Origin: Pseudomonadota bacterium
Lineage (GTDB): Bacteria; Pseudomonadota; Alphaproteobacteria; UBA8366
Assembly (NCBI GenBank): GCA_036339585.1
Contig: JAYZAS010000018.1
Coordinates: 1 to 64,000 of the forward strand
Direction of reading: 5' to 3'
DNA length: 64,000 bases
Positions 1-64,000 of the stretch are shown here, one piece after another (the stretch's first letter is position 1; every line of letters starts with the position of its first letter). The notes under the pieces are model-generated. The model had not been told where the DNA came from, did not search any database, and saw only the letters and a program-made list of their open reading frames with translations. The position numbers and the translations under genes were made by a program.

Positions 1-141
1 ATAATCTGTAAACGTAGCACCTCCCGTATCAGCCAATACTTTGGTGATCGCTGCGGTCAACGTTGTCTTGCCGTGGTCAACGTGTCCAATTGTACCAATA
101 TTACAATGCGGCTTTGTGCGTTCAAATTTTTCTTTCGCCAT
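1..141 (-). CDS. tuf: Elongation factor Tu, N-terminal fragment (runs off the window)
   Basis: The translated start [20 protein letters not shown] followed by [14 protein letters not shown] is the N-terminus of EF-Tu. The GHVDHGKT stretch is the P-loop of its GTPase domain. EF-Tu delivers aminoacyl-tRNA to the ribosome as a ternary complex with GTP. Only about 47 codons are present and the 3' part lies outside the window. tRNA-Gly and tRNA-Tyr lie just upstream on the same strand, the usual tRNA-tufB arrangement in proteobacteria, so the three are probably co-transcribed. Identification is secure; whether the genome carries a second tuf copy cannot be seen. Confidence 0.97.
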
Positions 142-228
142 AACTTTCCATAGTCCTGTTTTTATAGTGTTTTTGAACCAATAGTATTTTAACTACTTAA
201 CAAACAACCCATGCCTTAATCATCTTTT

Positions 229-303
229 TGGAGCGGACGGTGGGAATCGAACCCACATCACCAGCTTGGAAGGCTGGGGTAATGGCCTTTATACGACGCC
301 CGC
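229..303 (-). tRNA. tRNA-Gly (anticodon TCC)
   Basis: Read on the minus strand, a 7-bp acceptor stem GCGGGCG/CGTCCGC (one G-U pair) closes a full cloverleaf. The T-arm contains GGTTCGATTCC and the anticodon loop reads CTTCCAA, giving TCC. The encoded 3' end is TCCA, so CCA is genomic. It sits between tRNA-Tyr and tuf on the same strand. Confidence 0.96.
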
Positions 304-385
304 GCGCGTAATTTCCCTCCAACCTATATCATACCCATATGTTCTATATCAGCCTTCTAAAAATCAACACACCTAAACTCAATTC

Positions 386-470
386 TGGTGGAGGGGGTTG
401 GATTTGAACCAACGTAGGCATAGCCAACGGGTTTACAGCCCGTCCCTTTTAACCACTCAGGCACCCCTCC
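386..470 (-). tRNA. tRNA-Tyr (anticodon GTA)
   Basis: The minus strand folds with acceptor GGAGGGG/CCCCTCC, an anticodon loop CTGTAAA (GTA), a long variable arm as expected for a class II tRNA-Tyr, a T-arm GGTTCAAATCC and an encoded CCA end. The 85-nt length agrees. It is upstream of tRNA-Gly and tuf and probably shares their transcript. Confidence 0.96.
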
Positions 471-667
471 AGTACGCCAGCACAATTGCTATTGTAGCGA
501 ATTGGGCACTATGGTGATTTAACACCTCTTGTCAACGCAAATCCAGATCCACGCAGCGCAAACTTCGCAACTCCCCCCCTAAACAGCTTTTTTAAAGAAG
601 GGTGTGTTGCGAATACTATTTTCCTCTATCATATTAAAGTCTCAAAAATTCAAAAGCAAGATTTCAA

Positions 668-1492
668 ATGCCATATGCCAAAAATAGAAATGTCAGCAAG
701 TCTCCAAAATCCGGCCTACAAAATAAAAACCGTAAAAATTCAAAGTTGCAGGTCAGACCAACCAGATCTGAGCATTGGATTTACGGTCATCACACAGTTT
801 TAGCGGCGCTCAACAATCCCCATCGCCGTGTTCGAAGAGTACTGATTACTACACAGGCCCAAGCAAAACTTAGCTGCCAAATTGAAAAATCCCTGCTAGA
901 ATTGGTAACCACAAAAGAAATTGAACAGCTAACTGGTGCAACCGCTGTTCATCAAGGAATCGCGGCGGAGGTCATACCCTTAGTAAAAAGATCATTGGTA
1001 GACATCATAACTCCGACTGAAGACAAAGAGCACACACTTTTGGTAATCCTCGATCAGGTTACTGATCCTCGTAACATTGGAGCAATTTTGCGCTCAGCTG
1101 CCGCTTTTAACGCAGTTGCACTTATTCAACAGGAACGTAACTCACCATCAGCTAACCCATCAATGGCGAAGGCCGCGAGTGGCGGGCTTGAGCATGTTGA
1201 TTTAATAGACGTGCCAAATATTAACCGGACAATTGAAAGTCTAAAGAACCAGGGATTTTGGGTCATTGGTTTAGACAGTAACGCGGCAGATTTCCTTAAC
1301 GAAACTGAATTCCCGAAGAAGTGTTGCTTGGTTTTAGGAGCAGAAAATAGTGGCTTGCGCCGGCTGACCCTTAAAGCTTGTGATAAAACGGTTCGAATCC
1401 CTATTTCTAGCGATATAGACAGTCTCAATATTTCTAATGCAGCTGCTGTAGCCATGTATGAATTTTCTCGCCAACACATGAAAGGTAGATAA
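668..1492 (+). CDS. rlmB: TrmH-family 23S rRNA (guanosine-2'-O)-methyltransferase RlmB
   Basis: This is a SPOUT-class methyltransferase of 274 residues. Residues about 35-105 form the small substrate-binding domain (starting HWIYGHHTVLAAL). The catalytic knot domain carries the three SpoU motifs: DPRNIGAILRSAA (about 133-145), LGAENSGLRRL (about 222-232) and NISNAAAVAMYE (about 254-265). RlmB methylates G2251 in the 23S rRNA peptidyl-transferase loop using SAM. A basic N-terminal extension of about 30 residues is common in alphaproteobacterial members. It is divergent from tRNA-Tyr/tRNA-Gly/tuf, a conserved neighbourhood, and is followed after one base by the next gene, suggesting co-transcription. 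Confidence 0.93.
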   Translation: MPYAKNRNVSKSPKSGLQNKNRKNSKLQVRPTRSEHWIYGHHTVLAALNNPHRRVRRVLITTQAQAKLSCQIEKSLLELVTTKEIEQLTGATAVHQGIAAEVIPLVKRSLVDIITPTEDKEHTLLVILDQVTDPRNIGAILRSAAAFNAVALIQQERNSPSANPSMAKAASGGLEHVDLIDVPNINRTIESLKNQGFWVIGLDSNAADFLNETEFPKKCCLVLGAENSGLRRLTLKACDKTVRIPISSDIDSLNISNAAAVAMYEFSRQHMKGR

Positions 1493-1493
1493 A

Positions 1494-2396
1494 ATGCCTT
1501 CATCGAAAGTCGTGGTGACGGGCGCAGGAGGCTATATCTCCAATGCTTTACCCCCGGCGTTTAGCGAACGGCATGACCTAACATTACCAGTCCTATCTGA
1601 AGAAACGAAAACTGGATGGAACGATAATATCATTGAAGTCAATCTGACTAACCCAAACGTCGATCGTAATGGAGAACATTTCACAGGTGCCGATGTGATT
1701 ATTCATAATGCGCGTTATGACCAAAGGGCTAATCCAAAGTTTGCGACAGGTCCAAACCACCAGTGGAAAAAAGACCGCCCTCAGCACCCGGTCGACGGCT
1801 ATCTCGCTGAATGTCGAAACCTTGATATGGCCTACAATATTTACCAACTGGCGCTGCGAAAGATTATAAAACGTGTAGTTGCAGCCAGCTCCAACCACGC
1901 AGCCGACTGGTACGAAACAAAAATTCATGTTGGCGAGATGGATATTGTTGATCACACAACATATCCAAAGTCAGTTAATTTTTACGGTTGGCTTAAGTTT
2001 GCGTATAAAGCCATAAGCTTTGCTTTTGCCAATCGGCGTTTTGGTCAAGAAATTGAAAGCATTAATATCCGTATTGGCGGACTGCACCTATTAGATATTG
2101 CCAACCTTGTAGACAATCAAACCAGCCTCCGCCGGGACTTGGCGACGTGCATCAGCAACAGAGATCCGCAGCAGCTTTACATAAAGTCGATTGAAACTTT
2201 AAAAGCCTTCAATGAGGATGGCGTGCCATTTCAATTATTTTACGACAAATCTAACCACACCCGTGCATTTTGGAGCATAGCAAATGCTCGTGCAGCGATC
2301 GGTTACAACCGTCAAGACGATCCAGAAGCTTTTTACTCGAAACAAATTCGTAAACACCTGACCTCATTGGGCTGTTTCTCGGAGCTGTACCAGTAA
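1494..2396 (+). CDS. NAD(P)-dependent epimerase/dehydratase-family oxidoreductase, uronate-dehydrogenase-like
   Basis: An extended-SDR protein of 300 residues. The nucleotide-binding glycine motif TGAGGYIS is at residues 9-16, the catalytic serine region ASSNHA at about 131-136 and the YxxxK pair as YGWLK (Tyr164, Lys168). The SSNHA plus YGxxK pattern resembles bacterial uronate dehydrogenases, which oxidise hexuronates to lactones with NAD, but the substrate cannot be fixed from sequence. It starts one base after rlmB stops and ends directly against the next ATG, so the three genes look like one operon. The following gene is a degenerate threonine-synthase-like protein, which gives no clear pathway clue. 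Confidence 0.72.
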   Translation: MPSSKVVVTGAGGYISNALPPAFSERHDLTLPVLSEETKTGWNDNIIEVNLTNPNVDRNGEHFTGADVIIHNARYDQRANPKFATGPNHQWKKDRPQHPVDGYLAECRNLDMAYNIYQLALRKIIKRVVAASSNHAADWYETKIHVGEMDIVDHTTYPKSVNFYGWLKFAYKAISFAFANRRFGQEIESINIRIGGLHLLDIANLVDNQTSLRRDLATCISNRDPQQLYIKSIETLKAFNEDGVPFQLFYDKSNHTRAFWSIANARAAIGYNRQDDPEAFYSKQIRKHLTSLGCFSELYQ

Positions 2397-3587
2397 ATGC
2401 CTATGCAATTACTCCACTCGTTTGTGAGCCACCTAGAATGCAGTTTTTCCAGTAAGCGCTACGATCCCGGTAATCTTTATAAGATTTCTGATGCTGGCAG
2501 ACCGTTGCTAGTACGCTATGACCTGCAGTCCGTAAAAAGTGCAGTAGCAATCGCAGATTTGGCGCTTCGGCCTAACGATATATGGAGATATGAAGAATTA
2601 TTACCAGTACCACCAGGGGCAGAAATAGTTAGTCTGGGGGAAAACTGCACCCCTTTGATACCATTATCGCGTTTCGCAGCGAAGACTGACGAGTCAGAAC
2701 TCCTCATCAAGGACGAGAGCCGCCTGCCAAACGGCACCGCGTCAGCACGAGATTTAGCTGTTGCAGTCACAATGGCAAAGGCGCTGGGCTTTGAACATGT
2801 ATCTATCCAAAATTTTGGAAGTGACGGGCAAACATTAGCAGCCTATTGCAGTCGTGCGGGATTGAATTCAACCATAATATGCTCGGAGGACACTTCAAAT
2901 AATGCATTAAATGAAATGGCTTTTTACGGTGCAAAAATTCAGATGGTTGCTGGACCGAACGCTCGTCGGAAAAATATTATGGTGGAAGGTGTCAAGGAAC
3001 ACGGTTGGTTCGATATCTCATTATTAAGGGAGCCCTACCGGTTGGAGGGCAGAAAAACTATCGGGTTTGAACTAGCGGAGCAATTAGACTGGACACTACC
3101 AGATGTTATATTTTATCCAACGGGCAATGGGGCAGGCCTTATTGCCATATGGAAAGCCTTTCATGAACTTGAGGAAATTGGTTGGATAGGCGCGAAAAGA
3201 CCGCGCATGATTGCAGTTCAGCCGGCTGGCTGTGCCCCGTTAGTTAAAGCGTTTGAGGAGCGTAAAGTATTCCTTGAGAAACCTTGGGGGCCAGTTAAAA
3301 CCAATATTCAAAGTCTAAGAGTACCGAAGCCTGTTGGAGATTTTCTTTGTCTTCAGGTAATCCATGACTCTGGCGGGCTTGGCGTTATGATCTCTGACGA
3401 TGAAGTATGGAATATCCTGAAAGATGTAGCAATTACTCAAGGTATCAATCTTGGCCTCGAAGGGGCTTTATGCCTGGCAGCGTACAAAAAATTACTTACT
3501 GAAGGCCACATTTCTAAACGTGATCAAACAGTAATAGTTAATAACTCTAGGACCCAAAAATTCCCAATTCCTACTCTGACCAAATGA
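2397..3587 (+). CDS. Threonine-synthase-like fold-type II protein lacking the PLP lysine
   Basis: The 396-residue protein aligns by eye along its length with threonine synthase: an N-terminal segment, LLIKDES, ARDLAVAVTMAKALG, RKTIGFELAEQL and a glycine loop PTGNGAG at 241-247. The active-site segment is changed. Where threonine synthases have NPTGSFKARG with the Schiff-base lysine, this protein reads LPNGTASARD (110-119), putting Ser116 (codon TCA at 2742-2744) at the lysine position. The asparagine loop before the second helix is also altered (NFGSDGQ, 139-145). Without that lysine normal PLP catalysis is unlikely, so it may be a binding, regulatory or differently acting paralog. It abuts the upstream SDR gene. 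Fold assignment is good; function is unknown. Confidence 0.7.
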   Translation: MPMQLLHSFVSHLECSFSSKRYDPGNLYKISDAGRPLLVRYDLQSVKSAVAIADLALRPNDIWRYEELLPVPPGAEIVSLGENCTPLIPLSRFAAKTDESELLIKDESRLPNGTASARDLAVAVTMAKALGFEHVSIQNFGSDGQTLAAYCSRAGLNSTIICSEDTSNNALNEMAFYGAKIQMVAGPNARRKNIMVEGVKEHGWFDISLLREPYRLEGRKTIGFELAEQLDWTLPDVIFYPTGNGAGLIAIWKAFHELEEIGWIGAKRPRMIAVQPAGCAPLVKAFEERKVFLEKPWGPVKTNIQSLRVPKPVGDFLCLQVIHDSGGLGVMISDDEVWNILKDVAITQGINLGLEGALCLAAYKKLLTEGHISKRDQTVIVNNSRTQKFPIPTLTK

Positions 3588-3600
3588 GAATATTAAGATC

Positions 3601-3648
3601 ATAGTCGGAACGACTTTGGTCTGGTACCATAGAAGATTGTTCCGATAT
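3601..3648 (+). repeat. Inverted repeat behind the threonine-synthase-like gene
   Basis: Seven-base arms TCGGAAC and GTTCCGA are separated by about 27 bases, with three more pairs (ATA/TAT) beyond a one-base bulge and a smaller TGGT/ACCA pairing inside the loop. It begins 14 bases after the stop codon. There is no T-tract behind it, so it may be an mRNA 3'-end hairpin rather than a classic terminator. Confidence 0.3.
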
Positions 3649-3717
3649 AAATCCCGCATAGCGCAACCCCAAATAAAAAGGTATATATCCAAAACGTAAG
3701 TAGTATGTATTTTCTGT

Positions 3718-3793
3718 GCCGCCGTAGCTCAGTTGGCAGAGCAGGGGTTTTGTAAACCTCAGGTCCGCGGTTCAAATCCGTGCGGCGGCACCA
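3718..3793 (+). tRNA. tRNA-Thr (anticodon TGT)
   Basis: A complete 76-nt cloverleaf: acceptor GCCGCCG/CGGCGGC, D-arm AGCTCAGTTGGCAGAGC, anticodon loop TTTGTAA (TGT), T-arm CGCGGTTCAAATCCGTG, discriminator A and encoded CCA. It stands alone between two convergent protein genes. Confidence 0.97.
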
Positions 3794-3828
3794 TTACCAA
3801 CCGTCAAAAAAAATTTTTGCACCTTTCA

Positions 3829-4605
3829 TCACCGCTCTGACATGTATCCCATATCAGCAACTAAATCATCCAGGGCATTTATGACTTTGGCAATTTGTTT
3901 TTGAGAAAAAGTATTTCTCCACTCCCCGCTATTCCTTCTCGAAATGTGACCAGATTGAAAACCAGTATTCAAATCAAAAGAACGGAACGATCCGTCAGCA
4001 CGCCCAACGACCATTTTGTTATGGACGTAATCTTTTTCCCTTATCTTCCTTTGAACTGCGCTTTCAGTTCTTTTGATCAGTTTCTTAATCGCTCTCTTGT
4101 CATATTTCGAAGAAATTACCCTAGCCATATCTTTGCTAATTCCACAGTCGATAAATTCACTGAGTGCCAGAATTAAGTTGATGGTGTCCAATTCTAAATC
4201 TTCGTATTTGACGACAAACAACAGTCCTGATTTGAAGGAATTATAATGTTCCATTACTGATCGATGATTCAACGCCACCTCTATTGCCCGGTCTAAATCG
4301 CACTTCGTAAAGTCAAAAAATGATGCGCATATGTCATATGGATTACGCGTATTAACAACAAATTTTGACTTCGGTAAATTTGGGTTCAAAAGCGAATGGA
4401 TTTTTAGAACATATCTGCTGTTTGCATTAGTGTCGGCGATAGCATGGTCCCTGAACAGGTTTAACCAGTCCCTCTCGTGTTGGAGTTGCTCTTGCGGGTG
4501 TAGAGCAAATCGTTTCGTTAAATATATTTCTCTGATGACATTTGTTGTCCACATGGAACCGGTGCGAGGAGTTCCGGTCACCCAAACTGTATTAAACTTA
4601 ACCAT
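3829..4605 (-). CDS. Sulfotransferase-domain protein
   Basis: A 258-residue protein with both PAPS-binding signatures of sulfotransferases. The 5'-phosphosulfate loop is TGTPRTGSMWTTN (residues 10-22) and the 3'-phosphate motif is RNPYDICAS (87-95). VVKYEDL at 131-137 matches the conserved segment that follows in the family. Such enzymes transfer sulfate from PAPS to an alcohol, amine or sugar. The acceptor is not evident and no PAPS-synthesis or polysaccharide genes are adjacent. No signal peptide is visible, so it is probably cytoplasmic. The ATG at 4605 is the first residue before the beta-strand leading to the P-loop, supporting this start. Confidence 0.72.
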   Translation of the reverse strand: MVKFNTVWVTGTPRTGSMWTTNVIREIYLTKRFALHPQEQLQHERDWLNLFRDHAIADTNANSRYVLKIHSLLNPNLPKSKFVVNTRNPYDICASFFDFTKCDLDRAIEVALNHRSVMEHYNSFKSGLLFVVKYEDLELDTINLILALSEFIDCGISKDMARVISSKYDKRAIKKLIKRTESAVQRKIREKDYVHNKMVVGRADGSFRSFDLNTGFQSGHISRRNSGEWRNTFSQKQIAKVINALDDLVADMGYMSER

Positions 4606-4748
4606 AATTTAATTGCATCGAAAAATTCTGACCGAAGCTAGTTTTAACGCATAACGTATGTGGCATCTATGCTGCCGATATTGTTTACGTCAATATCGAT
4701 ACAGGGTGATTTGAACCAGACGAAACAGTAGGGCCCTAACCTATACCT

Positions 4749-4949
4749 TCACTCATTGCCGTCACTAACAAGGACATTCACTAAGGAACCATGAGTAACA
4801 GTGTACTGCAGCTTATTCGGGTTACAACACACAGTGCAATCATAAATCTCTGTGTTAGAACCTTCGAAGGACTGATCTATTTCAAGGTCGACTTCAATTT
4901 CATTGAAACAAAAGTGGCAAGTTACAGTTAGTGCTGTTTCAGCTGACAT
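4749..4949 (-). CDS. Small CPXCG-type cysteine-rich protein
   Basis: The chosen product is 66 residues beginning MSAETALTVTCHFCF. It has a CxxC pair (CHFC) and about 30 residues later DCTVCC, the arrangement of the Cys_rich_CPXG family, a short probable zinc-binding protein of unknown function widespread in proteobacteria. An in-frame ATG at 5018 would add 23 residues, but the family has very short N-termini and that ATG lacks a ribosome-binding site. An AAGAG lies 13 bases before the chosen ATG. It is transcribed divergently from the selenium-uptake operon. Confidence 0.6.
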   Translation of the reverse strand: MSAETALTVTCHFCFNEIEVDLEIDQSFEGSNTEIYDCTVCCNPNKLQYTVTHGSLVNVLVSDGNE

Positions 4950-5053
4950 TTGACAATTTACTCTTAGGTTTGTTGCACTCTCTTTAACATCCTGATTGGG
5001 GACGTAACCATTTTGCATGATGAATAATCGCTAATGTTAAAATAAAGTCGGCG

Positions 5054-5150
5054 CAATCATATTTTTTGCACCCAGTTATTGCGAAGTGTTGGTGTGCTGA
5101 GGCAAAAATGTTTTCCACAATTATATTTTTTGCCACCATTACTTGAAAAG
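5054..5150 (+). repeat. Imperfect direct repeat upstream of the selenium-uptake operon
   Basis: Two related units of about 33 bases, 5054-5086 and 5118-5150, each begin CAAT(C/T)ATATTTTTTGC followed by a similar ACC...TTA.TTG..AAG tail. They lie 64 bases apart in the roughly 280-base gap between the divergent CPXCG gene and the transporter operon. They could be a duplicated regulatory site or simple A+T-rich similarity. No protein function is suggested. Confidence 0.35.
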
Positions 5151-5228
5151 CACCGGGACTTTTTATATGAAACGCAAGCACAGCGAACGGGTATCAATAC
5201 ATTTCAGAAAATATCGAAAGCAACATTT

Positions 5229-6083
5229 ATGAAAAAGATACTATTAATATGTATAGTAATTTTTGGGTTCTCGAAGCATGTAACAGCCGCAGAATTTGTT
5301 TTTACAGCAATACCAGACCAAGACGAAAGTGCACTTAAAGAGCGGTTTAATAAAATTGCTGGATACTTAGAGAAAGCGCTCTCAATAAAAACTAGGTATA
5401 TACCGGTAAAATCATACGCTGCAGCGGTTACCGCCTTTCGAAACAACCAAGTACAACTTGCATGGTTTGGAGGTCTTTCTGGAGTGAGAGCCAGACAGCT
5501 AGTAAAGGGGTCAAAAGCAATTGCTCAGGGATTAGAAGACCCGTTCTTCGAAACTTATTTCATCGCACACGAATCAAGTGGCCTTAAACCAAGTTCAAGT
5601 TTTCCAAAGGGGATTGCTGGAAAGACATTTACCTTTGGCTCGAAGGGGTCTACTTCAGGACGTTTGATGCCAGAGTTTCACATCAGAAAAGCATTCGGCA
5701 AAACTCCTGATAAAGTGTTTAAAAGAGTGGGCTTCAGTGGCAGTCACTCGCGCACGGTTGCTTTAGTGAACAGCGGTGCATACGAGGTGGGTGCAGTTAA
5801 TTTCAAAGTGTATAAAAAAGAGCTTAATGCGGGTAAAATCGATCCAAAGAAGGTATCTATCATTTGGAAAACGCCTGGATATCCGGATTATAATTGGTCC
5901 ATCCGCGGGGATGTTGACAGAAGATTTGGTAAAGGGTTTACCGAAAAGGTCCAGAAGGCATTAATCGACATGAAAGACCCTGTGCTTCTTCTTTCATTTC
6001 CTCGAAAAAGGTTTATCAGAGCCGTAAATAAAGATTTTAAACCAATCTTAGACACGGCAGTTGAAATTGGACTAATCGATTAA
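5229..6083 (+). CDS. PhnD-like substrate-binding protein, putative selenate/selenium-oxyanion ABC transporter
   Basis: A 284-residue periplasmic binding protein of the phosphonate/phosphite (PhnD) superfamily. Residues 1-20 form a signal peptide (MKKILLICIVIFGFSKHVTA, cut before AEF). The opening AIPDQDESALKERF, then QLAWFGGLSGVRAR and GSKGSTSGRL, follow the PhnD pattern but match most closely, from memory, the group annotated as putative selenate ABC transporter binding proteins. Context supports selenium: the ABC and permease genes and a SelD fusion follow without gaps. The ATG at 5229 is chosen over an upstream in-frame start at 5079 because it begins the signal peptide. Substrate choice among selenate, selenite and phosphonate is inference. 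Confidence 0.82.
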   Translation: MKKILLICIVIFGFSKHVTAAEFVFTAIPDQDESALKERFNKIAGYLEKALSIKTRYIPVKSYAAAVTAFRNNQVQLAWFGGLSGVRARQLVKGSKAIAQGLEDPFFETYFIAHESSGLKPSSSFPKGIAGKTFTFGSKGSTSGRLMPEFHIRKAFGKTPDKVFKRVGFSGSHSRTVALVNSGAYEVGAVNFKVYKKELNAGKIDPKKVSIIWKTPGYPDYNWSIRGDVDRRFGKGFTEKVQKALIDMKDPVLLLSFPRKRFIRAVNKDFKPILDTAVEIGLID

Positions 6084-6090
6084 TAAAACT

Positions 6091-6747
6091 GTGGCGTTGT
6101 TCCAACTCAGCGAGGCTTGTGCCTCATATAAGGGCAAGCGAGTTCTCAATAAAATCTCGCTTGAAGTCGAACAGGGCGAAAAAATTGCATTGGTAGGTCG
6201 AAGCGGTGCCGGAAAATCAACACTGCTTCGGCTACTTTACGACAATCATGTTGAGGAATGCGCCTTTTTACCCCAAAACCTGGGACTGGTACCTAATCTC
6301 TCTGTTTTCCATAACACATTCGTCGGAAGACTTCATAAAAACTCAACTCTTTACAATCTGGCTAACCTCATTCGCCCTTTATCTCATGAGCAAAATGCTG
6401 TGCTTAAAGTCCTTAAACAACTTGAGCTTGCAGACAAAATTTTTGCTCCCGTTGGAGAATTGTCAGGAGGCCAACAGCAACGTGCGGGCATAGCCAGAGC
6501 ACTTTATCAGGGTTGCAATATATTTCTTGGAGATGAACCAGTGTCGGCAGTCGATGAACGCCAAGCATGGAGCGTGATGGAAGCTATTACCAATAATCAT
6601 GAAACAGTTGTGCTAGCTATGCACGACGTTCAGCTTGCATTGAGTTTCTGTAGCAGGATCATTGGCCTATCGTCCGGCAAAGTCATCCTAGACCGGAAAT
6701 CAACCGGTATGGTTTCTTCAGACCTCGCTGAACTTTATGGCGCTTGA
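6091..6747 (+). CDS. ABC transporter ATP-binding protein (PhnC-like, putative selenium-oxyanion uptake)
   Basis: A 218-residue cytoplasmic ATPase that starts with GTG seven bases after the binding-protein gene. Walker A is GRSGAGKST (36-44), the ABC signature LSGGQQQRAGIARAL (124-138), Walker B FLGDEP (145-150) and the H-loop MHD (177-179). A short Q-loop region (FLPQNLGL, 59-66) is present. It powers the two-domain permease encoded next, whose start overlaps its end by 11 bases, implying translational coupling. Assignment to selenium rather than phosphonate rests on the downstream selD fusion and on the absence of any C-P lyase genes. Confidence 0.85.
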   Translation: MALFQLSEACASYKGKRVLNKISLEVEQGEKIALVGRSGAGKSTLLRLLYDNHVEECAFLPQNLGLVPNLSVFHNTFVGRLHKNSTLYNLANLIRPLSHEQNAVLKVLKQLELADKIFAPVGELSGGQQQRAGIARALYQGCNIFLGDEPVSAVDERQAWSVMEAITNNHETVVLAMHDVQLALSFCSRIIGLSSGKVILDRKSTGMVSSDLAELYGA

Positions 6748-8248
6748 TGTGTCAACACCCCTAATTCCAAAATCTCCGTTAGTTCGGACGAGCCTTTGGT
6801 TTGTTTTGGTAGCATTTGGCTGCCTTCTCTTTGCCGACATCGAGATAACAACCCAAGATCCATGGCCAGAGATCAAGAGACTCGGCATGGGTTTGATACA
6901 ACCGAACTTTGCTAAGTGGAAGCAAATACTTGAGGCCCTAATGATGACGTTAGCATTTGCCATCCTAGGTGTAGCGCTTGCAAATTTTACAGGTTTTTTG
7001 CTTGCGGTTGTTTTTCATTACCGTGCAGTCAGAGTTGGTTGTGCCTTTGTCCGCGCTGTCCATGAGTTATTTTGGGCTTTAATCTTCCTACAGGTTTTCG
7101 GGCTAACTGCATTGACGGGTGTTCTTGCTATTGCAATCCCTTACAGCGGAATATGTGCGAAGGTTTACGCTGAGCTTTTAGAAGAGGCTGACCCAGCCCC
7201 TATGCAAGCTATTCCCAACGGAACCTCAATAGTCTCAAAGTTTTTCTATGCAGAATTGCCTGGTGTCTGGGCCAACGTGAAAACTTATTCTTTCTATCGA
7301 CTGGAGTGCGGCCTTCGCTCTAGTGCTGTACTGGGGTTTGTTGGCCTCCCTACGCTGGGGTTTTATTTAGAGACTGCCTACAAAGAAGGCCTCTACTCTG
7401 ACCTATCAGCACTCCTAATCGTCTTTTATGTCCTAATTTCAACTGTGCGAAAGTGGATGAGACGAGAAATAATTCCAGTGCTTTTAATAGCAGCGTGCAT
7501 TGTGTTACCAGATAGCGGCGCAATGACATGGTCAAATGCTTGGCGTTTCTTTGCAGATGACATCATGCCAACTCCTATACGGAATGCAGAAATCATAACA
7601 ATACCAATATTGCTTGAAACTTGGTTTTGGTTTCAGAGTTTGATTGTAAATGAAGCATTGCCCGGAATACTCAATACAGTTGTGCTGACAATGATAGCTT
7701 TGGCGGCAACTGGGGTGTTATCGTTACTATTCTTTCCTATCATTTCACCACTCTTTTTTGGCTCAAAAATTCGACTAGCGGGACATGTTATATTAGTCGT
7801 TATTCGTTCAACACCGGAGTATGTAATTGCATTCGTCTTGTTGCAGTTATTGGGACCGTCCATGTTCCCTGCCGTCGTAGCCCTCTCTTTCCATAATGCT
7901 GCGATAATTGGGCATCTCATAGGAAACTTTACCAACCACCTTCGACTCCGACCCGACCGTTCCAATGGCATAAACCTCTATGCCTATGAAACACTTCCTC
8001 GAATTTACCCGCAGTTTTTGGCTTTTTTATTTTACCGCTGGGAAGTCATTTTTCGTGAGACAGCAATACTTGGAATACTTGGAGTGAAAACACTAGGGTT
8101 TTTCGTTGACTCCGCCTTTGCAGACATCCGCTTCGACCGTGCTATCGTGTTGATTATTATAACTGCCCTCTTAAATATAGTAATTGATGTGCTATCGCGA
8201 TCAATCCGCAGTAGATTACGTTTACAAACCTCATTGGATACTCATTAA
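6737..8248 (+). CDS. Fused two-domain PhnE-type ABC permease
   Basis: At 503 residues this is about twice a normal PhnE permease and contains two membrane modules in tandem. The first half has an EAA-like cytoplasmic loop around YAELLEEADPAP leading to AVLGFVGLPTLGF. The second has an equivalent loop around NGINLYAYETLPRIYP leading to AILGILGVKTLGF. Each half has several hydrophobic helices. A single polypeptide may therefore form the whole transmembrane pore, replacing the usual PhnE homodimer. It overlaps the ATPase gene by 11 bases and is followed two bases later by the SelD fusion, tying transport to selenophosphate production. Confidence 0.85.
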   Translation: MALDVSTPLIPKSPLVRTSLWFVLVAFGCLLFADIEITTQDPWPEIKRLGMGLIQPNFAKWKQILEALMMTLAFAILGVALANFTGFLLAVVFHYRAVRVGCAFVRAVHELFWALIFLQVFGLTALTGVLAIAIPYSGICAKVYAELLEEADPAPMQAIPNGTSIVSKFFYAELPGVWANVKTYSFYRLECGLRSSAVLGFVGLPTLGFYLETAYKEGLYSDLSALLIVFYVLISTVRKWMRREIIPVLLIAACIVLPDSGAMTWSNAWRFFADDIMPTPIRNAEIITIPILLETWFWFQSLIVNEALPGILNTVVLTMIALAATGVLSLLFFPIISPLFFGSKIRLAGHVILVVIRSTPEYVIAFVLLQLLGPSMFPAVVALSFHNAAIIGHLIGNFTNHLRLRPDRSNGINLYAYETLPRIYPQFLAFLFYRWEVIFRETAILGILGVKTLGFFVDSAFADIRFDRAIVLIIITALLNIVIDVLSRSIRSRLRLQTSLDTH

Positions 8249-8250
8249 TC

Positions 8251-10515
8251 ATGGAAACTGCTGAAACCCCAATCCTCAAAGATCTTGTCCTAATTGGTGG
8301 CGGACACGGTCACATCACGGTTCTTAAAAAATTTGGGATGAAGCCCATCCCTGGCGTTCGCCTAACTTTGATATGCCGTGACTTACAGGCGCCGTACTCA
8401 AGTATGCTTCCAGGTTTTATAGCAGGGCATTACTCATTTGATGAGTCTCACATAGACCTTGCTCCGTTAGCACGTTTTGCAAAAGCGAGATTCTTCTGCA
8501 ATGAAGTGACCATGATTGATCCCAAATCAAACCAGATTTTCTGTAAAGACCGGCCGCCCGTAAAGTACGACCTTCTCTCTATTAATATAGGCTCAGCTCC
8601 CAACACTGCGTCCGTTGTGGGAGCTGAAAATAACGTCATGCCAGTCAAACCAATCAACGGGTTTGTTGACCATTGGAATCAAATTCGCGAACGTGTATTA
8701 ACAGCATGTGGCAAAACCAGAGTAGGCATAGTCGGAGGTGGAGCCGGAGGTGTGGAAATTGCATTGGCAATTCAGTTCCGATTGAAACAGCTTTTAAGTG
8801 CACAGAAAGACCAAAGCCACGAAGTGGAATTTCACCTGTTTACCTCAAACGATATTTTGCCAACCCACAATAATAAAGTCAGAGAAAAATACCGCCGAAT
8901 CTTAACTGAGCGTGAGATAATTCTACATGCGGGCCATAAAATAGTAAAAGTCGAACCGAATACGGTTACATGCAGTAACGACACTAGTCATGAGTTAGAG
9001 GAAATTCTTTGGGTCACCATGGCGAGCGCTCAAAATTGGTTGAAAGAGAGTGGCTTAGCGGTTACTCCCGGTGGCTTTGTGAAAGTTCATGATACACTGG
9101 AATCAATTTCTCATCCCGGTATATTTGCGGTGGGGGATATAGCCGATGTAGTAAATCATCCTCGTCCTAAATCAGGAGTGTTTGCAGTGAGGCAAGGACC
9201 TCCACTTACTAGAAATCTCAGACGTGCACTACTCGGGAAACCCCTAAAACCCTTCAGACCTCAGCAGCAATTTTTGAGTCTTATTACCACCGGAGATAAA
9301 TACGCCGTTGCCTCACGATCAAATTGGGCTGCTGAAGGCAAGTTAATTTGGCATTGGAAAAATTGGATTGATCGACGGTTTGTAAAAAAGTTTAATAAAC
9401 TTCGTGAAATGGATGAAAAAAAATCACTCGATGTATCAAAGGGGTTAGCTGAACAAAATGTAATTAAAGAAATTTCGGCTATAGCTATGCGCTGTGGTGG
9501 CTGCGGTGCCAAAGTGGGGGCAACGGTTCTAGAACGAGCACTTCAGCAACTAAACCCCGTGGAACGCCCTGATGTGTTAGTCGGTCTTCATGAACCAGAT
9601 GATGCTGCTGTGGTACAGGTGCCGAAAAATAAAGTAATGGTTCATACTGTAGATGCCTTCCGCGCGTTCATTGATGATCCTTATGTGTTTGGCCAGATTG
9701 CTGCCAATCACTCAATGGGAGATATTTTCGCTATGGGCGGAGAGCCGCAGTCTGCACTTTCAATAGTCACCCTGCCCTTTGGACTTGAGGATAAGGTTGA
9801 AGAGGATTTGAAACAGTTGATGGCCGGAGCCATGAAGGTTTTGCAGGAAACCGGCACTGCGCTGGTTGGTGGACATACCAGCGAAGGTGCAGAAATGTCA
9901 CTTGGCTTTGCTATTAACGGGCTCATCGACAAAGATCGCATACTTCGAAAGGCCGGCATGAAAGTTGGCGATAAAATAGTGCTTACCAAACCGGTCGGGA
10001 CTGGTACTCTTTTTGCTGCCGATATGCGGCACAAAGCGCGTGGCAAGTGGGTACATGGTGCTTTGTCATCAATGCTTCAATCTAACAAAGCAGGCGCTGA
10101 GATTTTATTCAAACATAAAACAAATGCTTGTACTGATGTGACTGGATTTGGCCTTCTGGGGCATTTAGTCGAAATGGCTAAACCCTCACAGGTAGACGTA
10201 AATCTTGAATTAGATGCTATTCCGACGTTGGAAGGAGCCATCGATTTAATCAGAGATGGAATCTTTAGCTCCCTACAACCCCAGAATGTGCGTCTTCGAC
10301 GCGCCATAAGGAATGTGGACAGCGCCGCTAAGGAAGCCCTTTATCCAATTATCTTCGACCCTCAAACTTCGGGAGGCCTATTAGCGAGTTTGCCAGCAGA
10401 AAATGCTGACGCCTGTATCGACGAGTTAAAGATAGCCGGTTATCGTGAGAGCTCAGTGATTGGAACGGTGACCGCAAATACTGGCACTTTAGAACCCGTC
10501 ACATTAATAACATAA
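8251..10515 (+). CDS. selD: Pyridine-nucleotide-disulfide-oxidoreductase / selenide, water dikinase (SelD) fusion
   Basis: A 754-residue fusion. Residues 1 to about 390 are an NDH-2-like flavoprotein with an FAD-binding GGGHGH (16-21), an NAD-binding GGGAGG (162-167) and the second FAD motif AVGDIAD. Residues from about 405 are SelD, which makes selenophosphate from selenide and ATP. The catalytic loop reads RCGGCGAK (414-421), with Cys418 and Lys421 fitting the Cys-x-x-Lys of SelD; cysteine, not selenocysteine, is used. HEPDDAAVV and GGHTSEGAE are typical SelD segments. It follows the permease by two bases and converges on senB, so it probably serves as the SenC activity for selenoneine. The flavin domain may supply reducing power to selenite or polyselenide, which is inference. 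Confidence 0.92.
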   Translation: METAETPILKDLVLIGGGHGHITVLKKFGMKPIPGVRLTLICRDLQAPYSSMLPGFIAGHYSFDESHIDLAPLARFAKARFFCNEVTMIDPKSNQIFCKDRPPVKYDLLSINIGSAPNTASVVGAENNVMPVKPINGFVDHWNQIRERVLTACGKTRVGIVGGGAGGVEIALAIQFRLKQLLSAQKDQSHEVEFHLFTSNDILPTHNNKVREKYRRILTEREIILHAGHKIVKVEPNTVTCSNDTSHELEEILWVTMASAQNWLKESGLAVTPGGFVKVHDTLESISHPGIFAVGDIADVVNHPRPKSGVFAVRQGPPLTRNLRRALLGKPLKPFRPQQQFLSLITTGDKYAVASRSNWAAEGKLIWHWKNWIDRRFVKKFNKLREMDEKKSLDVSKGLAEQNVIKEISAIAMRCGGCGAKVGATVLERALQQLNPVERPDVLVGLHEPDDAAVVQVPKNKVMVHTVDAFRAFIDDPYVFGQIAANHSMGDIFAMGGEPQSALSIVTLPFGLEDKVEEDLKQLMAGAMKVLQETGTALVGGHTSEGAEMSLGFAINGLIDKDRILRKAGMKVGDKIVLTKPVGTGTLFAADMRHKARGKWVHGALSSMLQSNKAGAEILFKHKTNACTDVTGFGLLGHLVEMAKPSQVDVNLELDAIPTLEGAIDLIRDGIFSSLQPQNVRLRRAIRNVDSAAKEALYPIIFDPQTSGGLLASLPAENADACIDELKIAGYRESSVIGTVTANTGTLEPVTLIT

Positions 10516-10528
10516 CCTTGATGAAAAC

Positions 10529-11500
10529 TCATAAAAGTCTGTCTTTTAGATTTATAGAACTCAAAAGGGAGGACCATTCCTCTTTCTCCCTTTCAATGGT
10601 GAAAAGATGCCTTCTAGCTTCACACTGGAATGATAAATGGGCCAAAAATTTTGGTTCGTTTTCAACGCGAAGCAGTGTGCGGCGCAAACCTTCAGTACTT
10701 CCAGCCTCATAATAGCCTGCATAATCTGACCCGAGAAGCCCGACCGACCCCTCAATTTTTGATGCTATAACAGGCACTCCTGCAGCAATTGCTTCAGAGA
10801 TAACATTTGCACCCCCTTCCATTATTGAGCTTAGAACCATTAAGCGCGTCTTTGCAAATTCGCGCCGAACCTCCCAAGCCTTTACCTCTCCGCGCCATCT
10901 GTAGCGACTATTTCGCGCCATCTCAGTCTTAGCTTTTACAGCCCAATCCGGTGTATGTGCTTTTCCAAGGTGAATTACCCGGAGACGAGAAGTGTTATCG
11001 AGGTTGCGCACCGCATATGCAGCACGAAGTGGATCTTTCTCTTCACGAAGATTTCCCACAACACAGATGTCAAAATTTCGCTTGGATGGCCGGCGTTCTC
11101 CGGCCAATGGCAATGCTGACTGATGGATAGTGTGTAATTTATGTCGGTACCGAGAAGGGATAGAATAACACACCTTATCATGCAAACATGCTAAAGCATC
11201 AGCGATTTCCATCGAATACAGAGTTTCCTTTGGGTGTGTATATTGGAATTTATAAATATCGGTGCCTGATAACAAAATAATCAGGGGGCGGTCAGGAAAT
11301 TCTTTCCGGAATAGCTTAGCTGACTCTGCACTACGCCAAGCATGGATTGCGACCATCAAATCAGCGCGTTTTCCATCCCATACCGTTTCAACCTGTACTT
11401 GGTGATTGAGCATAGTTAATATTTTTGCCCAACGTAACGCTGTGGTTCGATTGCCATTTTTGGCAAGATTACCAGCCGGTGTGATAAGAGTTATATTCAT
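10529..11500 (-). CDS. senB: Selenosugar synthase SenB (glycosyltransferase-4-like)
   Basis: A 323-residue GT-B glycosyltransferase-like protein. The N-terminus NITLITPAGN followed by NGNRTTALRWAKIL is the hallmark of the TIGR04348 family now known as SenB. The C-terminal nucleotide-sugar domain has VVGNLREEKDP, SSIMEGGANVISEAIAAGVP and VIASKIEGSVGLLG. SenB joins selenophosphate with a UDP-N-acetylhexosamine to give a selenosugar. Its 3' end lies 13 bases from the end of the convergent selD fusion, and its start codon is only 27 bases from the divergent senA start. The placement between selD and senA is what supports SenB over a generic glycosyltransferase. Confidence 0.9.
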   Translation of the reverse strand: MNITLITPAGNLAKNGNRTTALRWAKILTMLNHQVQVETVWDGKRADLMVAIHAWRSAESAKLFRKEFPDRPLIILLSGTDIYKFQYTHPKETLYSMEIADALACLHDKVCYSIPSRYRHKLHTIHQSALPLAGERRPSKRNFDICVVGNLREEKDPLRAAYAVRNLDNTSRLRVIHLGKAHTPDWAVKAKTEMARNSRYRWRGEVKAWEVRREFAKTRLMVLSSIMEGGANVISEAIAAGVPVIASKIEGSVGLLGSDYAGYYEAGSTEGLRRTLLRVENEPKFLAHLSFQCEARRHLFTIEREKEEWSSLLSSINLKDRLL

Positions 11501-11527
11501 ATACTTATTTTAATAAGAGCCTGCAGT
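11501..11527. promoter_or_regulatory. Very short divergent senB/senA intergenic region with an inverted repeat
   Basis: Only 27 bases separate the two divergent start codons. The segment contains CTTATT-TT-AATAAG (11504-11517), an inverted repeat with six-base arms placed near the middle. Both promoters must largely lie within the opposite coding sequences, so a factor bound here could control both genes. An AAGAG serves as a plausible ribosome-binding site for senA; none is evident for senB. Confidence 0.4.
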
Positions 11528-12829
11528 ATGACACAACCAGTTCCCGTTTCTTTTCTCTCTAATATCATTCAAGATGCTCACAAGCGATCCACCGAATTAG
11601 TATCGGGTTTAGACGAAAGTCAACTTATGGGGCCTAAACTTCGGACTGTTAATCCACTTCGTTGGGAAATCGGACACGTGGCTTGGTTTTATGAAAAATT
11701 TATTCTCCGCGACCTTTACGGTTACGCCCCCTACAATGCAGAATTTGACGATATTTATGATTCGATTGAAATTCCTCACGAAGTAAGGTGGGATTTGCCA
11801 CTTCTGCCTATGGATGAAATCTTGGACTACATAGGATGTATCCTTGAACGATGCCTTTCTCGTTTGGGACAAGGTACCGCCAGTGAAATCGACAGTTATA
11901 TTTATCAGTTTGCTACGTTCCACGAAGATATGCATACCGAAGCTTATACCTACAGTCGCCAAAACCTTGCATACCCCAAGCCTAATTTTTGCAAGTCAGA
12001 AACGTTTTTAAATGCCAACATGCTTCCTAGTGATAGTTTGGTACCAGGGGGATATTTTGAAGTGGGCGCAACAAAAAATGAAGGGTTCGTTTTTGATAAT
12101 GAAAAATGGGCACATCCCGTTCTATTGGAGCCATTCAATATATGCAAGACACCGGTAACAAACTGGGAGTATAGGGAGTTTGTTATGGATGGGGGCTATC
12201 TTAGGCATGAGTTTTGGAGTGGTGAAGGTTGGGATTGGCGCCAAACTGAGCAAGCAGAGTGTCCCATTTATTGGCAACGGTCAGGTGAAGGCGACTGGAT
12301 TGAACGTCACTTTGACACTATTAGAGAATTACATCTGAATCAGCCCGTAATTCATGTCAACTGGTATGAGGCCAATGCATATTGCTCGTGGGCTAAACGT
12401 CGCTTGCCTTCAGAAGCAGAGTGGGAGGCTGCTGCGCTTGGAGAGCCCAGCCTAGATGGTAGCGTGCTCACTAACTCAAAAAGAAAATTTCCGTGGGGAG
12501 ATGCTCCGTGCGATTCAAATCTAGCTAATCTTGATGGCTACGCTCTAAGCCCGATAGATGTCGGGGCGCTGCCAAAAAGTGACAGTGCATTTGGCTGCCG
12601 CCAAATGATTGGAAACGTTTGGGAGTGGACAGCAAGTACGTTTGCACCATTTGATGGCTTCTCACCGGATGCCTACAAAGACTATTCCCAACCAGTATTT
12701 TACGAGACAAAAGTACTCCGCGGCGGTGCCTGGGCCACTCGCAGTCGAATGATCACAGCTCGTCATCGAAATTTTTACACACCAGAACGACGCGACGTGC
12801 TGGCTGGATTCAGAACTTGTAGCTTGTGA
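11528..12829 (+). CDS. senA: Selenoneine synthase SenA (EgtB-like iron enzyme)
   Basis: A 433-residue protein with a DinB-like N-terminal domain and a C-terminal formylglycine-generating-enzyme-like domain, the EgtB architecture. The iron-ligand histidines fit EgtB: His50 in WEIGHVAW and His132/His136 in HEDMHTE. The FGE part contains NVWEWTAS and RGGAWATRSRM, with the substrate-handling arm EAEWEAAA. EgtB makes the C-S bond of ergothioneine; SenA makes the analogous C-Se bond between hercynine and a selenosugar. The adjacent senB and selD fusion favour SenA. EgtD and EgtE are not in the window, so hercynine must be made elsewhere. Confidence 0.88.
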   Translation: MTQPVPVSFLSNIIQDAHKRSTELVSGLDESQLMGPKLRTVNPLRWEIGHVAWFYEKFILRDLYGYAPYNAEFDDIYDSIEIPHEVRWDLPLLPMDEILDYIGCILERCLSRLGQGTASEIDSYIYQFATFHEDMHTEAYTYSRQNLAYPKPNFCKSETFLNANMLPSDSLVPGGYFEVGATKNEGFVFDNEKWAHPVLLEPFNICKTPVTNWEYREFVMDGGYLRHEFWSGEGWDWRQTEQAECPIYWQRSGEGDWIERHFDTIRELHLNQPVIHVNWYEANAYCSWAKRRLPSEAEWEAAALGEPSLDGSVLTNSKRKFPWGDAPCDSNLANLDGYALSPIDVGALPKSDSAFGCRQMIGNVWEWTASTFAPFDGFSPDAYKDYSQPVFYETKVLRGGAWATRSRMITARHRNFYTPERRDVLAGFRTCSL

Positions 12830-12890
12830 AAAAAAATCCGATAACTGTATAGTTAACCAGATCATTCTCTTCGTTACTTGGGAGCTAGCC

Positions 12891-14060
12891 ATGTTGCAAT
12901 TTGAACTTACCGAAGACCAACGGATGATGTTGGACACAGTAAAGCGAGTTCGTAAAGATGTAATCGAACCAAATGCTAAAAAGTGGCTCGATGGAGAATT
13001 CCCATATGAAAATATGGATGCTTTAGCGGAGATTGGGATCCTTGGCATGGCCGTGCCAGAGGAATATGGCGGCATCGGAGCTAGTGTCCTCGACACGGTT
13101 CTGGTTCTCGAAGAAATCGCTAAAGGCTGTTATGTCACTGCGATGGCTGTCTTGGGAGAGGTAGGTACTCAATGCAGAATTCTCTCCCATTATGGTTCTG
13201 ACGAACTTCGAGAAAAATACTTGCCCAAGTTACTCAAAGGAAAATGTATCCTAGCTATCTGTATGACAGAACCTGATTGTGGCACAGACCTAGGTAGTAT
13301 GAAAACCAATGCATCTGTAATGAATGATCGAGTGGTTTTAAATGGCGCTAAAACAATGATCAGTCGGGCGGAAGAAGCGGATCTTTTTGTAATCTTTACT
13401 AGGGTCAACAACGCGCCTGGAACAAAGGGGATTGGTTGTGTTTTTGTAGAAAAAGCTACTAAAGGACTAACTGCCGATGCCTGCTATCATACCATGGGCG
13501 GCGAGAATTTAGCCGATGTAAGATTTGAAGACGTAGAGGTACCCATAGAAAATTTAGGCTTAGGTGAGGGGTCATTAAGGAAGTTACTTGGAGCATTCAA
13601 TACCCAAAGATGCCTTAATCCGGCAATCTGTTTAGGCATGGCAGAAGCCTCCCTTGAGGAATCCATTCGATTCATGAGGGATCGGAAAGCCTTCGGCAAT
13701 TCAATTGGTGACTTTCAAGGGATGCGCTGGAAGGTAGCAAGCATGCTCACTGAAATTGAGGCTGGCAGGTCTATTCTGTATAGAGCTGCCGCAACGGCTG
13801 AGCCTTTTCCAAATCCAACGCTGGCTGCCATGGCCAAAATATATGTAAACGAAATGTCAATAAAGGTTTGCAGTGAGGGTGTTCAATTGCATGGCGGTTA
13901 CGGTTTTCTTGATGACTTCGCCGTTTCACGAAATTATCGAGGAGTACGTTACGGAACCCTTGGCGGGGGAACTACCGAAACACTGCGCAATTTCGTTGGC
14001 CGGGAACTTGTGGAAAGAATGGACTTAGAAACCGGTGTTGCGGGAATGGGGCTTTTTTAA
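12891..14060 (+). CDS. Acyl-CoA dehydrogenase-family flavoprotein with altered catalytic-base positions
   Basis: A 389-residue member of the family, with the N-terminal helices, the mid beta-domain (CMTEPDCGTDLGS, 125-137) and the C-terminal helices (VQLHGGYGFLDDF, 331-343). At the two places where the catalytic glutamate normally sits it has Gly359 (LGGGTTET instead of a YEGT-type motif) and Gln239 (FNTQR where isovaleryl-CoA-dehydrogenase types have an ER pair). It may therefore catalyse another reaction or use another base. A GGGAG is six bases before the ATG. It follows senA by 61 bases in the same direction, but a functional link to selenium is not implied. The enoyl-CoA hydratase gene converges from the other side. 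Confidence 0.82.
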   Translation: MLQFELTEDQRMMLDTVKRVRKDVIEPNAKKWLDGEFPYENMDALAEIGILGMAVPEEYGGIGASVLDTVLVLEEIAKGCYVTAMAVLGEVGTQCRILSHYGSDELREKYLPKLLKGKCILAICMTEPDCGTDLGSMKTNASVMNDRVVLNGAKTMISRAEEADLFVIFTRVNNAPGTKGIGCVFVEKATKGLTADACYHTMGGENLADVRFEDVEVPIENLGLGEGSLRKLLGAFNTQRCLNPAICLGMAEASLEESIRFMRDRKAFGNSIGDFQGMRWKVASMLTEIEAGRSILYRAAATAEPFPNPTLAAMAKIYVNEMSIKVCSEGVQLHGGYGFLDDFAVSRNYRGVRYGTLGGGTTETLRNFVGRELVERMDLETGVAGMGLF

Positions 14061-14067
14061 ACCCGGT

Positions 14068-14841
14068 TCACCGCCCTTTCCAATTAGGAGCACGTTTTTC
14101 CGAAAATGCCTTAGGCCCTTCAATAAAATCTTCACTATTTCGGAGAACTTCCTCAGCTTGATACTCGGCGGAAAGGGCTTCTGCAATAGACGCTTTTTCT
14201 AGACCTAGTCGCATAACTTCCATCGATGTTCTGATCGATACCGGCGAGCATTTTAAAATTTCTCCCGCCCATGCCTTCGCCGATGTAAGCGCTTCGCCCG
14301 TCGGCACTACCTCAGTTACAAACCCCAAACGATACCCTTCATCAGCCGATACATGCCGACCCGTTAGAATCATTCCCAAAGCTTGGTGCCTTGGTATTGC
14401 ACGAGGCAAACGGTGCAACCCACCTGACATTGCAGCCAAGCCAACTCGTGGCTCTGGCAGAGCAAATTTTGCATTTTCTGCGGCAATTATTATATCGCAA
14501 GCAAGTGCAAGCTCGAAGCCACCACCCATCGCAACTCCATTTACTGCCGCAATTATTGGCTTATTGCGATTAAAACGCTTGACCATACCGCCAAATCCAC
14601 TGTCAGGTTTGTCACGCCTGCCGCCTTCAGCTTGGAATTTTAAATCATTCCCAGCACTAAATGCACGTTCTCCGGCGCCCGTAAGAATGGCAATCCAAAG
14701 ATCATCATCCGCTTCAAATCTATCGAATATCTCAGCCATTTCGAAATGTGCCATGGAATGCAGTGCGTTCATACGTTCCGGACGATTAACTGTTACAGTC
14801 AAAATATGACCTTCACGTGCGACAGTGGAATATTCCCCCAT
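14068..14841 (-). CDS. Enoyl-CoA hydratase/isomerase-family protein
   Basis: A 257-residue crotonase-fold protein. The oxyanion-hole strand is RAFSAGNDLK and the second glycine segment AVNGVAMGGGFELALACD. Glutamates appear at both usual catalytic positions, in GGFELA and in LPEPRVGL. Crotonases of this type hydrate trans-2-enoyl-CoA in beta-oxidation; substrate range cannot be read. The ATG at 14841 is preferred because GGGAGAGG lies about five bases upstream; a TTG 15 bases earlier lacks such a site. It is convergent with the acyl-CoA dehydrogenase gene, with seven bases between their ends. Confidence 0.88.
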   Translation of the reverse strand: MGEYSTVAREGHILTVTVNRPERMNALHSMAHFEMAEIFDRFEADDDLWIAILTGAGERAFSAGNDLKFQAEGGRRDKPDSGFGGMVKRFNRNKPIIAAVNGVAMGGGFELALACDIIIAAENAKFALPEPRVGLAAMSGGLHRLPRAIPRHQALGMILTGRHVSADEGYRLGFVTEVVPTGEALTSAKAWAGEILKCSPVSIRTSMEVMRLGLEKASIAEALSAEYQAEEVLRNSEDFIEGPKAFSEKRAPNWKGR

Positions 14842-14949
14842 GTATGCCTCTCCCAAATGTGCTAAGATTACAGTGCATAGGTAAGCACATAAGCGGTCCT
14901 AGAGCCAAGCCTTTGTGAAAATAATCGCCAAAAACGGATCTAATTCAAC

Positions 14950-15270
14950 ATGCAGCAACAATTTATTACTTCGGAAACTGTCCTTCAATGGTTAGATAAT
15001 GAGGAAGCGATACTAGTCGATGTGCGAGAACCAGAGGAACGCGCCATCGCACGAATAGATAGATCGCACTCGTTACCTCTTTCATGTTTCGCCCTTAGTG
15101 CTTTGCCAGATCATGATGGAAAAAAAATTATCCTTCATTGCGCAAGTGGTATCCGATGCGGCTTTGCAGCCGAAAAATTAATACAATCAGGATATTCCGG
15201 CACGATTTACCGTCTTCAAGGTGGCATAGAAGATTGGCATGCATCTGGTAATCCGGCAGTGCATGGTTAA
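14950..15270 (+). CDS. Single-domain rhodanese-like sulfurtransferase
   Basis: A 106-residue rhodanese domain. It contains LVDVREPEERAIARI and, at the active loop, HCASGIRCGFAAEKL, with the catalytic cysteine of the CxxGxR motif (ASGIR). Such proteins carry persulfide sulfur. It lacks the P-loop module that tRNA 2-selenouridine synthase (SelU) adds to a rhodanese domain, so it is not SelU. Two more genes follow in the same direction, a quinone-oxidoreductase-like gene and a TusA-like gene, hinting at a small sulfur-handling group. A connection with the neighbouring selenium island is only suggestive. Confidence 0.85.
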   Translation: MQQQFITSETVLQWLDNEEAILVDVREPEERAIARIDRSHSLPLSCFALSALPDHDGKKIILHCASGIRCGFAAEKLIQSGYSGTIYRLQGGIEDWHASGNPAVHG

Positions 15271-15358
15271 CATGACAGGATTTTATCGAAAAATGTTCAA
15301 ACCTGCTGCAACCCACTTTTACAAAATTCAATTAAAGATAGTTTAAAAGGTATAATCC

Positions 15359-16357
15359 ATGACTGCTGATATCCCTTTATTAATGGCTGCCATTGAAATT
15401 TCTGAGCCAGGGAAACCTGATGTGTTGAAACCCTCCACTCGTAAAGTCCCAGTACCCAAAAAACATGAAATTCTGATTAAAATTGCAGCTGCGGGCGTAA
15501 ATGGACCTGATCTGGTACAACGCCGAGGCCATTACCCTCCACCAAAGGGTGCAACAGACTTGCTTGGTCTCGAAGTTGCAGGAGAAGTTGTGGCCACTGG
15601 AGAAAATGTAACACAATGGGTTATTGGCGACAAAGTATGTGGCCTCACAAATGGTGGCGGTTATGCTCAATACGTAGCAGCTGACGAGGCACACTTCTTA
15701 CCCGTCCCAGAACAATTGGACCTTGTTGAAGCTGCCAGCTTGCCCGAAACCTTCTTCACGGTGTGGAGCAATCTTTTCATGGGCGTTGTGACTCTCAAAC
15801 CAAATGATCTATTCCTTGTGCATGGTGGATCGGGAGGAATTGGCTCCACGGCAGTTCAACTTGGCAAAGCATTTGGCGCAACAGTATACACGACTGATAG
15901 CCCAGATGAACGGTGCTCCTTTGCTGCAGAATTGGGGGCCGATAAAGTCATTGACTACAAGAATGAAGATTTTGTTGAGATAGTTCGCGAAGCTGGCGGG
16001 GCAGATGTTATTCTGGATACCGTTGGTGGGCCCTATGTTGAAAGAAATATTAAAGCTGCAAAACATGAGGGAAAGATTGTTCAATTGGCATTTAACCTCG
16101 GTTCAAAATTAGAAATTAACCTCATGCCAATAATGTTAAAGCGACTGGTATACACGGGCTCCACGCTGAGAAGTAGGCCAGAGACATTCAAAGCAGAGAT
16201 TGCGAAACAACTTCTCAAAAACGTTTGGCCAAAGGTCAATGATGGCTCAATCAAACCAATGGTTAAACAAATTATACCCTTAGAAAAAGCCGCTGAAGCT
16301 CATGCACTTATGGAAAGCGCAACTCACCTCGGCAAAATTATGTTGAAAGTAAATTGA
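15359..16357 (+). CDS. Zinc-less MDR-family NAD(P)H:quinone oxidoreductase
   Basis: A 332-residue medium-chain dehydrogenase/reductase of the quinone-oxidoreductase (PIG3/QOR) type. The N-terminal GroES-like part includes AAGVNGPDLVQRRGHYPPP. The nucleotide-binding motif VHGGSGGIGSTAVQLGKAFG lies near the middle, and DTVGGPYVERN follows. The cysteine cluster for structural zinc seen in alcohol dehydrogenases is absent. These enzymes reduce quinones or enones with NADPH. Its stop codon overlaps the start of the TusA-like gene, so both are almost certainly co-expressed with each other. Confidence 0.85.
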   Translation: MTADIPLLMAAIEISEPGKPDVLKPSTRKVPVPKKHEILIKIAAAGVNGPDLVQRRGHYPPPKGATDLLGLEVAGEVVATGENVTQWVIGDKVCGLTNGGGYAQYVAADEAHFLPVPEQLDLVEAASLPETFFTVWSNLFMGVVTLKPNDLFLVHGGSGGIGSTAVQLGKAFGATVYTTDSPDERCSFAAELGADKVIDYKNEDFVEIVREAGGADVILDTVGGPYVERNIKAAKHEGKIVQLAFNLGSKLEINLMPIMLKRLVYTGSTLRSRPETFKAEIAKQLLKNVWPKVNDGSIKPMVKQIIPLEKAAEAHALMESATHLGKIMLKVN

Positions 16358-16626
16358 CCTGTGATTCGATTAAAATCGATGCCACAGGCTTGCTATGCCC
16401 CATGCCTGTGTTGAAACTTCAAAAATCAATACGCGGACTTGTTCCTGGAACCCGTATAACGCTGATGGCGACTGATCCGATGAGTTATTTGGATGTACGC
16501 CATTATTGTGAGACCTGCGGGCATGAACTTTTGAGTGTAAAGGAGGAGGACAACCAGTTCACTTATGAATTAAAAGTGGGCGATAAATTAGATCTAAGTA
16601 CAGAAACGTGCGATGAAATACTCTAA
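16354..16626 (+). CDS. TusA/SirA-family sulfur carrier protein
   Basis: A 90-residue TusA-fold protein. The conserved CPxP motif is present as DATGLLCPMPVLKL, with the sulfur-carrying cysteine at about residue 15. TusA-like proteins relay persulfide sulfur to tRNA thiolation or other acceptors; some relatives associate with selenium genes. The start is a TTG overlapping the previous stop in TTGA, a classic coupled arrangement. A C-terminal tail with two more cysteines (HYCETCGHE) extends the family core. The exact acceptor is unknown. Confidence 0.85.
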   Translation: MTCDSIKIDATGLLCPMPVLKLQKSIRGLVPGTRITLMATDPMSYLDVRHYCETCGHELLSVKEEDNQFTYELKVGDKLDLSTETCDEIL

Positions 16627-16702
16627 TCTTAAAAGTAACGTGCCAAAAAGTGCCCAACGCTAGAATTTTTTGATATCAGTTTTCTTAAGGACTGAATAGC
16701 CA

Positions 16703-18040
16703 CTAATACTTTGGAAGAATGAGAATAGCGCGAAAATCGTTCACGTTGGTATGGGTTGGTCCAGTTATAAATAGGTCATTTAATTTTTGGAAAAATGCTG
16801 CTGAATTGTTTTGCCTCAAGTAATTCATCGCATCGATGGAATTTAACGCCGCATTTTCAAGCGTGTCAGGGGTTATAAATGCGCCTGCATTCTCTCCATT
16901 TCCATCAATACCATCAGTATCTGCAGCAAGAGAAAAAATACCTTCGGCACCACGTAGCTTGAGCGCAAGCGCTAATTGGAATTCACTGTTTCGACCCCCC
17001 ACACCTTTACCATTGACGGTAACAGTTGTTTCTCCACCGGATAATAACACTGCCGGTGGAAACAGTGGCTGGCCATAATTCCTGACTTGTTGAGCAATAC
17101 CTGCCATGGCTTTTGCAACTTCTTTGGCTTCTCCCTCTATCGAATCGCCGAGAATTATAGGCTGAATTCCTCGTGTTTTAGCTAAATTAGCTGCCGCCTC
17201 TAGCGCAAGCTGAGGAGACGCGATCACCTGATATGACTGATCAGAAAAGATAGACGCCGTGGGGCTGGGTGCTAGAACTTTGCCGTCCTTGAGCATTTTA
17301 ATCGCAATTTCCGGCTCATTAATATCATATTTAGCCAAAATTTTTGCAGCATCGTGGCAACTTGAGCTGTTTGCAATTGTAGGACCTGACCCTATGACAG
17401 AGGGGTCATCACCTGGCACGTCAGAAACCAAGTATGTTACAACGCGGGCGGGTGCCGCCGCCATTGCAAGCCTTCCACCTTTAACAGCAGATAGATGCTT
17501 ACGCACACAATTGATTTCGGTTATATCAGCGCCACTTTTTAAAAGTGTGCTGTGCACTTGCGCTTTGTCATTTGCGGTCAAACCAGACAACGGCAAACTC
17601 AGTAAAGACGAGGCACCTCCTGATATCAAAAAGATAACGAGATCGCACCCGCCAGCCCCAGTTACTAACTCTAGAATTTGTTTCGATGCAATATTTCCTG
17701 CCAAATCAGGAATTGGGTGCCCGGCTTCTACTATCCTCACACCTTCACATTTTTGCCCGTATCCATAAGGAACAATAACGAGACCTTCCAATTCTCCCTG
17801 CCACCGGCCCTCGATGCAAGCCAGCATTTTGGACGCCGCCTTACCTGCACCGACAACAATGGTGCGTCCCGCAGGTGGTTCCGGAAGATGATCCGGCAGG
17901 CATCGCGCCGGATCTGCGGCTGCTATTGCCGTATCAAATAGTTCGTGCAAAAAACCTCTAATTTCGGCATCTGATTGAAACTTTTGTGAATTATCTTCCA
18001 CGTTTACATTTTCTTTCAAAACACGCTGATAAAAACTCAC
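16703..18040 (-). CDS. Glycerate 2-kinase / hydroxypyruvate-reductase-family (MOFRL, TtuD-like) protein
   Basis: A 445-residue protein of the DUF4147-MOFRL type. Recognisable segments are VVGAGKAASKML near residue 60, LISGGASSLLSLPLSGLT, VRKHLSAVKGGRLA and GSGPT in the N-terminal domain, and LSGGETTVTV with GVGGRNSEFQLALAL and AADTDGIDG in the MOFRL domain. The family phosphorylates D-glycerate to 2-phosphoglycerate; older annotations as hydroxypyruvate reductase persist. The apparent start is GTG with a weak ribosome-binding site, so the first 20 or so residues are uncertain. No glyoxylate or tartrate genes are adjacent. Confidence 0.87.
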   Translation of the reverse strand: MSFYQRVLKENVNVEDNSQKFQSDAEIRGFLHELFDTAIAAADPARCLPDHLPEPPAGRTIVVGAGKAASKMLACIEGRWQGELEGLVIVPYGYGQKCEGVRIVEAGHPIPDLAGNIASKQILELVTGAGGCDLVIFLISGGASSLLSLPLSGLTANDKAQVHSTLLKSGADITEINCVRKHLSAVKGGRLAMAAAPARVVTYLVSDVPGDDPSVIGSGPTIANSSSCHDAAKILAKYDINEPEIAIKMLKDGKVLAPSPTASIFSDQSYQVIASPQLALEAAANLAKTRGIQPIILGDSIEGEAKEVAKAMAGIAQQVRNYGQPLFPPAVLLSGGETTVTVNGKGVGGRNSEFQLALALKLRGAEGIFSLAADTDGIDGNGENAGAFITPDTLENAALNSIDAMNYLRQNNSAAFFQKLNDLFITGPTHTNVNDFRAILILPKY

Positions 18041-18086
18041 GTCTCACAATAATATCTGAATGCTGCTGGCAACTGCTTTTATCCGC

Positions 18087-20045
18087 TTATATCTTACCGT
18101 TTGGATTATGACGCTGTTGCCATAATTTTTGCAAAGTCGTTTGAAAAGAATTCGTAAACCCCAAACCATCGCATAATCGTGATCCAAGAAAATCGGCACG
18201 TAAAGCCTTTTTAGACGGACGATCATTTACCAAGCTAACAGCAATATCTAGGAACTCCTCTTCATTGGAGGCAACCCATTGCATACACCCCATGGCAGAA
18301 AGCAAGCTTGCACCAACCCGCCCCGCATGCAGACCCCCGGCCCTACTCACCACTGGCACCCCCATTAGCAGTGCCTCACATGTTGTGGTGGTACCGTTGT
18401 ATGGGAAGGTATCTAATGCAATATCAACCTCATTATAATATTCTAGGTGTGCCTGTCGGCTTTGAACTCTGCCCACCAATTCAATTCTTGTTTGCTCAAT
18501 ACCTCTTCCTTCAAATAAATCGTAAATTACCTTTGTCACTACAGGATCAGCAAATTGCCGTGACTTTAGCACCAACCGCGATGCGGGAACCCTGTTCATT
18601 AATTGAGCCCACAAGTGAACAGTTTTCTCTGTTAACTTCGCGAAATTGTTAAACGAACCAAAAGTGACGGGTCTATGTTTTACTTTTAATAAAGGTATTT
18701 CATTAGGTGGGGAATAACATAAAAAACATGGCTGAAGATGAACTAACACTTCACTATGAAATGCTTCAGTTAATCCAGGGGGATCTGCAATAGCATCAGT
18801 CAAGCGAAAGTCCATCTGACTCAATCCGGTTGTCGTTGGATAGCCAAGCCAGTTTATCTGTATAGGCGCCGCTCGCCGTGCAAATAGTGTCAATCGGTTA
18901 TTTCCAGTATGGCCTGCCAGGTCGATAAGAATGTCTATGGTGTCTAATTTAATTCTCTTTGCGACAAATTCATCGCCCAAATTTCTTATTTCACGCCAAG
19001 AGTTACTGCACCTCTTCAGCATTTCAGTTGTCGCGTCCGGCACTTGAGTATCGCTGTAACATGTAAGGTGAAATTCCTCTCTGTCATAATATTTGAAAAG
19101 AGGAATTAGAAAATTAGCGACGGAATGAGTCCACAAATCCGGCGAGACAATTCCAACTTTTAAGGGGCCCCGAGAGGTTTTACTAGAGGGGCTAAATAAC
19201 TTAATCGGTTTTTTAAGCTTTTCTTCCCACTCCCTGTGACTACGAAATATTGTAACGCCATCGCAGGAGTCCCTATAGTTCAAACACATCAAACGATTCG
19301 ATCGGGCAGAAAAGTCCTGGGGGGCCAATTCTATCAGCCTGTCATACACCTTAATGGCATTATTGATTTGTCCCTTATCTTTCAAAGAGATTGCTAGATT
19401 ATTCAGTGCTGCAGTATTTTTGGCATCTAACTTAAGTGCCTTCCTATGCCACCGTGTTGCATCAGTCATCCGGCCCAAAGCAGCGAAGACACACCCGAGA
19501 TTAGTTAAAATCACTGGATCCATCGGCCTTAACTGCGCAGCTGTAGATAAAGCTTTTTCTGCATCGAGCAGTTCTCCAAGGCCTAAGAAGACGACTCCTA
19601 AGTTTCCAAACGCCTCACCAAAGTCCGGTTTTAACTCCAGAGCCCGCTGATAACTGAAAACTGCATCTCTCAGATTACCTGATTCTTTTTGTAAATTGCC
19701 GAGATTATTATGTGCTTCTGGATTGTCAGGCATAAGGTCTATTGCGCGCCTCAAAGCATTTATGCCAGCGCCCAAGGAACCTGCCCTAAATTTAGCTAAC
19801 CCCAATCCATGCCAAAATGTTCCCTCTTTTGGGCAAATGTCGGTAGCTAATTGATAGGAATCACCGGCCTCCTCCGGACGACCAAGGGCTAGGAGAATTT
19901 CCCCATAATAGGCATGCGCTATCGGGTTGGTCGAATTTGATTCGATAGAAGCCTTGATGAAATCCTCAGCCCGTGCCAATTCATTCTGCCTGAAGGCGTT
20001 CCGTGCAGACTCTAAATATGGGTCTTGGGTAAATTTTTTTTTCAT
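18087..20045 (-). CDS. TPR protein with O-GlcNAc-transferase (SPINDLY-type GT41) domain
   Basis: About 652 residues. The first roughly 260 are tetratricopeptide repeats (for example NPEAHNNLGNLQKESGN and KPDFGEAFGNLGVVFLGLGE). The rest is the glycosyltransferase family 41 domain, with VGIVSPDLWTHSVANFL, ITWLGYP-like INWLGYPTTTGLSQMD, FGSFNNFAKLTEKTV and YNGTTTTCEALLMGVPVVS. The family O-glycosylates proteins from a nucleotide sugar. Bacterial members often sit near flagellin or surface-protein genes, but none is visible here. The ATG at 20045 is preferred to the preceding TTG. There is a 309-base gap to the next, divergent gene. Confidence 0.85.
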   Translation of the reverse strand: MKKKFTQDPYLESARNAFRQNELARAEDFIKASIESNSTNPIAHAYYGEILLALGRPEEAGDSYQLATDICPKEGTFWHGLGLAKFRAGSLGAGINALRRAIDLMPDNPEAHNNLGNLQKESGNLRDAVFSYQRALELKPDFGEAFGNLGVVFLGLGELLDAEKALSTAAQLRPMDPVILTNLGCVFAALGRMTDATRWHRKALKLDAKNTAALNNLAISLKDKGQINNAIKVYDRLIELAPQDFSARSNRLMCLNYRDSCDGVTIFRSHREWEEKLKKPIKLFSPSSKTSRGPLKVGIVSPDLWTHSVANFLIPLFKYYDREEFHLTCYSDTQVPDATTEMLKRCSNSWREIRNLGDEFVAKRIKLDTIDILIDLAGHTGNNRLTLFARRAAPIQINWLGYPTTTGLSQMDFRLTDAIADPPGLTEAFHSEVLVHLQPCFLCYSPPNEIPLLKVKHRPVTFGSFNNFAKLTEKTVHLWAQLMNRVPASRLVLKSRQFADPVVTKVIYDLFEGRGIEQTRIELVGRVQSRQAHLEYYNEVDIALDTFPYNGTTTTCEALLMGVPVVSRAGGLHAGRVGASLLSAMGCMQWVASNEEEFLDIAVSLVNDRPSKKALRADFLGSRLCDGLGFTNSFQTTLQKLWQQRHNPNGKI

Positions 20046-20286
20046 CAAAATTTTTCATAACCTCAGTACTTTTAAGCGCCAAAAAATCTCGATACATCAC
20101 TCTATAAAGTTAGTGCAATACCGTATTCTTATCTTGAATAGGCACGCCCCATTGCTCTTCCAAATTGAAGCACAAACACCCCTACAAATAATATAACATC
20201 CATCATAAATTTATAATAATACGCTGTCGGCTACGCCTTGCATATTTCACTTCGAAAGAAAAAATATTAAAAGGTTATAATTCTTC

Positions 20287-20321
20287 TAGTACCCATAATA
20301 TTTTTGGATTTGCGGGTACTA
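20287..20321. promoter_or_regulatory. Inverted repeat upstream of the luciferase-like gene
   Basis: TAGTACCC (20287-20294) and GGGTACTA (20314-20321) are perfect eight-base arms separated by 19 bases. They lie 33 bases before the chosen ATG of the luciferase-like gene, in the otherwise A+T-rich 20046-20354 gap between divergent genes. It could be an operator for a dimeric repressor or an untranslated-region hairpin. I see no other ORF, RNA gene or terminator in that gap. Confidence 0.4.
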
Positions 20322-20354
20322 AAAACATGCCATATGAAATCGACTAATGAGATC

Positions 20355-21371
20355 ATGAAAGAAAAAATAAAGTTAAGTGTCTTCGACCAATCACCGATAC
20401 GGCCTGATGCCACTGCTGTTGACGCTTTACAAGAAACTATCGCATTAGCGAAAATTGCCGAAGGTCTTAGTTATCATAGATACTGGTTAGCCGAGCATCA
20501 CGGTACCAACGGACTTGCTTCGGCATCTCCCGAGGTATTGATTGCCCGTATTGCATCAGAAACTAGTACCATACGCGTCGGTTCTGGCGGGGTAATGCTA
20601 AGTCATTACAGTCCTTATAAGGTAGCAGAAAACTTTCGTACATTGGAAGCAATGTTTTCGGGTAGGATTGACTTAGGAATTGGTCGTGCCCCGGGTAGTG
20701 ATCACCCAACGGCCCGAGCACTTGCATATGGTGGTGGTCTTGAATCTGAGCAGTTCCCCACTATGGTCGCAGATCTTCATGGTTTTCTCACAGACTCACT
20801 GCCAAAAGAACACCCATTTCAAACAGTGAGGGCACGGCCCCATACGCTATCATCACCCCCAATTTGGTTATTAGGTTCAAGTGATTACAGTGCTGCTTAC
20901 GCAGCTCATTTTGGTCTTTCTTTCTCGTTTGCACATTTTATAACACCTTGTGGTGGAGAAACAGTAACTCGAGCGTACAACGATCAATTCCAAAGGACAG
21001 ATTTACTTAAGGAGCCCAAAATAAATATAGGAATTTTTGTGATATGTGCGGAAACTGATACAGAAGCTGATACAGAAGCTGATAGGCTTATGTCTACCAG
21101 GGACTTATTTCGGTTACGTGCAGATAAAGGTCATCTTGCGCCAATTCCAACTATCGAGGAGTCTTTATCTTATCCATATACGGATGCCGAGAGAAAATAT
21201 GTATTAGAAAGCCGCGCCAGAACAATTTATGGAGCGCCAAAAAGCGTCAAAAAGAAAATTAATGAATTAAGTGACCTTTACAAGAACAATGAATTTCTCG
21301 TTCTCACGGCATGCCCGGATTTTGAGTCGAGGAAACGCTCTTATGAATTGTTGGCAGAAGCCTTTGCCTAG
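20355..21371 (+). CDS. LLM-class flavin-dependent oxidoreductase
   Basis: A 338-residue bacterial-luciferase-like TIM-barrel protein. LSVFDQSPIRP at the start, then YWLAEHHGTNGLASASPEVL, VGSGGVMLSHYSPYKVAENF and DLGIGRAPGSD are characteristic of the group-1 LLM oxidoreductases (MsnO8-like). They bind FMN and transfer hydride or oxygenate substrates; the substrate is unknown. The ATG at 20355 starts at the conserved N-terminus; in-frame TTG (20304) and ATG (20334) upstream add residues without homology and lack ribosome-binding sites. Around 21055-21090 a short GATACAGAAGCT repeat encodes TEADTEAD, a small surface-loop expansion. Confidence 0.85.
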   Translation: MKEKIKLSVFDQSPIRPDATAVDALQETIALAKIAEGLSYHRYWLAEHHGTNGLASASPEVLIARIASETSTIRVGSGGVMLSHYSPYKVAENFRTLEAMFSGRIDLGIGRAPGSDHPTARALAYGGGLESEQFPTMVADLHGFLTDSLPKEHPFQTVRARPHTLSSPPIWLLGSSDYSAAYAAHFGLSFSFAHFITPCGGETVTRAYNDQFQRTDLLKEPKINIGIFVICAETDTEADTEADRLMSTRDLFRLRADKGHLAPIPTIEESLSYPYTDAERKYVLESRARTIYGAPKSVKKKINELSDLYKNNEFLVLTACPDFESRKRSYELLAEAFA

Positions 21372-21975
21372 ATTGATCCCTTGGCAACTCTACAACGAAC
21401 GCCCCTTTGTTCTACGGACTGGTTCGCGTATTATAGCTATCTTTGGGCTGCTAATTTTTTTGGCTAGTTGTCAATCATCACATACGGACCCCACTCAAAA
21501 AACTAAAAGTTTGGCGTCTACAGGAATGTTTGGCATTGTAGCAGCCACCAACGGTTATTCTGTCGGAGGAGCAGCGGGTGCAGCCGGCCTTGGATTAGCC
21601 GGCTTAAGTGCTGGTTTCCTAGTTGCTAATTATGCAGAGCAACAAGATTCAAAACACATTGACCTAGCCCTCAACAAAATCCTGTCCGGCCCCGTTGGAC
21701 AGATAGTGACTTGGATTAATCCGTATAACACAAATGCCGGCAAACTCACCTTAATGAGCCCCGAAGTAGATACACTTAACGGTAGGTGCCAATGGGTACG
21801 AAGTGAATATACATCTAAGACATACCGCTATACTACTTATCAGGATTATACAAAGGAACGAAAGAACCGCACCCATGAGGACCTAATTCTGTGCGATGAA
21901 GGAGAAGGCTGGTACATTACCTGGGATGAAGATATTGCTACCCGCTTAAAATCGCTTACACCTCAAACCAAATAA
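21343..21975 (+). CDS. Putative glycine-zipper lipoprotein
   Basis: About 210 residues. A hydrophobic stretch IIAIFGLLIFLASC ends in a lipobox (LASC), so this is probably an outer-membrane lipoprotein. A glycine/alanine-rich hairpin VGGAAGAAGLGLAGLSAG follows, like the glycine-zipper membrane segment of the RT0821/Lpp0805 or 17-kDa surface-antigen type. The C-terminal half, with RCQWVRSEYTSKTYRYTTYQDYTKE, resembles the soluble domain of those proteins. Start choice is uncertain: the ATG at 21343 has GAGG upstream but overlaps the previous gene by 29 bases; a TTG at 21373 is the alternative. Confidence 0.6.
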   Translation: MNCWQKPLPRLIPWQLYNERPFVLRTGSRIIAIFGLLIFLASCQSSHTDPTQKTKSLASTGMFGIVAATNGYSVGGAAGAAGLGLAGLSAGFLVANYAEQQDSKHIDLALNKILSGPVGQIVTWINPYNTNAGKLTLMSPEVDTLNGRCQWVRSEYTSKTYRYTTYQDYTKERKNRTHEDLILCDEGEGWYITWDEDIATRLKSLTPQTK

Positions 21976-21999
21976 AATGGAATCTATTGTTGGTATATT

Positions 22000-23067
22000 A
22001 TGAAAATTATTTTTTTAGATGGAGACGGAATAGGCCCAGAAATTATCTCGGCCACAAAAAAAGTTGTAAAGGCCGCTAGCCACCGGTTTAATCTGGGACT
22101 TGAAATTGAAACTTCGGATAGCGGGTTAGCGAGTTTAGACCAAAATGGATCGACTATTCCAGACTCCACTTGGAAAAAAGCTGTAGAAGCCGACGGTATT
22201 ATCCTCGGTCCCGCAGATACCGCTGCTTACCCCGATCCAGCTGACGGTGGTATTAATCCATCAGCGAAGCTTCGGGGCGATTTAGACCTATACGCCAATA
22301 TTCGTCCATCTAAAACTCGCCCAGGCGTACCAGCAGCTGTGGATGAAATGGATCTCGTAATATTCCGAGAGAATACAGAAGGTTTCTATGCAGTTCGCAA
22401 TATGCATAAAGGCAACGGAGAATTCATGCCGTCAGAAGACATGGCTATATCTATAAGGCGCATAACCCGAGAGTGTTCCGAACGAATAGCACGTCAAGCA
22501 TGCGATTTAGCAATCAAACGTCGTGGTCGGCTCTCCATCGTTCACAAGTCAAATGTTCTAACAATGTCAGATGGATTTTTTGTGGAGGTATGCAGGGAAG
22601 TAGCATCCCATTACAAAGTTGAGGTAGAGGATTATTTTGTTGATGCTATGGCAGCACTATTGGTACGAAAACCTTCGCATTTTGATGTTATAGTCACAAC
22701 TAATTTATTCGGAGATATTCTTTCTGATCTTGCAGCAGAATTAACTGGTGGATTGGGTTTAGGCCCTTCTATTAATGCCGGGCATAAGCATGCTATGGCA
22801 CAGGCAGCGCATGGAGCGGCTCCCGACATCGCCGGACAAAATATTGCCAATCCAACTGCGATGATCCTATCAGCGGCAATGCTTGTTGAAACGCTCGGAA
22901 TTCGCCAGAATAGGCCTGAATTTTTAGAAGCATCAACTCGTATTGATAAGGTTGTTAACGAGCAGCTCTCCAACATAAATACCCGTACACCAGACCTTGG
23001 GGGACCGTTATCTACTGATGCTTTTGGGGAGCAGGTCGCTGAAAAAATCAGAAGCGCTGACTCATAG
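22000..23067 (+). CDS. Isocitrate/isopropylmalate dehydrogenase-family protein
   Basis: A 355-residue beta-decarboxylating dehydrogenase. It opens with IFLDGDGIGPEI, has the substrate-binding RENTEGFYAVRNMH where IPMDH and isocitrate dehydrogenase diverge, the Lys/Asn segment VHKSNVL and the metal-binding DVIVTTNLFGDILSDLAAELTG. The family oxidises (2R,3S)-3-alkylmalates with NAD. The short tyrosine-containing loop FYAV and lack of leu genes nearby leave open isopropylmalate, homoisocitrate, tartrate or isocitrate as substrate. It lies in the same direction as the two preceding genes, with a 24-base gap from the lipoprotein gene. Confidence 0.85.
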   Translation: MKIIFLDGDGIGPEIISATKKVVKAASHRFNLGLEIETSDSGLASLDQNGSTIPDSTWKKAVEADGIILGPADTAAYPDPADGGINPSAKLRGDLDLYANIRPSKTRPGVPAAVDEMDLVIFRENTEGFYAVRNMHKGNGEFMPSEDMAISIRRITRECSERIARQACDLAIKRRGRLSIVHKSNVLTMSDGFFVEVCREVASHYKVEVEDYFVDAMAALLVRKPSHFDVIVTTNLFGDILSDLAAELTGGLGLGPSINAGHKHAMAQAAHGAAPDIAGQNIANPTAMILSAAMLVETLGIRQNRPEFLEASTRIDKVVNEQLSNINTRTPDLGGPLSTDAFGEQVAEKIRSADS

Positions 23068-23095
23068 AAATTCCTTATCTTTATTTGCCCATTGA

Positions 23096-24073
23096 TCAAT
23101 GTATTTTGGGGGATTTTAATATTGAATTGCGGTCCACAGATGGTACGCCTATCTCCATGACCTCACCATCACGCACAATAATCAATGGAACCTTGACACC
23201 AGCTTGACCGACACGCCAGATCCCGCGAAAGAGGGATGTCAAATCGTCAACTTGGTTTCCATTAACACCCAAAATAATATCGCCCACCTCCAAACCAGCA
23301 GTTTTTGCTGGCCCCCGTTCGTTAATACTAGCAACAACTAATGCATTTTGAATTTCGCTCATTATGATGCCGAGCCAAGGTCTCGGTGGCTTCTGCACGC
23401 GTCCATACCGCACTAGGTCATCCATTATTGGTTTGAATAAATCAATTGGCACGATGAGGTTCCCATGAAAAGGCGTATCCTCTGCTGTCGCTTGCTGTAC
23501 GAAAAGTGAAGTTATGCCTACTAAGTTTCCTGCTCGGTCGATTGCGCCAGAACCACCCCAGAAAGGATGCGCAGGCGCAGTAAATATGCCTTCATCCAGA
23601 ACATATTCCCAGTAACCTGCAAACTCGCGTTTGGAGACAACACTTGCAGCAACAGATTTTTCTATTCCACCACTTCCCCCGATAATAATTGGATCACCCA
23701 CACGTAACGCACTTGACTCCCCTAGGGCCAGATGAGGCACAGTTAATTTTCCGAGCGCCTGCACAAGGCCAAATCCAGTTTCTTGGTCGTAGCCAACCGT
23801 GTGAGCTGGAGTTGCAACGCCTGTAGCATCAACTAGCCATATGGTATCGGCTTCGGTAATAAGGTAGCCAATTGTAAGCACCAAACCATCGTCACTTATT
23901 AAAACTCCGTGTCCCTCACGTTCGGTACCTAGGTGCCCAGCAGTAAAAGCGTCGGAACCCATTTGAGACCGAAGGGCCAAGATGCTCGTCAGTTTCTCTT
24001 CTAAATCGAAGGTATAATTAGCAATTTTCGGATAATTTTCCGCTGGGATCTCGGTTTGATTATCGTCAGACAT
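23096..24073 (-). CDS. DegP/HtrA-like protein with PDZ domain, catalytic triad apparently lost
   Basis: A 325-residue trypsin-like fold plus C-terminal PDZ domain (ASINERGPAKTAGLEVGDII, about 245-264). The catalytic residues look changed. The usual LTNAHVV segment reads LTIGYLI, putting Tyr70 at the histidine position. The aspartate segment reads ETGFGLV, with Gly100 for Asp. The serine loop is GGSGAI around Ser175, a residue short of GNSGGPL. There is no signal peptide, unlike periplasmic DegP. It is thus probably a cytoplasmic pseudoprotease or binding protein; a similar LTIGYLI form seems recurrent in alphaproteobacterial relatives (from memory). It is divergent from the ThDP-enzyme gene. 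Confidence 0.75.
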   Translation of the reverse strand: MSDDNQTEIPAENYPKIANYTFDLEEKLTSILALRSQMGSDAFTAGHLGTEREGHGVLISDDGLVLTIGYLITEADTIWLVDATGVATPAHTVGYDQETGFGLVQALGKLTVPHLALGESSALRVGDPIIIGGSGGIEKSVAASVVSKREFAGYWEYVLDEGIFTAPAHPFWGGSGAIDRAGNLVGITSLFVQQATAEDTPFHGNLIVPIDLFKPIMDDLVRYGRVQKPPRPWLGIIMSEIQNALVVASINERGPAKTAGLEVGDIILGVNGNQVDDLTSLFRGIWRVGQAGVKVPLIIVRDGEVMEIGVPSVDRNSILKSPKIH

Positions 24074-24237
24074 TTAGAGACCTATCTCGAATTAAAAAAG
24101 TTCTTCCCATTACTTTTACCATATTATAATGCTTTTCTGTGGCCGTTCTTGGATTGCTTGACTGCTTTTTAAGAAATTCGACCACAACACAAGTAGCACG
24201 ACTTTGCACTAATAATTTGAACCTATGGAGTGGTCGG

Positions 24238-25824
24238 ATGCGAGGAGCCGAACTAGTTGTAAATACGCTACGCAATGCTAATGTCAAACATATATTTGCT
24301 CTTTCAGGCAATCAAATTATGCCAATCTTCGATGCATGCATTGATGCTGGGGTCGCGATTTACCACGTTCGTCACGAAGCGGCAGCTGCCTATATGGCAG
24401 ATGCCTATGCGCAACTAACTGGAGACATTGGAGTAGCCCTGGTAACAGCTGGGCCAGGTTTTGCCAACTCTTTATCTCCCCTTTACTCTGCCAAGTTAGC
24501 AGAGAGCCCGGTTTTACTTCTAAGTGGGGACTCACCCAAGGCTGCCGACGGCAAAAATGCTTTTCAGGAGCTAGATCAAGTCAGTGCATCATCCCCTGTT
24601 ACAAAATACTCTTGTCGGTCCAAAAGTGTCGATACAATCAGCAAAGAAATAGCCAATTGTATTCGCATTGCGAAATCGGAAAGACCTGGTCCAGTACATT
24701 TGGCCCTTCCCTTTGACAATTTGACTAATTTAGCGACCAAAACTACCAAAGGTAGGCAAGAAGTCTTTATACCTACACGCACAAAGCCCTCCCTTAAAGT
24801 AATAGATACAATTGTCCACGCCATCAAAAACGCCGTTACTCCTATGGTACTCACCGGACCTATGCTCAATCCCAGTCGCACTGGTAACTTACATGATATC
24901 TTGTCAGAAGCTTTAGATGCTCCCACTATCAACATGGAGAGCCCTCGGGGGATCAAGGATCCGTCTCTTGGAAAATTTGCCTCTACGCTGGTGAAATCAG
25001 ATTTGATTCTTTTAATTGGGAAACGTCTCGATTTCACTTTGGGTAATGGCCAACCGCCGATCTTTTCCCCGAAATGCCAATTTATAATCGTAGACCCGGA
25101 TCAAGAAGAACTGCAAAAAGCAGAGAAAATGCTCGGGAACAAGATAAACGCCGCGTTCGTTGCAAATAGCACTGCCCTTGCGAAATCTTTGTGCCAGACA
25201 AAATCTCCAACGAATCGCAAAGCTTGGCGCAAAGAAGTTAATACTGCTATTGCATATCGTCCCACCTCTAGGAACACCACTGAAGGTATCCATCCAGCAG
25301 TAGTAGGGGAAACAATTCAAACAATTTTAGATGACGCCAATGATCCAATACTCATCATTGATGGTGGCGAATTTGGCCAGTGGGCGCAAGCTACAATCCA
25401 TTGCCCCACACGAGTAATCAACGGGCCGTCAGGGGCTATTGGCGGGGCCCTCTGTTATGCCTTTGCAGCAAAAATCGCGCGACCTGAGTCTACTGTTGTT
25501 GCCCTGATGGGCGATGGAACAGTCGGATTTCATTTTGCAGAATTCGAAACTGCATCCCGTTACGGTGCAAATTTTATAGCTATTATTGGCAATGATGCGC
25601 GTTGGAATGCGGAATACCAAATACAGCTTCGCGATTACGGTAGTCGAAGAGCCTACGGCTGCGATTTAAGACCAACGCCGTACGACCAGGCGGCTATAGG
25701 CTTAGGTTGCCACGGTGCACTAATCAAGGATTCTACCGACCTTAACCATGCACTGGGAAATGCCCTTACGAGTGGTATGCCAGCCTGCCTCAATGTAATG
25801 ATTGAGGGTCTACCAGCTCCCTAA
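24238..25824 (+). CDS. Thiamine-diphosphate-dependent enzyme, acetolactate-synthase-like
   Basis: A 528-residue protein with the three domains of the acetolactate synthase / benzoylformate decarboxylase superfamily. The N-terminal activating glutamate is in HVRHEAAAAYMADAYAQ. The central nucleotide-fold domain and the C-terminal ThDP domain follow; the latter carries the GDG...N metal-diphosphate motif as MGDGTVGFHFAEFE and about 30 residues later GNDARWN. No regulatory subunit gene is adjacent, so it is more likely a decarboxylase or carboligase than biosynthetic IlvB. The ATG at 24238 has GGAG seven bases upstream and matches the conserved start; an upstream GTG at 24139 is less likely. Confidence 0.83.
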   Translation: MRGAELVVNTLRNANVKHIFALSGNQIMPIFDACIDAGVAIYHVRHEAAAAYMADAYAQLTGDIGVALVTAGPGFANSLSPLYSAKLAESPVLLLSGDSPKAADGKNAFQELDQVSASSPVTKYSCRSKSVDTISKEIANCIRIAKSERPGPVHLALPFDNLTNLATKTTKGRQEVFIPTRTKPSLKVIDTIVHAIKNAVTPMVLTGPMLNPSRTGNLHDILSEALDAPTINMESPRGIKDPSLGKFASTLVKSDLILLIGKRLDFTLGNGQPPIFSPKCQFIIVDPDQEELQKAEKMLGNKINAAFVANSTALAKSLCQTKSPTNRKAWRKEVNTAIAYRPTSRNTTEGIHPAVVGETIQTILDDANDPILIIDGGEFGQWAQATIHCPTRVINGPSGAIGGALCYAFAAKIARPESTVVALMGDGTVGFHFAEFETASRYGANFIAIIGNDARWNAEYQIQLRDYGSRRAYGCDLRPTPYDQAAIGLGCHGALIKDSTDLNHALGNALTSGMPACLNVMIEGLPAP

Positions 25825-25881
25825 GCATATAGTTTGCGGTAAGACCGAATTACCCGGATCAATGAAGAAACAAGCAATGCC

Positions 25882-27057
25882 TTAACCAGTGAATGCTTGA
25901 ATGCCAGTTTGAGCGCGACCAAGAATTAATGCATGAATATCTGCGGTTCCTTCTAAGGTATTGATGGCTTCCATGTTTCCTAAATGACGAATAATATGAT
26001 ACTCGTCAATGATACCGTTTCCGCCATGCATATCTCGACAGTGCCGAACCACCTCTAAAGCTTTCCCGGTCGAGTTGCGTTTTACAAGACTAATCATTTC
26101 CGGAGACGCTTTACTCTCATCCGCCAGTCGGCTAACACGAAGAACCGCCTGCAGACCAATAGAAATTTCAGTCTGCATATCCGCGAGTTTTCTTTGGATC
26201 ATCTGATTTGCGGCCAGCGGTCTGCCAAATTGTTTGCGATCAATGACGTATTGGCGCGTTGCCTGCCAACAAAATTCAGCGGCCCCAAGGGCTCCCCAAC
26301 AAATACCAAATCGTGCGTTATTTAAGCAAGTTAGGGGGGCGCCAAGCCCAGTCGCATTTGGCATACGATTTTCCTCAGGCACAAACACGTCGTCCATCAT
26401 TATAAAACCAGTTGGAGAGGCTCTAACGCCAAACTTACCCTCAATCTTTGGAGTTTCTAAACCCTTCATGCCCCGTTCAAGTATATAGCCACCGATACTG
26501 CCGCTATCATCCCGAGCCCAAACAATCAATAGATTAGCGATGGGTGAATGAGTTATCCAAACCTTTGTGCCATTCAATTTATAACCACCATCACAACTTT
26601 TTGCTCGGGTTTGCAGTGCTCCAGCATCCGACCCATGATCAGGTTCAGTCAGTCCAAAACAACCTATTAAGCTTCCCTCCCGCATACCCGGTAGAAACCG
26701 GTCTTTTTGCTCAGCAGATCCAAAATCATATATAGCAGACATCGCTAACCCAGTTTGCACTCCTACAGCGGACCGGAAAGCGGTATCAACTCTTTCGAGC
26801 TCCCGGCACGCCAAGCCGTAAGCGACGCGCCCAATACCAGCACAGCCGTAGTCCGGTATGGTCGCGCCGAGTATTCCTAGAGACCCGAATTCTTTCATTA
26901 TATCGGGGTCAAACGTTTCCTCTCTATTCCAGTCTAGAATACGGGGCATTAATTCAGCCTGTGCAAAACTAGCTATGGAGTCTCGAATTTGGCGTTCCTC
27001 TTCAGATAATTGGTCGTCCAAAAGAAGCGCATCATCCCATACAAATTTCTGTGCCAT
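25882..27057 (-). CDS. Glutaryl-CoA-dehydrogenase-like acyl-CoA dehydrogenase
   Basis: A 391-residue flavoprotein of the GcdH group. Its C-terminal signature [20 protein letters not shown] contains the catalytic glutamate (EGT) and the GcdH-type [25 protein letters not shown] and [13 protein letters not shown] are typical of the mid-domain. GcdH oxidises and decarboxylates glutaryl-CoA to crotonyl-CoA. Related enzymes (DcaA-type) act on adipyl-CoA without decarboxylation. The next genes upstream on the strand, a 3-oxoadipyl-CoA-thiolase-like and a hydroxyacyl-CoA dehydrogenase gene, favour a dicarboxylyl-CoA substrate. Which of the two is inference. Confidence 0.88.
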
Positions 27058-27165
27058 AATACCTTAATCCTTCAACCGAAAAGGAAGCCGTGCCTCAATA
27101 ATACTGAAGGTTGACCCCCTTATTGACTTTAAAGTCCGACTATTGAGGAAGTCCTACAATGTTTA

Positions 27166-28371
27166 TTAATTGCACCGCTCCATGATCATGGCTGCGCCCT
27201 GACCAACCCCAACGCAAAGGCTTACTAGCGCATATTTTCCATCCCGACGGTGCAACTCTCTTGCCGCCGTAAGAGCAATACGAGGACCGGAGGCACCCAA
27301 AGGATGACCAAGCGCTATTGCTCCGCCGTTTGGGTTCACCCGGCTATCATCAAGATCGAGGTTGAAGCCCCGCAAACAAGCCAGCACTTGTGCAGCGAAA
27401 GCTTCATTAATCTCAATTATATCCATGTCTTTCAGTTCTAGGCCAGCCCGCTGGAGAGCTTTCTGGGAAGCAGGCACTGGTCCAAAGCCCATTATGCGAG
27501 GCTCAACTCCAGCTGAAGCGCTCGCTAATATACGGGCAATAGGTTTCATGCCGGTTTGTTCCCCTAACTTCTGAGATCCAATAATCATAGCGACAGCTCC
27601 ATCATTTACGCCGGACGCATTGCCAGCTGTGGTAACTCCCCCCTTATTAAGCTCTCGCAATCTTGAAAGCCCATCCATAGTCGAACCACGACGCGGATGT
27701 TCATCATCACTTACTGTTATTTCCCCAATCTTCCGTCCGCCATCGTATGTTACTGAATCAATTTCATCCGCAAAAAAACCATCCTTTTCCGCCGCTTCAT
27801 ATTTGTTTTGTGAAGCAAGCGCAAATAAGTCAGCCTCCTCCCTAGTTATTTGAAACTCCTCAGCCAAGTTATCGGCTGTCTGGGGCATGCTATCATCCCC
27901 AAACTGATCGACTATTTTTTTATTAGGGAAGCGCGATCCAATAGTGCTATCAAAAACGTTAAACTGACGATTAAAGGCCGTATCTGCTTTCCCAACGACA
28001 AAGGGGGCTCGGCTCATGCTCTCCACACCACCAGCAATAAAGAAATCGCCTTCACCAGCTGTTATGGATTGAGCTGCCGTAGAAATGGCTGTAAGCCCGC
28101 TTGCGCAATTTCGCTGAAAAACAACACCTGGAGTTGTGGTAGGAAGGCCTGCTGATAGAGCTGCATGACGAGCTACACACCTAGAGTCTTCTCCGCCTTG
28201 ATTACCACAACCGACGTAAACATCATCAATATCATCTGGATTAACCGGATTTTCCTCAACAATGGTTTTTATAACACTTCCAAGCAGATCATCGGGGCGC
28301 ACACTCGAAAGCGAACCACTATAACGGCCAAATGGAGTTCGTTTACCGTCATAAATGTAAGCATCCAGCAT
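27166..28371 (-). CDS. Acetyl-CoA acyltransferase, 3-oxoadipyl-CoA-thiolase-like (PcaF/PaaJ type)
   Basis: A 401-residue thiolase. The nucleophile Cys89 is in QRNCASGL, the histidine in ALGHPLGASG near the C-terminus, and the second cysteine in SLCVGVGQGAAM. The insertion TIGSRFPNKKIVDQFGDDSMPQTA fits the form of 3-oxoadipyl-CoA thiolases, which release succinyl-CoA and acetyl-CoA. Its neighbours are a 3-hydroxyacyl-CoA dehydrogenase gene upstream (32-base gap) and the GcdH-like gene downstream, forming a beta-oxidation series on the same strand. A general 3-ketoacyl-CoA thiolase is the alternative. Confidence 0.88.
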   Translation of the reverse strand: MLDAYIYDGKRTPFGRYSGSLSSVRPDDLLGSVIKTIVEENPVNPDDIDDVYVGCGNQGGEDSRCVARHAALSAGLPTTTPGVVFQRNCASGLTAISTAAQSITAGEGDFFIAGGVESMSRAPFVVGKADTAFNRQFNVFDSTIGSRFPNKKIVDQFGDDSMPQTADNLAEEFQITREEADLFALASQNKYEAAEKDGFFADEIDSVTYDGGRKIGEITVSDDEHPRRGSTMDGLSRLRELNKGGVTTAGNASGVNDGAVAMIIGSQKLGEQTGMKPIARILASASAGVEPRIMGFGPVPASQKALQRAGLELKDMDIIEINEAFAAQVLACLRGFNLDLDDSRVNPNGGAIALGHPLGASGPRIALTAARELHRRDGKYALVSLCVGVGQGAAMIMERCN

Positions 28372-28403
28372 ATTATTTTCCTCTCTATAGGTATTTCAAA
28401 AAA

Positions 28404-29930
28404 TTAAATTTCTTTATCAAATAGCGATAGCCCGAGCATGGCGCGACGCCGAAGCCAGGGGCTTGGCCGATAACGCGGATCGCCATACGAGCTGTAAAGT
28501 CCTTCAAGAATTTTTAAAATATTCTTTGGTCCTAATGTTTCACCGAATGACAGCGGACCAGATGGATAATTCAATCCCAGCACTACTGCTTTGTCTATAT
28601 CCTCTGGCTCCGCTGTACCTAGCTGAGCGATCTGGCAGCCGATATTACAGATAGTAGCAAGCACACGTTGACAAACGAAAGCCGGGCAATCTCGTACAGC
28701 CGTAGCACCGACACCATCATTATTCAGCAATCCAAGAGCTCTATCACGATATTCAAGGCTTGTTGCTGGATTACTAACGACTGTGCGGTGCGTCCCAAGC
28801 CCAACAAGATAATCAACACCCAGTGTTCTGGTAGCATCCAACCCCTGCTCTACTGCCGCCTGGGTGACCTCTTGTCCAACAGGAGTAACTAGAATTAAAG
28901 CTCCGTCGGGTGGGGTATCGCCAGTGACTATTTTAGCACCGCACTTACTTGCAACATCGCTCAACGCAGCGTGCCCATCTGGCTCAGCTTTACTAATCCA
29001 AACCGGGCCACCATCGTACTCTGGAATGCTTGCCCTTTCGGGCTCCACCTTCTTTCCATTTTCGTAAACATAGTACCCACGACTTGTCTTTCGTCCAAGA
29101 ATACCGGCCTCCATTCGGGATTGCATGACCGGTGATGGCCTATACCTTGGTTCATCGAAAAATTGACGATATATCAATTCTGAAGCTGGGTGAGTGACAT
29201 CAAGACCTGTCAAATCCATTAATTCAAATGGCCCCATCCGGAAACCAGCGCCATCACGTAGAATTCGATCAAGTTCAACAAACTCACCTACGCATTCTGC
29301 CTGCAAATGCTGCGTCTCAACATTGTAGCCTCTACCTACCTGATTCACGAGAAAACCAGGCGCATCTTTTAGGCGGACGGGCTCTCGTGTCATTCTAGAT
29401 CCTAGAACCATTAACTGGTCGCCAACATACGGTTCTGTTAATACACCGTCGATCACCTCGACTAGTTTCATCAAAGGAACAGGGTTGAAAAAATGGAACC
29501 CGGCAATTCGTTCTGGCCTCTTGCATGCTGAGGCGATAGTTGTCACTGACAATGAAGAGGTATTTGTTGCGATTATAGTACTGTCTGATACGACATCTTC
29601 TATTTCAGCAAAAATTTTCTTTTTGATTTCTAAATTCTCAGTCGCTGCCTCAATGACTATCTCGCAATCACTCAAGTCTGATATGGCGCCAACCAACTCT
29701 ATACGCGAAACAGCATCCTGTCTGGCTTTTTCCTCCATACGCCCTTTTTCAACTGCCCTACCAAGCATATTATCAATAAACTTCAATGCTTCCTCGAGCT
29801 GCTCATTATTTATGTCAAAGACTTTGACTCGAATGCCGCCCACGCTGGCCACTTGGACTATTCCACGTCCCATAGCCCCAGCACCACAAACCCCAATTAA
29901 CAAATCTTCTTTGCTTGCATCCACAACCAA
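28404..29930 (-). CDS. 3-Hydroxyacyl-CoA dehydrogenase, PaaH-like
   Basis: At 508 residues it is longer than simple HADHs because the C-terminal 3HCDH domain is duplicated, as in PaaH (3-hydroxyadipyl-CoA dehydrogenase). The N-terminal NAD-binding motif is CGAGAMGRG; the active-site histidine is in GFHFFNPVP. DLTGLDVTHP and LNYPSGPLSFGETLG belong to the two C-terminal helical domains. It oxidises a 3-hydroxyacyl-CoA with NAD. The start is TTG at 29930 with GGGAGG about seven bases upstream; a GTG six bases later is possible. Strand and spacing place it first in the thiolase/GcdH-like operon. Confidence 0.87.
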   Translation of the reverse strand: MVVDASKEDLLIGVCGAGAMGRGIVQVASVGGIRVKVFDINNEQLEEALKFIDNMLGRAVEKGRMEEKARQDAVSRIELVGAISDLSDCEIVIEAATENLEIKKKIFAEIEDVVSDSTIIATNTSSLSVTTIASACKRPERIAGFHFFNPVPLMKLVEVIDGVLTEPYVGDQLMVLGSRMTREPVRLKDAPGFLVNQVGRGYNVETQHLQAECVGEFVELDRILRDGAGFRMGPFELMDLTGLDVTHPASELIYRQFFDEPRYRPSPVMQSRMEAGILGRKTSRGYYVYENGKKVEPERASIPEYDGGPVWISKAEPDGHAALSDVASKCGAKIVTGDTPPDGALILVTPVGQEVTQAAVEQGLDATRTLGVDYLVGLGTHRTVVSNPATSLEYRDRALGLLNNDGVGATAVRDCPAFVCQRVLATICNIGCQIAQLGTAEPEDIDKAVVLGLNYPSGPLSFGETLGPKNILKILEGLYSSYGDPRYRPSPWLRRRAMLGLSLFDKEI

Positions 29931-30380
29931 CGATAAACCCTCCCGAAAATGTCAACGGCGCGCTACGCGCACCGATGCTCTTCAGATCAAAATTATTACT
30001 CTTGTGTCTTACAGTCTGCATTATTGATCGAACTACCCTCACCGCGCAAGAGGTGAGATGTCGCATAAAAACTAGTAGGCTAAAAACCATCAAATCTATT
30101 TAAAAAAAAGCAGACGGTACCCTCTTTTGATGTAGCCATCAGCCTATTCTCAATGCAAGACTATGCCAACGTTGCAAAGACAATGTGACAGGCAAGAGGG
30201 TTATGCTACCCATCGACAAGTAATAATGGCAAGATCTCTAAATTTTTTACAAACCAGCATGCCCATGCTCTGTGGCATATCAAACACGTGTCTCTAATGG
30301 TGAAACTACACTCTTAACATAGTCCATTATACGATAATCGGACTGCCATTGGGCCCGGTTGAATAAGTGCATCAACCGGT
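29931..30380. other. 450-base intergenic region
   Basis: Between the two beta-oxidation operons. I see no ORF with a convincing ribosome-binding site, no tRNA and no T-tract terminator. A G+C hairpin GCGCG-CTA-CGCGC at 29958-29970 lies 28 bases before the downstream dehydrogenase start and may sit in its 5' untranslated region. The rest is ordinary mixed-composition sequence that probably holds the dehydrogenase promoter. Confidence 0.5.
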
Positions 30381-31544
30381 TTAATAGCTCTTAGGTAAAT
30401 CGAGTACCCGTTCGGCGATATGACTCAAAATAAGATGCGGTGTGACAGGTGCTATGCGACAAATAAGAACTTCGCGCAGCAAACGCTCAACGTGAAACTC
30501 CTTCGCATAGCCCATTCCACCGTGGCTCATTACCGCCCGTTCACAAGCGCGAAAACCTGCTTCACCTGCTAGATATTTGGCTGCATTCGCCTGCGCACCG
30601 CAATCTTGGCCATTATCATAAAGCCATGCTGCTTGCATTGTTACGAGCCAAGCCGCTTCCAATTCGCACCAACTCTCTGCAAGTGGATGCTGTATTGCTT
30701 GATTCTGACCTATTGGGCGATCAAACACAGTGCGTTCACCAGCATATTTCGCAGCCCGGGCAAGGGCAGAACGACCAATCCCTATACCCTCCGCAGCGAT
30801 TAAAATACGTTCCGGGTTAAGGCTATCAAGTAAATATCGGAAGCCTTTTCCCTCTTCCCCAATCCGGTCAGCCTCGGGCACCCTCAGAGCATCTATGAAA
30901 ACCGTATTAGAATCGACGGCTTTACGCCCCATTTTCGATATTTCCCTTACCTCGCAATATTCACGGTCCAAATCAGTATAAAAAAGGCTGAGCCCATCAA
31001 TAGGATTTACACAGTCCTCAATGGGAGAAGTTCTTGCTATAAGAAGAATTTTTGATGCATCTTGCGCAGTCGATGTCCATATTTTACGACCGCTGATTAA
31101 ATAAGTATCACCATCTTTTTCGGCTCGTGTTGTAATACGTTTAGTATCGAGTCCGACATCGGGCTCAGTAACACCAAAGCATGAGAGCCAATCACCTCTT
31201 ATTAACCCGGGTAACCATCGTGCTTTTTGCTCAGCACTGCCATGGACAACTATGGCATGAGGGCCAAAAATATTTATGTGGATTGCTGAGGCCGCACTCA
31301 TCGCGCCTGAATATGCCACTTCGTGCATTAATAATGCCGCCTCAGTTACACCTAGCCCAGCCCCCCCATATTCCTCTGGCATTGCAATACCAAGCCAGCC
31401 CGCTTTGGCCATTTCTTTGAAAAATCGGTCTGGAAATTTTCCACTTTCATCATGACGCAGCCAATAGTCGTCACCAAAGTCGCCACAAAGCTTAGCAACA
31501 CTCTCTTTTATTGCCTCTTGGTGATCGGATAATGAGAACTTCAT
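30381..31544 (-). CDS. Acyl-CoA dehydrogenase
   Basis: A 387-residue enzyme with FGVTEPDVGLDTKRI and KIWTSTAQDASKIL in the flavin-contacting mid-domain. The C-terminal position of the usual glutamate reads IAPVTPHLI, with proline. However, a glutamate occurs at the alternative helix-G position in SLNPERILI, so activity in the isovaleryl-CoA-dehydrogenase manner is likely. It ends with ERVLDLPKSY, typical of a marine/alphaproteobacterial branch. It is followed on the same strand by nothing closer than the large gap at 29931, and the aldehyde dehydrogenase gene lies 24 bases upstream, so these two form an operon. Confidence 0.88.
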   Translation of the reverse strand: MKFSLSDHQEAIKESVAKLCGDFGDDYWLRHDESGKFPDRFFKEMAKAGWLGIAMPEEYGGAGLGVTEAALLMHEVAYSGAMSAASAIHINIFGPHAIVVHGSAEQKARWLPGLIRGDWLSCFGVTEPDVGLDTKRITTRAEKDGDTYLISGRKIWTSTAQDASKILLIARTSPIEDCVNPIDGLSLFYTDLDREYCEVREISKMGRKAVDSNTVFIDALRVPEADRIGEEGKGFRYLLDSLNPERILIAAEGIGIGRSALARAAKYAGERTVFDRPIGQNQAIQHPLAESWCELEAAWLVTMQAAWLYDNGQDCGAQANAAKYLAGEAGFRACERAVMSHGGMGYAKEFHVERLLREVLICRIAPVTPHLILSHIAERVLDLPKSY

Positions 31545-31568
31545 TCTTCAGACCTTAGGAGTAATTCG

Positions 31569-33002
31569 CTACATGCCGGTTTGTGAAATAAATTTGTGAT
31601 GAAGATATACTTCTAGCCCCTCTGCACCACTCTCATACCCATAACCACTTTCCTTAACACCACTAAAAGGGGTCTCTGGCATCGAAATCATGAAATTATT
31701 TACCCCAACCATTCCTGTATCAAGTGCCTCTGCTAATTGATCCGCACGTTTTTGATCGGATGTGTAGCAATAAGATGCAAGTCCGTAGGGAAGCCGATTA
31801 GCACGTTCCACAACATCATCAAAGTCTTCGAATCTAGTTATCGGTGCTAAGGGCCCAAATGGCTCTTTTGACATTATCATGGCTTCTTCGGGTACATTGG
31901 CGAGAACCGTAGGTTCCCAAAAGTATCCCTGATTACCAATCCGATTACCGCCGGTCGTTATTTCCACGTTATGGTCCCGAGCATCTTGCATAAATTCTTC
32001 CATCGCAACTATTCGACGACCATTAGCCATTGGTCCCATCTGCGTTTTTGCGTCCATACCATTTCCCACCTGCATTGCGTTTGCCGCCTCTGTAAAACGA
32101 CTTACAAAATCATCGTACACCTTTTCATGCACATAAAAGCGAGTAGGCGAAATACAAACTTGGCCACTATTTCGGTATTTGAAGGGGACCATATGCTTAA
32201 TAACCGTATCTATATTTGCATCATCAAAAACCAATACAGGCGAATGCCCGCCTAGTTCAAATGTGCAACGCACCAGATGTTCGGCGGCAACCTTTGCGAG
32301 GTGTTTTCCTACAGGTATCGAGCCTGTGAAACTCATTTTTCTTATCCGACCTGAGCCTATCAGATGGCGGGACACATTATCGGGAACGCCAAACACTAAA
32401 TTCAACACCCCCGCGGGCACCCCTGCATCGACGAAGCATCGCACTATGGCAACACCTGAGCCTGGGGTCTCTTCGGAAGGTTTGATAATCACCGGGCATC
32501 CAGCAGCAAGACCGGCCGCAATCTTTCGCACGGGCAAAAGGGCCGGGAAATTCCACGGAGTGAGAGCTAAAGAGACTCCTACCGGCTCCGGCATAACCAT
32601 ACTGCGTTGCCCTTGAATTCTAGAAGGTATTAATCTTCCATATGCACGTTTTCCCTCTTCCGCGAACCATTCGGTAGTTTCAGAGGCGCTTTTCACTTCT
32701 CCGATAGAATCGCCAATCGGCTTCCCCTGCTCCTGTGTCATTATCTGGCCGATCTCTTGCTTACGTTCGTTGATAAGCCGCGCTGCTTCCTTTAAAATTA
32801 ATGCCCGATCCCAAGGAGACTTGGCCTTCCATTCCTCGAATGCACGCTCAGCGCTTTCTAGTGCCTGATCAAGATCAGCAATTGATGCATGAGGACACTG
32901 CGCAAGTACCTCTTCCGTTGCAGGATTTAGAACATCCTCGCTTTTCCCCTCACTGCCTTGTCGCCACTCACCGTCAATAAATAGTTCAAGTTTTTCATAC
33001 AT
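31569..33002 (-). CDS. NAD(P)-dependent succinate-semialdehyde-type aldehyde dehydrogenase
   Basis: A 477-residue aldehyde dehydrogenase. The catalytic cysteine is Cys283 in NSGQVCISP and the general base Glu249 in FELGGHSP. TPWNFPALLP (148-157) contains the conserved asparagine and IIKPSEETP the coenzyme lysine. Order and length fit GabD-like succinate-semialdehyde dehydrogenases, but adipate semialdehyde or other omega-oxoacids are possible given the neighbouring acyl-CoA genes. A 14-base palindrome lies 91 bases upstream of its start, probably controlling this operon. Confidence 0.85.
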   Translation of the reverse strand: MYEKLELFIDGEWRQGSEGKSEDVLNPATEEVLAQCPHASIADLDQALESAERAFEEWKAKSPWDRALILKEAARLINERKQEIGQIMTQEQGKPIGDSIGEVKSASETTEWFAEEGKRAYGRLIPSRIQGQRSMVMPEPVGVSLALTPWNFPALLPVRKIAAGLAAGCPVIIKPSEETPGSGVAIVRCFVDAGVPAGVLNLVFGVPDNVSRHLIGSGRIRKMSFTGSIPVGKHLAKVAAEHLVRCTFELGGHSPVLVFDDANIDTVIKHMVPFKYRNSGQVCISPTRFYVHEKVYDDFVSRFTEAANAMQVGNGMDAKTQMGPMANGRRIVAMEEFMQDARDHNVEITTGGNRIGNQGYFWEPTVLANVPEEAMIMSKEPFGPLAPITRFEDFDDVVERANRLPYGLASYCYTSDQKRADQLAEALDTGMVGVNNFMISMPETPFSGVKESGYGYESGAEGLEVYLHHKFISQTGM

Positions 33003-33092
33003 TCTGTAATTTCCTTTGTCGGGTAGTTACATGCGTCACTCAGGGCAATGCTGATAATTCGAATTCAAACATTATCAGAGCACTGCGTCCAG

Positions 33093-33106
33093 TGTTGACG
33101 TCAACA
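33093..33106. promoter_or_regulatory. Perfect 14-base palindrome (putative operator)
   Basis: TGTTGACGTCAACA is its own reverse complement. It lies in the 183-base gap between the SDR gene and the aldehyde dehydrogenase gene, 91 bases before the aldehyde dehydrogenase start. Such a site suits a dimeric regulator, for example of the GntR, LacI or TetR families. No regulator gene is visible nearby, so the protein is unknown. Confidence 0.5.
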
Positions 33107-33185
33107 TTTGAGGTAGGCCAAAATCTGAATAACGAGCTTCCACTTTTCAAACTCCTCATTGAACATGGTTTTATTTGCGTTAACC

Positions 33186-33926
33186 CTATTGATAATAAGA
33201 CCCACCATTAGCATGATAACATTGTCCGGTGATGTAGAATGAGCTCTCTGATGCTAACAGGAGCATTAAATTAGCAATAGTATCGCAATCTCCGGCTGTT
33301 TGAATTGGCTGACTTGGTAATACTTTCTTTCCGGCAGCCTGAAAATCGTCGCGCTCGACGTCTATATGGCCGGGCGCAATACAATTCGCTGTTATGTTGT
33401 GCTTGCCTAACTCGTTTGCGCACCCACGAGTAAAACCAACGATTGCAATTTTTGCCATACTTTTACCCGGATAATGGCCAATGTATGGGGAATGCCCAGA
33501 GAAATTTATGATACGCCCCCACTGTTTTTCAATCATGTGAGGCACTGAAGCACGGCACATAAAAAATGGCCCGTTGATATTAACCTCAATATTGCGATGC
33601 CAATTTTTTACATCCATTGTAAGTAAATCGCCCTCAGACCTAAAAACTGCATTGTTGACAAGAACATCCAACCTTCCAAATTTCTCTACTACCGCAGAAA
33701 TAAAATTATTACATTGGTCCTCCCGAGAAACATCAACCTTCATGGTAAGCACCTCAGCTCCTTTTTCTTCGCATCTCGATGCTACATCAGCTAGCTCTCG
33801 CATTTTTGAGCTTGTACAGATTGCCAGGTTGCAGCCCTCTTCGGCGAAAAGCTCAGCTGCCCTAGCACCGATATTACGGCTAGCACCGGTTATTATTACT
33901 GTTCGCCCCCTAAGTCCGGTCTTCAT
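33186..33926 (-). CDS. SDR-family oxidoreductase with altered YxxxK motif
   Basis: A 246-residue classical SDR. The coenzyme motif is TGASRNIG (13-20) and NNA is at 91-93. IINFSGHS contains the serine. Where classical members have YxxxK, aligned on SMAKIAIVGFTRG, the sequence is HYPGKSMAK: Lys159 is retained but the tyrosine position holds Lys155, while the nearest tyrosine, Tyr152, makes only YxxK. The catalytic tyrosine thus seems lost or shifted. It could be a non-redox SDR or use another residue. It is last before the unexplained 34-kb-mark lipoprotein gene and separated by 183 bases from the aldehyde dehydrogenase operon. Confidence 0.75.
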   Translation of the reverse strand: MKTGLRGRTVIITGASRNIGARAAELFAEEGCNLAICTSSKMRELADVASRCEEKGAEVLTMKVDVSREDQCNNFISAVVEKFGRLDVLVNNAVFRSEGDLLTMDVKNWHRNIEVNINGPFFMCRASVPHMIEKQWGRIINFSGHSPYIGHYPGKSMAKIAIVGFTRGCANELGKHNITANCIAPGHIDVERDDFQAAGKKVLPSQPIQTAGDCDTIANLMLLLASESSFYITGQCYHANGGSYYQ

Positions 33927-34212
33927 GAGATACCTCCTACGATTATTTTAAATTCAATTACATTTTGCTCACTGCATCCATGGATAGAGACTGTATCGAC
34001 CGATTGCGACTTAAAATAAATGCGACGATCGTGTGGGAGTACAAAAGCCTAAAATTGTTGAGGACTAATAAAATACTGTTGCTGTTTACAATCTATATAG
34101 AAACGCATTGAGTGGATCTTATTCCCACAACCTTCTCAAAATACATTCCTCTTACTAAAGTAAAACACTAATAACCTTCTTTCGATAACAGCGCATAATT
34201 CAAAATTTTTTT

Positions 34213-35571
34213 TCAAAGCTGATTTGCAACTGCGACCTCAACAGCAAATTTACGAGCATAATCCGCAAAGCCTATCTTAATTAAAGAAGCAATAATAGCT
34301 GCCACCTCAACAGGTGGAATTTGAATGAGCCTACGAGGCCCTAAAATATCTGCAACTATCTTCACTGTCTCCTCACGCTGATTTTCCTGTGCTACCTCTT
34401 CAATTTTTTTTATGTTGTCTGTAATACCATCTGAACGAACCTCATCCAAAACTTTTCCCCAGTCTTGCACCTGCAGCCTGATATTCAGAGCATCAAGCAT
34501 TGCATATGTAAGCTGAATTTTTCGTTCACGGAACTCATCCGCACGCGCAGCCTGAAACCACTTTCTGATCTCGTCGGTTTCTATACTACCAATGTGAGTG
34601 ACACCCGAAAGAACTTCCCATAACCAAAATCTTCTCATCACTTGACGCGCATCTGGGTCATTTGCTGTTATATTTTCAAGATAACGACGCCAATTCTTTG
34701 CCTTGCATGGTTGGCCCAAATAAAATTGGGCTTGACTGACCTCGTATCCAATCCAACGCAAAGCAAAAGATGCATTAAGTTTATTGATAAATGGGGCATA
34801 CACACCAAGTGTCATTTCATATAGCCCAACTGGACGAGCTAATTTAAAAGCAACCTTTATTACTTCAGCAATGGCTGTTGGCACCTCCTGCGCTGCAACA
34901 GCTCGGTATAGTAATGCACGTCGACGCGGTGAATTTTCCTCTAAAGCATCACTCAATGGCGCCTCTATTTCAGCCGGCTCAAAAGAGAATTCCAAATACA
35001 GATCACGTAACTGCTCAAACGACATTAAACCGGCCGAGGTAGCAATTTCAGCGGCCTTTAAATCACTAAGTGATTGGGTCTCAACTGGCCCTTCCAGATA
35101 CTGCCGTATTAATTTACTTAGGATCGGAGAGTAAATCTCAACTTCGTGCTTTTCAGCCGCCTCCTCTGGGGGAATCGCCGAAAACTGTTTACCTGGACTT
35201 GCAGTTTTATCACCAACGCTAGATGCCGACGGTAAAGAGAAATGGCCTTGATTATTTTTTAGGGCGATATCATCACATGGTTCAAACAACCTGAAATCTG
35301 ATGAAAAATTACTCTGTCCGCTTATCAAAGACGCTTCGATATTCTTTGCAACCGGCGCATTCATTGCTAATTGCTCACGCTCTTTATTTGTTTTGGTAAG
35401 TGGAATAGGAGCACCATCACGATTTTTCTGAAGCTGTGGTTGCGCAACTATAGATTTAGTATCGGACGGTGGGTCTTTACTAGAAAATAATGCGGGCGCA
35501 TCTGTTGCCGACTGACAGCCACCTACCATTGAAATAAAAACCATTGCACAGAATGTTAAGAAAATACGCAC
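34213..35571 (-). CDS. Lipoprotein of unknown function
   Basis: A 452-residue protein I do not recognise. The first 19 residues are a lipoprotein signal, MRIFLTFCAMVFISMVGGC, with the lipid-modified cysteine at 19. A low-complexity linker of about 100 residues follows. The remainder is predicted helical, with segments such as LIRQYLEGPVETQSL, LRDLYLEFSFEP and PRRRALLYRAVAAQEVPTAIAEVI that might be helical-hairpin repeats. No catalytic motif is visible. The start is GTG. The same-strand neighbour upstream is also unrecognised, so a shared envelope function is possible but unproven. Confidence 0.6.
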   Translation of the reverse strand: MRIFLTFCAMVFISMVGGCQSATDAPALFSSKDPPSDTKSIVAQPQLQKNRDGAPIPLTKTNKEREQLAMNAPVAKNIEASLISGQSNFSSDFRLFEPCDDIALKNNQGHFSLPSASSVGDKTASPGKQFSAIPPEEAAEKHEVEIYSPILSKLIRQYLEGPVETQSLSDLKAAEIATSAGLMSFEQLRDLYLEFSFEPAEIEAPLSDALEENSPRRRALLYRAVAAQEVPTAIAEVIKVAFKLARPVGLYEMTLGVYAPFINKLNASFALRWIGYEVSQAQFYLGQPCKAKNWRRYLENITANDPDARQVMRRFWLWEVLSGVTHIGSIETDEIRKWFQAARADEFRERKIQLTYAMLDALNIRLQVQDWGKVLDEVRSDGITDNIKKIEEVAQENQREETVKIVADILGPRRLIQIPPVEVAAIIASLIKIGFADYARKFAVEVAVANQL

Positions 35572-35705
35572 TATACCGTCCCTGAAAAATCCTTCGTCAC
35601 GTTACCCTTTCCGGACACAAATACGAACTTTTTTATAGCTATCGCCCGTATTTCGTATGCCAGGACCACATATTGACTTGCTACAGTGTAAAAAAAACCC
35701 AAGGG

Positions 35706-36794
35706 CTAGGGACGTATCTGAGAAAAATCTGGTGCTGATCTTTCAATACTTGTAATTTTTTCAATACCCTGCCTCATTTCAGACATCAAGAATTCTGCTC
35801 TCTGCATAGGGCCACCACGACCATCGGCGAATTTCTCTTGCCAACGAGCCATTTTCACTGCCAGACCACAGAGAACTCCTCCTAAAGTGGCATGGTGGCT
35901 CGCAATCATGTCCTTTACACGTCGAAAGGATTCAGGGGTAATATCATTCCACATCACTTCCGATTGTTTCTGAAAATTATCGAAACGATTTTTCAGATTA
36001 TCCGTAATATAGTTCAAGTTAAAATCCATGTATTCGCATGTTTTCACAATATTCCTATCGAATTTTAGCTGTTCATTTGTTTTTAATTTATTAATTTCAC
36101 TTATAAATACTTCTACGTTTGGTATTATCTTTTCTGCGCATTCTTGAAAATAAGCTAAAGAGAGAAAAATATCACCATAGTCTTCGAGAAAGTTTGGAAT
36201 TTCAATAAGATCCATTTGGAGGCCTTCGGCAAGTTCTCGCAAGTTTTTCAGTGCAAGTTCTTGATCAGGATTCTTAAACATGTCGATAAGTTGATTTACA
36301 CTATTTATTTCTTTTTTTTGATTTCCGTAAATATTTTTAATTAGAGGCTTCGTAAATTCAGTCATATAATGAATTAATTCTTTACTTTTACTTTCTGAAA
36401 GCTGTAATTTTTCATTTTCATCAACCTGTATAGAAAGTTTTCTCAAGTTTATTCTTAATGTAAAAATATCGTAACTGTTTATATGAGATAGTTTTTCAAT
36501 AATGGTCTTATCTATATTTCCTTGTTCTTGACTGAGATCAAATACTGTATCTATTTTACTTACCTCTATTTGTCCACTACCAGATGAAGTGCCTTTAAAT
36601 AGTTCTATAACACTATCAAGTTGTACATTTTTTATCATCCGGGCTCGTTTCAATCCAGAGGTTGCAAACGGCACTATTGAAAGGGGTAAGACATGCAATG
36701 AGTCCATGTCGACGTCAGGGTCTGCCCCAACGTCGCTATAAAACTCCCTTAAAGAAGGAGCCTCAATACTCTGCGATGAATTCAAATTACTCAT
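35706..36794 (-). CDS. Uncharacterised largely helical protein
   Basis: A 362-residue soluble protein with no signal peptide or membrane segment. The N-terminus contains HVLPLSIVPFATSGLKRARMI, which looks like a conserved segment of an alphaproteobacterial family, from memory. Long charged helices (KLQLSESKSKELIHYMTEF, KNLRELAEGLQMDLIEIPNF and others) suggest coiled-coil or helical bundle. The gene is A+T-richer than its neighbours and ends with a GRGGPMQRAEFLMSEMRQG segment. No motif indicates an enzyme. It lies between the lipoprotein gene and the acyl-CoA synthetase gene, with 134- and 63-base gaps. Confidence 0.6.
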   Translation of the reverse strand: MSNLNSSQSIEAPSLREFYSDVGADPDVDMDSLHVLPLSIVPFATSGLKRARMIKNVQLDSVIELFKGTSSGSGQIEVSKIDTVFDLSQEQGNIDKTIIEKLSHINSYDIFTLRINLRKLSIQVDENEKLQLSESKSKELIHYMTEFTKPLIKNIYGNQKKEINSVNQLIDMFKNPDQELALKNLRELAEGLQMDLIEIPNFLEDYGDIFLSLAYFQECAEKIIPNVEVFISEINKLKTNEQLKFDRNIVKTCEYMDFNLNYITDNLKNRFDNFQKQSEVMWNDITPESFRRVKDMIASHHATLGGVLCGLAVKMARWQEKFADGRGGPMQRAEFLMSEMRQGIEKITSIERSAPDFSQIRP

Positions 36795-36857
36795 TTTTAT
36801 ATCAAGAGAACTTTGGCCTCGTTTACATTTTGAACGAATGATAAGTGTTGTATCAGT

Positions 36858-39068
36858 TTAATCTCTTTTTCGTCGATTTGCGCAGAATAACTCGTGCTTA
36901 CTTATCGCTGAGAGGGCATTACCCGCATTCGTAAGCTCATCAAACACCGGGTAGCCTTTTGATAAAGCCCATTTGCGCGCAAAACGTTTCTTATCATCCG
37001 TTTCTGCTCTTCCATCAGATCTTAGAACGAGTAAAAAGTGCGTTCTCCCTCGATACCTGCTCTCTACTCTATCCGCTCCATCCATCAAGTTTTTGAGTAA
37101 ATCCTGTCCTGTCATTACCTGTCGCATTAACACAGGGATATTAAGATGCATAATGAATGCATGGATATCCTCGTTAGCATAAACGATTTCCATTATACGT
37201 TCAGCCATTGCTCCATTCTCAACCCGAATGCTGCCACCTGGTGTATCAATTGGGTTATTGAGAGCGCAACCCGGCGGCAGGCCGAGAGAAGCTAATCTGG
37301 TCTGAGTTTTTTTGTGGAACCTGTCAACACTAATGCCTCTCTCAGCGAAGTAATCAACAGCCAAAACGCTGGTGCCGCCTCCATTACCAAAAATTGCCGC
37401 ATTGGTTGTGGGCTTTTTGGGTCTTATTGATATCATTTGAAATGCTAACAAAACATCAAGGTATTCTTCAAGCGTGTCTACCATAATGGCACCAGTTTGG
37501 CGCTCTAGCGCGTTCCAAACTTTTGCGTCTCCCGCAAGAGCACCTGTGTGCGACTCAGCAGCTTGCTGGCCAAGATGCGTGCGTCCACCCTTGAGCAATA
37601 CAACAGGTTTCTCTCCATTATTTCGTTTCAGTAACTCAAAGAATTTCCCTCCCTGGTCCAAACCCTCGATATACATACCGACGACTTTAGTGAACGGATC
37701 GCAAAGATAAAACTCCAGTAGATCCGTTGGCCCTATGTCTACAGCATTCCCAACAGTCATTAAGCCGCTAAAGCGTATGCCCCTTGTCTCTCCCTGCCTA
37801 AGTACATCAATTCCTAGGCCCCCACTCTGGGAAATGCAGCCAACTGTTCCGAGCTCCGAGGAGATGCCGTTTACGAAGGTAAAAGAAGCACGCGGTGAAT
37901 GACCGCCATTACAATTTGGTCCAAGTATATGCGTTTTTGCTCTCTTTGCAGCTGCAACAAGATCATCATTTAATCTGTTACCCTCCGGCGTCCCTTTTTC
38001 GCCAAACCCTGACGCTATTACGTGTGCAAACTTACAGTTACCCGCACCCTTTTCAATCACTCCGATAACTTTTTCCGCAGGAACACCCACCACAGCGTAA
38101 TCGACGGGCTTCGGTGTATCACCAAGCGATTTGTATGCCGGAGTCCCATCAATCAATGTTGCTGAAGGATGAATGGGATATATTTGACCCTGAAAGCCAA
38201 AATCGCGCACCCATTCGATGTAGTTGTTAAGCCGGTTGGGCTTACTCGATGAAGCACCAACAACAGCAATGGTTTGTGGTTCGAATAACGGCTTGAACTT
38301 TGCTGCCACTAATTCGTTTCGCATTAACCCCTCTTCTTTCTGTACCCTCATACTCTCCCTGTGGAGAATCACTCGGGCATCCGCGGCAACAGCTCCAACC
38401 GAAGAAACGACTAACGGATTGATTTCTATCTGAGAGATTTCGTTTGTGTGATTTATCATCAATCCATCCTCTCCTCCGATGGCTAGCATTACAGAGATAA
38501 TGGACTCCCGGTCAGCCTTCTCAGCGCCACGGGCTCCGGCAAGGATGGCCGAGGACTTTAGGGTATCGATCATTTGCGAAGCATCATTAGAATTAATCGG
38601 GCAAATACCAAAAGCAATGTCTTCAAAAATTTCTACAAAAACTCCACCCATCCCAACCATTACGAGTGGTCCAAAATAGGGGTCGTGAATGCCACCAATA
38701 ATTATTTCGTGCCCGGGCGGCGCCATCTCCTCTACTAAATATCCATCAATCTTATCGGTATGCTGAACAAGTATTGTCGAGATTTCTGTGATTCCTTTAG
38801 CCACAGCAGCAGCATCATTCAAATGTATTTTGACAGCACCAACATCTGATTTGTGAAGAATATCCTGCGACATACCTTTCACAGCAAAAGGCGCGCTTAA
38901 CTTTTTACATGCTCGCATACCCTCATCGGCAGTTGAAACAACTACCGAATTTGGCACGGGGACCCCGTATGTCTCAAGACACAGTTTCGCGGCGTGCTCG
39001 CTTAGAGAAAGTCGTTTTTGGAAACGGGCGACCGAGAGAATTTCTGAGGAAACCCGTTGCTCATACAT
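36858..39068 (-). CDS. ADP-forming acyl-CoA synthetase (NDP-forming acetate-CoA-ligase family)
   Basis: A 736-residue protein with the order ATP-grasp first (about 15-235, containing VKGMSQDILHKSDVGAV and GPLVMVGMGGVFVE), then the CoA-binding domain (AVVGASSSKPNRLN, about 265) and the succinyl-CoA-ligase-like domains. The phosphohistidine loop is SHTGALAGD (about 500). It converts a carboxylic acid, CoA and ATP to acyl-CoA, ADP and phosphate, or the reverse. The ATG overlaps the previous stop as TGATG, so it is coupled to the carboxyltransferase gene; an upstream ATG at 39089 would overlap more and is less likely. Confidence 0.87.
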   Translation of the reverse strand: MYEQRVSSEILSVARFQKRLSLSEHAAKLCLETYGVPVPNSVVVSTADEGMRACKKLSAPFAVKGMSQDILHKSDVGAVKIHLNDAAAVAKGITEISTILVQHTDKIDGYLVEEMAPPGHEIIIGGIHDPYFGPLVMVGMGGVFVEIFEDIAFGICPINSNDASQMIDTLKSSAILAGARGAEKADRESIISVMLAIGGEDGLMINHTNEISQIEINPLVVSSVGAVAADARVILHRESMRVQKEEGLMRNELVAAKFKPLFEPQTIAVVGASSSKPNRLNNYIEWVRDFGFQGQIYPIHPSATLIDGTPAYKSLGDTPKPVDYAVVGVPAEKVIGVIEKGAGNCKFAHVIASGFGEKGTPEGNRLNDDLVAAAKRAKTHILGPNCNGGHSPRASFTFVNGISSELGTVGCISQSGGLGIDVLRQGETRGIRFSGLMTVGNAVDIGPTDLLEFYLCDPFTKVVGMYIEGLDQGGKFFELLKRNNGEKPVVLLKGGRTHLGQQAAESHTGALAGDAKVWNALERQTGAIMVDTLEEYLDVLLAFQMISIRPKKPTTNAAIFGNGGGTSVLAVDYFAERGISVDRFHKKTQTRLASLGLPPGCALNNPIDTPGGSIRVENGAMAERIMEIVYANEDIHAFIMHLNIPVLMRQVMTGQDLLKNLMDGADRVESRYRGRTHFLLVLRSDGRAETDDKKRFARKWALSKGYPVFDELTNAGNALSAISKHELFCANRRKRD

Positions 39069-40609
39069 CAAACAATACTCGTCGGCCAAGTTGCCATAAG
39101 ATGCTCTCCGACCCCGTTGGTCATTCGAAGTTGCTGCACCTCAAGCATATTGATTAAAAATCTACGAGTTTCCCGAGGATCAATAATATCCTGCGCTTCG
39201 AACATAGCAGCGACTTCCCATGGAGCAGCATCCTCCGATAGCTTTGCTACGCAACGCTCAAATTCCTCTGGATCATCTTCTTTGCGAATCCCAAAAACAA
39301 CGTTTACGCCCGTTTCAGGGTCCATAAAGCCTACATCAGCCGTAGGCCACATCGCGAAAACATCGGAGTTTTTGTTGCCTCCCATATTAATATATGCTTG
39401 CCCGTAACTTTTCCGGAGTACGACAGTGAGCTTTGGGACGGTTGTTAACGAAATTGCATTCATCCAATTAATGATTTTTCCAGGCGCTGCTTTTCTCTCA
39501 CCTTCGACACCAATTAAGAAACCTGGGACATCAACCAACATCACAATAGGAATATTAAAGCTGTCACAATGAACCAGAAAACCTGTAGCCTTTGCACAAC
39601 CATCTGGATCTGCAGCTCCACCTTTATACATGGGATTATTGCCTAAAAACCCTACGGTCTGCCCATTCAAACGGCCAAGCGCAGTAATAACTGATTTGCC
39701 CCAAGAGGGCTTTGTTTCAAATAGGCTATTTTTGTCTGCTAAAACCTCTATAACGTGCCGCATGTTGTAAACTTTTTTACGGTCGCTCGGAACAATCTCC
39801 ATGATTCCCTCTACTGGATCATCCGATCCTTTAGGCACTGGAGCAATGGGCGGTGCTTCCTTACTGTGGCTCGGCATAAAGGACAAATATCGTTTAAGCG
39901 CATCAAGGCATTCTTCATCAGAATTAAAAGCTTCATCTACAAGGCCACTTACCCGCGTATGCATGCGCCAACCACCGAGGTCTTCATCAGTAACCGGCTG
40001 GTTGATTGCGAGCGATGTTACCCGACTTGATGCAACAGCCATTGTTGCCCCTTTACGCATGACAACATAATCTGCCATGCAAGCATACCAAGTAGAAGAG
40101 CCATAACAACTCCCTAGTTGCGCCACCGCCCATGGACTCTTGCGCAAACGTCTATATTCTGCAGGGTCTTGCGCTATTATCAGTCTGCCTGGCGCACCCA
40201 TACGATCCGGCATGCGCGAACCGGATGATGAGCCAACAAATAGGAGCGGAAAGCCACGTTTTGTTCCCTGATCTTTTATGTATTTCATTTTTTTTAAATT
40301 ATTGAGAGCACTGGATGCTCCCATGGTAGCAAAATCGTTTGAGACAATGCCGACCATACGCCCGTCTATCTTCCCAAAACCTCCCACCTTGCCATCGGCT
40401 GGCGTCCGATGGCGATGCTCCTCGCGAGCACCTAGTGCAAGTTGGCCAATCTCAACAAACGTGTCTTTATCTAAGATGTAGTCTAGACGCTCCCGGGCAT
40501 TCAATAAGCCCTCATCCTTCATCTTCTTCAGAGCTTCTGGCTTACCCATTGCTAGAGCAAATTCCCTACGTTTTTGGAGCTCCTTAAGTGGCTCATCGTA
40601 ACTGGACAT
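39068..40609 (-). CDS. Acyl-CoA carboxylase carboxyltransferase subunit
   Basis: A 513-residue protein with the two crotonase-like halves of the propionyl/methylmalonyl carboxyltransferases. The N half has GASSALNNLKKMKYIKD and SSSGSRMPDRMG; the C half has FLGNNPMYKGGAADPDG and RKSYGQAYINMGG, with the oxyanion glycines. It transfers carboxyl between carboxybiotin and an acyl-CoA. The ATG at 40609 is preferred because GGGAGA lies seven bases upstream; an in-frame extension to 40720 has no homology. No biotin carboxylase or biotin-carrier gene is in the window, so its partner is elsewhere or it acts as a decarboxylase-type subunit. Confidence 0.87.
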   Translation of the reverse strand: MSSYDEPLKELQKRREFALAMGKPEALKKMKDEGLLNARERLDYILDKDTFVEIGQLALGAREEHRHRTPADGKVGGFGKIDGRMVGIVSNDFATMGASSALNNLKKMKYIKDQGTKRGFPLLFVGSSSGSRMPDRMGAPGRLIIAQDPAEYRRLRKSPWAVAQLGSCYGSSTWYACMADYVVMRKGATMAVASSRVTSLAINQPVTDEDLGGWRMHTRVSGLVDEAFNSDEECLDALKRYLSFMPSHSKEAPPIAPVPKGSDDPVEGIMEIVPSDRKKVYNMRHVIEVLADKNSLFETKPSWGKSVITALGRLNGQTVGFLGNNPMYKGGAADPDGCAKATGFLVHCDSFNIPIVMLVDVPGFLIGVEGERKAAPGKIINWMNAISLTTVPKLTVVLRKSYGQAYINMGGNKNSDVFAMWPTADVGFMDPETGVNVVFGIRKEDDPEEFERCVAKLSEDAAPWEVAAMFEAQDIIDPRETRRFLINMLEVQQLRMTNGVGEHLMATWPTSIV

Positions 40610-40749
40610 TACAATTCTCCCTATTTCCCTATACAACCAAACGCCTACTCGATTGGTTTTTAATAACTTCTTTTGCTGGAATCTTTTCGCTCTCAGCAAT
40701 AGCGTGACAAGTCCTAACAAGGTTGATCGCAGCGGTAAGTGTGATACAC

Positions 40750-40791
40750 ACTGATCAGTCTTTTGGGATACTGAATTCTACAACAGTAGAA
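40750..40791. promoter_or_regulatory. Two palindromes upstream of the carboxyltransferase operon
   Basis: ACTGATCAGT (40750-40759) is a perfect 10-base palindrome, and TTCTAC-AACA-GTAGAA (40776-40791) an inverted repeat with six-base arms. Both lie in the 277-base gap 140-180 bases before the carboxyltransferase start. They may be operator sites for its promoter. No additional gene is seen in this gap. Confidence 0.35.
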
Positions 40792-40886
40792 CATGTTTTT
40801 AACGTTCAATAAACTGCAGCACCGTCAGTTGTTGTGTAAGTTCTTTTTAAACTTGCCACCTCATTTGTGAATGTATGCACTGAGGG

Positions 40887-42059
40887 CTATGGTAACGCGT
40901 ATTTTTCGACAACTTCCATATTGATCTCAATGCCGAGCCCAATTACATCATCCATAATGATATGGCTGTCCTTAAATTCCTTTATGGGCAAAGTGCAGAG
41001 CTGATCACGCAAAGGATTTTCTTGAGTCTTATTCCAATTACTTTGCATGTACTCGTATATGAGGAAGTTGGTTGCATACATAGCAAGATGCATAGACACA
41101 GTCATGATGATATTAGAGGACGATCCTGTATGTGGAGCATATTGAACACGAAATGCATTAGCCATATCAGCTATCTTCCTGGTTTCCGTGATACCGGCCG
41201 TGCGAGCAGCATCCGGCTGAATGATGTCAAGCGCATTCCGACGCAAAAACCGTGCGAAGCTGTTCTTATTGAAATCAGCCTCGCCAGAAGCAATCCGAAT
41301 ATCTAAATGGTCACGAAGATAAGCGTATCCATCGATATCATCGGGATAAAGTGGTTCTTCATACCAGTATAAACCAAGTTCATGGAGAGCGCGCCCAACC
41401 TCAAGTGCTGTTTTCATATCGTGGCCATAATTACAATTAACATCCGCCATTAGCATTATGTCATCACCTGCATGCTTGCGAATTTCCTCCACGGTCTTAA
41501 TTTCTGCCCTCCAGTTCATGGGATCTTTACCAATCTTGATTTTCATGCTGTCAAAGCCATTCTCCTTATGCACATCAATTTCATCACGGAGAATTTCTAT
41601 AGCACGCAATCGAAGTGACGACGCATAACACCAAAGTTTAGGGTTGGTTGCTCCCCCCAGTAAACGCCATACGGGCACTTTCGCGTGTTTACCCCAAACA
41701 TCCCAAAGAGCACAGTCTATGCCGGCCATCGCTTCTTGGTAGAAGCCCATCACATGACCTCGATTTAACATGGTGCACCACATTATATCCCAGATAAGCT
41801 CGACATCACGCGGATCACGTCCAATCAGAAGCGGCTTTAGGGTAAGGCAGATGTCCCGAAGTGCTGTACCCGATAAACGTGTCATGCACTCACCTACCCC
41901 AGTAATTCCCTCATCAGTATCTACGAATACAAGAGTGGATCTATACGCCGCAAACACCACGCCTTCTACCTCTTCGGCGCGAGGGAAACCTATGGGCGCG
42001 CTAATTTTTTCTGTCATTGGAACTTCGAGCGCATATGCCCGCACGTCTGTTATTTTCAT
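40887..42059 (-). CDS. Mandelate-racemase/muconate-lactonizing-type enolase-superfamily dehydratase
   Basis: A 390-residue member of the mandelate racemase subgroup. Catalytic features are MKIKIGK (Lys173, Lys175), metal ligands Asp206 (MADVN), Glu234/235 (YEEPL) and Glu260 (ASGEAD), and the Asp283/His310 dyad (IQPDAARTAG and APHTGSS). Such enzymes abstract an alpha proton, often to dehydrate sugar acids or racemise. The substrate is unknown. The ATG at 42059 follows GGGGA; an in-frame extension to 42128 is less likely. It is divergent from the hydratase gene and separated by a 135-base region containing TAACG-AATAG-CGTTA (42133-42147). Confidence 0.88.
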   Translation of the reverse strand: MKITDVRAYALEVPMTEKISAPIGFPRAEEVEGVVFAAYRSTLVFVDTDEGITGVGECMTRLSGTALRDICLTLKPLLIGRDPRDVELIWDIMWCTMLNRGHVMGFYQEAMAGIDCALWDVWGKHAKVPVWRLLGGATNPKLWCYASSLRLRAIEILRDEIDVHKENGFDSMKIKIGKDPMNWRAEIKTVEEIRKHAGDDIMLMADVNCNYGHDMKTALEVGRALHELGLYWYEEPLYPDDIDGYAYLRDHLDIRIASGEADFNKNSFARFLRRNALDIIQPDAARTAGITETRKIADMANAFRVQYAPHTGSSSNIIMTVSMHLAMYATNFLIYEYMQSNWNKTQENPLRDQLCTLPIKEFKDSHIIMDDVIGLGIEINMEVVEKYALP

Positions 42060-42194
42060 TTCATTCCCCGTTTGATATTTTATAACATGATAATAGAGAT
42101 TACGCCGATTGCAACTTGCTCGACTCAAATTGTAACGAATAGCGTTATCGAACCACCTTAAGTTTTAGGGGGTGGCGTAATCGAGGGGATGAAC

Positions 42195-43070
42195 ATGACC
42201 GATAGGGAATTAAATATAGAACATTTAAAGACGTGGGTAGGGAAGACCGAAATACAGGAGGAACGCTCTTGTGAACAGCCAATTCACCAATACTATGGAC
42301 TGTTAAATAAAGAGTATCGCCCGAGAGAGGGCGAGCCGATGGGCCCAATGTGCCACTATCTCTTTTTCAAACCAAAGGTAAGTCACGATGAAATTGATCC
42401 AGACGGACACCCCGCCCGAGGCGCTTTCATGCCACCAGTTCCCTTACCAAGGCGAATGTTTGCAGGATCTTTCATCAAGTACGAGAAGCCGCTAATTATT
42501 AGTGAGAGGCATAAAAAAGTTGCTGTTATCGAGGACATTACGCTAAAGGAGGGACGCTCTGGAGTTCTTGTTTTTTGTAAAGTGCGTCAGAATTTCTTTG
42601 GAAAAGATGGTGACCTGGCATTGAGTGAATTGCAAAACATTGTCTATCGTGAGGACCCACCAAAAGCTAGCTCTGTAAAAGGGGACCGTGCGATCGAGAA
42701 ATCTTCTAAAACGTTGGACTGCGCCTTTAAGAAAACGATTACTCCAGACCCTTTAATGCTCTTTCGTTATTCATCCAGCACCTTAAATACTCATCGAATA
42801 CATTACGACCGAAAATATGCATCTGAAGTGGAGGGATATCCGGGATTGGTCGTTCACGGTCCATTAGCCGCAAGCTTTCTAGCCGAATTAGCTTTGGAGA
42901 AAAACCCGGGCCAATTGTTAAGGACCTTCCAGTTTGAGGCTCGAGCTCCACTCTTTGACACTTCACCGTTTCAAATAGCTGGAAAACCGACCACTAATGG
43001 AATTGATCTTTGGTCTATAACGCCCGACAACAAGATAAGCACAAAAGCTAATGCCACTTTCGTTAATTAA
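42195..43070 (+). CDS. FAS1-like / mesaconyl-C4-CoA-hydratase-like (HTD2-type) dehydratase
   Basis: A 291-residue double hot-dog protein. The N-terminal half carries the segment PRRMFAGSFIKYEKPL typical of FAS1-like or HTD2-like dehydratase domains. The C-terminal half carries FRYSSSTLNTHRIHYDRKYA and EGYPGLVVHGPL, with the hydratase-2 aspartate-histidine pair in RIHYD. Relatives hydrate mesaconyl-C4-CoA or dehydrate 3-hydroxyacyl thioesters. The ATG at 42195 has GAGGGG six bases upstream; the ATG at 42189 has none. It begins the rightward series with the cupin gene 20 bases downstream. Confidence 0.82.
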   Translation: MTDRELNIEHLKTWVGKTEIQEERSCEQPIHQYYGLLNKEYRPREGEPMGPMCHYLFFKPKVSHDEIDPDGHPARGAFMPPVPLPRRMFAGSFIKYEKPLIISERHKKVAVIEDITLKEGRSGVLVFCKVRQNFFGKDGDLALSELQNIVYREDPPKASSVKGDRAIEKSSKTLDCAFKKTITPDPLMLFRYSSSTLNTHRIHYDRKYASEVEGYPGLVVHGPLAASFLAELALEKNPGQLLRTFQFEARAPLFDTSPFQIAGKPTTNGIDLWSITPDNKISTKANATFVN

Positions 43071-43089
43071 CATGAAAGGCGACTCCTAG

Positions 43090-43614
43090 ATGACTGCACT
43101 CAAATTTGCCGACGCAGATATAAAAGCTATTAACGTTCCTTTACCCCCAGAAGCAAAAAAAGAGTTAGTTATTCATACTAACGAAGACGATGAAAGATTG
43201 TGGGTTCCCCGAGGTGACGGCGTTTGGTTTCGCCCACTTATGTACAACGTAACACAGGGATCATGGGTGAATCTTACGCGCGCTTCTAAAGAAGGGATTA
43301 TTGGGCGACACCGCCACCCCGCACCTGTAACCGGCTTCACGCTCAAGGGAAGTTGGGGCTACCTGGAGCATGATTGGGAAGCCCGTGAAGGTACTTTTAT
43401 TTATGAGCCTGCTGGAGAGACACACACTCTCATTGTTACACCTACCGAGGGTCACATGCTGACATTATTTCATAATTTCGGGCCTTTAATTATGGTGGAT
43501 GAGAATGGAAACCAAACAGGATATGAAGACGTATTTACCCGAATTGAAAAGGTGAAGTCACATTATAAAAAAGCTGGAGTAGGCATGGATATTCTTGACC
43601 GTATAATTATGTAG
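43090..43614 (+). CDS. Cupin-domain protein, 2,4'-dihydroxyacetophenone-dioxygenase-like
   Basis: A 174-residue single-cupin protein. Metal ligands seem to be His74 and His76 (GRHRHPAPV), the following glutamate of the motif region, and His112 (GETHTL), consistent with a non-haem iron or similar metal centre. The closest family by memory is the 2,4'-dihydroxyacetophenone dioxygenase / acetylacetone-cleaving group, which breaks C-C bonds next to carbonyls. It lies 19 bases behind the hydratase gene, and may cleave or isomerise an intermediate of the cluster's pathway. Substrate is unknown. Confidence 0.75.
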   Translation: MTALKFADADIKAINVPLPPEAKKELVIHTNEDDERLWVPRGDGVWFRPLMYNVTQGSWVNLTRASKEGIIGRHRHPAPVTGFTLKGSWGYLEHDWEAREGTFIYEPAGETHTLIVTPTEGHMLTLFHNFGPLIMVDENGNQTGYEDVFTRIEKVKSHYKKAGVGMDILDRIIM

Positions 43615-43882
43615 GTTCTTGGTTCCAAATCTTATTGCGATGAGTTTAGTATTCTGCGTAGTTTTTTCTACGTGATGTGGGTTTGGAAACGACAAATTCT
43701 ACGAATTTCGGATGGTTTTCATAAGTAACACGTAGCTATCTCGCGCTAATGTTGTACTTATGTCACTATCGCTTCGGTCAAAGCTATTGGGCTAGCCATT
43801 ATTTAGTTACTGTTGTGATTAAGCTGCAACGCAAATATAGGCATAGCCTTTAGGACAAAACCAATTTTGAAAGGAGAAAAAT

Positions 43883-44980
43883 TTGACCTTTCGTGTAGAT
43901 GAAAATGATGTCATGTGGATCCCAAAAGAGGTGGTCCGCGAACAAATCGCGAATATTCTCTCAGCTTGGGGCATGCGTTCCGAACATGTTAAAACCACAT
44001 CAACCGTCATGGTTGATGCAGACAGTTGCGGCATTGATACCCACGGTATTTCTATGATCCCGCCCTATGAAGACCGGAGGAAGCGGAACGTAATAACGGT
44101 AGATGCCGACATAAGTGTTGTGAAGGAAACGGCGACCACTGCGTTAATTGATGCGGGCGGTGGTCTTGGGTATGTCCCCTCCATTCTCGCCACTGAGATG
44201 TGTATTAACAAAGCGAAAGAACACGGTATGGCGGCGGTGACTGTTAAAGAGTCGGCTCATTTCGGGGCAACGGGCTATTACACCAGAATGATGGCAGACG
44301 CCGGTCTAATTGGAATAGCTACAACAAATGGCTCGGGTCCGCGCACTGCGCCAACCCATGGCAAAGACGGCAAGCTCTCAACCAACCCCATAGCCTTCGC
44401 AGCGCCAACTAAAAAAAATAATCCTTTCAGTTTGGATATGGCCACGACCACTGTTGCTGCCGGGAAGATTCGAAACAAATGGAATGAAGGGCAAAAGTTG
44501 CCCCTCGGCTGGGCTAGTGATGCCGACGGCAACCCATCTGATGATCCAGAAGTTTATATTAGTCGTGGCGGCACACAAACGCCTCTCGGCGGTACACCTG
44601 AAGGGGGTAGTCACAAGGGATATGGCCTTGCCGCTATGGTTGAAATACTCTCTGCTTCTTTCTGCGGAGCCAGTCTGGATTCTTCACCCAATCACGGTAA
44701 CAATAAGCCGGGCTCTATGGAAATCGGTCACTTTTTCTTAGCCATTGATCCAACACAATTCTTAGAAGAAGGTGAGTTAGAAACTAGTGTGGATGAACTC
44801 ATCGATTACCTCCATGCTACAAAGCCCATGAACCCTGACCAACCAGTTATGGTCGCCGGTGAACCAGAAAACGTGATTCGCATGGAGCGAGAGAACACAG
44901 GAATACCGATACCTCCAGGTCTACGTGGTCAGATCAAAGAAATAGCACGGCAGTCGAATGCCGCTTTTGTATTCGAATAG
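43883..44980 (+). CDS. Ldh-family (malate/L-lactate-dehydrogenase-type) oxidoreductase, copy 1
   Basis: A 365-residue member of the LDH2/MDG2 family. The catalytic histidine segment is GIDTHGISM (His54), and [13 protein letters not shown] (124-136) and [12 protein letters not shown] are family signatures. The start is a TTG preceded at six bases by AAGGAG, a strong site, so the TTG looks real. The family reduces 2-oxoacids or cyclic imines with NAD(P)H, or works in reverse on sulfolactate, ureidoglycolate and others. The first of three tandem paralogs. A 268-base gap with short imperfect hairpins separates it from the cupin gene. Confidence 0.88.
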
Positions 44981-44991
44981 GGGAAAATGAA

Positions 44992-46071
44992 ATGGGCCAA
45001 GATATGATGTACTATTCGGCAGACATTATTGAAAAACAAACAGCAGCTTTTCTGTCCTCCTTCGGAATGCCCGATGATTACGTTCAAATAACGGCCATGA
45101 TTATGACCGATGCCGACAAGCGCGGCATCGACACTCACGGCATTGCTTGCATTCCCAACTACCACACGCGATCGAAAAATAATTGGATCACACTAGATGG
45201 GAAAATTACCACAGTACGTGATAACCCTCTGACAACATTGCTAGATGCGGGTGGCGGCCTTGGTTACCCTGTGGCCCATAAGGCAATGAATATAGCCATT
45301 GGTAAGGCTAAAAAAATGGGTTTAGCATCAGTTGCAGTGCGCAACTCAGCACATTTCGGTGCAGCCGGATATTACACCCGCATGGCTGCCTCAGAGGGTC
45401 TGGTAGGCTTCGCTTTCACGAGCACCTCGGCACCACGTGTCGTCCCGGCACTGGCTGCTGAGGGACGCCTTGGCACAAACCCTATTGCCTTTACAGCGCC
45501 TACCAAACGCAACAGACCATTCAATCTTGATATGGCTACATCTACAGTGGCCAGTGGTAAAATTCGTAATAAAGCGGTAGAGGGACAGCCGCTGCCCAAA
45601 GGTTGGGCTGTTGATGAAAATGGACAACCGATGATTGACGCGACGGAATATTTCAACGGCGCCAATATGACATCACTTGGCGGTACCCGGGAGATGGGCA
45701 ATCATAAGGGTTACGGGCTAGGCGCAATGGTTGAAATACTTAGCGCGTGCCTCACAGGTTCGAGCTTGGTAATGTCTCCAGATCATGGCAAACGCAAGCC
45801 AGGTTCTATGGAAATAGGGCATTTTTTTATAGCTATAGCGCCAACTTTCTTTAGGGAGAGGGGCGCGTTTGAAGATACTACCGATCAATTGATTGATGAA
45901 CTTCGGGCTACCAAGCCGGTTACTCCTGACCAACCAGTAATGGTGGCGGGTGAACCAGAGGATTTGGTCGAAGAAGAGCGCGCCAAAACCGGAATTCCGA
46001 TCCTGCCAGGATTGCGCGAGAAACTGAATGACCTAGCTGCCGAAACCGGCACAAATTTCTATCTAAGTTAA
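44992..46071 (+). CDS. Ldh-family oxidoreductase, copy 2
   Basis: A 359-residue paralog of its two neighbours, sharing [34 protein letters not shown] and [17 protein letters not shown]. It starts 11 bases after copy 1 ends. It differs most from the others in the loop before the cofactor site ([16 protein letters not shown]) and in the C-terminal third. The differences suggest the three copies act on different substrates or stereoisomers rather than being a recent redundant duplication. No frameshift is seen. Confidence 0.87.
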
Positions 46072-46082
46072 GGACGTAGGGT

Positions 46083-47183
46083 ATGGCTGAGCTCGGTGGA
46101 AAAGGTGAAGTTAAATACTTTTCGGAAGAAATACTCCGCAAACAGATTTCCGTTCTCATGCGGGCTTGGGGTATGCCGGAGGATTATATCTCAACCACCG
46201 CAAAAGCTATGGCAGACGCGGATGCCTGCGGCATAGATACGCACGGTATTTCGATGCTCCCCCCTTATTTTAGACGCCAGAGAGACAAACTTATAACCAT
46301 CGATGGCCCGGTTACGATTGTTAATGAAACACCAGTGTCAGCACTTATTGATGGTGGAGGTGGACTTGGCTACGTGCCAGGAGTAACAGCCACCAAGCTG
46401 GTAATCAAAAAAGCAAAAAAGATAGGAATGGCTTCCGTGGCGGTTAGGAATTCAGCTCATTTTGGAGCCGCAGGCTATTACACCCGAATGATGGCTGGTG
46501 AGAGCTTGGTGGGCATAACCACAACCTCTGCAGCGCTTCGAAAAGTAGCACCCACATTCAGCAAAGATGCTAAATTCTCAACAAACCCAATTGCCTTCGC
46601 CGCTCCTACCAAGCGTAACAAAACTTTTAGTTTAGATATGGCAACCACAACGGTTGCGGGCGGCAAAGTGCGGAACAAATATAATGAAAACTTACCACTA
46701 CCCATCGGCTGGGCTAACGACGCAGATGGTAAGCCAACCACGGATGCCAAAGTTGTTATTGAGGAACAAGGCGGCACGCAGACCCCACTTGGTGGCACCC
46801 GCGAATTGGGGAGCCATAAAGGCTATGGCTTGGCCGCTATGGTAGAAATTCTATCCTGCGCATTTTCCGGTGCAAAAATAATGGCGAGTGATAGTGATAC
46901 GCAAAAGGTACCAGGTAGTATGGATATTGGGCACTTCTTCCTCGCCATAGACCCAAAGATTTTCAACCCTGACATTCCGTTTGAAGAAAGCGTAGATCAA
47001 ATGATCGATGATCTTCATGCATCTACACCGATCGATCCTGATCAACCGGTGTTGGTTGCCGGCGAACCGGAAGACATTATGCGGGATGAGCGCAAACAAA
47101 CAGGCATTCCTGTTCCGTCGGGCTTACGCAGCGCTATCGAAGATGTTTGCCGGGAGAGTAATGCGGAGTTTTTATTCATCTAA
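46083..47183 (+). CDS. Ldh-family oxidoreductase, copy 3
   Basis: A 366-residue paralog, with AAGGA upstream of its ATG. It looks closer to copy 1 than to copy 2: [33 protein letters not shown] and [16 protein letters not shown] match long blocks of copy 1. The catalytic segment is GIDTHGISM and the substrate segment [14 protein letters not shown]. It starts 11 bases after copy 2 and ends 14 bases before the first lyase gene, so all five enzymes read as one operon. Confidence 0.87.
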   Translation: MAELGGKGEVKYFSEEILRKQISVLMRAWGMPEDYISTTAKAMADADACGIDTHGISMLPPYFRRQRDKLITIDGPVTIVNETPVSALIDGGGGLGYVPGVTATKLVIKKAKKIGMASVAVRNSAHFGAAGYYTRMMAGESLVGITTTSAALRKVAPTFSKDAKFSTNPIAFAAPTKRNKTFSLDMATTTVAGGKVRNKYNENLPLPIGWANDADGKPTTDAKVVIEEQGGTQTPLGGTRELGSHKGYGLAAMVEILSCAFSGAKIMASDSDTQKVPGSMDIGHFFLAIDPKIFNPDIPFEESVDQMIDDLHASTPIDPDQPVLVAGEPEDIMRDERKQTGIPVPSGLRSAIEDVCRESNAEFLFI

Positions 47184-47197
47184 AAGAAAGCTATTTC

Positions 47198-48571
47198 ATG
47201 CCCATATCTGCCATTGACAGCATCTATTTTGGTCATATGTTTGCATCTTCACGAATGTCCAAAATATTCTCTGATCAAGGGCGTTTTGAAGGGTGGCTGA
47301 TGATGGAATCGGGCTTGGCACGCGGCCAAGCACGGGTAGGCATGATACCGCAGGAGGCTGCCGATGAGATTACGGAAGCTGCAAAGATTGAAAATATTGA
47401 TACGGATAGCATTATTGCAGCCTATAAGGAAAAAGGTGCTCGCATTATCCCGCTAATCCACGCACTAGTGAGCAGAGTGAGTGAAGAGACGGGCCGTTAT
47501 GTTCACTGGAGTAGTACGACCCAAGACGTGATCGATACGGGACTTGTACTCCAATACCGTCAAGCAATCGTAATTCTCGAAGAGCTGCTAACAAAACTTG
47601 AGGATGTACTGGCCGATCACTGCGAAACTCACCGTAATACCTTAATGCCAGGACGAACGGTCATGCAACAAGCATCCCCCGTTTCGTTCGGGCATCAAGT
47701 TGCAGTCTGGCTATCGGAAATTAACCGCCATCATGATCGGTTAGATCAAATAAAACCACGGTTCCTTACCTGCCAGGTTACCGGGGCAGTGGGTAATCTA
47801 GCAGCCGTAGGGAACCATGGTATTGCCATGCGCAAAGCAGTTGCCGAGGAGCTGGGTCTAAATGCGCCTGCTATTGGTTGGCATTGTTCGCGCGACCGAT
47901 GGGCAGAGATGGCTAGTTTATTGGCGATGATTGGAGCAACTCTTTCTAAAATTGGTCAAGAAGTTGGACTATTGGCTCACACGGAAATCATGGAGTTAGC
48001 TGAAGCTCACGTGGCAGGCCGTGGTGGTAGTTCCACCTTGCCACAGAAGCGCAATCCCACCCTATGTCAACCATTGATTGCTGCAGGCCGTATGCTACGT
48101 GAGCGCGCTGCACTCAATATCGATGCTATGGTCGCCGAACATGGGCGCCCTGTCGGAGCAGCACAAATCGAATACACACTTTTGCCCGAAGCATTCACTT
48201 TATGCGGTGGCGCGTTAGAAAACACACTGAAACTTCTGAGTGGGCTAAAGGTAGAAAAGGAGCGCATGCGAAAAAATCTCGACATGGAAGGTGGTGCAAT
48301 AATGTCGGAAGCCGTGATGATGGGGCTTGCCACTTATATCGGGCGAAATGAAGCTCACCATGTTGTCTTTGATGCATGTGCTCGGGCCAAACAAGAGGGG
48401 CTAACACTCAAGCAAGCCGTTATGAGAGACCCGCTAATAGAGGGCAAATTGAGCGAAGCTCAGATAGATGAGCTGATCGATCCAGCAAACTATCTTGGCG
48501 TCACCTCTGAAATGATCGACGAAGTAATGAACGAAGTAAAAGCTTCACGCAACGCTCGGCTAGAAGGCTAA
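47198..48571 (+). CDS. Aspartase/fumarase-superfamily lyase, 3-carboxymuconate-cycloisomerase-like, copy 1
   Basis: A 457-residue protein of the class-II fumarase/aspartase superfamily. HWSSTTQDVIDTG is the first conserved region with the STTQD element, and GGSSTLPQKRNPTLCQPLI the third, containing the flexible-loop serine. The GSSTLPQKRNP form is closest to adenylosuccinate lyase and 3-carboxy-cis,cis-muconate cycloisomerase types. Family members eliminate an amine or alcohol, usually giving fumarate, or cycloisomerise. Substrate is unknown. It is followed two bases later by a paralog. Confidence 0.86.
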   Translation: MPISAIDSIYFGHMFASSRMSKIFSDQGRFEGWLMMESGLARGQARVGMIPQEAADEITEAAKIENIDTDSIIAAYKEKGARIIPLIHALVSRVSEETGRYVHWSSTTQDVIDTGLVLQYRQAIVILEELLTKLEDVLADHCETHRNTLMPGRTVMQQASPVSFGHQVAVWLSEINRHHDRLDQIKPRFLTCQVTGAVGNLAAVGNHGIAMRKAVAEELGLNAPAIGWHCSRDRWAEMASLLAMIGATLSKIGQEVGLLAHTEIMELAEAHVAGRGGSSTLPQKRNPTLCQPLIAAGRMLRERAALNIDAMVAEHGRPVGAAQIEYTLLPEAFTLCGGALENTLKLLSGLKVEKERMRKNLDMEGGAIMSEAVMMGLATYIGRNEAHHVVFDACARAKQEGLTLKQAVMRDPLIEGKLSEAQIDELIDPANYLGVTSEMIDEVMNEVKASRNARLEG

Positions 48572-48573
48572 TC

Positions 48574-49929
48574 ATGGCGACTACTTTGATTGATTCCGAT
48601 TATTTTGCTGGCATGTTCACCAGCTCGCGCATGAAAGAAATATTCTGCGATGAGGCACGTTTCCAAGCATGGCTCGATGTAGAAGCAGCACTAGCGCGTG
48701 CCCAGGCTCGACTTGGGATCATTCCCGAATACGCCGCTGAGAAAATCACCGAGGCTGCGACTATGGATAATATCGATATCGCGGCCATGACAGAACATTT
48801 CAAGGTGTCTGGATTTCCAATCCTACCAATAGTTAATCAGCTCAACAACGCACTCGACGACGAGACCCGCCGCTATTCGCACTGGGGAAGCACTACACAG
48901 GATATTACTGATACTGGCCAAGCACTCATGCTTAAAAATGGCCTTTCTCATTTGGAAAAAACTCTAATTTTAGTAGAGGATGCGTTGATTGCCCTTTCCG
49001 AGAAATACCGTGATACGGTGATGGTAGGACGCACTATGGGCAACCAGGCCACCCCGATTACTTTCGGCTATAAGACCGCCATCTGGCTCGCAGAATTTCT
49101 TCGCCATCGTGAACGCCTAAAAGAATATCGTCCTCGTATTGAAGTCGGGCAAATTGCCGGCGCCGTCGGCACGAATGCGTCACTAGGGAGCCGGGGGCTA
49201 GAGGTGCTATCGGAAACTATGAAAGAGCTCGGTCTCGGCGAAGCTCCGATTACGTGGCATGTTTCCCGCGATGGCTGGACGGAGGCGACCTTTCTACTTG
49301 GCCTTATTGCGGCCACTTGTGCCAAAATCGCTGCTGAAATTGGTCTCCTCATGCGAACTGAAATTGCTGAAGTTAGCGAACCCTATGAAGCTGGTCGGGG
49401 TGGTTCCTCTACGTTGCCGCAAAAACGCAACCCTATTATCTGCCCCACAGTCGTCGCCACCGGGCGAATGGCAAGGGAAAAAGTTGGCCTCGCCCTCGAT
49501 TGCATGGTGGCACAACATGAGCGCGACGTTGGTGGGGGTCATCTGGAATGGACACTTCTACCAGAAACTTTTGTTCTAACGGGCGGCGCACTAGAGAAGA
49601 TACTGGAACTTTTGCGAGGACTTGTAGTCGATAAAAAACGTATGTGCGATAATCTAGAGCTTACAAGGGGCCTCGTTATGTCCGAGGCCGCCATGATGGC
49701 GCTCGCCCCTAAAATCGGCCGCGACAATGCCCGTGAGGTAGTGCAGGATGTGTGCAACGACTGCATCGATAAAGGCATTATGCTTGCCACTGCCTTAGAA
49801 ACCCATTCACTGATTTCAAAGCATCTTGCGAAAGAGGACATTGCGATCATTCTTGACCCAGCTAATTATCTAGGCACCGCACCTCAGATGATCGACCGTA
49901 CAATCAGGCTGGCACGAGAGTCACGATAG
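48574..49929 (+). CDS. Aspartase/fumarase-superfamily lyase, copy 2
   Basis: A 451-residue paralog of the preceding gene, sharing the opening IDSDYFAGMFTSSRM, the HWGSTTQDITDTG region and GGSSTLPQKRNPIICPTVV. The sequences differ enough that they probably have separate substrates or form a mixed tetramer, as each superfamily active site draws residues from three subunits. It is the last gene of the rightward series; tRNA-Met faces it from the other strand 26 bases later. Confidence 0.86.
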   Translation: MATTLIDSDYFAGMFTSSRMKEIFCDEARFQAWLDVEAALARAQARLGIIPEYAAEKITEAATMDNIDIAAMTEHFKVSGFPILPIVNQLNNALDDETRRYSHWGSTTQDITDTGQALMLKNGLSHLEKTLILVEDALIALSEKYRDTVMVGRTMGNQATPITFGYKTAIWLAEFLRHRERLKEYRPRIEVGQIAGAVGTNASLGSRGLEVLSETMKELGLGEAPITWHVSRDGWTEATFLLGLIAATCAKIAAEIGLLMRTEIAEVSEPYEAGRGGSSTLPQKRNPIICPTVVATGRMAREKVGLALDCMVAQHERDVGGGHLEWTLLPETFVLTGGALEKILELLRGLVVDKKRMCDNLELTRGLVMSEAAMMALAPKIGRDNAREVVQDVCNDCIDKGIMLATALETHSLISKHLAKEDIAIILDPANYLGTAPQMIDRTIRLARESR

Positions 49930-49954
49930 GGCAACCATTTCTATTGCTAGTTAC

Positions 49955-50031
49955 TGGTGGCGGAGCAGGGATTTGAACCCCGGACACATGGATTATGATT
50001 CCACTGCTCTAACCAACTGAGCTACTCCGCC
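49955..50031 (-). tRNA. tRNA-Met (anticodon CAT, elongator type)
   Basis: Read on the minus strand, acceptor GGCGGAG/CTCCGCC, D-arm AGCTCAGTTGGTTAGAGC, anticodon loop ATCATAA (CAT), T-arm CGGGGTTCAAATCCCTG and an encoded CCA make a 77-nt tRNA. The sequence resembles alphaproteobacterial elongator tRNA-Met. A tRNA-Ile2 with lysidine at the same CAT anticodon is the alternative, but the acceptor and anticodon stem fit Met better. Confidence 0.93.
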
Positions 50032-50107
50032 AACCAAGTTGTAGAGCCGTAGCAAATACTGCTCACCTCTTCTGCTGTCAAGCGTACTAATTTTCAGGAG
50101 AGCACAA

Positions 50108-50377
50108 ATGACTTCACCAAATCACAATATCCTTATTTGCAAAACGTTTACTTTTAAAGGATCAATGCCACATAGAATGAGACTGGATAGGATGATAATT
50201 GTTCGCAAGCGATTACAAATTTTCTTTTTGACAGCACCGGTCAACTCGATCGGAAAATCGACCGAACGATACAAAGCCGGCCCACCAGAAACAATGATTA
50301 ATGCCTTTTTATCCATCCTCCGCCCAACACTCTCTCATTCCAGTAAAATACGCAGGCCTGACCAGAAGCTATGCTGA
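50108..50377 (+). CDS. Possible small ORF with a strong ribosome-binding site
   Basis: An 89-codon ORF whose ATG is preceded at seven bases by AGGAG. Its 3' part overlaps the 3' end of mnmA on the other strand by 80 bases, which argues against it. The protein is basic with no clear domain. A faint resemblance to the spacing of the SciP/DUF1153 helix-turn-helix (RK ... ERY, 21 residues apart) was noticed but the rest does not agree. Treat as doubtful. Otherwise the 266-base gap between the tRNA and mnmA shows nothing. Confidence 0.22.
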
Positions 50378-51413
50378 ATTGTGGCTCGGAAAAATGCACT
50401 TCTGCTTGCTTACCTGGAAGTAATTTGACCGAAGCCGGCACTGGTTCCATAGCTGATCGAAACTTTACCATCACCTTTTTAAGCCGACTTATTTCATCTG
50501 ACCCTACCAGCAAGTTCACCTGATCAATTCTGATTTTTGGAACCGCCAAGGCTTTGCGAGGACCTACAACTACGCGCTTTTCTTTTGGTTCGAGGCGAAT
50601 AACGTACAGTGGTTCCGAATTCGGCCCTCGCCCTCCAATATGGAGACCGCGACGTTGACCAATAGTAAAACCTATTATCCCGTTATGTCGCCCAAGCACA
50701 CGGCCGTTACAGTCTACAATATCCCCGGGCTCTATTGATTCTGGCCGAAGTTTTTCAACGATATTGGCGTAGGAGCCATTAGGAACAAAACAAATGTCCT
50801 GACTATCGGGTTTTGCTGATACGGAAAGATCAAACCGTTCAGCGTGGGCACGTGTTTCTCCTTTCGGCAACTCACCTAGCGGAAACCGAAGATACTCCAA
50901 CTGCTCCTGAGTTGTAGCAAAAAGAAAGTAACTTTGATCCCTTCCTTTGTCAGATCCTTGATAAAGCTCTGCTCCATTTGGACCGCCAACCCGCCGAATG
51001 TAGTGCCCAGTTGCTAAAGCGTCAGCACCGAGTTCACGGGCCGTTGAGAGAAGATCTCTAAATTTTACAGTTTGGTTACATCTCACGCACGGAATGGGCG
51101 TCTCGCCTGCAACATAGCTGTCCGCAAAATCTCGCATTACTGATTCTTGGAATTTAGTCTCATAATCTAGCACATAATGCGGTATTCCAATTTTGTCTGC
51201 CACATCACGAGCATCATGTATGTCTTGACCGGCGCAACAGCTACCCTTTTTGTTTATCGCTGCCCCATGATCGTATAGCTGCAGGGTAATGCCTATGACA
51301 TTATAACCTGCCTCCGACAAAAGAGCGGCGGTTACGGAAGAGTCAACTCCACCTGACATCGCCACCACAATCTTACTATCTTTGGGCTTTTTATTTTTTA
51401 TTAAACAATCCAT
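50298..51413 (-). CDS. mnmA: tRNA-specific 2-thiouridylase MnmA
   Basis: A 371-residue enzyme that thiolates uridine 34 of tRNA-Lys, -Glu and -Gln in an ATP-dependent reaction. The PP-loop is [12 protein letters not shown] (18-29). The catalytic cysteines are in [15 protein letters not shown] and the later region [15 protein letters not shown] to SYVAGETP marks the conserved tRNA-binding part. [13 protein letters not shown] and [20 protein letters not shown] are strong MnmA signatures. Sulfur comes from a cysteine desulfurase, two of which are encoded 3-5 kb further on. The ATG at 51413 immediately precedes the conserved N-terminus. Confidence 0.95.
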
Positions 51414-51551
51414 CGTTTAAATATAGGCTTTTCGAATTTAAACGCAATTATGCTCGTTTTTAAAAACTGGCAAGCCTTGCTTTACACTATTGACCTCAGA
51501 ACTGCTATCCGCAACATTGAAAAACAGATACCTTATTGAGAGCCTCTCTGA

Positions 51552-51818
51552 ATGACCGACATAATCGGCGAAAATATCCTTTCCACGAATTTCTTTTCTT
51601 TTACACCTATTGCGCGGGCCGCGGGTAACGGTGCTTTTGTTTCGGCAGAAGCAAGGGCGCTGAGCTTCGCATCGGATAATGCTGGTCGAAATTCTGCCTC
51701 TTTTGCAAGAGGAAACCCACGGATACAACCCCAGTTCATTGCCTTTGACCCAAGTGGCCGGCTGGTTGGCAGTCAAGTTTCACAAATAAGAGGTACAATG
51801 ATTGATATTACAACATAG
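51552..51818 (+). CDS. Small hypothetical protein
   Basis: An 88-residue ORF starting MTDIIGENIL. It lies in a 409-base region between mnmA (starting divergently at 51413) and tenA (ending convergently at 51823), and ends five bases before the tenA end. The C-terminal QFIAFDPSGRLVGSQVSQIRG has a protein-like pattern. An inverted GAGAG-C-CTCTC sits at 51538-51548, just before the ATG, and may mask or act as part of the ribosome-binding site. No function is suggested. The overlapping minus-strand frames look less protein-like. Confidence 0.45.
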   Translation: MTDIIGENILSTNFFSFTPIARAAGNGAFVSAEARALSFASDNAGRNSASFARGNPRIQPQFIAFDPSGRLVGSQVSQIRGTMIDITT

Positions 51819-51822
51819 AAAG

Positions 51823-52506
51823 TCATAAGCCGCCAGTTAACCCCATCTGCCAGAACTCAATTTCAAGTTTAGTTGCTATTTGAAAATTTTCAGCAAGAGC
51901 ATCAAATCTGCTGTTACCACCATAACGCACCGCTAAATTGTCAAGTTTCTTTATTGCTGCCTGTCCAATCGCTTGGTATTCCTTGCCTGAATACATATCA
52001 ATCCACTGATTATAGGGGTTATTGCGACGCTTAGTTAACGGGCCCTCTACAAGCCAAGAACCTATTTCTGCATATCCTACTATGCACGGCGCTAAAACCA
52101 CTTGTAAATCTAACAAGTCCCCGACCATGCCTCTCTCAAGCACGAAACGCGTGTAGGCTAAGTTAGCTGGGGCCTCTTTCGTATTTGCTAATGCTGTCTC
52201 AGTTATTCCCCATTTATTACAGTAGTCGATGTGCAATTTCATTTCATAATCGGCAAGCGCGCTCACTGCAGCTGCCGCATCTCGTATATCTTCAATTCGG
52301 TCGGCTTTATAAGCCGCAAGTGCATGAGCTCGGGAAAAATGTATGAGAAAAATATAATCCTGTTTGAGATAGTAACGAAAAGATGCCTCTGGGAGAGTTC
52401 CATCACCTAACCCCGCTACGAATGGGTGACGGGTGTATGCCTTCCATATATCCGGACAAGTTTCTTTTAATCGATGAAAAAAGGAAGGGCGGTCAATCAC
52501 TGGCAT
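51823..52506 (-). CDS. tenA: TenA-family thiaminase II
   Basis: A 227-residue helical TenA protein. The catalytic cysteine is Cys141 in VVLAPCIVGYAEIG, and the partner glutamate region is ATKLEIEFW (Glu215/217). HPFVAGLGDGTLPEASFRYYL is the conserved opening. TenA hydrolyses aminopyrimidine degradation products to salvage hydroxymethylpyrimidine for thiamine. No other thiamine gene or thiamine-pyrophosphate riboswitch is visible; only 17 bases separate it from the outer-membrane-protein gene upstream. The ThDP-dependent enzyme in this window is a user of the cofactor. Confidence 0.9.
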   Translation of the reverse strand: MPVIDRPSFFHRLKETCPDIWKAYTRHPFVAGLGDGTLPEASFRYYLKQDYIFLIHFSRAHALAAYKADRIEDIRDAAAAVSALADYEMKLHIDYCNKWGITETALANTKEAPANLAYTRFVLERGMVGDLLDLQVVLAPCIVGYAEIGSWLVEGPLTKRRNNPYNQWIDMYSGKEYQAIGQAAIKKLDNLAVRYGGNSRFDALAENFQIATKLEIEFWQMGLTGGL

Positions 52507-52523
52507 TTCGGCAAAAGATATTG

Positions 52524-53840
52524 CTAAATTCCATACCGAAGACCTAACATTATATCATGACTCCGAAGACCGCCGCGGTCGAAACGACGATTCGTATTTC
52601 CGCCGGAACCAAGAGCCGTGCGCAAACTTCCTGAATCGATGTACCGATAGGCGAAGTCTACAAGCCAACGCGGAGATACTCTGTAGCCTGTCCCTGCCAT
52701 CAATGAATAGGCAAAACCTATTGACGCATCTGACTCATACGTTTGTGAGACGCCGTTAAGCGTTGTGCTCACTTCAAGCTCATTTTGAGAAACTCCCAAA
52801 CCCAGGCCTATAAATGGAGAGAACTTTGATTGTATTGGAAAATCGTAAAAACTATTTAGCATAAAGTTTACGCTGCTGATTTCGGCCGTTCCCGCCTGTG
52901 CAACCCCACTGGTTCGATTTGTTGTAGTTATGTCGGTGTCAGCCTTCATTCTATAGGTGAACTCGAACTCATTCCTTACAGGCAACCCATATGACGCCCA
53001 ACTAATTCCTAAAGCACCACTAAACACACCAGAAGTAAGCGGTGCATCTGTTTCGACATTATGGGACGCCGCTGGGTCATCGAGATCTAACGAACCGTCA
53101 CTGGCAAAGAAAGACCCACTTTTAAGCGCAATGTAGGGGTCCATGCGCGCAGAGCCAATGTTACCTGCCATTGCCTTGGTACGTATTGATGTAGGAAACT
53201 TCTGAGGTGTTTGAGATGTAATATGGCCGGATGCAACCTTGTTTACCGATGTCGGCACCTTAGACAAAACTGATTGAACTACCTGGCCTTTCATACCGCG
53301 GACCGTATTACGAATAACGATTGCTTTCGATGGCAGCATTCTTGATTTTTTTGGCACAACGTCAAATGCTAGCCGATGCCCATATTTACCACTCGGCTTC
53401 AATCCTCTAATCCAACGTAAGCCGAGTTGTCTTTTTCCTTCTATTAACAAAGACCCGCCACCTCCCGCAGCAGGAACGAATTCTATTCTGTCAATATTTT
53501 TGCTCCTCAAGTATGTGTAAGTATTACGGGCCTTCCACTTAACTTTTGGAATTACAATAGCAATAGTTTTTCCATCTGGACTTGTATCATACTTTACATT
53601 TACTTGATCAGTAGTATCGAGAACAACGCGTGAAAAATTCGCATGCTCGCCACTTCGAAGTTGAGTGACGCTAACATTCGCATTGGCGGAGTAGTTTTCA
53701 CCAACGGAAGCTTCCGCAACTGGAAATAACCCCAAAATACACGCTAGCAAGCCACCGACCAGACTGCTTAAAAAATATTTCACTGCGATGCGCAGTTTAG
53801 TCAAGCACAGATATGTAAACAAAATTGAACCACCCACCAT
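52524..53840 (-). CDS. Outer-membrane beta-barrel protein with AMIN-like N-terminal domain
   Basis: About 438 residues. After a signal peptide ending FPVAEA, a domain with SGEHANFSRVVLDTT followed by SPDGKTIAIVIP resembles the AMIN domain used for envelope localisation. A linker leads to an eight-strand OmpA-like barrel, with alternating hydrophobic strands such as KFSPFIGLGLGVSQNELEVS and RWLVDFAYRYIDSGSLR, ending SHDIMLGLRYGI. Such barrels contribute to porin or adhesion roles. The ATG at 53840 is chosen; a longer TTG start at 53900 is possible and a later GTG would remove a few residues. The strand spacing to the ferredoxin gene is 205 bases. Confidence 0.7.
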   Translation of the reverse strand: MVGGSILFTYLCLTKLRIAVKYFLSSLVGGLLACILGLFPVAEASVGENYSANANVSVTQLRSGEHANFSRVVLDTTDQVNVKYDTSPDGKTIAIVIPKVKWKARNTYTYLRSKNIDRIEFVPAAGGGGSLLIEGKRQLGLRWIRGLKPSGKYGHRLAFDVVPKKSRMLPSKAIVIRNTVRGMKGQVVQSVLSKVPTSVNKVASGHITSQTPQKFPTSIRTKAMAGNIGSARMDPYIALKSGSFFASDGSLDLDDPAASHNVETDAPLTSGVFSGALGISWASYGLPVRNEFEFTYRMKADTDITTTNRTSGVAQAGTAEISSVNFMLNSFYDFPIQSKFSPFIGLGLGVSQNELEVSTTLNGVSQTYESDASIGFAYSLMAGTGYRVSPRWLVDFAYRYIDSGSLRTALGSGGNTNRRFDRGGLRSHDIMLGLRYGI

Positions 53841-54045
53841 ATTTTGTATCTCGTCGCTTAATACATACAAAATATTAGCTAGCGTGGGAAAAGCGGTCAA
53901 ATCGAGTTATATTTTTATTGACCGTATTTCATAGAAAAGGCCATCTCTTAATGTTTACATCTCTCGATGTTTACGAAGAAAATCATGCCAACCGACTGAT
54001 TTTATACTATTAAAATAAAGTTTTCTTAGACTTCAAAGTAGAAAG

Positions 54046-54381
54046 CTAGTCTTCAAAAATTAAATTACTCTTTCGGTGTGGTAATTGCAGGGTGAGACCA
54101 TTTAATGCCTCAATCATTCTAAGTTGGCATCCGAGTCGGGAAGTTTGGGTAAGGCCTGTAACCAAATCAAGCAACCCTTCTTCCTCCTCACAGGGTGCTG
54201 GTAATTTTGAAATCCACGCCGGGTCAACAATCACATGGCAAGTAGAACAAGCCATCTGCCCTTCGCAAGCTCCTTCCATGTCTATACCATTACGATGCGC
54301 TATATCTAATACCGAACACCCCTCTGGCGCATCCACTTCCTGAGCGTCGCCTTCAGCACTGAGAAATACTATTTTGGCCAT
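54046..54381 (-). CDS. fdx: ISC-type 2Fe-2S ferredoxin
   Basis: A 111-residue adrenodoxin-like ferredoxin. The four cluster cysteines are C39, C45, C48 and C85, in GACEGQMACSTCHV and LGCQ, the CX5CX2C...C pattern. In iron-sulfur-cluster assembly it supplies electrons to the IscS/IscU complex. The chosen ATG at 54381 overlaps the end of the upstream cysteine desulfurase gene by 29 bases, so the pair are coupled. No IscU, IscA, HscA or HscB gene is visible in the window. Confidence 0.9.
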   Translation of the reverse strand: MAKIVFLSAEGDAQEVDAPEGCSVLDIAHRNGIDMEGACEGQMACSTCHVIVDPAWISKLPAPCEEEEGLLDLVTGLTQTSRLGCQLRMIEALNGLTLQLPHRKSNLIFED

Positions 54382-55558
54382 TATAATTTTTCTCATAAGT
54401 CTGAGTAATATTTCTCAGAGATAGCACCGCCTGAATAATTTCTTCAGCAGCAAAAATCACTTCTTTTTCAACTGTGAACCTGCCAAATCCAATGCGAATA
54501 GCATTGTGCAATAGACGCTTCTCAACACCGATCGACTGCAAAACATGGGATGACGCTACTGAGGACGTAGTGCAGGCTGATCCCGAGGACAGTGCTATAC
54601 TCGGCAAACGCATCATTAAATCCTGTGCGTCTATGTCTAGAAATGATAAATTTAGATTTCCAGGAATGCGTCTTTCGAGGTCCCCGTTTAATTTTACATC
54701 ATTTAAACTATCGAAAATTTGCGCTAAAAATTGGTCCCTTAAGTGCCTAATTCGGTCAGCTTCTTCAGAAATGTTTTCCGAACCTAAACGACATGCCTCC
54801 CCAAAACCTATGGCAAGCGGTGCAGGGACGGTACCAGAGCGCAATCCACGTTCCTGTCCACCACCATCTAATAATGGTTCAATTTTGATCTTTGGCTTCT
54901 GACGAACGTACAATGCCCCAATACCCATTGGTCCATAGAGTTTGTGAGCGCTAATACTGAGCAAGTCTATTCCCATCACGTTAACGTCAATGGGTATTTT
55001 TGCAACAGCTTGCGCAGCATCAGTGTGAAACAACGCACCGACCCTCGCGCACAGACTTGCTATTTCCGTTACGGGCTGAATCACTCCTATTTCATTATTG
55101 ACCATCATAATCGAAACAAGTGCGGTGCGCTCACTCAATGCATTTTCCAAAAGGTCAAGATCAAGCAAGCCGCTCTTTTCAACTGGAAGGTAAGTAACGG
55201 TGAACCCCTCTCGTTCCAACCGAGCGCAACTCTCCAGCACACATTTGTGTTCAGTTGCACAGGTGACGACATGATTACGGCCAGATGAAATCGCCCGTGC
55301 AGTCCCTTTCACCGCTAAATTGTTGGCCTCCGTTGCGCCAGACGTGAAGGTTATCTCATTCGGCTTAGCGCCTATCAGTTTAGCTATATGAGCTCGTGCG
55401 TCCTCAACTGCCTGTTCAGCTACCCAACCATAAGCGTGATCACTGGAATGCGGATTGCCAAACATCTCGTGAAACCATGGCAACATAACATCGCGAACGC
55501 GAGGGTCCACTGGCGTTGTCGCTTGATAATCAAGGTAAACAGGTTCATCTGTTGTCAT
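54353..55558 (-). CDS. Cysteine desulfurase, IscS-like (group I)
   Basis: A 401-residue PLP enzyme. The Schiff-base lysine is Lys206 in SAHKLYGP and the catalytic cysteine Cys329 in SSGSACTTS, on a mobile loop. His104 in ATEHKC is the usual active-site histidine. It converts cysteine to alanine and hands persulfide to scaffold or thiolation proteins. Order on the strand: cysE, the second cysteine desulfurase, this one, ferredoxin. It is 26 bases downstream of its paralog. Candidate sulfur donor for MnmA and iron-sulfur assembly. Confidence 0.92.
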   Translation of the reverse strand: MTTDEPVYLDYQATTPVDPRVRDVMLPWFHEMFGNPHSSDHAYGWVAEQAVEDARAHIAKLIGAKPNEITFTSGATEANNLAVKGTARAISSGRNHVVTCATEHKCVLESCARLEREGFTVTYLPVEKSGLLDLDLLENALSERTALVSIMMVNNEIGVIQPVTEIASLCARVGALFHTDAAQAVAKIPIDVNVMGIDLLSISAHKLYGPMGIGALYVRQKPKIKIEPLLDGGGQERGLRSGTVPAPLAIGFGEACRLGSENISEEADRIRHLRDQFLAQIFDSLNDVKLNGDLERRIPGNLNLSFLDIDAQDLMMRLPSIALSSGSACTTSSVASSHVLQSIGVEKRLLHNAIRIGFGRFTVEKEVIFAAEEIIQAVLSLRNITQTYEKNYNGQNSISQC

Positions 55559-55584
55559 ATTAGGCCACCGAACTCATTCTTCGA

Positions 55585-56694
55585 TCAAGCAGCATCAACT
55601 TGCCGTTTAATCATTTTTAAACTCGACACCCAGGCATCTACGAAACGCGCCATTTCCTCTTCTTTTGTTTCAAAGCCAATACTTACCCTTATAGATGACG
55701 CTGACATACTTTCAGATAATCCCATCGCTCTCAGAACGTGGCTAGGGCCCACCTTTCCAGATGAACAAGCAGAGCCAGAGCTAATAGCAATCCCTGAAAG
55801 GTCGAGGGCTATTACCTGAGTTTCTGCCGATACTCCGTCAACCCCAAATAAACTCGTATTCACCAAACGGGGTGTTTTGTGTCCGTGGATTACAACTTCC
55901 GGTGCCTGTTCAAGGATGGCCTGCTCCATTCCATTCCGAAGCTTGGCAATATGGCCTGCCTTATTCAGCATCTCGTTTACATGCATTACCGCTGCACCAA
56001 AACCAGCGATGGCCGGGACGTTTTCGGTGCCGCCACGGCGCCCCCGCTCTTGACCGCCGCCATTCATTGTTGATGCAATCTCGATCCCAGGGGCTAGAAT
56101 CAACGCACCGACACCTTTGGGCCCACCTATTTTGTGCGCAGACAGCGTCATCATATCTACGTCTAACTCGTTCATCTTTAGCGGAATTCGGCCAGGTGCT
56201 TGAACGGCGTCACAATGAAACAATGCTCCATAATCGTGCGCAATACCCGCTAACTCAGCAATAGGCTGAATAACACCGGTCTCATTATTGGCCAGCATAA
56301 CCGAAACCAGCACAGAATTCCCGTTACGTCGCAAAAGAGTCTCGAGACACTCCGGACTAACAAGACCATCCTGGTCAACAGCAATTTTTTCCACATGACC
56401 CACAGCCTCAAGAACCGAATGATGTTCGACGCCTGAGACGAAAACCCGCCTACATTTACTGCCAGCTAACGCTAATGTGTTTGCTTCGGTGGCACCGCTA
56501 GTGAAGATAATATTTTCATGCGTTACGCCAAATGAACTGGCGATTTGACCACGTGCTTTCTCTACCATAGCGCGAGCACGTCTTCCACTGCTGTGAATAG
56601 ATGATGGGTTGCCTGAAATGTCCAAAGCTTCGATGACACAACGTTTTACCGCAGGCCTCATTGGTGTTGTTGCGTTGTGATCAAGATAAATCAT
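55585..56694 (-). CDS. Second cysteine desulfurase (NifS/IscS family)
   Basis: A 369-residue paralog of the preceding enzyme. Lys188 in SAHKIGGPKG is the PLP lysine and Cys310 in SSGSACSSGK the nucleophile. It starts with the conserved MIYLDHNATTPMRP; an in-frame TTG 39 bases earlier (56733) is unlikely. The two copies could serve different acceptors, for example iron-sulfur assembly and tRNA thiolation, or the selenium pathway. Which is which cannot be read from sequence. Confidence 0.91.
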   Translation of the reverse strand: MIYLDHNATTPMRPAVKRCVIEALDISGNPSSIHSSGRRARAMVEKARGQIASSFGVTHENIIFTSGATEANTLALAGSKCRRVFVSGVEHHSVLEAVGHVEKIAVDQDGLVSPECLETLLRRNGNSVLVSVMLANNETGVIQPIAELAGIAHDYGALFHCDAVQAPGRIPLKMNELDVDMMTLSAHKIGGPKGVGALILAPGIEIASTMNGGGQERGRRGGTENVPAIAGFGAAVMHVNEMLNKAGHIAKLRNGMEQAILEQAPEVVIHGHKTPRLVNTSLFGVDGVSAETQVIALDLSGIAISSGSACSSGKVGPSHVLRAMGLSESMSASSIRVSIGFETKEEEMARFVDAWVSSLKMIKRQVDAA

Positions 56695-56752
56695 CGTTGA
56701 AGAACCACACAAAGTTCGGCTAAATAGTGCCAATGAATTTTTAATATGATGT

Positions 56753-57454
56753 TCATTTATTTTTTTTTATCTTTTTTTCCAGAGCTTCCTCTAGCAAATC
56801 AATTCGCGCCTGTAAGTTTGCAACATGCTCAACTAATCCCTCTAACGATCGCACTAGTGGATCGGGAAGCTCGCCGAGTGGTGTGCCATAAGGCCGAAAA
56901 ACCTCTGCAACATCAATATCTTTGTGTTCCACAACCCGAGCCGGAATTCCTACAACTGTAATTGCTGCGGGCACATCTTGCGTAACGACAGCATTTGCAC
57001 CAATGCGCGCTCCGGCCGAGACATTTATCGGACCCAAAATTTGAGCACCTGAACCAACAATAACCCCATCGCCCAGTGTTGGGTGACGGTTCCTTTCGCG
57101 CTGACTTTCTGAGTTAATCGATGGAGCAATTCCTCCTAAGGTTACAGCCTGATAAATTGTTACATCATCACCAAGTTCCGCTGTCTCACCAATCACTACG
57201 CCCATGCCGTGATCAATAAATAAGCGCTTGCCTATTGAAGCACCCGGATGAATTTCTATTCCCGTCAAAAATCTTCCAAATTGGGATATTAACCGCGCTA
57301 AAAACCAAAAATCCCGCTGCCATGCAAGGTGAGCGAAACGATGTAAAACCACGGCGTGGAACCCAGAATAACAGAAAAAAACCTCAGCACGCGAGCGAGC
57401 CGCAGGATCGCGCTGCATCATGGCATCAATTTCATCACGAATAACTTTGAACAT
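56753..57454 (-). CDS. cysE: Serine O-acetyltransferase
   Basis: A 233-residue hexapeptide-repeat acetyltransferase. HPGASIGKRLFIDHGMGVVIG and ELGDDVTIYQAVTLGG are the conserved catalytic histidine region and left-handed-helix coils. It makes O-acetylserine, the precursor of cysteine, which then feeds the two desulfurases beside it. The ATG at 57454 (MFKVIRDEIDAMM) matches family starts; a GTG at 57466 would add four residues. A C-terminal EALEKKIKKNK tail is lysine-rich. Confidence 0.92.
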   Translation of the reverse strand: MFKVIRDEIDAMMQRDPAARSRAEVFFCYSGFHAVVLHRFAHLAWQRDFWFLARLISQFGRFLTGIEIHPGASIGKRLFIDHGMGVVIGETAELGDDVTIYQAVTLGGIAPSINSESQRERNRHPTLGDGVIVGSGAQILGPINVSAGARIGANAVVTQDVPAAITVVGIPARVVEHKDIDVAEVFRPYGTPLGELPDPLVRSLEGLVEHVANLQARIDLLEEALEKKIKKNK

Positions 57455-57653
57455 TGGCCTATGCACTAGTGTTCCGGTGTAGTTCAGTTATTTTTCACTT
57501 AAGCAAACAAACATGCTAAACTGACTCTCTAACTTTAACAAAAAATTTAATTTAATCCTGATAACAACAACTGGATATATAATCCTCGACTCCGGGGGTC
57601 AAGATTAGCCAATTATACATGCGAATGCACTATTAACGTAACAATATGACGGC

Positions 57654-57673
57654 ATTGATAAACTTGTATCAAT
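57654..57673. promoter_or_regulatory. Inverted repeat before the alpha/beta hydrolase gene
   Basis: ATTGATA-AACTTG-TATCAAT, perfect seven-base arms with a six-base loop, ends about 25 bases before the ATG. It could be an operator or a hairpin in the leader. The rest of the 232-base divergent region to cysE is A+T-rich, with no ORF. Confidence 0.4.
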
Positions 57674-57698
57674 ACCGAGGAGAATAAGAAAAAACATC

Positions 57699-58352
57699 AT
57701 GCCCGAAGTTATTATAAATGGACCTGAAGGTCGTATCGAGGGGCGTTATCGCCACAACAACAATGCAGCCGCTCCTATCGCGCTTTTCTTGCACCCTCAC
57801 CCGCAACATGGCGGCACAATGAACAATAAAGTTATCTATACATTGTACTATATGTTCGTGCGTCGTGGCTTCTCTTGTCTTCGTTTTAATTTTCGCGGCG
57901 TGGGACGATCACAAGGAACATTCTCCCGCGGCGAGGGGGAACTCTCTGATGCTGCAGCTGCCCTAGATTGGCTCCAAGAGTATAATGAGAATGCAGGTCA
58001 GTGTTGGATTGCCGGATTCTCCTTTGGTGCTTGGATCGGAATGCAGTTACTGATGCGTAGACCTGAAATAGCGGGATTCATTTCCATAGCTCCACCAGCC
58101 AATATGTACGACTTTAGCTTCCTTGCTCCCTGCCCCTCATCTGGAATTATGGTAACAGGCAGTAAAGATGACATAGTGCCGCCAGACTCGGTTGAAAAAC
58201 TTGTTGAAAAATTGCGTCAACAACGGGGCATACGTATTGACCATACTACGATCCCAGGAGCTAATCATTTCTTTACAAATAAAATGGAACAGCTGGAAAA
58301 GGAAGTTGCAAGCTATGTTGATGAACGTCTTCTCAGTGGCACAGACGACTAA
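57699..58352 (+). CDS. Alpha/beta hydrolase
   Basis: A 217-residue alpha/beta hydrolase of the short KANL3/Tex30-like or dienelactone-hydrolase-like kind. The nucleophile is Ser108 in AGFSFGAWIG, the acid Asp157/158 in TGSKDDIVP and the base His190 in GANHFF. HPHPQHGGTMNN (32-43) is the oxyanion region. The substrate is unknown. A related alphaproteobacterial protein is often found near cysteine or tRNA genes, but I cannot place its role. It converges on anmK, with 18 bases between their ends. Confidence 0.82.
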   Translation: MPEVIINGPEGRIEGRYRHNNNAAAPIALFLHPHPQHGGTMNNKVIYTLYYMFVRRGFSCLRFNFRGVGRSQGTFSRGEGELSDAAAALDWLQEYNENAGQCWIAGFSFGAWIGMQLLMRRPEIAGFISIAPPANMYDFSFLAPCPSSGIMVTGSKDDIVPPDSVEKLVEKLRQQRGIRIDHTTIPGANHFFTNKMEQLEKEVASYVDERLLSGTDD

Positions 58353-58370
58353 AAGGTTTCTCAGTTTAAT

Positions 58371-59444
58371 CTATCGTCTTCCCTGAAACAGGCGTCCGCC
58401 AGTCAAAGGTGTGGACACACCCGTCGTGCTAGGCCAGCTTATTGGCAGTTTATACTTCGACCTTAAAGCTAAAAAAGCAAATGCTTCTGCCTCCAGCAGA
58501 TCGCCATTCCATCCTAAGCTTTCCACCCTAGTACAAGGTAACTCTAAAGTTGAGTTTAAAAATTGCATAATAGTGGTATTCTTTCGTCCTCCACCCGTAA
58601 CCAGCCACCTCAGCGGATCTCTTGGGAAAAATTGAGTCGCAAGCTGAACCGACTTGACCGTGAATTCAGTCAAAGTTGCTGCGCCATCTTCTAATGACAA
58701 ATCCGCTATAGGATCACAATTAAAAAAATCTCTGTCTAGTGATTTGGGAGGCCTTCGACTAAAATACTCGTTATTCAGCCAATCGGTAACAAAATCAGTG
58801 TGTGAGATACCTTGTGCTGCCCACCGACCATCTTGGTCATATGCAATGCCAACTTTCCTATGCATCCAGTCATCAATGAGAGCATTAGCAGGCCCAGTAT
58901 CAAAAGCTAAAATGCTACCGGTGTCACCCAACCAGGTCACATTAGCAACGCCACCAAGATTAAGAATGGCTAATGGTTTTTCTATGCCTTTGCACAAGGC
59001 ATAATGATAAGCAGGAGCGAGAGGAGCCCCCTCCCCACCTGCGGCCACGTCAGCACTGCGAAAATCACACACTACGTCTATGCCAGTAACATTGGCCAAT
59101 TGAGCGCCATCCCCTAATTGCCATGTGAAACGGTGCTCTGGTTGATGACATATGGTATGACCGTGGAAGCCAATTAAACCAACTTGTTTTGGCTTTACAC
59201 CGAGCCCATCCAAAAGCAATGATACTGCATTTGCATGGAGATCCGTCAGTTCAGTTTCTATGGACTGGATTTTGGGGTCATGGGTAGTAGAACCTAGACA
59301 TGCCCGCAAACGATCTCGAAATTTACAGTCGTAGGCCAGTGACATGCCACCTAGGTGACCTTCTATCCGCTCTCCATCGGTTTCGATTAAAGCGACATCT
59401 ATACCGTCTAGAGACGTGCCGCTCATGAGTCCAACTACCAACAT
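58371..59444 (-). CDS. anmK: Anhydro-N-acetylmuramic acid kinase
   Basis: A 357-residue sugar kinase. MSGTSLDGIDVALIETDG (7-24) is the ATP-binding start of the AnmK family. GFHGHTICHQPEH, NLGGVANVTWLG and FDTGPANALIDDW are its conserved segments. AnmK hydrolyses and phosphorylates 1,6-anhydroMurNAc from cell-wall turnover to give MurNAc-6-phosphate. No murQ gene is nearby, but tyrS follows divergently, a common anmK-tyrS adjacency. Confidence 0.95.
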   Translation of the reverse strand: MLVVGLMSGTSLDGIDVALIETDGERIEGHLGGMSLAYDCKFRDRLRACLGSTTHDPKIQSIETELTDLHANAVSLLLDGLGVKPKQVGLIGFHGHTICHQPEHRFTWQLGDGAQLANVTGIDVVCDFRSADVAAGGEGAPLAPAYHYALCKGIEKPLAILNLGGVANVTWLGDTGSILAFDTGPANALIDDWMHRKVGIAYDQDGRWAAQGISHTDFVTDWLNNEYFSRRPPKSLDRDFFNCDPIADLSLEDGAATLTEFTVKSVQLATQFFPRDPLRWLVTGGGRKNTTIMQFLNSTLELPCTRVESLGWNGDLLEAEAFAFLALRSKYKLPISWPSTTGVSTPLTGGRLFQGRR

Positions 59445-59501
59445 AGATAGATTATACCATCATTTTTGCCACTCGTTGTCGGATTCTGTTGATTGTGCTA
59501 A

Positions 59502-60764
59502 ATGGCACACATGGCTGAATTTACATCTACATTTCTCAAACGTGCAAAATCACGGGGTTATATCAGTGACTGCACTAATCCTAGCGGGCTAGATGCTCTT
59601 GCTACAAACTCTTCAATTACTGGGTACATAGGCTTCGATGCAACCGCAGACTCACTTCACATTGGAAGCTTGGTGCCAATTATGTTACTGCGTCTTTTAC
59701 AACAAACGGGCCACAAACCAATCGTGCTTGTTGGCGGTGGAACGACTAAAGTCGGTGACCCATCTGGCAAAGACGATAGCCGCAAATTACTTACTGAAAA
59801 GGATATTCAATCAAATATCGACAATATTAAAGGAGTTTTTGAGCGATTCCTCTCGTTTGGAGATAACCCAACGGACGCAATTCTGGTCAATAATGCAAAC
59901 TGGTTGGATAATTTACAGTACATACCTTTTTTACGCGACGTTGGGCGCCATTTTTCAGTTAACAGGATGCTCGGCCTTGATTCTGTCAAGCTTAGACTCG
60001 AGCGTAAACAGCCACTAAGTTTCTTAGAGTTTAATTACATGATTATGCAAGCATATGATTTTGTGGAGTTGTCGAGAAATCATAATTGCCAGCTTCAAAT
60101 GGGCGGCTCAGATCAATGGGGAAATATAGTAAGTGGCATAGAGCTCGGGCGGCGTCTTGACGGTAAAGAACTGTTTGGCCTAACAACCCATCTGATAACG
60201 ACCGCAAGCGGCTCTAAAATGGGTAAAACTGCCGAGGGGGCTATTTGGCTCAACAAAGAACGTCTACCACCTTACGAATTTTGGCAATTCTGGCGAAATA
60301 CCGAGGACACAGATGTAGCCCGCTTCATGCGGTTATTCACTGAATTACCGGACACCGAAATTGCCGAATATGAGAAACTCGAGGGTTCAGACATTAATGA
60401 AGCGAAGTCGGTTCTCGCAACTGAAGCAACGGCGCTATGCCACGGTCGCGCGGCAGCTATAGCAGCCTCTGAAAGTGCTCGTAGAACGTTTGCTGAAGGT
60501 GGAATAGGGAATGACCTTCCGTGTATTTCGCTTAAGAAAGAAGAATTAATAGATGGACTTCCAGCATTTGTACTTTTTACTAGGGCAGGTCTTGCAAAAT
60601 CCAACAGTGAGGCACGAAGATTGATCAAAAGTGGCGGTGCAAAACTAAATGGTAAAAAGATCAGTGAAGAACTTGCTCAAATTACAACCATCGACATCAA
60701 TCAAGACGGAGTAATAAAGCTCTCAGCGGGCAAAAAACGTCACGCCCTTCTATTACCAAGATAA
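59502..60764 (+). CDS. tyrS: Tyrosyl-tRNA synthetase
   Basis: A 420-residue class I synthetase. HIGS (53-56) is the HIGH motif and KMGKT (239-243) the KMSKS loop. GFDATADSLHIGSLVPI, QMGGSDQWGNIVSGIELGRR and the C-terminal S4-like RNA-binding domain (SNSEARRLIKSGGAKLNGK) complete the enzyme. It charges tRNA-Tyr, one copy of which lies at the start of the window. The ATG at 59502 is used; a second ATG nine bases later is possible. The gene converges on the AsmA-like gene, with 24 bases between them. Confidence 0.96.
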   Translation: MAHMAEFTSTFLKRAKSRGYISDCTNPSGLDALATNSSITGYIGFDATADSLHIGSLVPIMLLRLLQQTGHKPIVLVGGGTTKVGDPSGKDDSRKLLTEKDIQSNIDNIKGVFERFLSFGDNPTDAILVNNANWLDNLQYIPFLRDVGRHFSVNRMLGLDSVKLRLERKQPLSFLEFNYMIMQAYDFVELSRNHNCQLQMGGSDQWGNIVSGIELGRRLDGKELFGLTTHLITTASGSKMGKTAEGAIWLNKERLPPYEFWQFWRNTEDTDVARFMRLFTELPDTEIAEYEKLEGSDINEAKSVLATEATALCHGRAAAIAASESARRTFAEGGIGNDLPCISLKKEELIDGLPAFVLFTRAGLAKSNSEARRLIKSGGAKLNGKKISEELAQITTIDINQDGVIKLSAGKKRHALLLPR

Positions 60765-60788
60765 AATTAAACTCTAGACATCGTTCAA

Positions 60789-63700
60789 TTAGGGTGCGCT
60801 GTCGGTATTAGCATTCCCGGTTTTCCCTTCTAAAGGGGCCGGAGCATCTGGATCACCAATCTCGGCATCGAACACTCCTAAGAATTTTCTCAATAAACCT
60901 GGAGCCAACGCAGATAGGGGGTTCACTGAAATATCTGGATCAGCGAGTGCGCCCTTAACTGAATAGGTGGCTGCGAACAAACCCTCATCGTCCCCACCTG
61001 TAAGAATAGGCCCAAGAAGAGGAATTTGTCCAAGGATGCGGTTCAATGTGTAGGCTGGTATTAAAGCACCACCAAAATCAGCGATATCATTTTTTAGATT
61101 TAAAGTGCCCTCGGTCGTTATCCCAATTGAAGATCCAAAAGTACGTGTATTATCCAATCGCAAAAGTTTTGATTCGTAAGCATAACGGCCTTCAAGTGTA
61201 TCGAACTCTACCCCCTCTCGATCAAATGCATCGACAATGCCGGTCAATGAGGCAACCTGAAATATTCTTGCGAACAATGGAACTTTTCGGAGCCGATACT
61301 TACTGACAGTAAATTCGCCCTCCATCGGTGCGTTTAAACTCAGCCGCTTACCTTTTATCTTAAGTTTTCCCCCACTTACGTTCTTGGCAATATCGAGTGC
61401 TTTGAGCGACGCTCCAAAATCATCCGTTTCTACCGATAATTTGTACCCTATCGAAAACGGCTGATAATCTATCAAAAGTTTAGCCCCTTTACCCACACCA
61501 CCAGACAACTTGAATTTTTGTATGCTATTGTTATCAAACCTAAGTGAGAGATCCACGCCATGTAATCGCCGTTTGATGCCCCAACTTAATAATCCAATGC
61601 TGGCGTTGATGTTTAGTGCAATAGATTGTTTTGTATTTTCCGCCAAAGCCTCATCTTCAAGCCTTTCCATAACATATTGAACATCAAGTCTATCAAGTCC
61701 TAACGTCCCGGCATATACTCCATCATCCTGACAAACGAGTGCTCCATCAACTGTGTTGTTAACAATTGTCAGTTTATTGAATTTTAGTTTCCACCTTTCG
61801 TCCGGCGCTGAATGCATCTTAAAGTCTGCGCTACCAGAGGAATTCTCACCTGAGAATTCAGTGCTGGCAGATGTTACAATCCCATTTTGATCGAACTCAG
61901 CCCGCACTTGTGCCACAGCGCTCGTTCCAACTTCTTTAGCCAAACCGAATTCTGGCCAGTCGAGCGACGCTTTGCTGAAATCGATATTTCCTTTCAACTT
62001 TCGGATTCCATTTTTATGGACTGCATACTTTACATCGGCACTCATAGCCCCAGTCATTATGTTTTTAGTCGAAATACCCAGTCCTTCAAAAGCGGCTGCG
62101 TCTAGGGAAGCGTTAAGGCTATAATCGCTTTTTATTTTGTGTTTTTCAGAAAAAAACTCGCGCCAGACGATCTGAGTTGCCGCTCCATTGATTTGCGCTG
62201 GCCCTCTTACGGACATTTCATCTTCAACCATCTTAAATTTGAACTGACCATCCCGAATGTCGAGACCAAATGGCCCAGGAGCGAAAGCAACATCTTTGAG
62301 GGTGGCACTTGATCGAACCCTCAGCTCATCCCTATCTACGTTCGTATCAAGTGGGAAATCCATTCTAAGTCGAATTGCCGCTGATCCACTTACATCTCCA
62401 GCTGATAGACCGAGTTCCCGAATATAGCCCAAAGGCCTATGGTCAAGCACTTCGAGTGCAGTCCGGAGCGGTCCACGCATGACAACATCAACAGAAATTT
62501 GCTCATTGTCAGTGTCGAGCTTGTACATATTCACCTGCGCCTGATCAATTTGAATATCACGCAATTTACCGCTAGAAACCACCATATCGAATCGTTTGTC
62601 AGAGAAGGTAGCAGTACCGCCCGCTCCCTCAATTTTTGGCAGTGGCGACCAGTACGCGACTTTAAGATCCTCATATCGCATTGTGCCTCTTACACTTGAC
62701 GCCTTAAATTTATTCAAGTCGTTGTCTGGCATCCAGCCTATTATTTGTAGATTCGTCTCCCGCGCAAAGCCGTTACGTATATTTCGTGTGACCCAGCGAC
62801 GGGCAGATTTAGCTAGTTGTTTTGGCCAATAATTTTTCAGCCCTTCGAACGGTAAATCAAACAGGTTTGCATTTATTTTGAGCCGTGCCTCACCACCAAT
62901 GCGCTCCGCCTGTGCTTCTGCTTCAATCTTAGGCCCACCAAAATCAACAATTGCTTCTGAAAGCTCAATTTTTTCTAAACCATTACTTAAAGTACCTTTT
63001 AACCGAACCTGTTTAATTTTGCGTGACGATTTCCACAAGTGCGGGATTTCTAGTGCTCCGCTGCCTGAAGCAAGGTTGAATTCTAACTCGCTAATATCAC
63101 CATTTAAAGTCGCCCTGCCTCCAACGCTGCCATTGAGATTAACCTGTAATCCAGCCAATTTTTTTAGCCACGATACACGTTTAGAAACCTCAGCCACATT
63201 GATCCCTTTAAATCGAGCTAACCCAACTATATTACTTTCACGGGGGTCTATCTCAAATTCTCCTTCAATCTGTCCCACCGGTGTCGCAATATTTCCACCA
63301 ATTTTTGTAATGGTGCCATTCTGGGTGCCACCAATAGCGACCTCCCCGGTGACAAGCATATTAAAGTTGACCAAATCGTTGAGGCCACTTACCGATCGAG
63401 CTACGAGGGAGGGGTTTAAATTCTCGAAACGAGTTCGGGCCAAGAACTCGCCTGTCCGTCCTTCATATACAAATTGGGCAAATAAATTTGCGCGACGTTT
63501 GTTAGCTTCTATGACGATCGCAGCATCAATCTTTAGGCCTGCAGCCTCTCGTAACATTACAATATCAGCACGAGGAGAATGCCAGATTATTCCTGCCAAC
63601 CGATCATCGAAGGTTAACTGGGATTGAATTATGTTCACACGTTTTAAGTAGCCGAGTGGCCCATCAGTTGAACCATACTGGCGCGACAACTCGCGAGCCG

Positions 63701-64000
63701 CGACTTTTAAAAGCCCCCCAATATTTTGGGCTTTTCCCTCTTTCGGCTGCAAGTCCACTGTAAGTACACCATCTGGAAACCGTGCGATTGAGCCTCGCAG
63801 TAAGCGAATTCCTAAAGTAGCCACTGCTAAACGCCCCTTAAGTATGGCGCGCATTGATAGCCCGATAGAGACTTGCGGCAGACTCACCAGCAATTTCCCA
63901 TCGCGGCTAAAAATCTCAATATTTCGAGCTCTAATATCAACTGGACGACGCCATCCGTCCCAAATGAGCACGGTTTCGTCGACACGCACAACGTAGGACT
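60789..64000 (-). CDS. AsmA/YhdP-like (DUF3971) envelope protein, 5' end outside the window
   Basis: The reading frame is open to the right edge, so the N-terminus is missing; at least 1,070 residues are present. The beta-rich, repetitive sequence with DFGGPKIEAEAQAERIGGEARLKINA, YEDLKVAYWSPLPKIEGAGG, and a C-terminal NDIADFGGALIPAYTLNRIL-like segment is the AsmA-like/DUF3971 pattern of YhdP-type proteins. These large periplasm-spanning proteins are implicated in phospholipid transport to the outer membrane. The C-terminus DSAP ends a proline-alanine-rich tail. It is convergent with tyrS. Confidence 0.85.
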   Translation of the reverse strand, partial: SYVVRVDETVLIWDGWRRPVDIRARNIEIFSRDGKLLVSLPQVSIGLSMRAILKGRLAVATLGIRLLRGSIARFPDGVLTVDLQPKEGKAQNIGGLLKVAARELSRQYGSTDGPLGYLKRVNIIQSQLTFDDRLAGIIWHSPRADIVMLREAAGLKIDAAIVIEANKRRANLFAQFVYEGRTGEFLARTRFENLNPSLVARSVSGLNDLVNFNMLVTGEVAIGGTQNGTITKIGGNIATPVGQIEGEFEIDPRESNIVGLARFKGINVAEVSKRVSWLKKLAGLQVNLNGSVGGRATLNGDISELEFNLASGSGALEIPHLWKSSRKIKQVRLKGTLSNGLEKIELSEAIVDFGGPKIEAEAQAERIGGEARLKINANLFDLPFEGLKNYWPKQLAKSARRWVTRNIRNGFARETNLQIIGWMPDNDLNKFKASSVRGTMRYEDLKVAYWSPLPKIEGAGGTATFSDKRFDMVVSSGKLRDIQIDQAQVNMYKLDTDNEQISVDVVMRGPLRTALEVLDHRPLGYIRELGLSAGDVSGSAAIRLRMDFPLDTNVDRDELRVRSSATLKDVAFAPGPFGLDIRDGQFKFKMVEDEMSVRGPAQINGAATQIVWREFFSEKHKIKSDYSLNASLDAAAFEGLGISTKNIMTGAMSADVKYAVHKNGIRKLKGNIDFSKASLDWPEFGLAKEVGTSAVAQVRAEFDQNGIVTSASTEFSGENSSGSADFKMHSAPDERWKLKFNKLTIVNNTVDGALVCQDDGVYAGTLGLDRLDVQYVMERLEDEALAENTKQSIALNINASIGLLSWGIKRRLHGVDLSLRFDNNSIQKFKLSGGVGKGAKLLIDYQPFSIGYKLSVETDDFGASLKALDIAKNVSGGKLKIKGKRLSLNAPMEGEFTVSKYRLRKVPLFARIFQVASLTGIVDAFDREGVEFDTLEGRYAYESKLLRLDNTRTFGSSIGITTEGTLNLKNDIADFGGALIPAYTLNRILGQIPLLGPILTGGDDEGLFAATYSVKGALADPDISVNPLSALAPGLLRKFLGVFDAEIGDPDAPAPLEGKTGNANTDSAP

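Follow-up and report, generated by a model that had tools for sequence, protein, structure and literature searches.

The six-gene locus described here is probably the operon through which the cell takes in and activates selenium, with genes for selenoneine synthesis attached (we put the probability at about 0.7). It lies within the window, which is the whole 64,000-nucleotide stretch of DNA that was analysed. We propose that an ABC system made up of a binding protein, an ATPase and a fused permease would import selenium as an oxyanion, with selenite the likeliest candidate. In a fusion protein, the flavoprotein part may help to reduce this ion, and the SelD part would make selenophosphate. Selenophosphate would then supply three users: SenB for selenosugar, SelA for selenocysteine and SelU for tRNA 2-selenouridine. 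SenA would join the selenosugar to hercynine, provided by an EgtD encoded elsewhere in the genome, to give selenoneine.

Gene Content and Layout

All six reading frames are intact and lie at the positions given by an earlier note on this DNA (Table 1), and its joints of 7, -11 and 2 bases among the first four genes are exact. It had also placed senB and senA after the SelD fusion. Both genes are present, but senB is on the minus strand, an orientation that the note had left unstated. Because senB converges on the SelD gene, with their stops 13 bases apart, and diverges from senA, the six genes are not one transcription unit; the first four may be transcribed together as an operon. The senB/senA divergence is kept in 16 of 16 loci having both genes. 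Judging from the sequence, any promoters of these two genes would have to extend into adjoining coding sequence. A promoter scan of positions 4600–13000 found no enrichment (11 sites, vs. 15.6 in shuffled sequence), and a terminator scan of the same region gave 10 sites, vs. 8.2 in shuffles. Across the whole window at gathering scores, Rfam identified four tRNAs and no other RNA element.

Table 1. Features of the locus, with positions in the window and the models used for family assignment.
Feature	Positions	Strand	Model or remark
Periplasmic binding protein of ABC importer	5229-6083	+	TIGR04553
ABC ATPase, PhnC-like	6091-6747	+	TIGR02315, below PhnC cut-off
Fused double permease, PhnE-like	6737-8248	+	503 aa; TIGR01097, below cut-off
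Flavoprotein (NADH-dehydrogenase-like)-SelD fusion, selenophosphate synthetase	8251-10515	+	TIGR03169 + TIGR00476
senB, selenosugar synthase	10529-11500	-	TIGR04348; convergent with SelD, divergent from senA
senB-senA intergenic gap	11501-11527		27 bases between divergent starts; from sequence
senA, selenoneine synthase	11528-12829	+	NF041186 + TIGR04373 signature

Family Assignment of the Importer

Family calls were made from NCBIfam profile scores against curated cut-offs. These models place four of the six proteins, while the ATPase and permease are only PhnC-like and PhnE-like. The earlier note had suggested a search with putative selenate-transporter models, and the binding protein does belong by score to TIGR04553 (365 bits, cut-off 250), a hypothetical equivalog family that NCBIfam names "putative selenate ABC transporter substrate-binding protein". 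The "selenate" in that name is a prediction, and the pocket of our protein suggests selenite instead. A phosphonate importer (PhnCDE) was rejected since all three components fall below their cut-offs: 125 bits for PhnD (cut-off 261.1), 160.5 for PhnC (TIGR02315, 266.1) and 212.3 for PhnE (TIGR01097, 216.7). The ATPase has a Walker A motif at residue 36, the signature motif at residue 124 and Walker B at residue 144, and the PhnE match is split into two stretches, as would be expected of a fused double permease.

Linkage of the Importer to Selenium Genes

We scanned 289 genomes of the host's class. The binding protein was found over cut-off in 11, SenB in 10 and SenA in the same 10; seven genomes have both the binding protein and SenA/SenB (P = 1.2e-9, or 3.2e-5 within the 60 SelD genomes). 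SelD is present in 10 of the 11 binding-protein genomes, vs. 25 of the 77 whose matches are all weaker and 25 of the 201 that have no match. A selenium gene lies within about 9.5 kb at 8 of the 10 other TIGR04553 loci in the class, vs. 0 of 19 below-cut-off relatives (Fisher 1.0e-5), with the caveat that the DNA available around some controls is short (only 3.1 kb for two of the 19). The binding-protein tree includes three of these 19.

A second sample consisted of named loci, the best 80 of at least 482 relatives, and is biased to close relatives. In these best 80, a selenium gene is in reach at 44 loci, and at 22 of the 35 that have 9 kb on both sides. Many, though not all, of the 36 loci among these 80 with no selenium gene in reach are explained by contig ends. 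SelD is encoded in 71 of the 80 genomes (near the locus in 36, and in 28 of 36 and 7 of 8 of the rest); of the nine genomes in the 80 in which no SelD was found, eight are labelled MAG. The class scan and the named loci are not independent, since five binding-protein sequences are identical in both. Cultured relatives carrying the locus include Tamilnaduibacter salinus, Zhongshania antarctica, Marinobacterium ramblicola and Amphritea balenae.

Several observations count against the linkage. Two of the ten class loci (G091 and G227) have no selenium gene in reach, one genome (G007) has the importer over cut-off with no SelD detected, and genomes with weaker PhnD-like matches are themselves richer in SelD than those with none (P = 2e-4). 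Overall, the linkage between importer and selenium genes is real, which bears out the connection drawn in the earlier note. Three of the 10 SenA-SenB genomes (G011, G053 and G066) have no binding protein over cut-off, and it is therefore not required for selenoneine.

The SelD Fusion and Selenium Users in the Genome

Both halves of the fusion pass their models (TIGR00476 at 308.7 bits for SelD, cut-off 125; TIGR03169 at 481.3 for the N-terminal flavoprotein, cut-off 310). In an alignment with E. coli SelD, residues C418 and K421 of the fusion correspond to C17 and K20. We also considered TIGR04369 (fusion_not_SelD), a SelD-like fusion with no tie to selenium, and rejected it because the full-length score of 502.6 bits is below the cut-off of 700.

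In a search of the whole genome, this fusion was the only SelD over cut-off, and the weak matches were ThiL and PurL. The same genome holds SelA, SelB, tRNA-Sec and SelU, as well as a UGSC-type gene with an in-frame TGA. This does not fit the self-contained unit of the earlier note, in which a dedicated importer and SelD serve selenoneine synthesis alone. That arrangement does recur in compact form in four class genomes (G104, G113, G187 and G281), and EgtD also lies at senA in four of the named loci (best 80 of at least 482). However, the only SelD here would be shared with the selenocysteine and SelU pathways, and EgtD is on a different contig from the SelD fusion and senA. In G007, selA and selB come after this transporter in a genome that has no SenA/SenB over cut-off, and in five named loci (L081, L100, L106, L120 and L125) the transporter adjoins SelU. 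We consider a unit dedicated to selenoneine highly improbable, and favor a general selenium entry and activation operon.

Probable Selenoneine Synthesis

The earlier proposal of selenoneine-type synthesis is supported. SenB scores 383 bits on TIGR04348 (cut-off 300) and SenA 474.3 on NF041186 (cut-off 420). EgtD, the hercynine source, was found on contig C21 of this genome (G000) at 399.3 bits (cut-off 290.9). An ergothioneine enzyme (EgtB) was rejected as the identity of SenA: the score of 320.3 is below the cut-off of 360, and the EgtB model matches nothing else in the genome. SenB keeps the active-site residues of characterised SenB (N17, T20, K155 and E228, aligning with N20, T23, K158 and E231), and the motif EGGAHV reads EGGANV.

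The earlier note had suggested looking for a C-Se lyase elsewhere in the genome; EgtE had no match over cut-off there. Of five weak EgtE matches, the two in the window are cysteine-desulfurase-like and themselves below curated cut-offs. We set aside the need for such a lyase. Since the selenoxide is reported to fragment spontaneously (PMC10903977), a lyase may be unnecessary for selenoneine here.

In Variovorax paradoxus, the sen cluster (SenA, SenB and SenC) likewise brings together SenA, SenB and a SelD homologue (PMC9814287, PMC10891094, PMC10702425). Unlike that cluster as outlined in those reports, our locus has an importer joined to it and a flavoprotein-SelD fusion that holds the only SelD over cut-off in the genome. 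In our locus, senB is antiparallel.

Over its full length, the best solved match of the window's SenA is OvsA (8ux5, 8u41), the selenoxide synthase of ovoselenol synthesis, at 297 bits and ahead of solved SenA at 189. The enzyme might then be of OvsA type, with ovoselenol or another selenohistidine as its product rather than selenoneine. OvsA itself scores over the cut-off of the SenA model (427.5 vs. 420), and our tree does not settle its placement among the SenA rows. However, on the TIGR04373 signature (cut-off 71) the window's SenA scores 85.6 and solved SenA 93.8, whereas OvsA reaches only 56.7. The window's motifs HExMHxEA and RNFxxPxRRDxxAGFR are those of solved SenA, while OvsA has HQNMHVES and RNFYHPDRCDVYTGFR. 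EgtD, present in this genome and at senA in four relatives, also argues against an OvsA-type enzyme, as do the two genes after senA, which encode an acyl-CoA dehydrogenase and then an enoyl-CoA hydratase rather than a methyltransferase. Signature and motifs favor SenA, and we consider an OvsA-type product very unlikely; selenoneine is the probable one.

The Binding Pocket and the Imported Ion

Ten pocket residues of the binding protein (I28, D30, Y63, S141, T142, S143, H173, N191, D220 and Y221) are identical to those of picocyanobacterial PhnD1 (7s6g, 7zck, 5lq5, 5lq8), which belongs to the same NCBIfam family at 45.6 and 40.5% identity. This phosphite-type pocket is conserved in 89–91 of 91 aligned rows. 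Because PhnD1 passes the TIGR04553 cut-off with the same phosphite pocket, and selenite resembles phosphite, we consider selenite a likelier cargo than selenate. The earlier note had allowed either; the pocket favors selenite.

The strongest argument against a selenium cargo is the measured phosphorus affinity of PhnD1. The ABC system could import phosphite, phosphate or some other small oxyanion (sulfite, for example), with selenium neighbors that do not reflect its cargo. PhnD1 proteins are the closest solved relatives of our binding protein (266 and 257 bits, both over the TIGR04553 cut-off), and phosphorus compounds are the only ligands measured in the family. PhnD1 is reported to bind phosphite and, more weakly, phosphate (PMC10284923, PMC5700983). 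PhnD1CE, for which tesA is a conserved adjoining gene, is presented as binding phosphite and probably importing phosphate (PMC10284923), unlike our selenium reading. A fold search also ranks PhnD1 first, being the best Foldseek match of the AlphaFold model (TM 0.66–0.68, rmsd 4.6–4.8). We read the mismatch as an open vs. a closed form of the protein and make no claim about pocket geometry from this model.

On the other side, TIGR04553 loci are linked to several distinct selenium pathways, the linkage is absent for the 19 weaker relatives, and the binding protein co-occurs with SelD. The PhnD1 strains tested are reported to be unable to grow on phosphite (PMC10284923). Beside the STS motif, 90 of 91 rows have K139 and all 91 have G140, where PhnD1 has E and S/N, so its ligands need not carry over to our family. 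The phosphite importer PtxABC is also described as having a phosphite pocket with a tyrosine cap (PMC5700983), as in our family. However, its protein is only 26–27% identical to ours, falls below the TIGR04553 cut-off at 152.3 bits, and carries Q at the position of D220 and A or S at that of N191. A cargo unrelated to selenium therefore seems unlikely to us, and a selenium oxyanion remains the preferred ligand.

Implications for Bacterial Selenium Uptake

How bacteria take up selenium is an open question, and a family that tracks selenium genes this sharply makes it directly testable. Here, the importer shares one gene run with the cell's only SelD, and the phosphite pocket of its solved relatives points to a named candidate ligand. 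Our literature search, mostly of titles and abstract openings, returned no account of an importer with sen genes or of a selenium role for TIGR04553.

A more tentative idea, possible though we would not bet on it, is that TIGR04553 is the high-affinity importer of selenium that has been missing in bacteria, taking up selenite through a tyrosine-capped three-oxygen phosphite pocket, and that picocyanobacterial PhnD1CE is likewise a selenite importer. PhnD1CE is reported in all 97 genomes examined, which is puzzling for strains that cannot use phosphite (PMC10284923), and a flavoprotein-SelD fusion and ybbB have been reported in those picocyanobacteria (PMC1273633). If the idea is true, PhnD1CE would serve that fusion and ybbB, its phosphite affinity would be a case of molecular mimicry, and the selenite reading would offer a possible resolution of the published paradox of PhnD1.

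The six genes and their surroundings

The six genes lie within 5229–12829, where the earlier note had placed them, and the joints of 7, −11 and 2 bases that it reported were confirmed. Of the six proteins, four score above the curated cut-offs of NCBIfam models. The importer ATPase retains its ABC motifs. NCBIfam names the binding-protein family, TIGR04553, as a putative selenate binder. C418 and K421 of the fused SelD are the counterparts of the catalytic positions C17 and K20 of E. coli SelD, and SenB retains key residues N17, T20, K155 and E228. The senB and senA genes are divergent, with 27 bases between them. Just upstream of the island is a sulfotransferase-domain gene, 623 bases from the binding-protein start.

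Features of the island, the rest of the window and the own genome, with scores in bits (curated cut-off in parentheses)
Feature	Location	Strand	Score
Binding protein	window, within 5229–12829	plus	TIGR04553 365 (250)
ATPase, PhnC-like	window, within 5229–12829	plus	under PhnC cut-off
Permease, PhnE-like	window, within 5229–12829	plus	under PhnE cut-off
Flavoprotein-SelD, single chain	window, within 5229–12829	plus	SelD TIGR00476 308.7 (125); flavoprotein TIGR03169 481.3 (310)
SenB	window, within 5229–12829	minus	383 (300)
SenA	window, within 5229–12829	plus	474.3 (420)
Sulfotransferase-domain gene	window 3829–4605	minus	
Two adjoining IscS/NifS-type cysteine desulfurase genes	window 54353–57466	minus	under curated cut-offs
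cysE serine acetyltransferase	window 54353–57466	minus	passes cut-off
ORF with in-frame TGA (D-stop-GSC, UGSC-type context), downstream of selA, selB and tRNA-Sec	own-genome stretch L038 9315–9863; contig C10 from 45314		
Pair of additional weak PhnD-family matches, near each other	contig C10 12441–14622		TIGR04553 102.4 and 70.9

The importer is linked to selenium genes

A single sample of 289 genomes from the class was scanned with models for the binding protein, SenB, SenA and SelD. The binding protein was over cut-off in 11 genomes, with a gap in scores from 364.6 to 222.3 bits; SenB was found in 10, SenA over cut-off in the same 10, and SelD in 60. Binding protein and SenA-SenB occurred together in 7 genomes (chance 1.2e-9, or 3.2e-5 inside SelD genomes). 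SelD was present in 10/11 binding-protein genomes, versus 25/77 with weaker PhnD-like matches only and 25/201 with none; since the last two groups also differ (P 2e-4), the SelD trend is partly general.

Linkage was then compared between the 10 other over-cut-off binding proteins of the class (about 9.5 kb per side where contigs allow; 163,272 bases) and, at the same thresholds, the 19 weaker class relatives with loci given in the scan (305,902 bases). A selenium gene was near in 8/10 case loci versus 0/19 controls (Fisher 1.0e-5), the exceptions being G091 and G227. The selenium reading of the island is well supported. Genome G007 has selA (583.1 bits) and selB (413.9) after the transporter, and a search of that genome with the SelD model found none. 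The same importer thus accompanies selenocysteine genes elsewhere.

The island layout, including minus-strand senB, is identical in the own genome (G000), G104, G113, G187 and G281. G124 and G210 carry binding protein, SelD and senB on one contig, with about 1.5 kb extra between SelD and senB, and their senA match on a different contig. In four genomes the binding protein is present but SenA-SenB are not over cut-off (G007, G091, G123, G227), and in three SenA-SenB are present but the binding protein is not over cut-off (G011, G053, G066). Stand-alone SelD has one in-frame TGA in G091, G123, G187, G227 and G281, and in six plus four genomes of named relatives, so this SelD is itself likely to be a selenoprotein; the flavoprotein-SelD fusion is also present in G187 and G281. 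G123 and G327 are apparently one genome.

Among named relatives we analyzed the best 80 of at least 482, building neighbor clusters without reference to selenium. After the transporter's own three, the top clusters in these best 80 were the SelD fusion (28 loci), SenB (26) and SenA (16), followed by a CoxL-like molybdenum hydroxylase read by eye (8), stand-alone SelD (7), an unnamed cluster (6) and EgtD (6). By tblastn, a selenium gene was in reach at 44 of these 80 loci, and at 22 of the 35 among them whose flanks each span 9 kb or more. SelD was near in 36 of the 80 and elsewhere in the genome in 28/36 and 7/8, a total of 71/80. Within the same best 80, senA and senB diverged at 16/16 loci with both (15/15 by called ORFs), SelD and senB converged in 22/24, and 11 loci had senB without senA in reach. 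The sen-linked binding proteins are dispersed over the tree, with at least 10 changes forced by supported branches. At five loci with senB but no senA in reach (L049, L052, L056, L097, L124), the CoxL-like gene (cluster 6, by eye) adjoins senB, and 4/5 have an amidohydrolase-like gene (cluster 15).

One SelD, three pathways

The own genome comprises 2.79 Mb in 25 contigs, with completeness stated as 100. The SelD model is over cut-off once, in the window fusion; two weak matches proved to be ThiL and PurL. SelA (588.5) and SelB (443.2) are adjacent on contig C10, with tRNA-Sec 181 bases past selB, and a hairpin of −20.2 kcal/mol follows the ORF with the in-frame TGA. UGSC is a known selenoprotein motif. 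A "UGSC-containing protein" is among the entries of PMC5029168. SelU is on C16, at 341.7 (219.75). The hercynine synthase that the earlier note had proposed looking for elsewhere in the genome is there: EgtD is on contig C21, at 399.3 (290.9), so hercynine can be made. The sole match to the EgtB model in the own genome is the window SenA, itself under cut-off.

One SelD with three users argues against a unit for selenoneine alone. The proposal of a self-contained selenoneine unit does not hold, as the single SelD is common to the SelA/SelB, SelU and SenB pathways and EgtD lies on another contig.

Selenoneine or ovoselenol

The best solved match of the window SenA is the ovoselenol enzyme OvsA (297 bits), with solved SenA at 189. 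OvsA also passes the SenA model NF041186, at 427.5 (420), so this model by itself does not settle selenoneine, and annotation by it cannot separate selenoneine from ovoselenol genes. A tree left the position of OvsA among SenA rows without resolution. The TIGR04373 signature (cut-off 71) scores 85.6 for the window protein, 93.8 for solved SenA and 56.7 for OvsA. In four relatives (L069, L082, L092, L093) EgtD lies directly at senA, at loci that also hold the importer, the SelD fusion and senB. The signature, the motifs, EgtD in the genome and these arrangements favor selenoneine as the predicted product.

The ligand pocket

The nearest solved relatives of the binding protein are two picocyanobacterial PhnD1 proteins (266 and 257 bits), then PtxB (110), HtxB (67) and E. 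coli PhnD (58). Against the TIGR04553 model, the printed stretches of the two PhnD1 proteins score 335.6 and 298.9, above the cut-off, and PtxB scores 152.3, below it. The phosphite pocket of Prochlorococcus PhnD1 is described as Y46, S126, T127, S128, H158, D205 and I11, capped by Y206 with D13 and N176 (PMC5700983). The window counterparts are, in that order, Y63, S141, T142, S143, H173, D220, I28, Y221, D30 and N191, and all ten are retained in 89–91 of 91 family rows (86 distinct). Among the 19 weaker relatives, S141, S143 and H173 occur in 19/19 and Y63 and T142 in 14/19, versus D30 in 4/19, N191 and Y221 in 3/19 each and D220 in 1/19.

Selenite and phosphite are both pyramidal with three oxygens, selenite having a lone pair where phosphite has P-H; selenate has four oxygens, and sulfite is a further isostere. 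By likeness to phosphite, we infer that the pocket may be of a selenite type. However, before the STS motif (S141-T142-S143) the family has K139 (90/91) and G140 (91/91) where PhnD1 has E and S/N, which argues against a simple equation of the two pockets.

PhnD1 was present in all 97 picocyanobacterial genomes of one study's database and bound phosphite at least one order of magnitude tighter than phosphate; the tested Synechococcus strains did not grow on phosphite, phosphorus starvation does not induce PhnD1 according to work cited there, and phosphate transport was proposed (PMC10284923). The main text of that study does not contain "selen", and its single named ligands are phosphorus compounds, alongside commercial cocktails. 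Prochlorococcus and Synechococcus have selD with an NADH-dehydrogenase-like extension, plus ybbB (PMC1273633). A selenite role for PhnD1 would fit.

Conclusions

This analysis contributes the linkage seen in the case-control comparison, the argument from a single SelD, the gene arrangement in G007, a selenite interpretation of the pocket and the connection with PhnD1. The island is most likely an operon for shared selenium entry and activation, to which selenoneine genes are attached.
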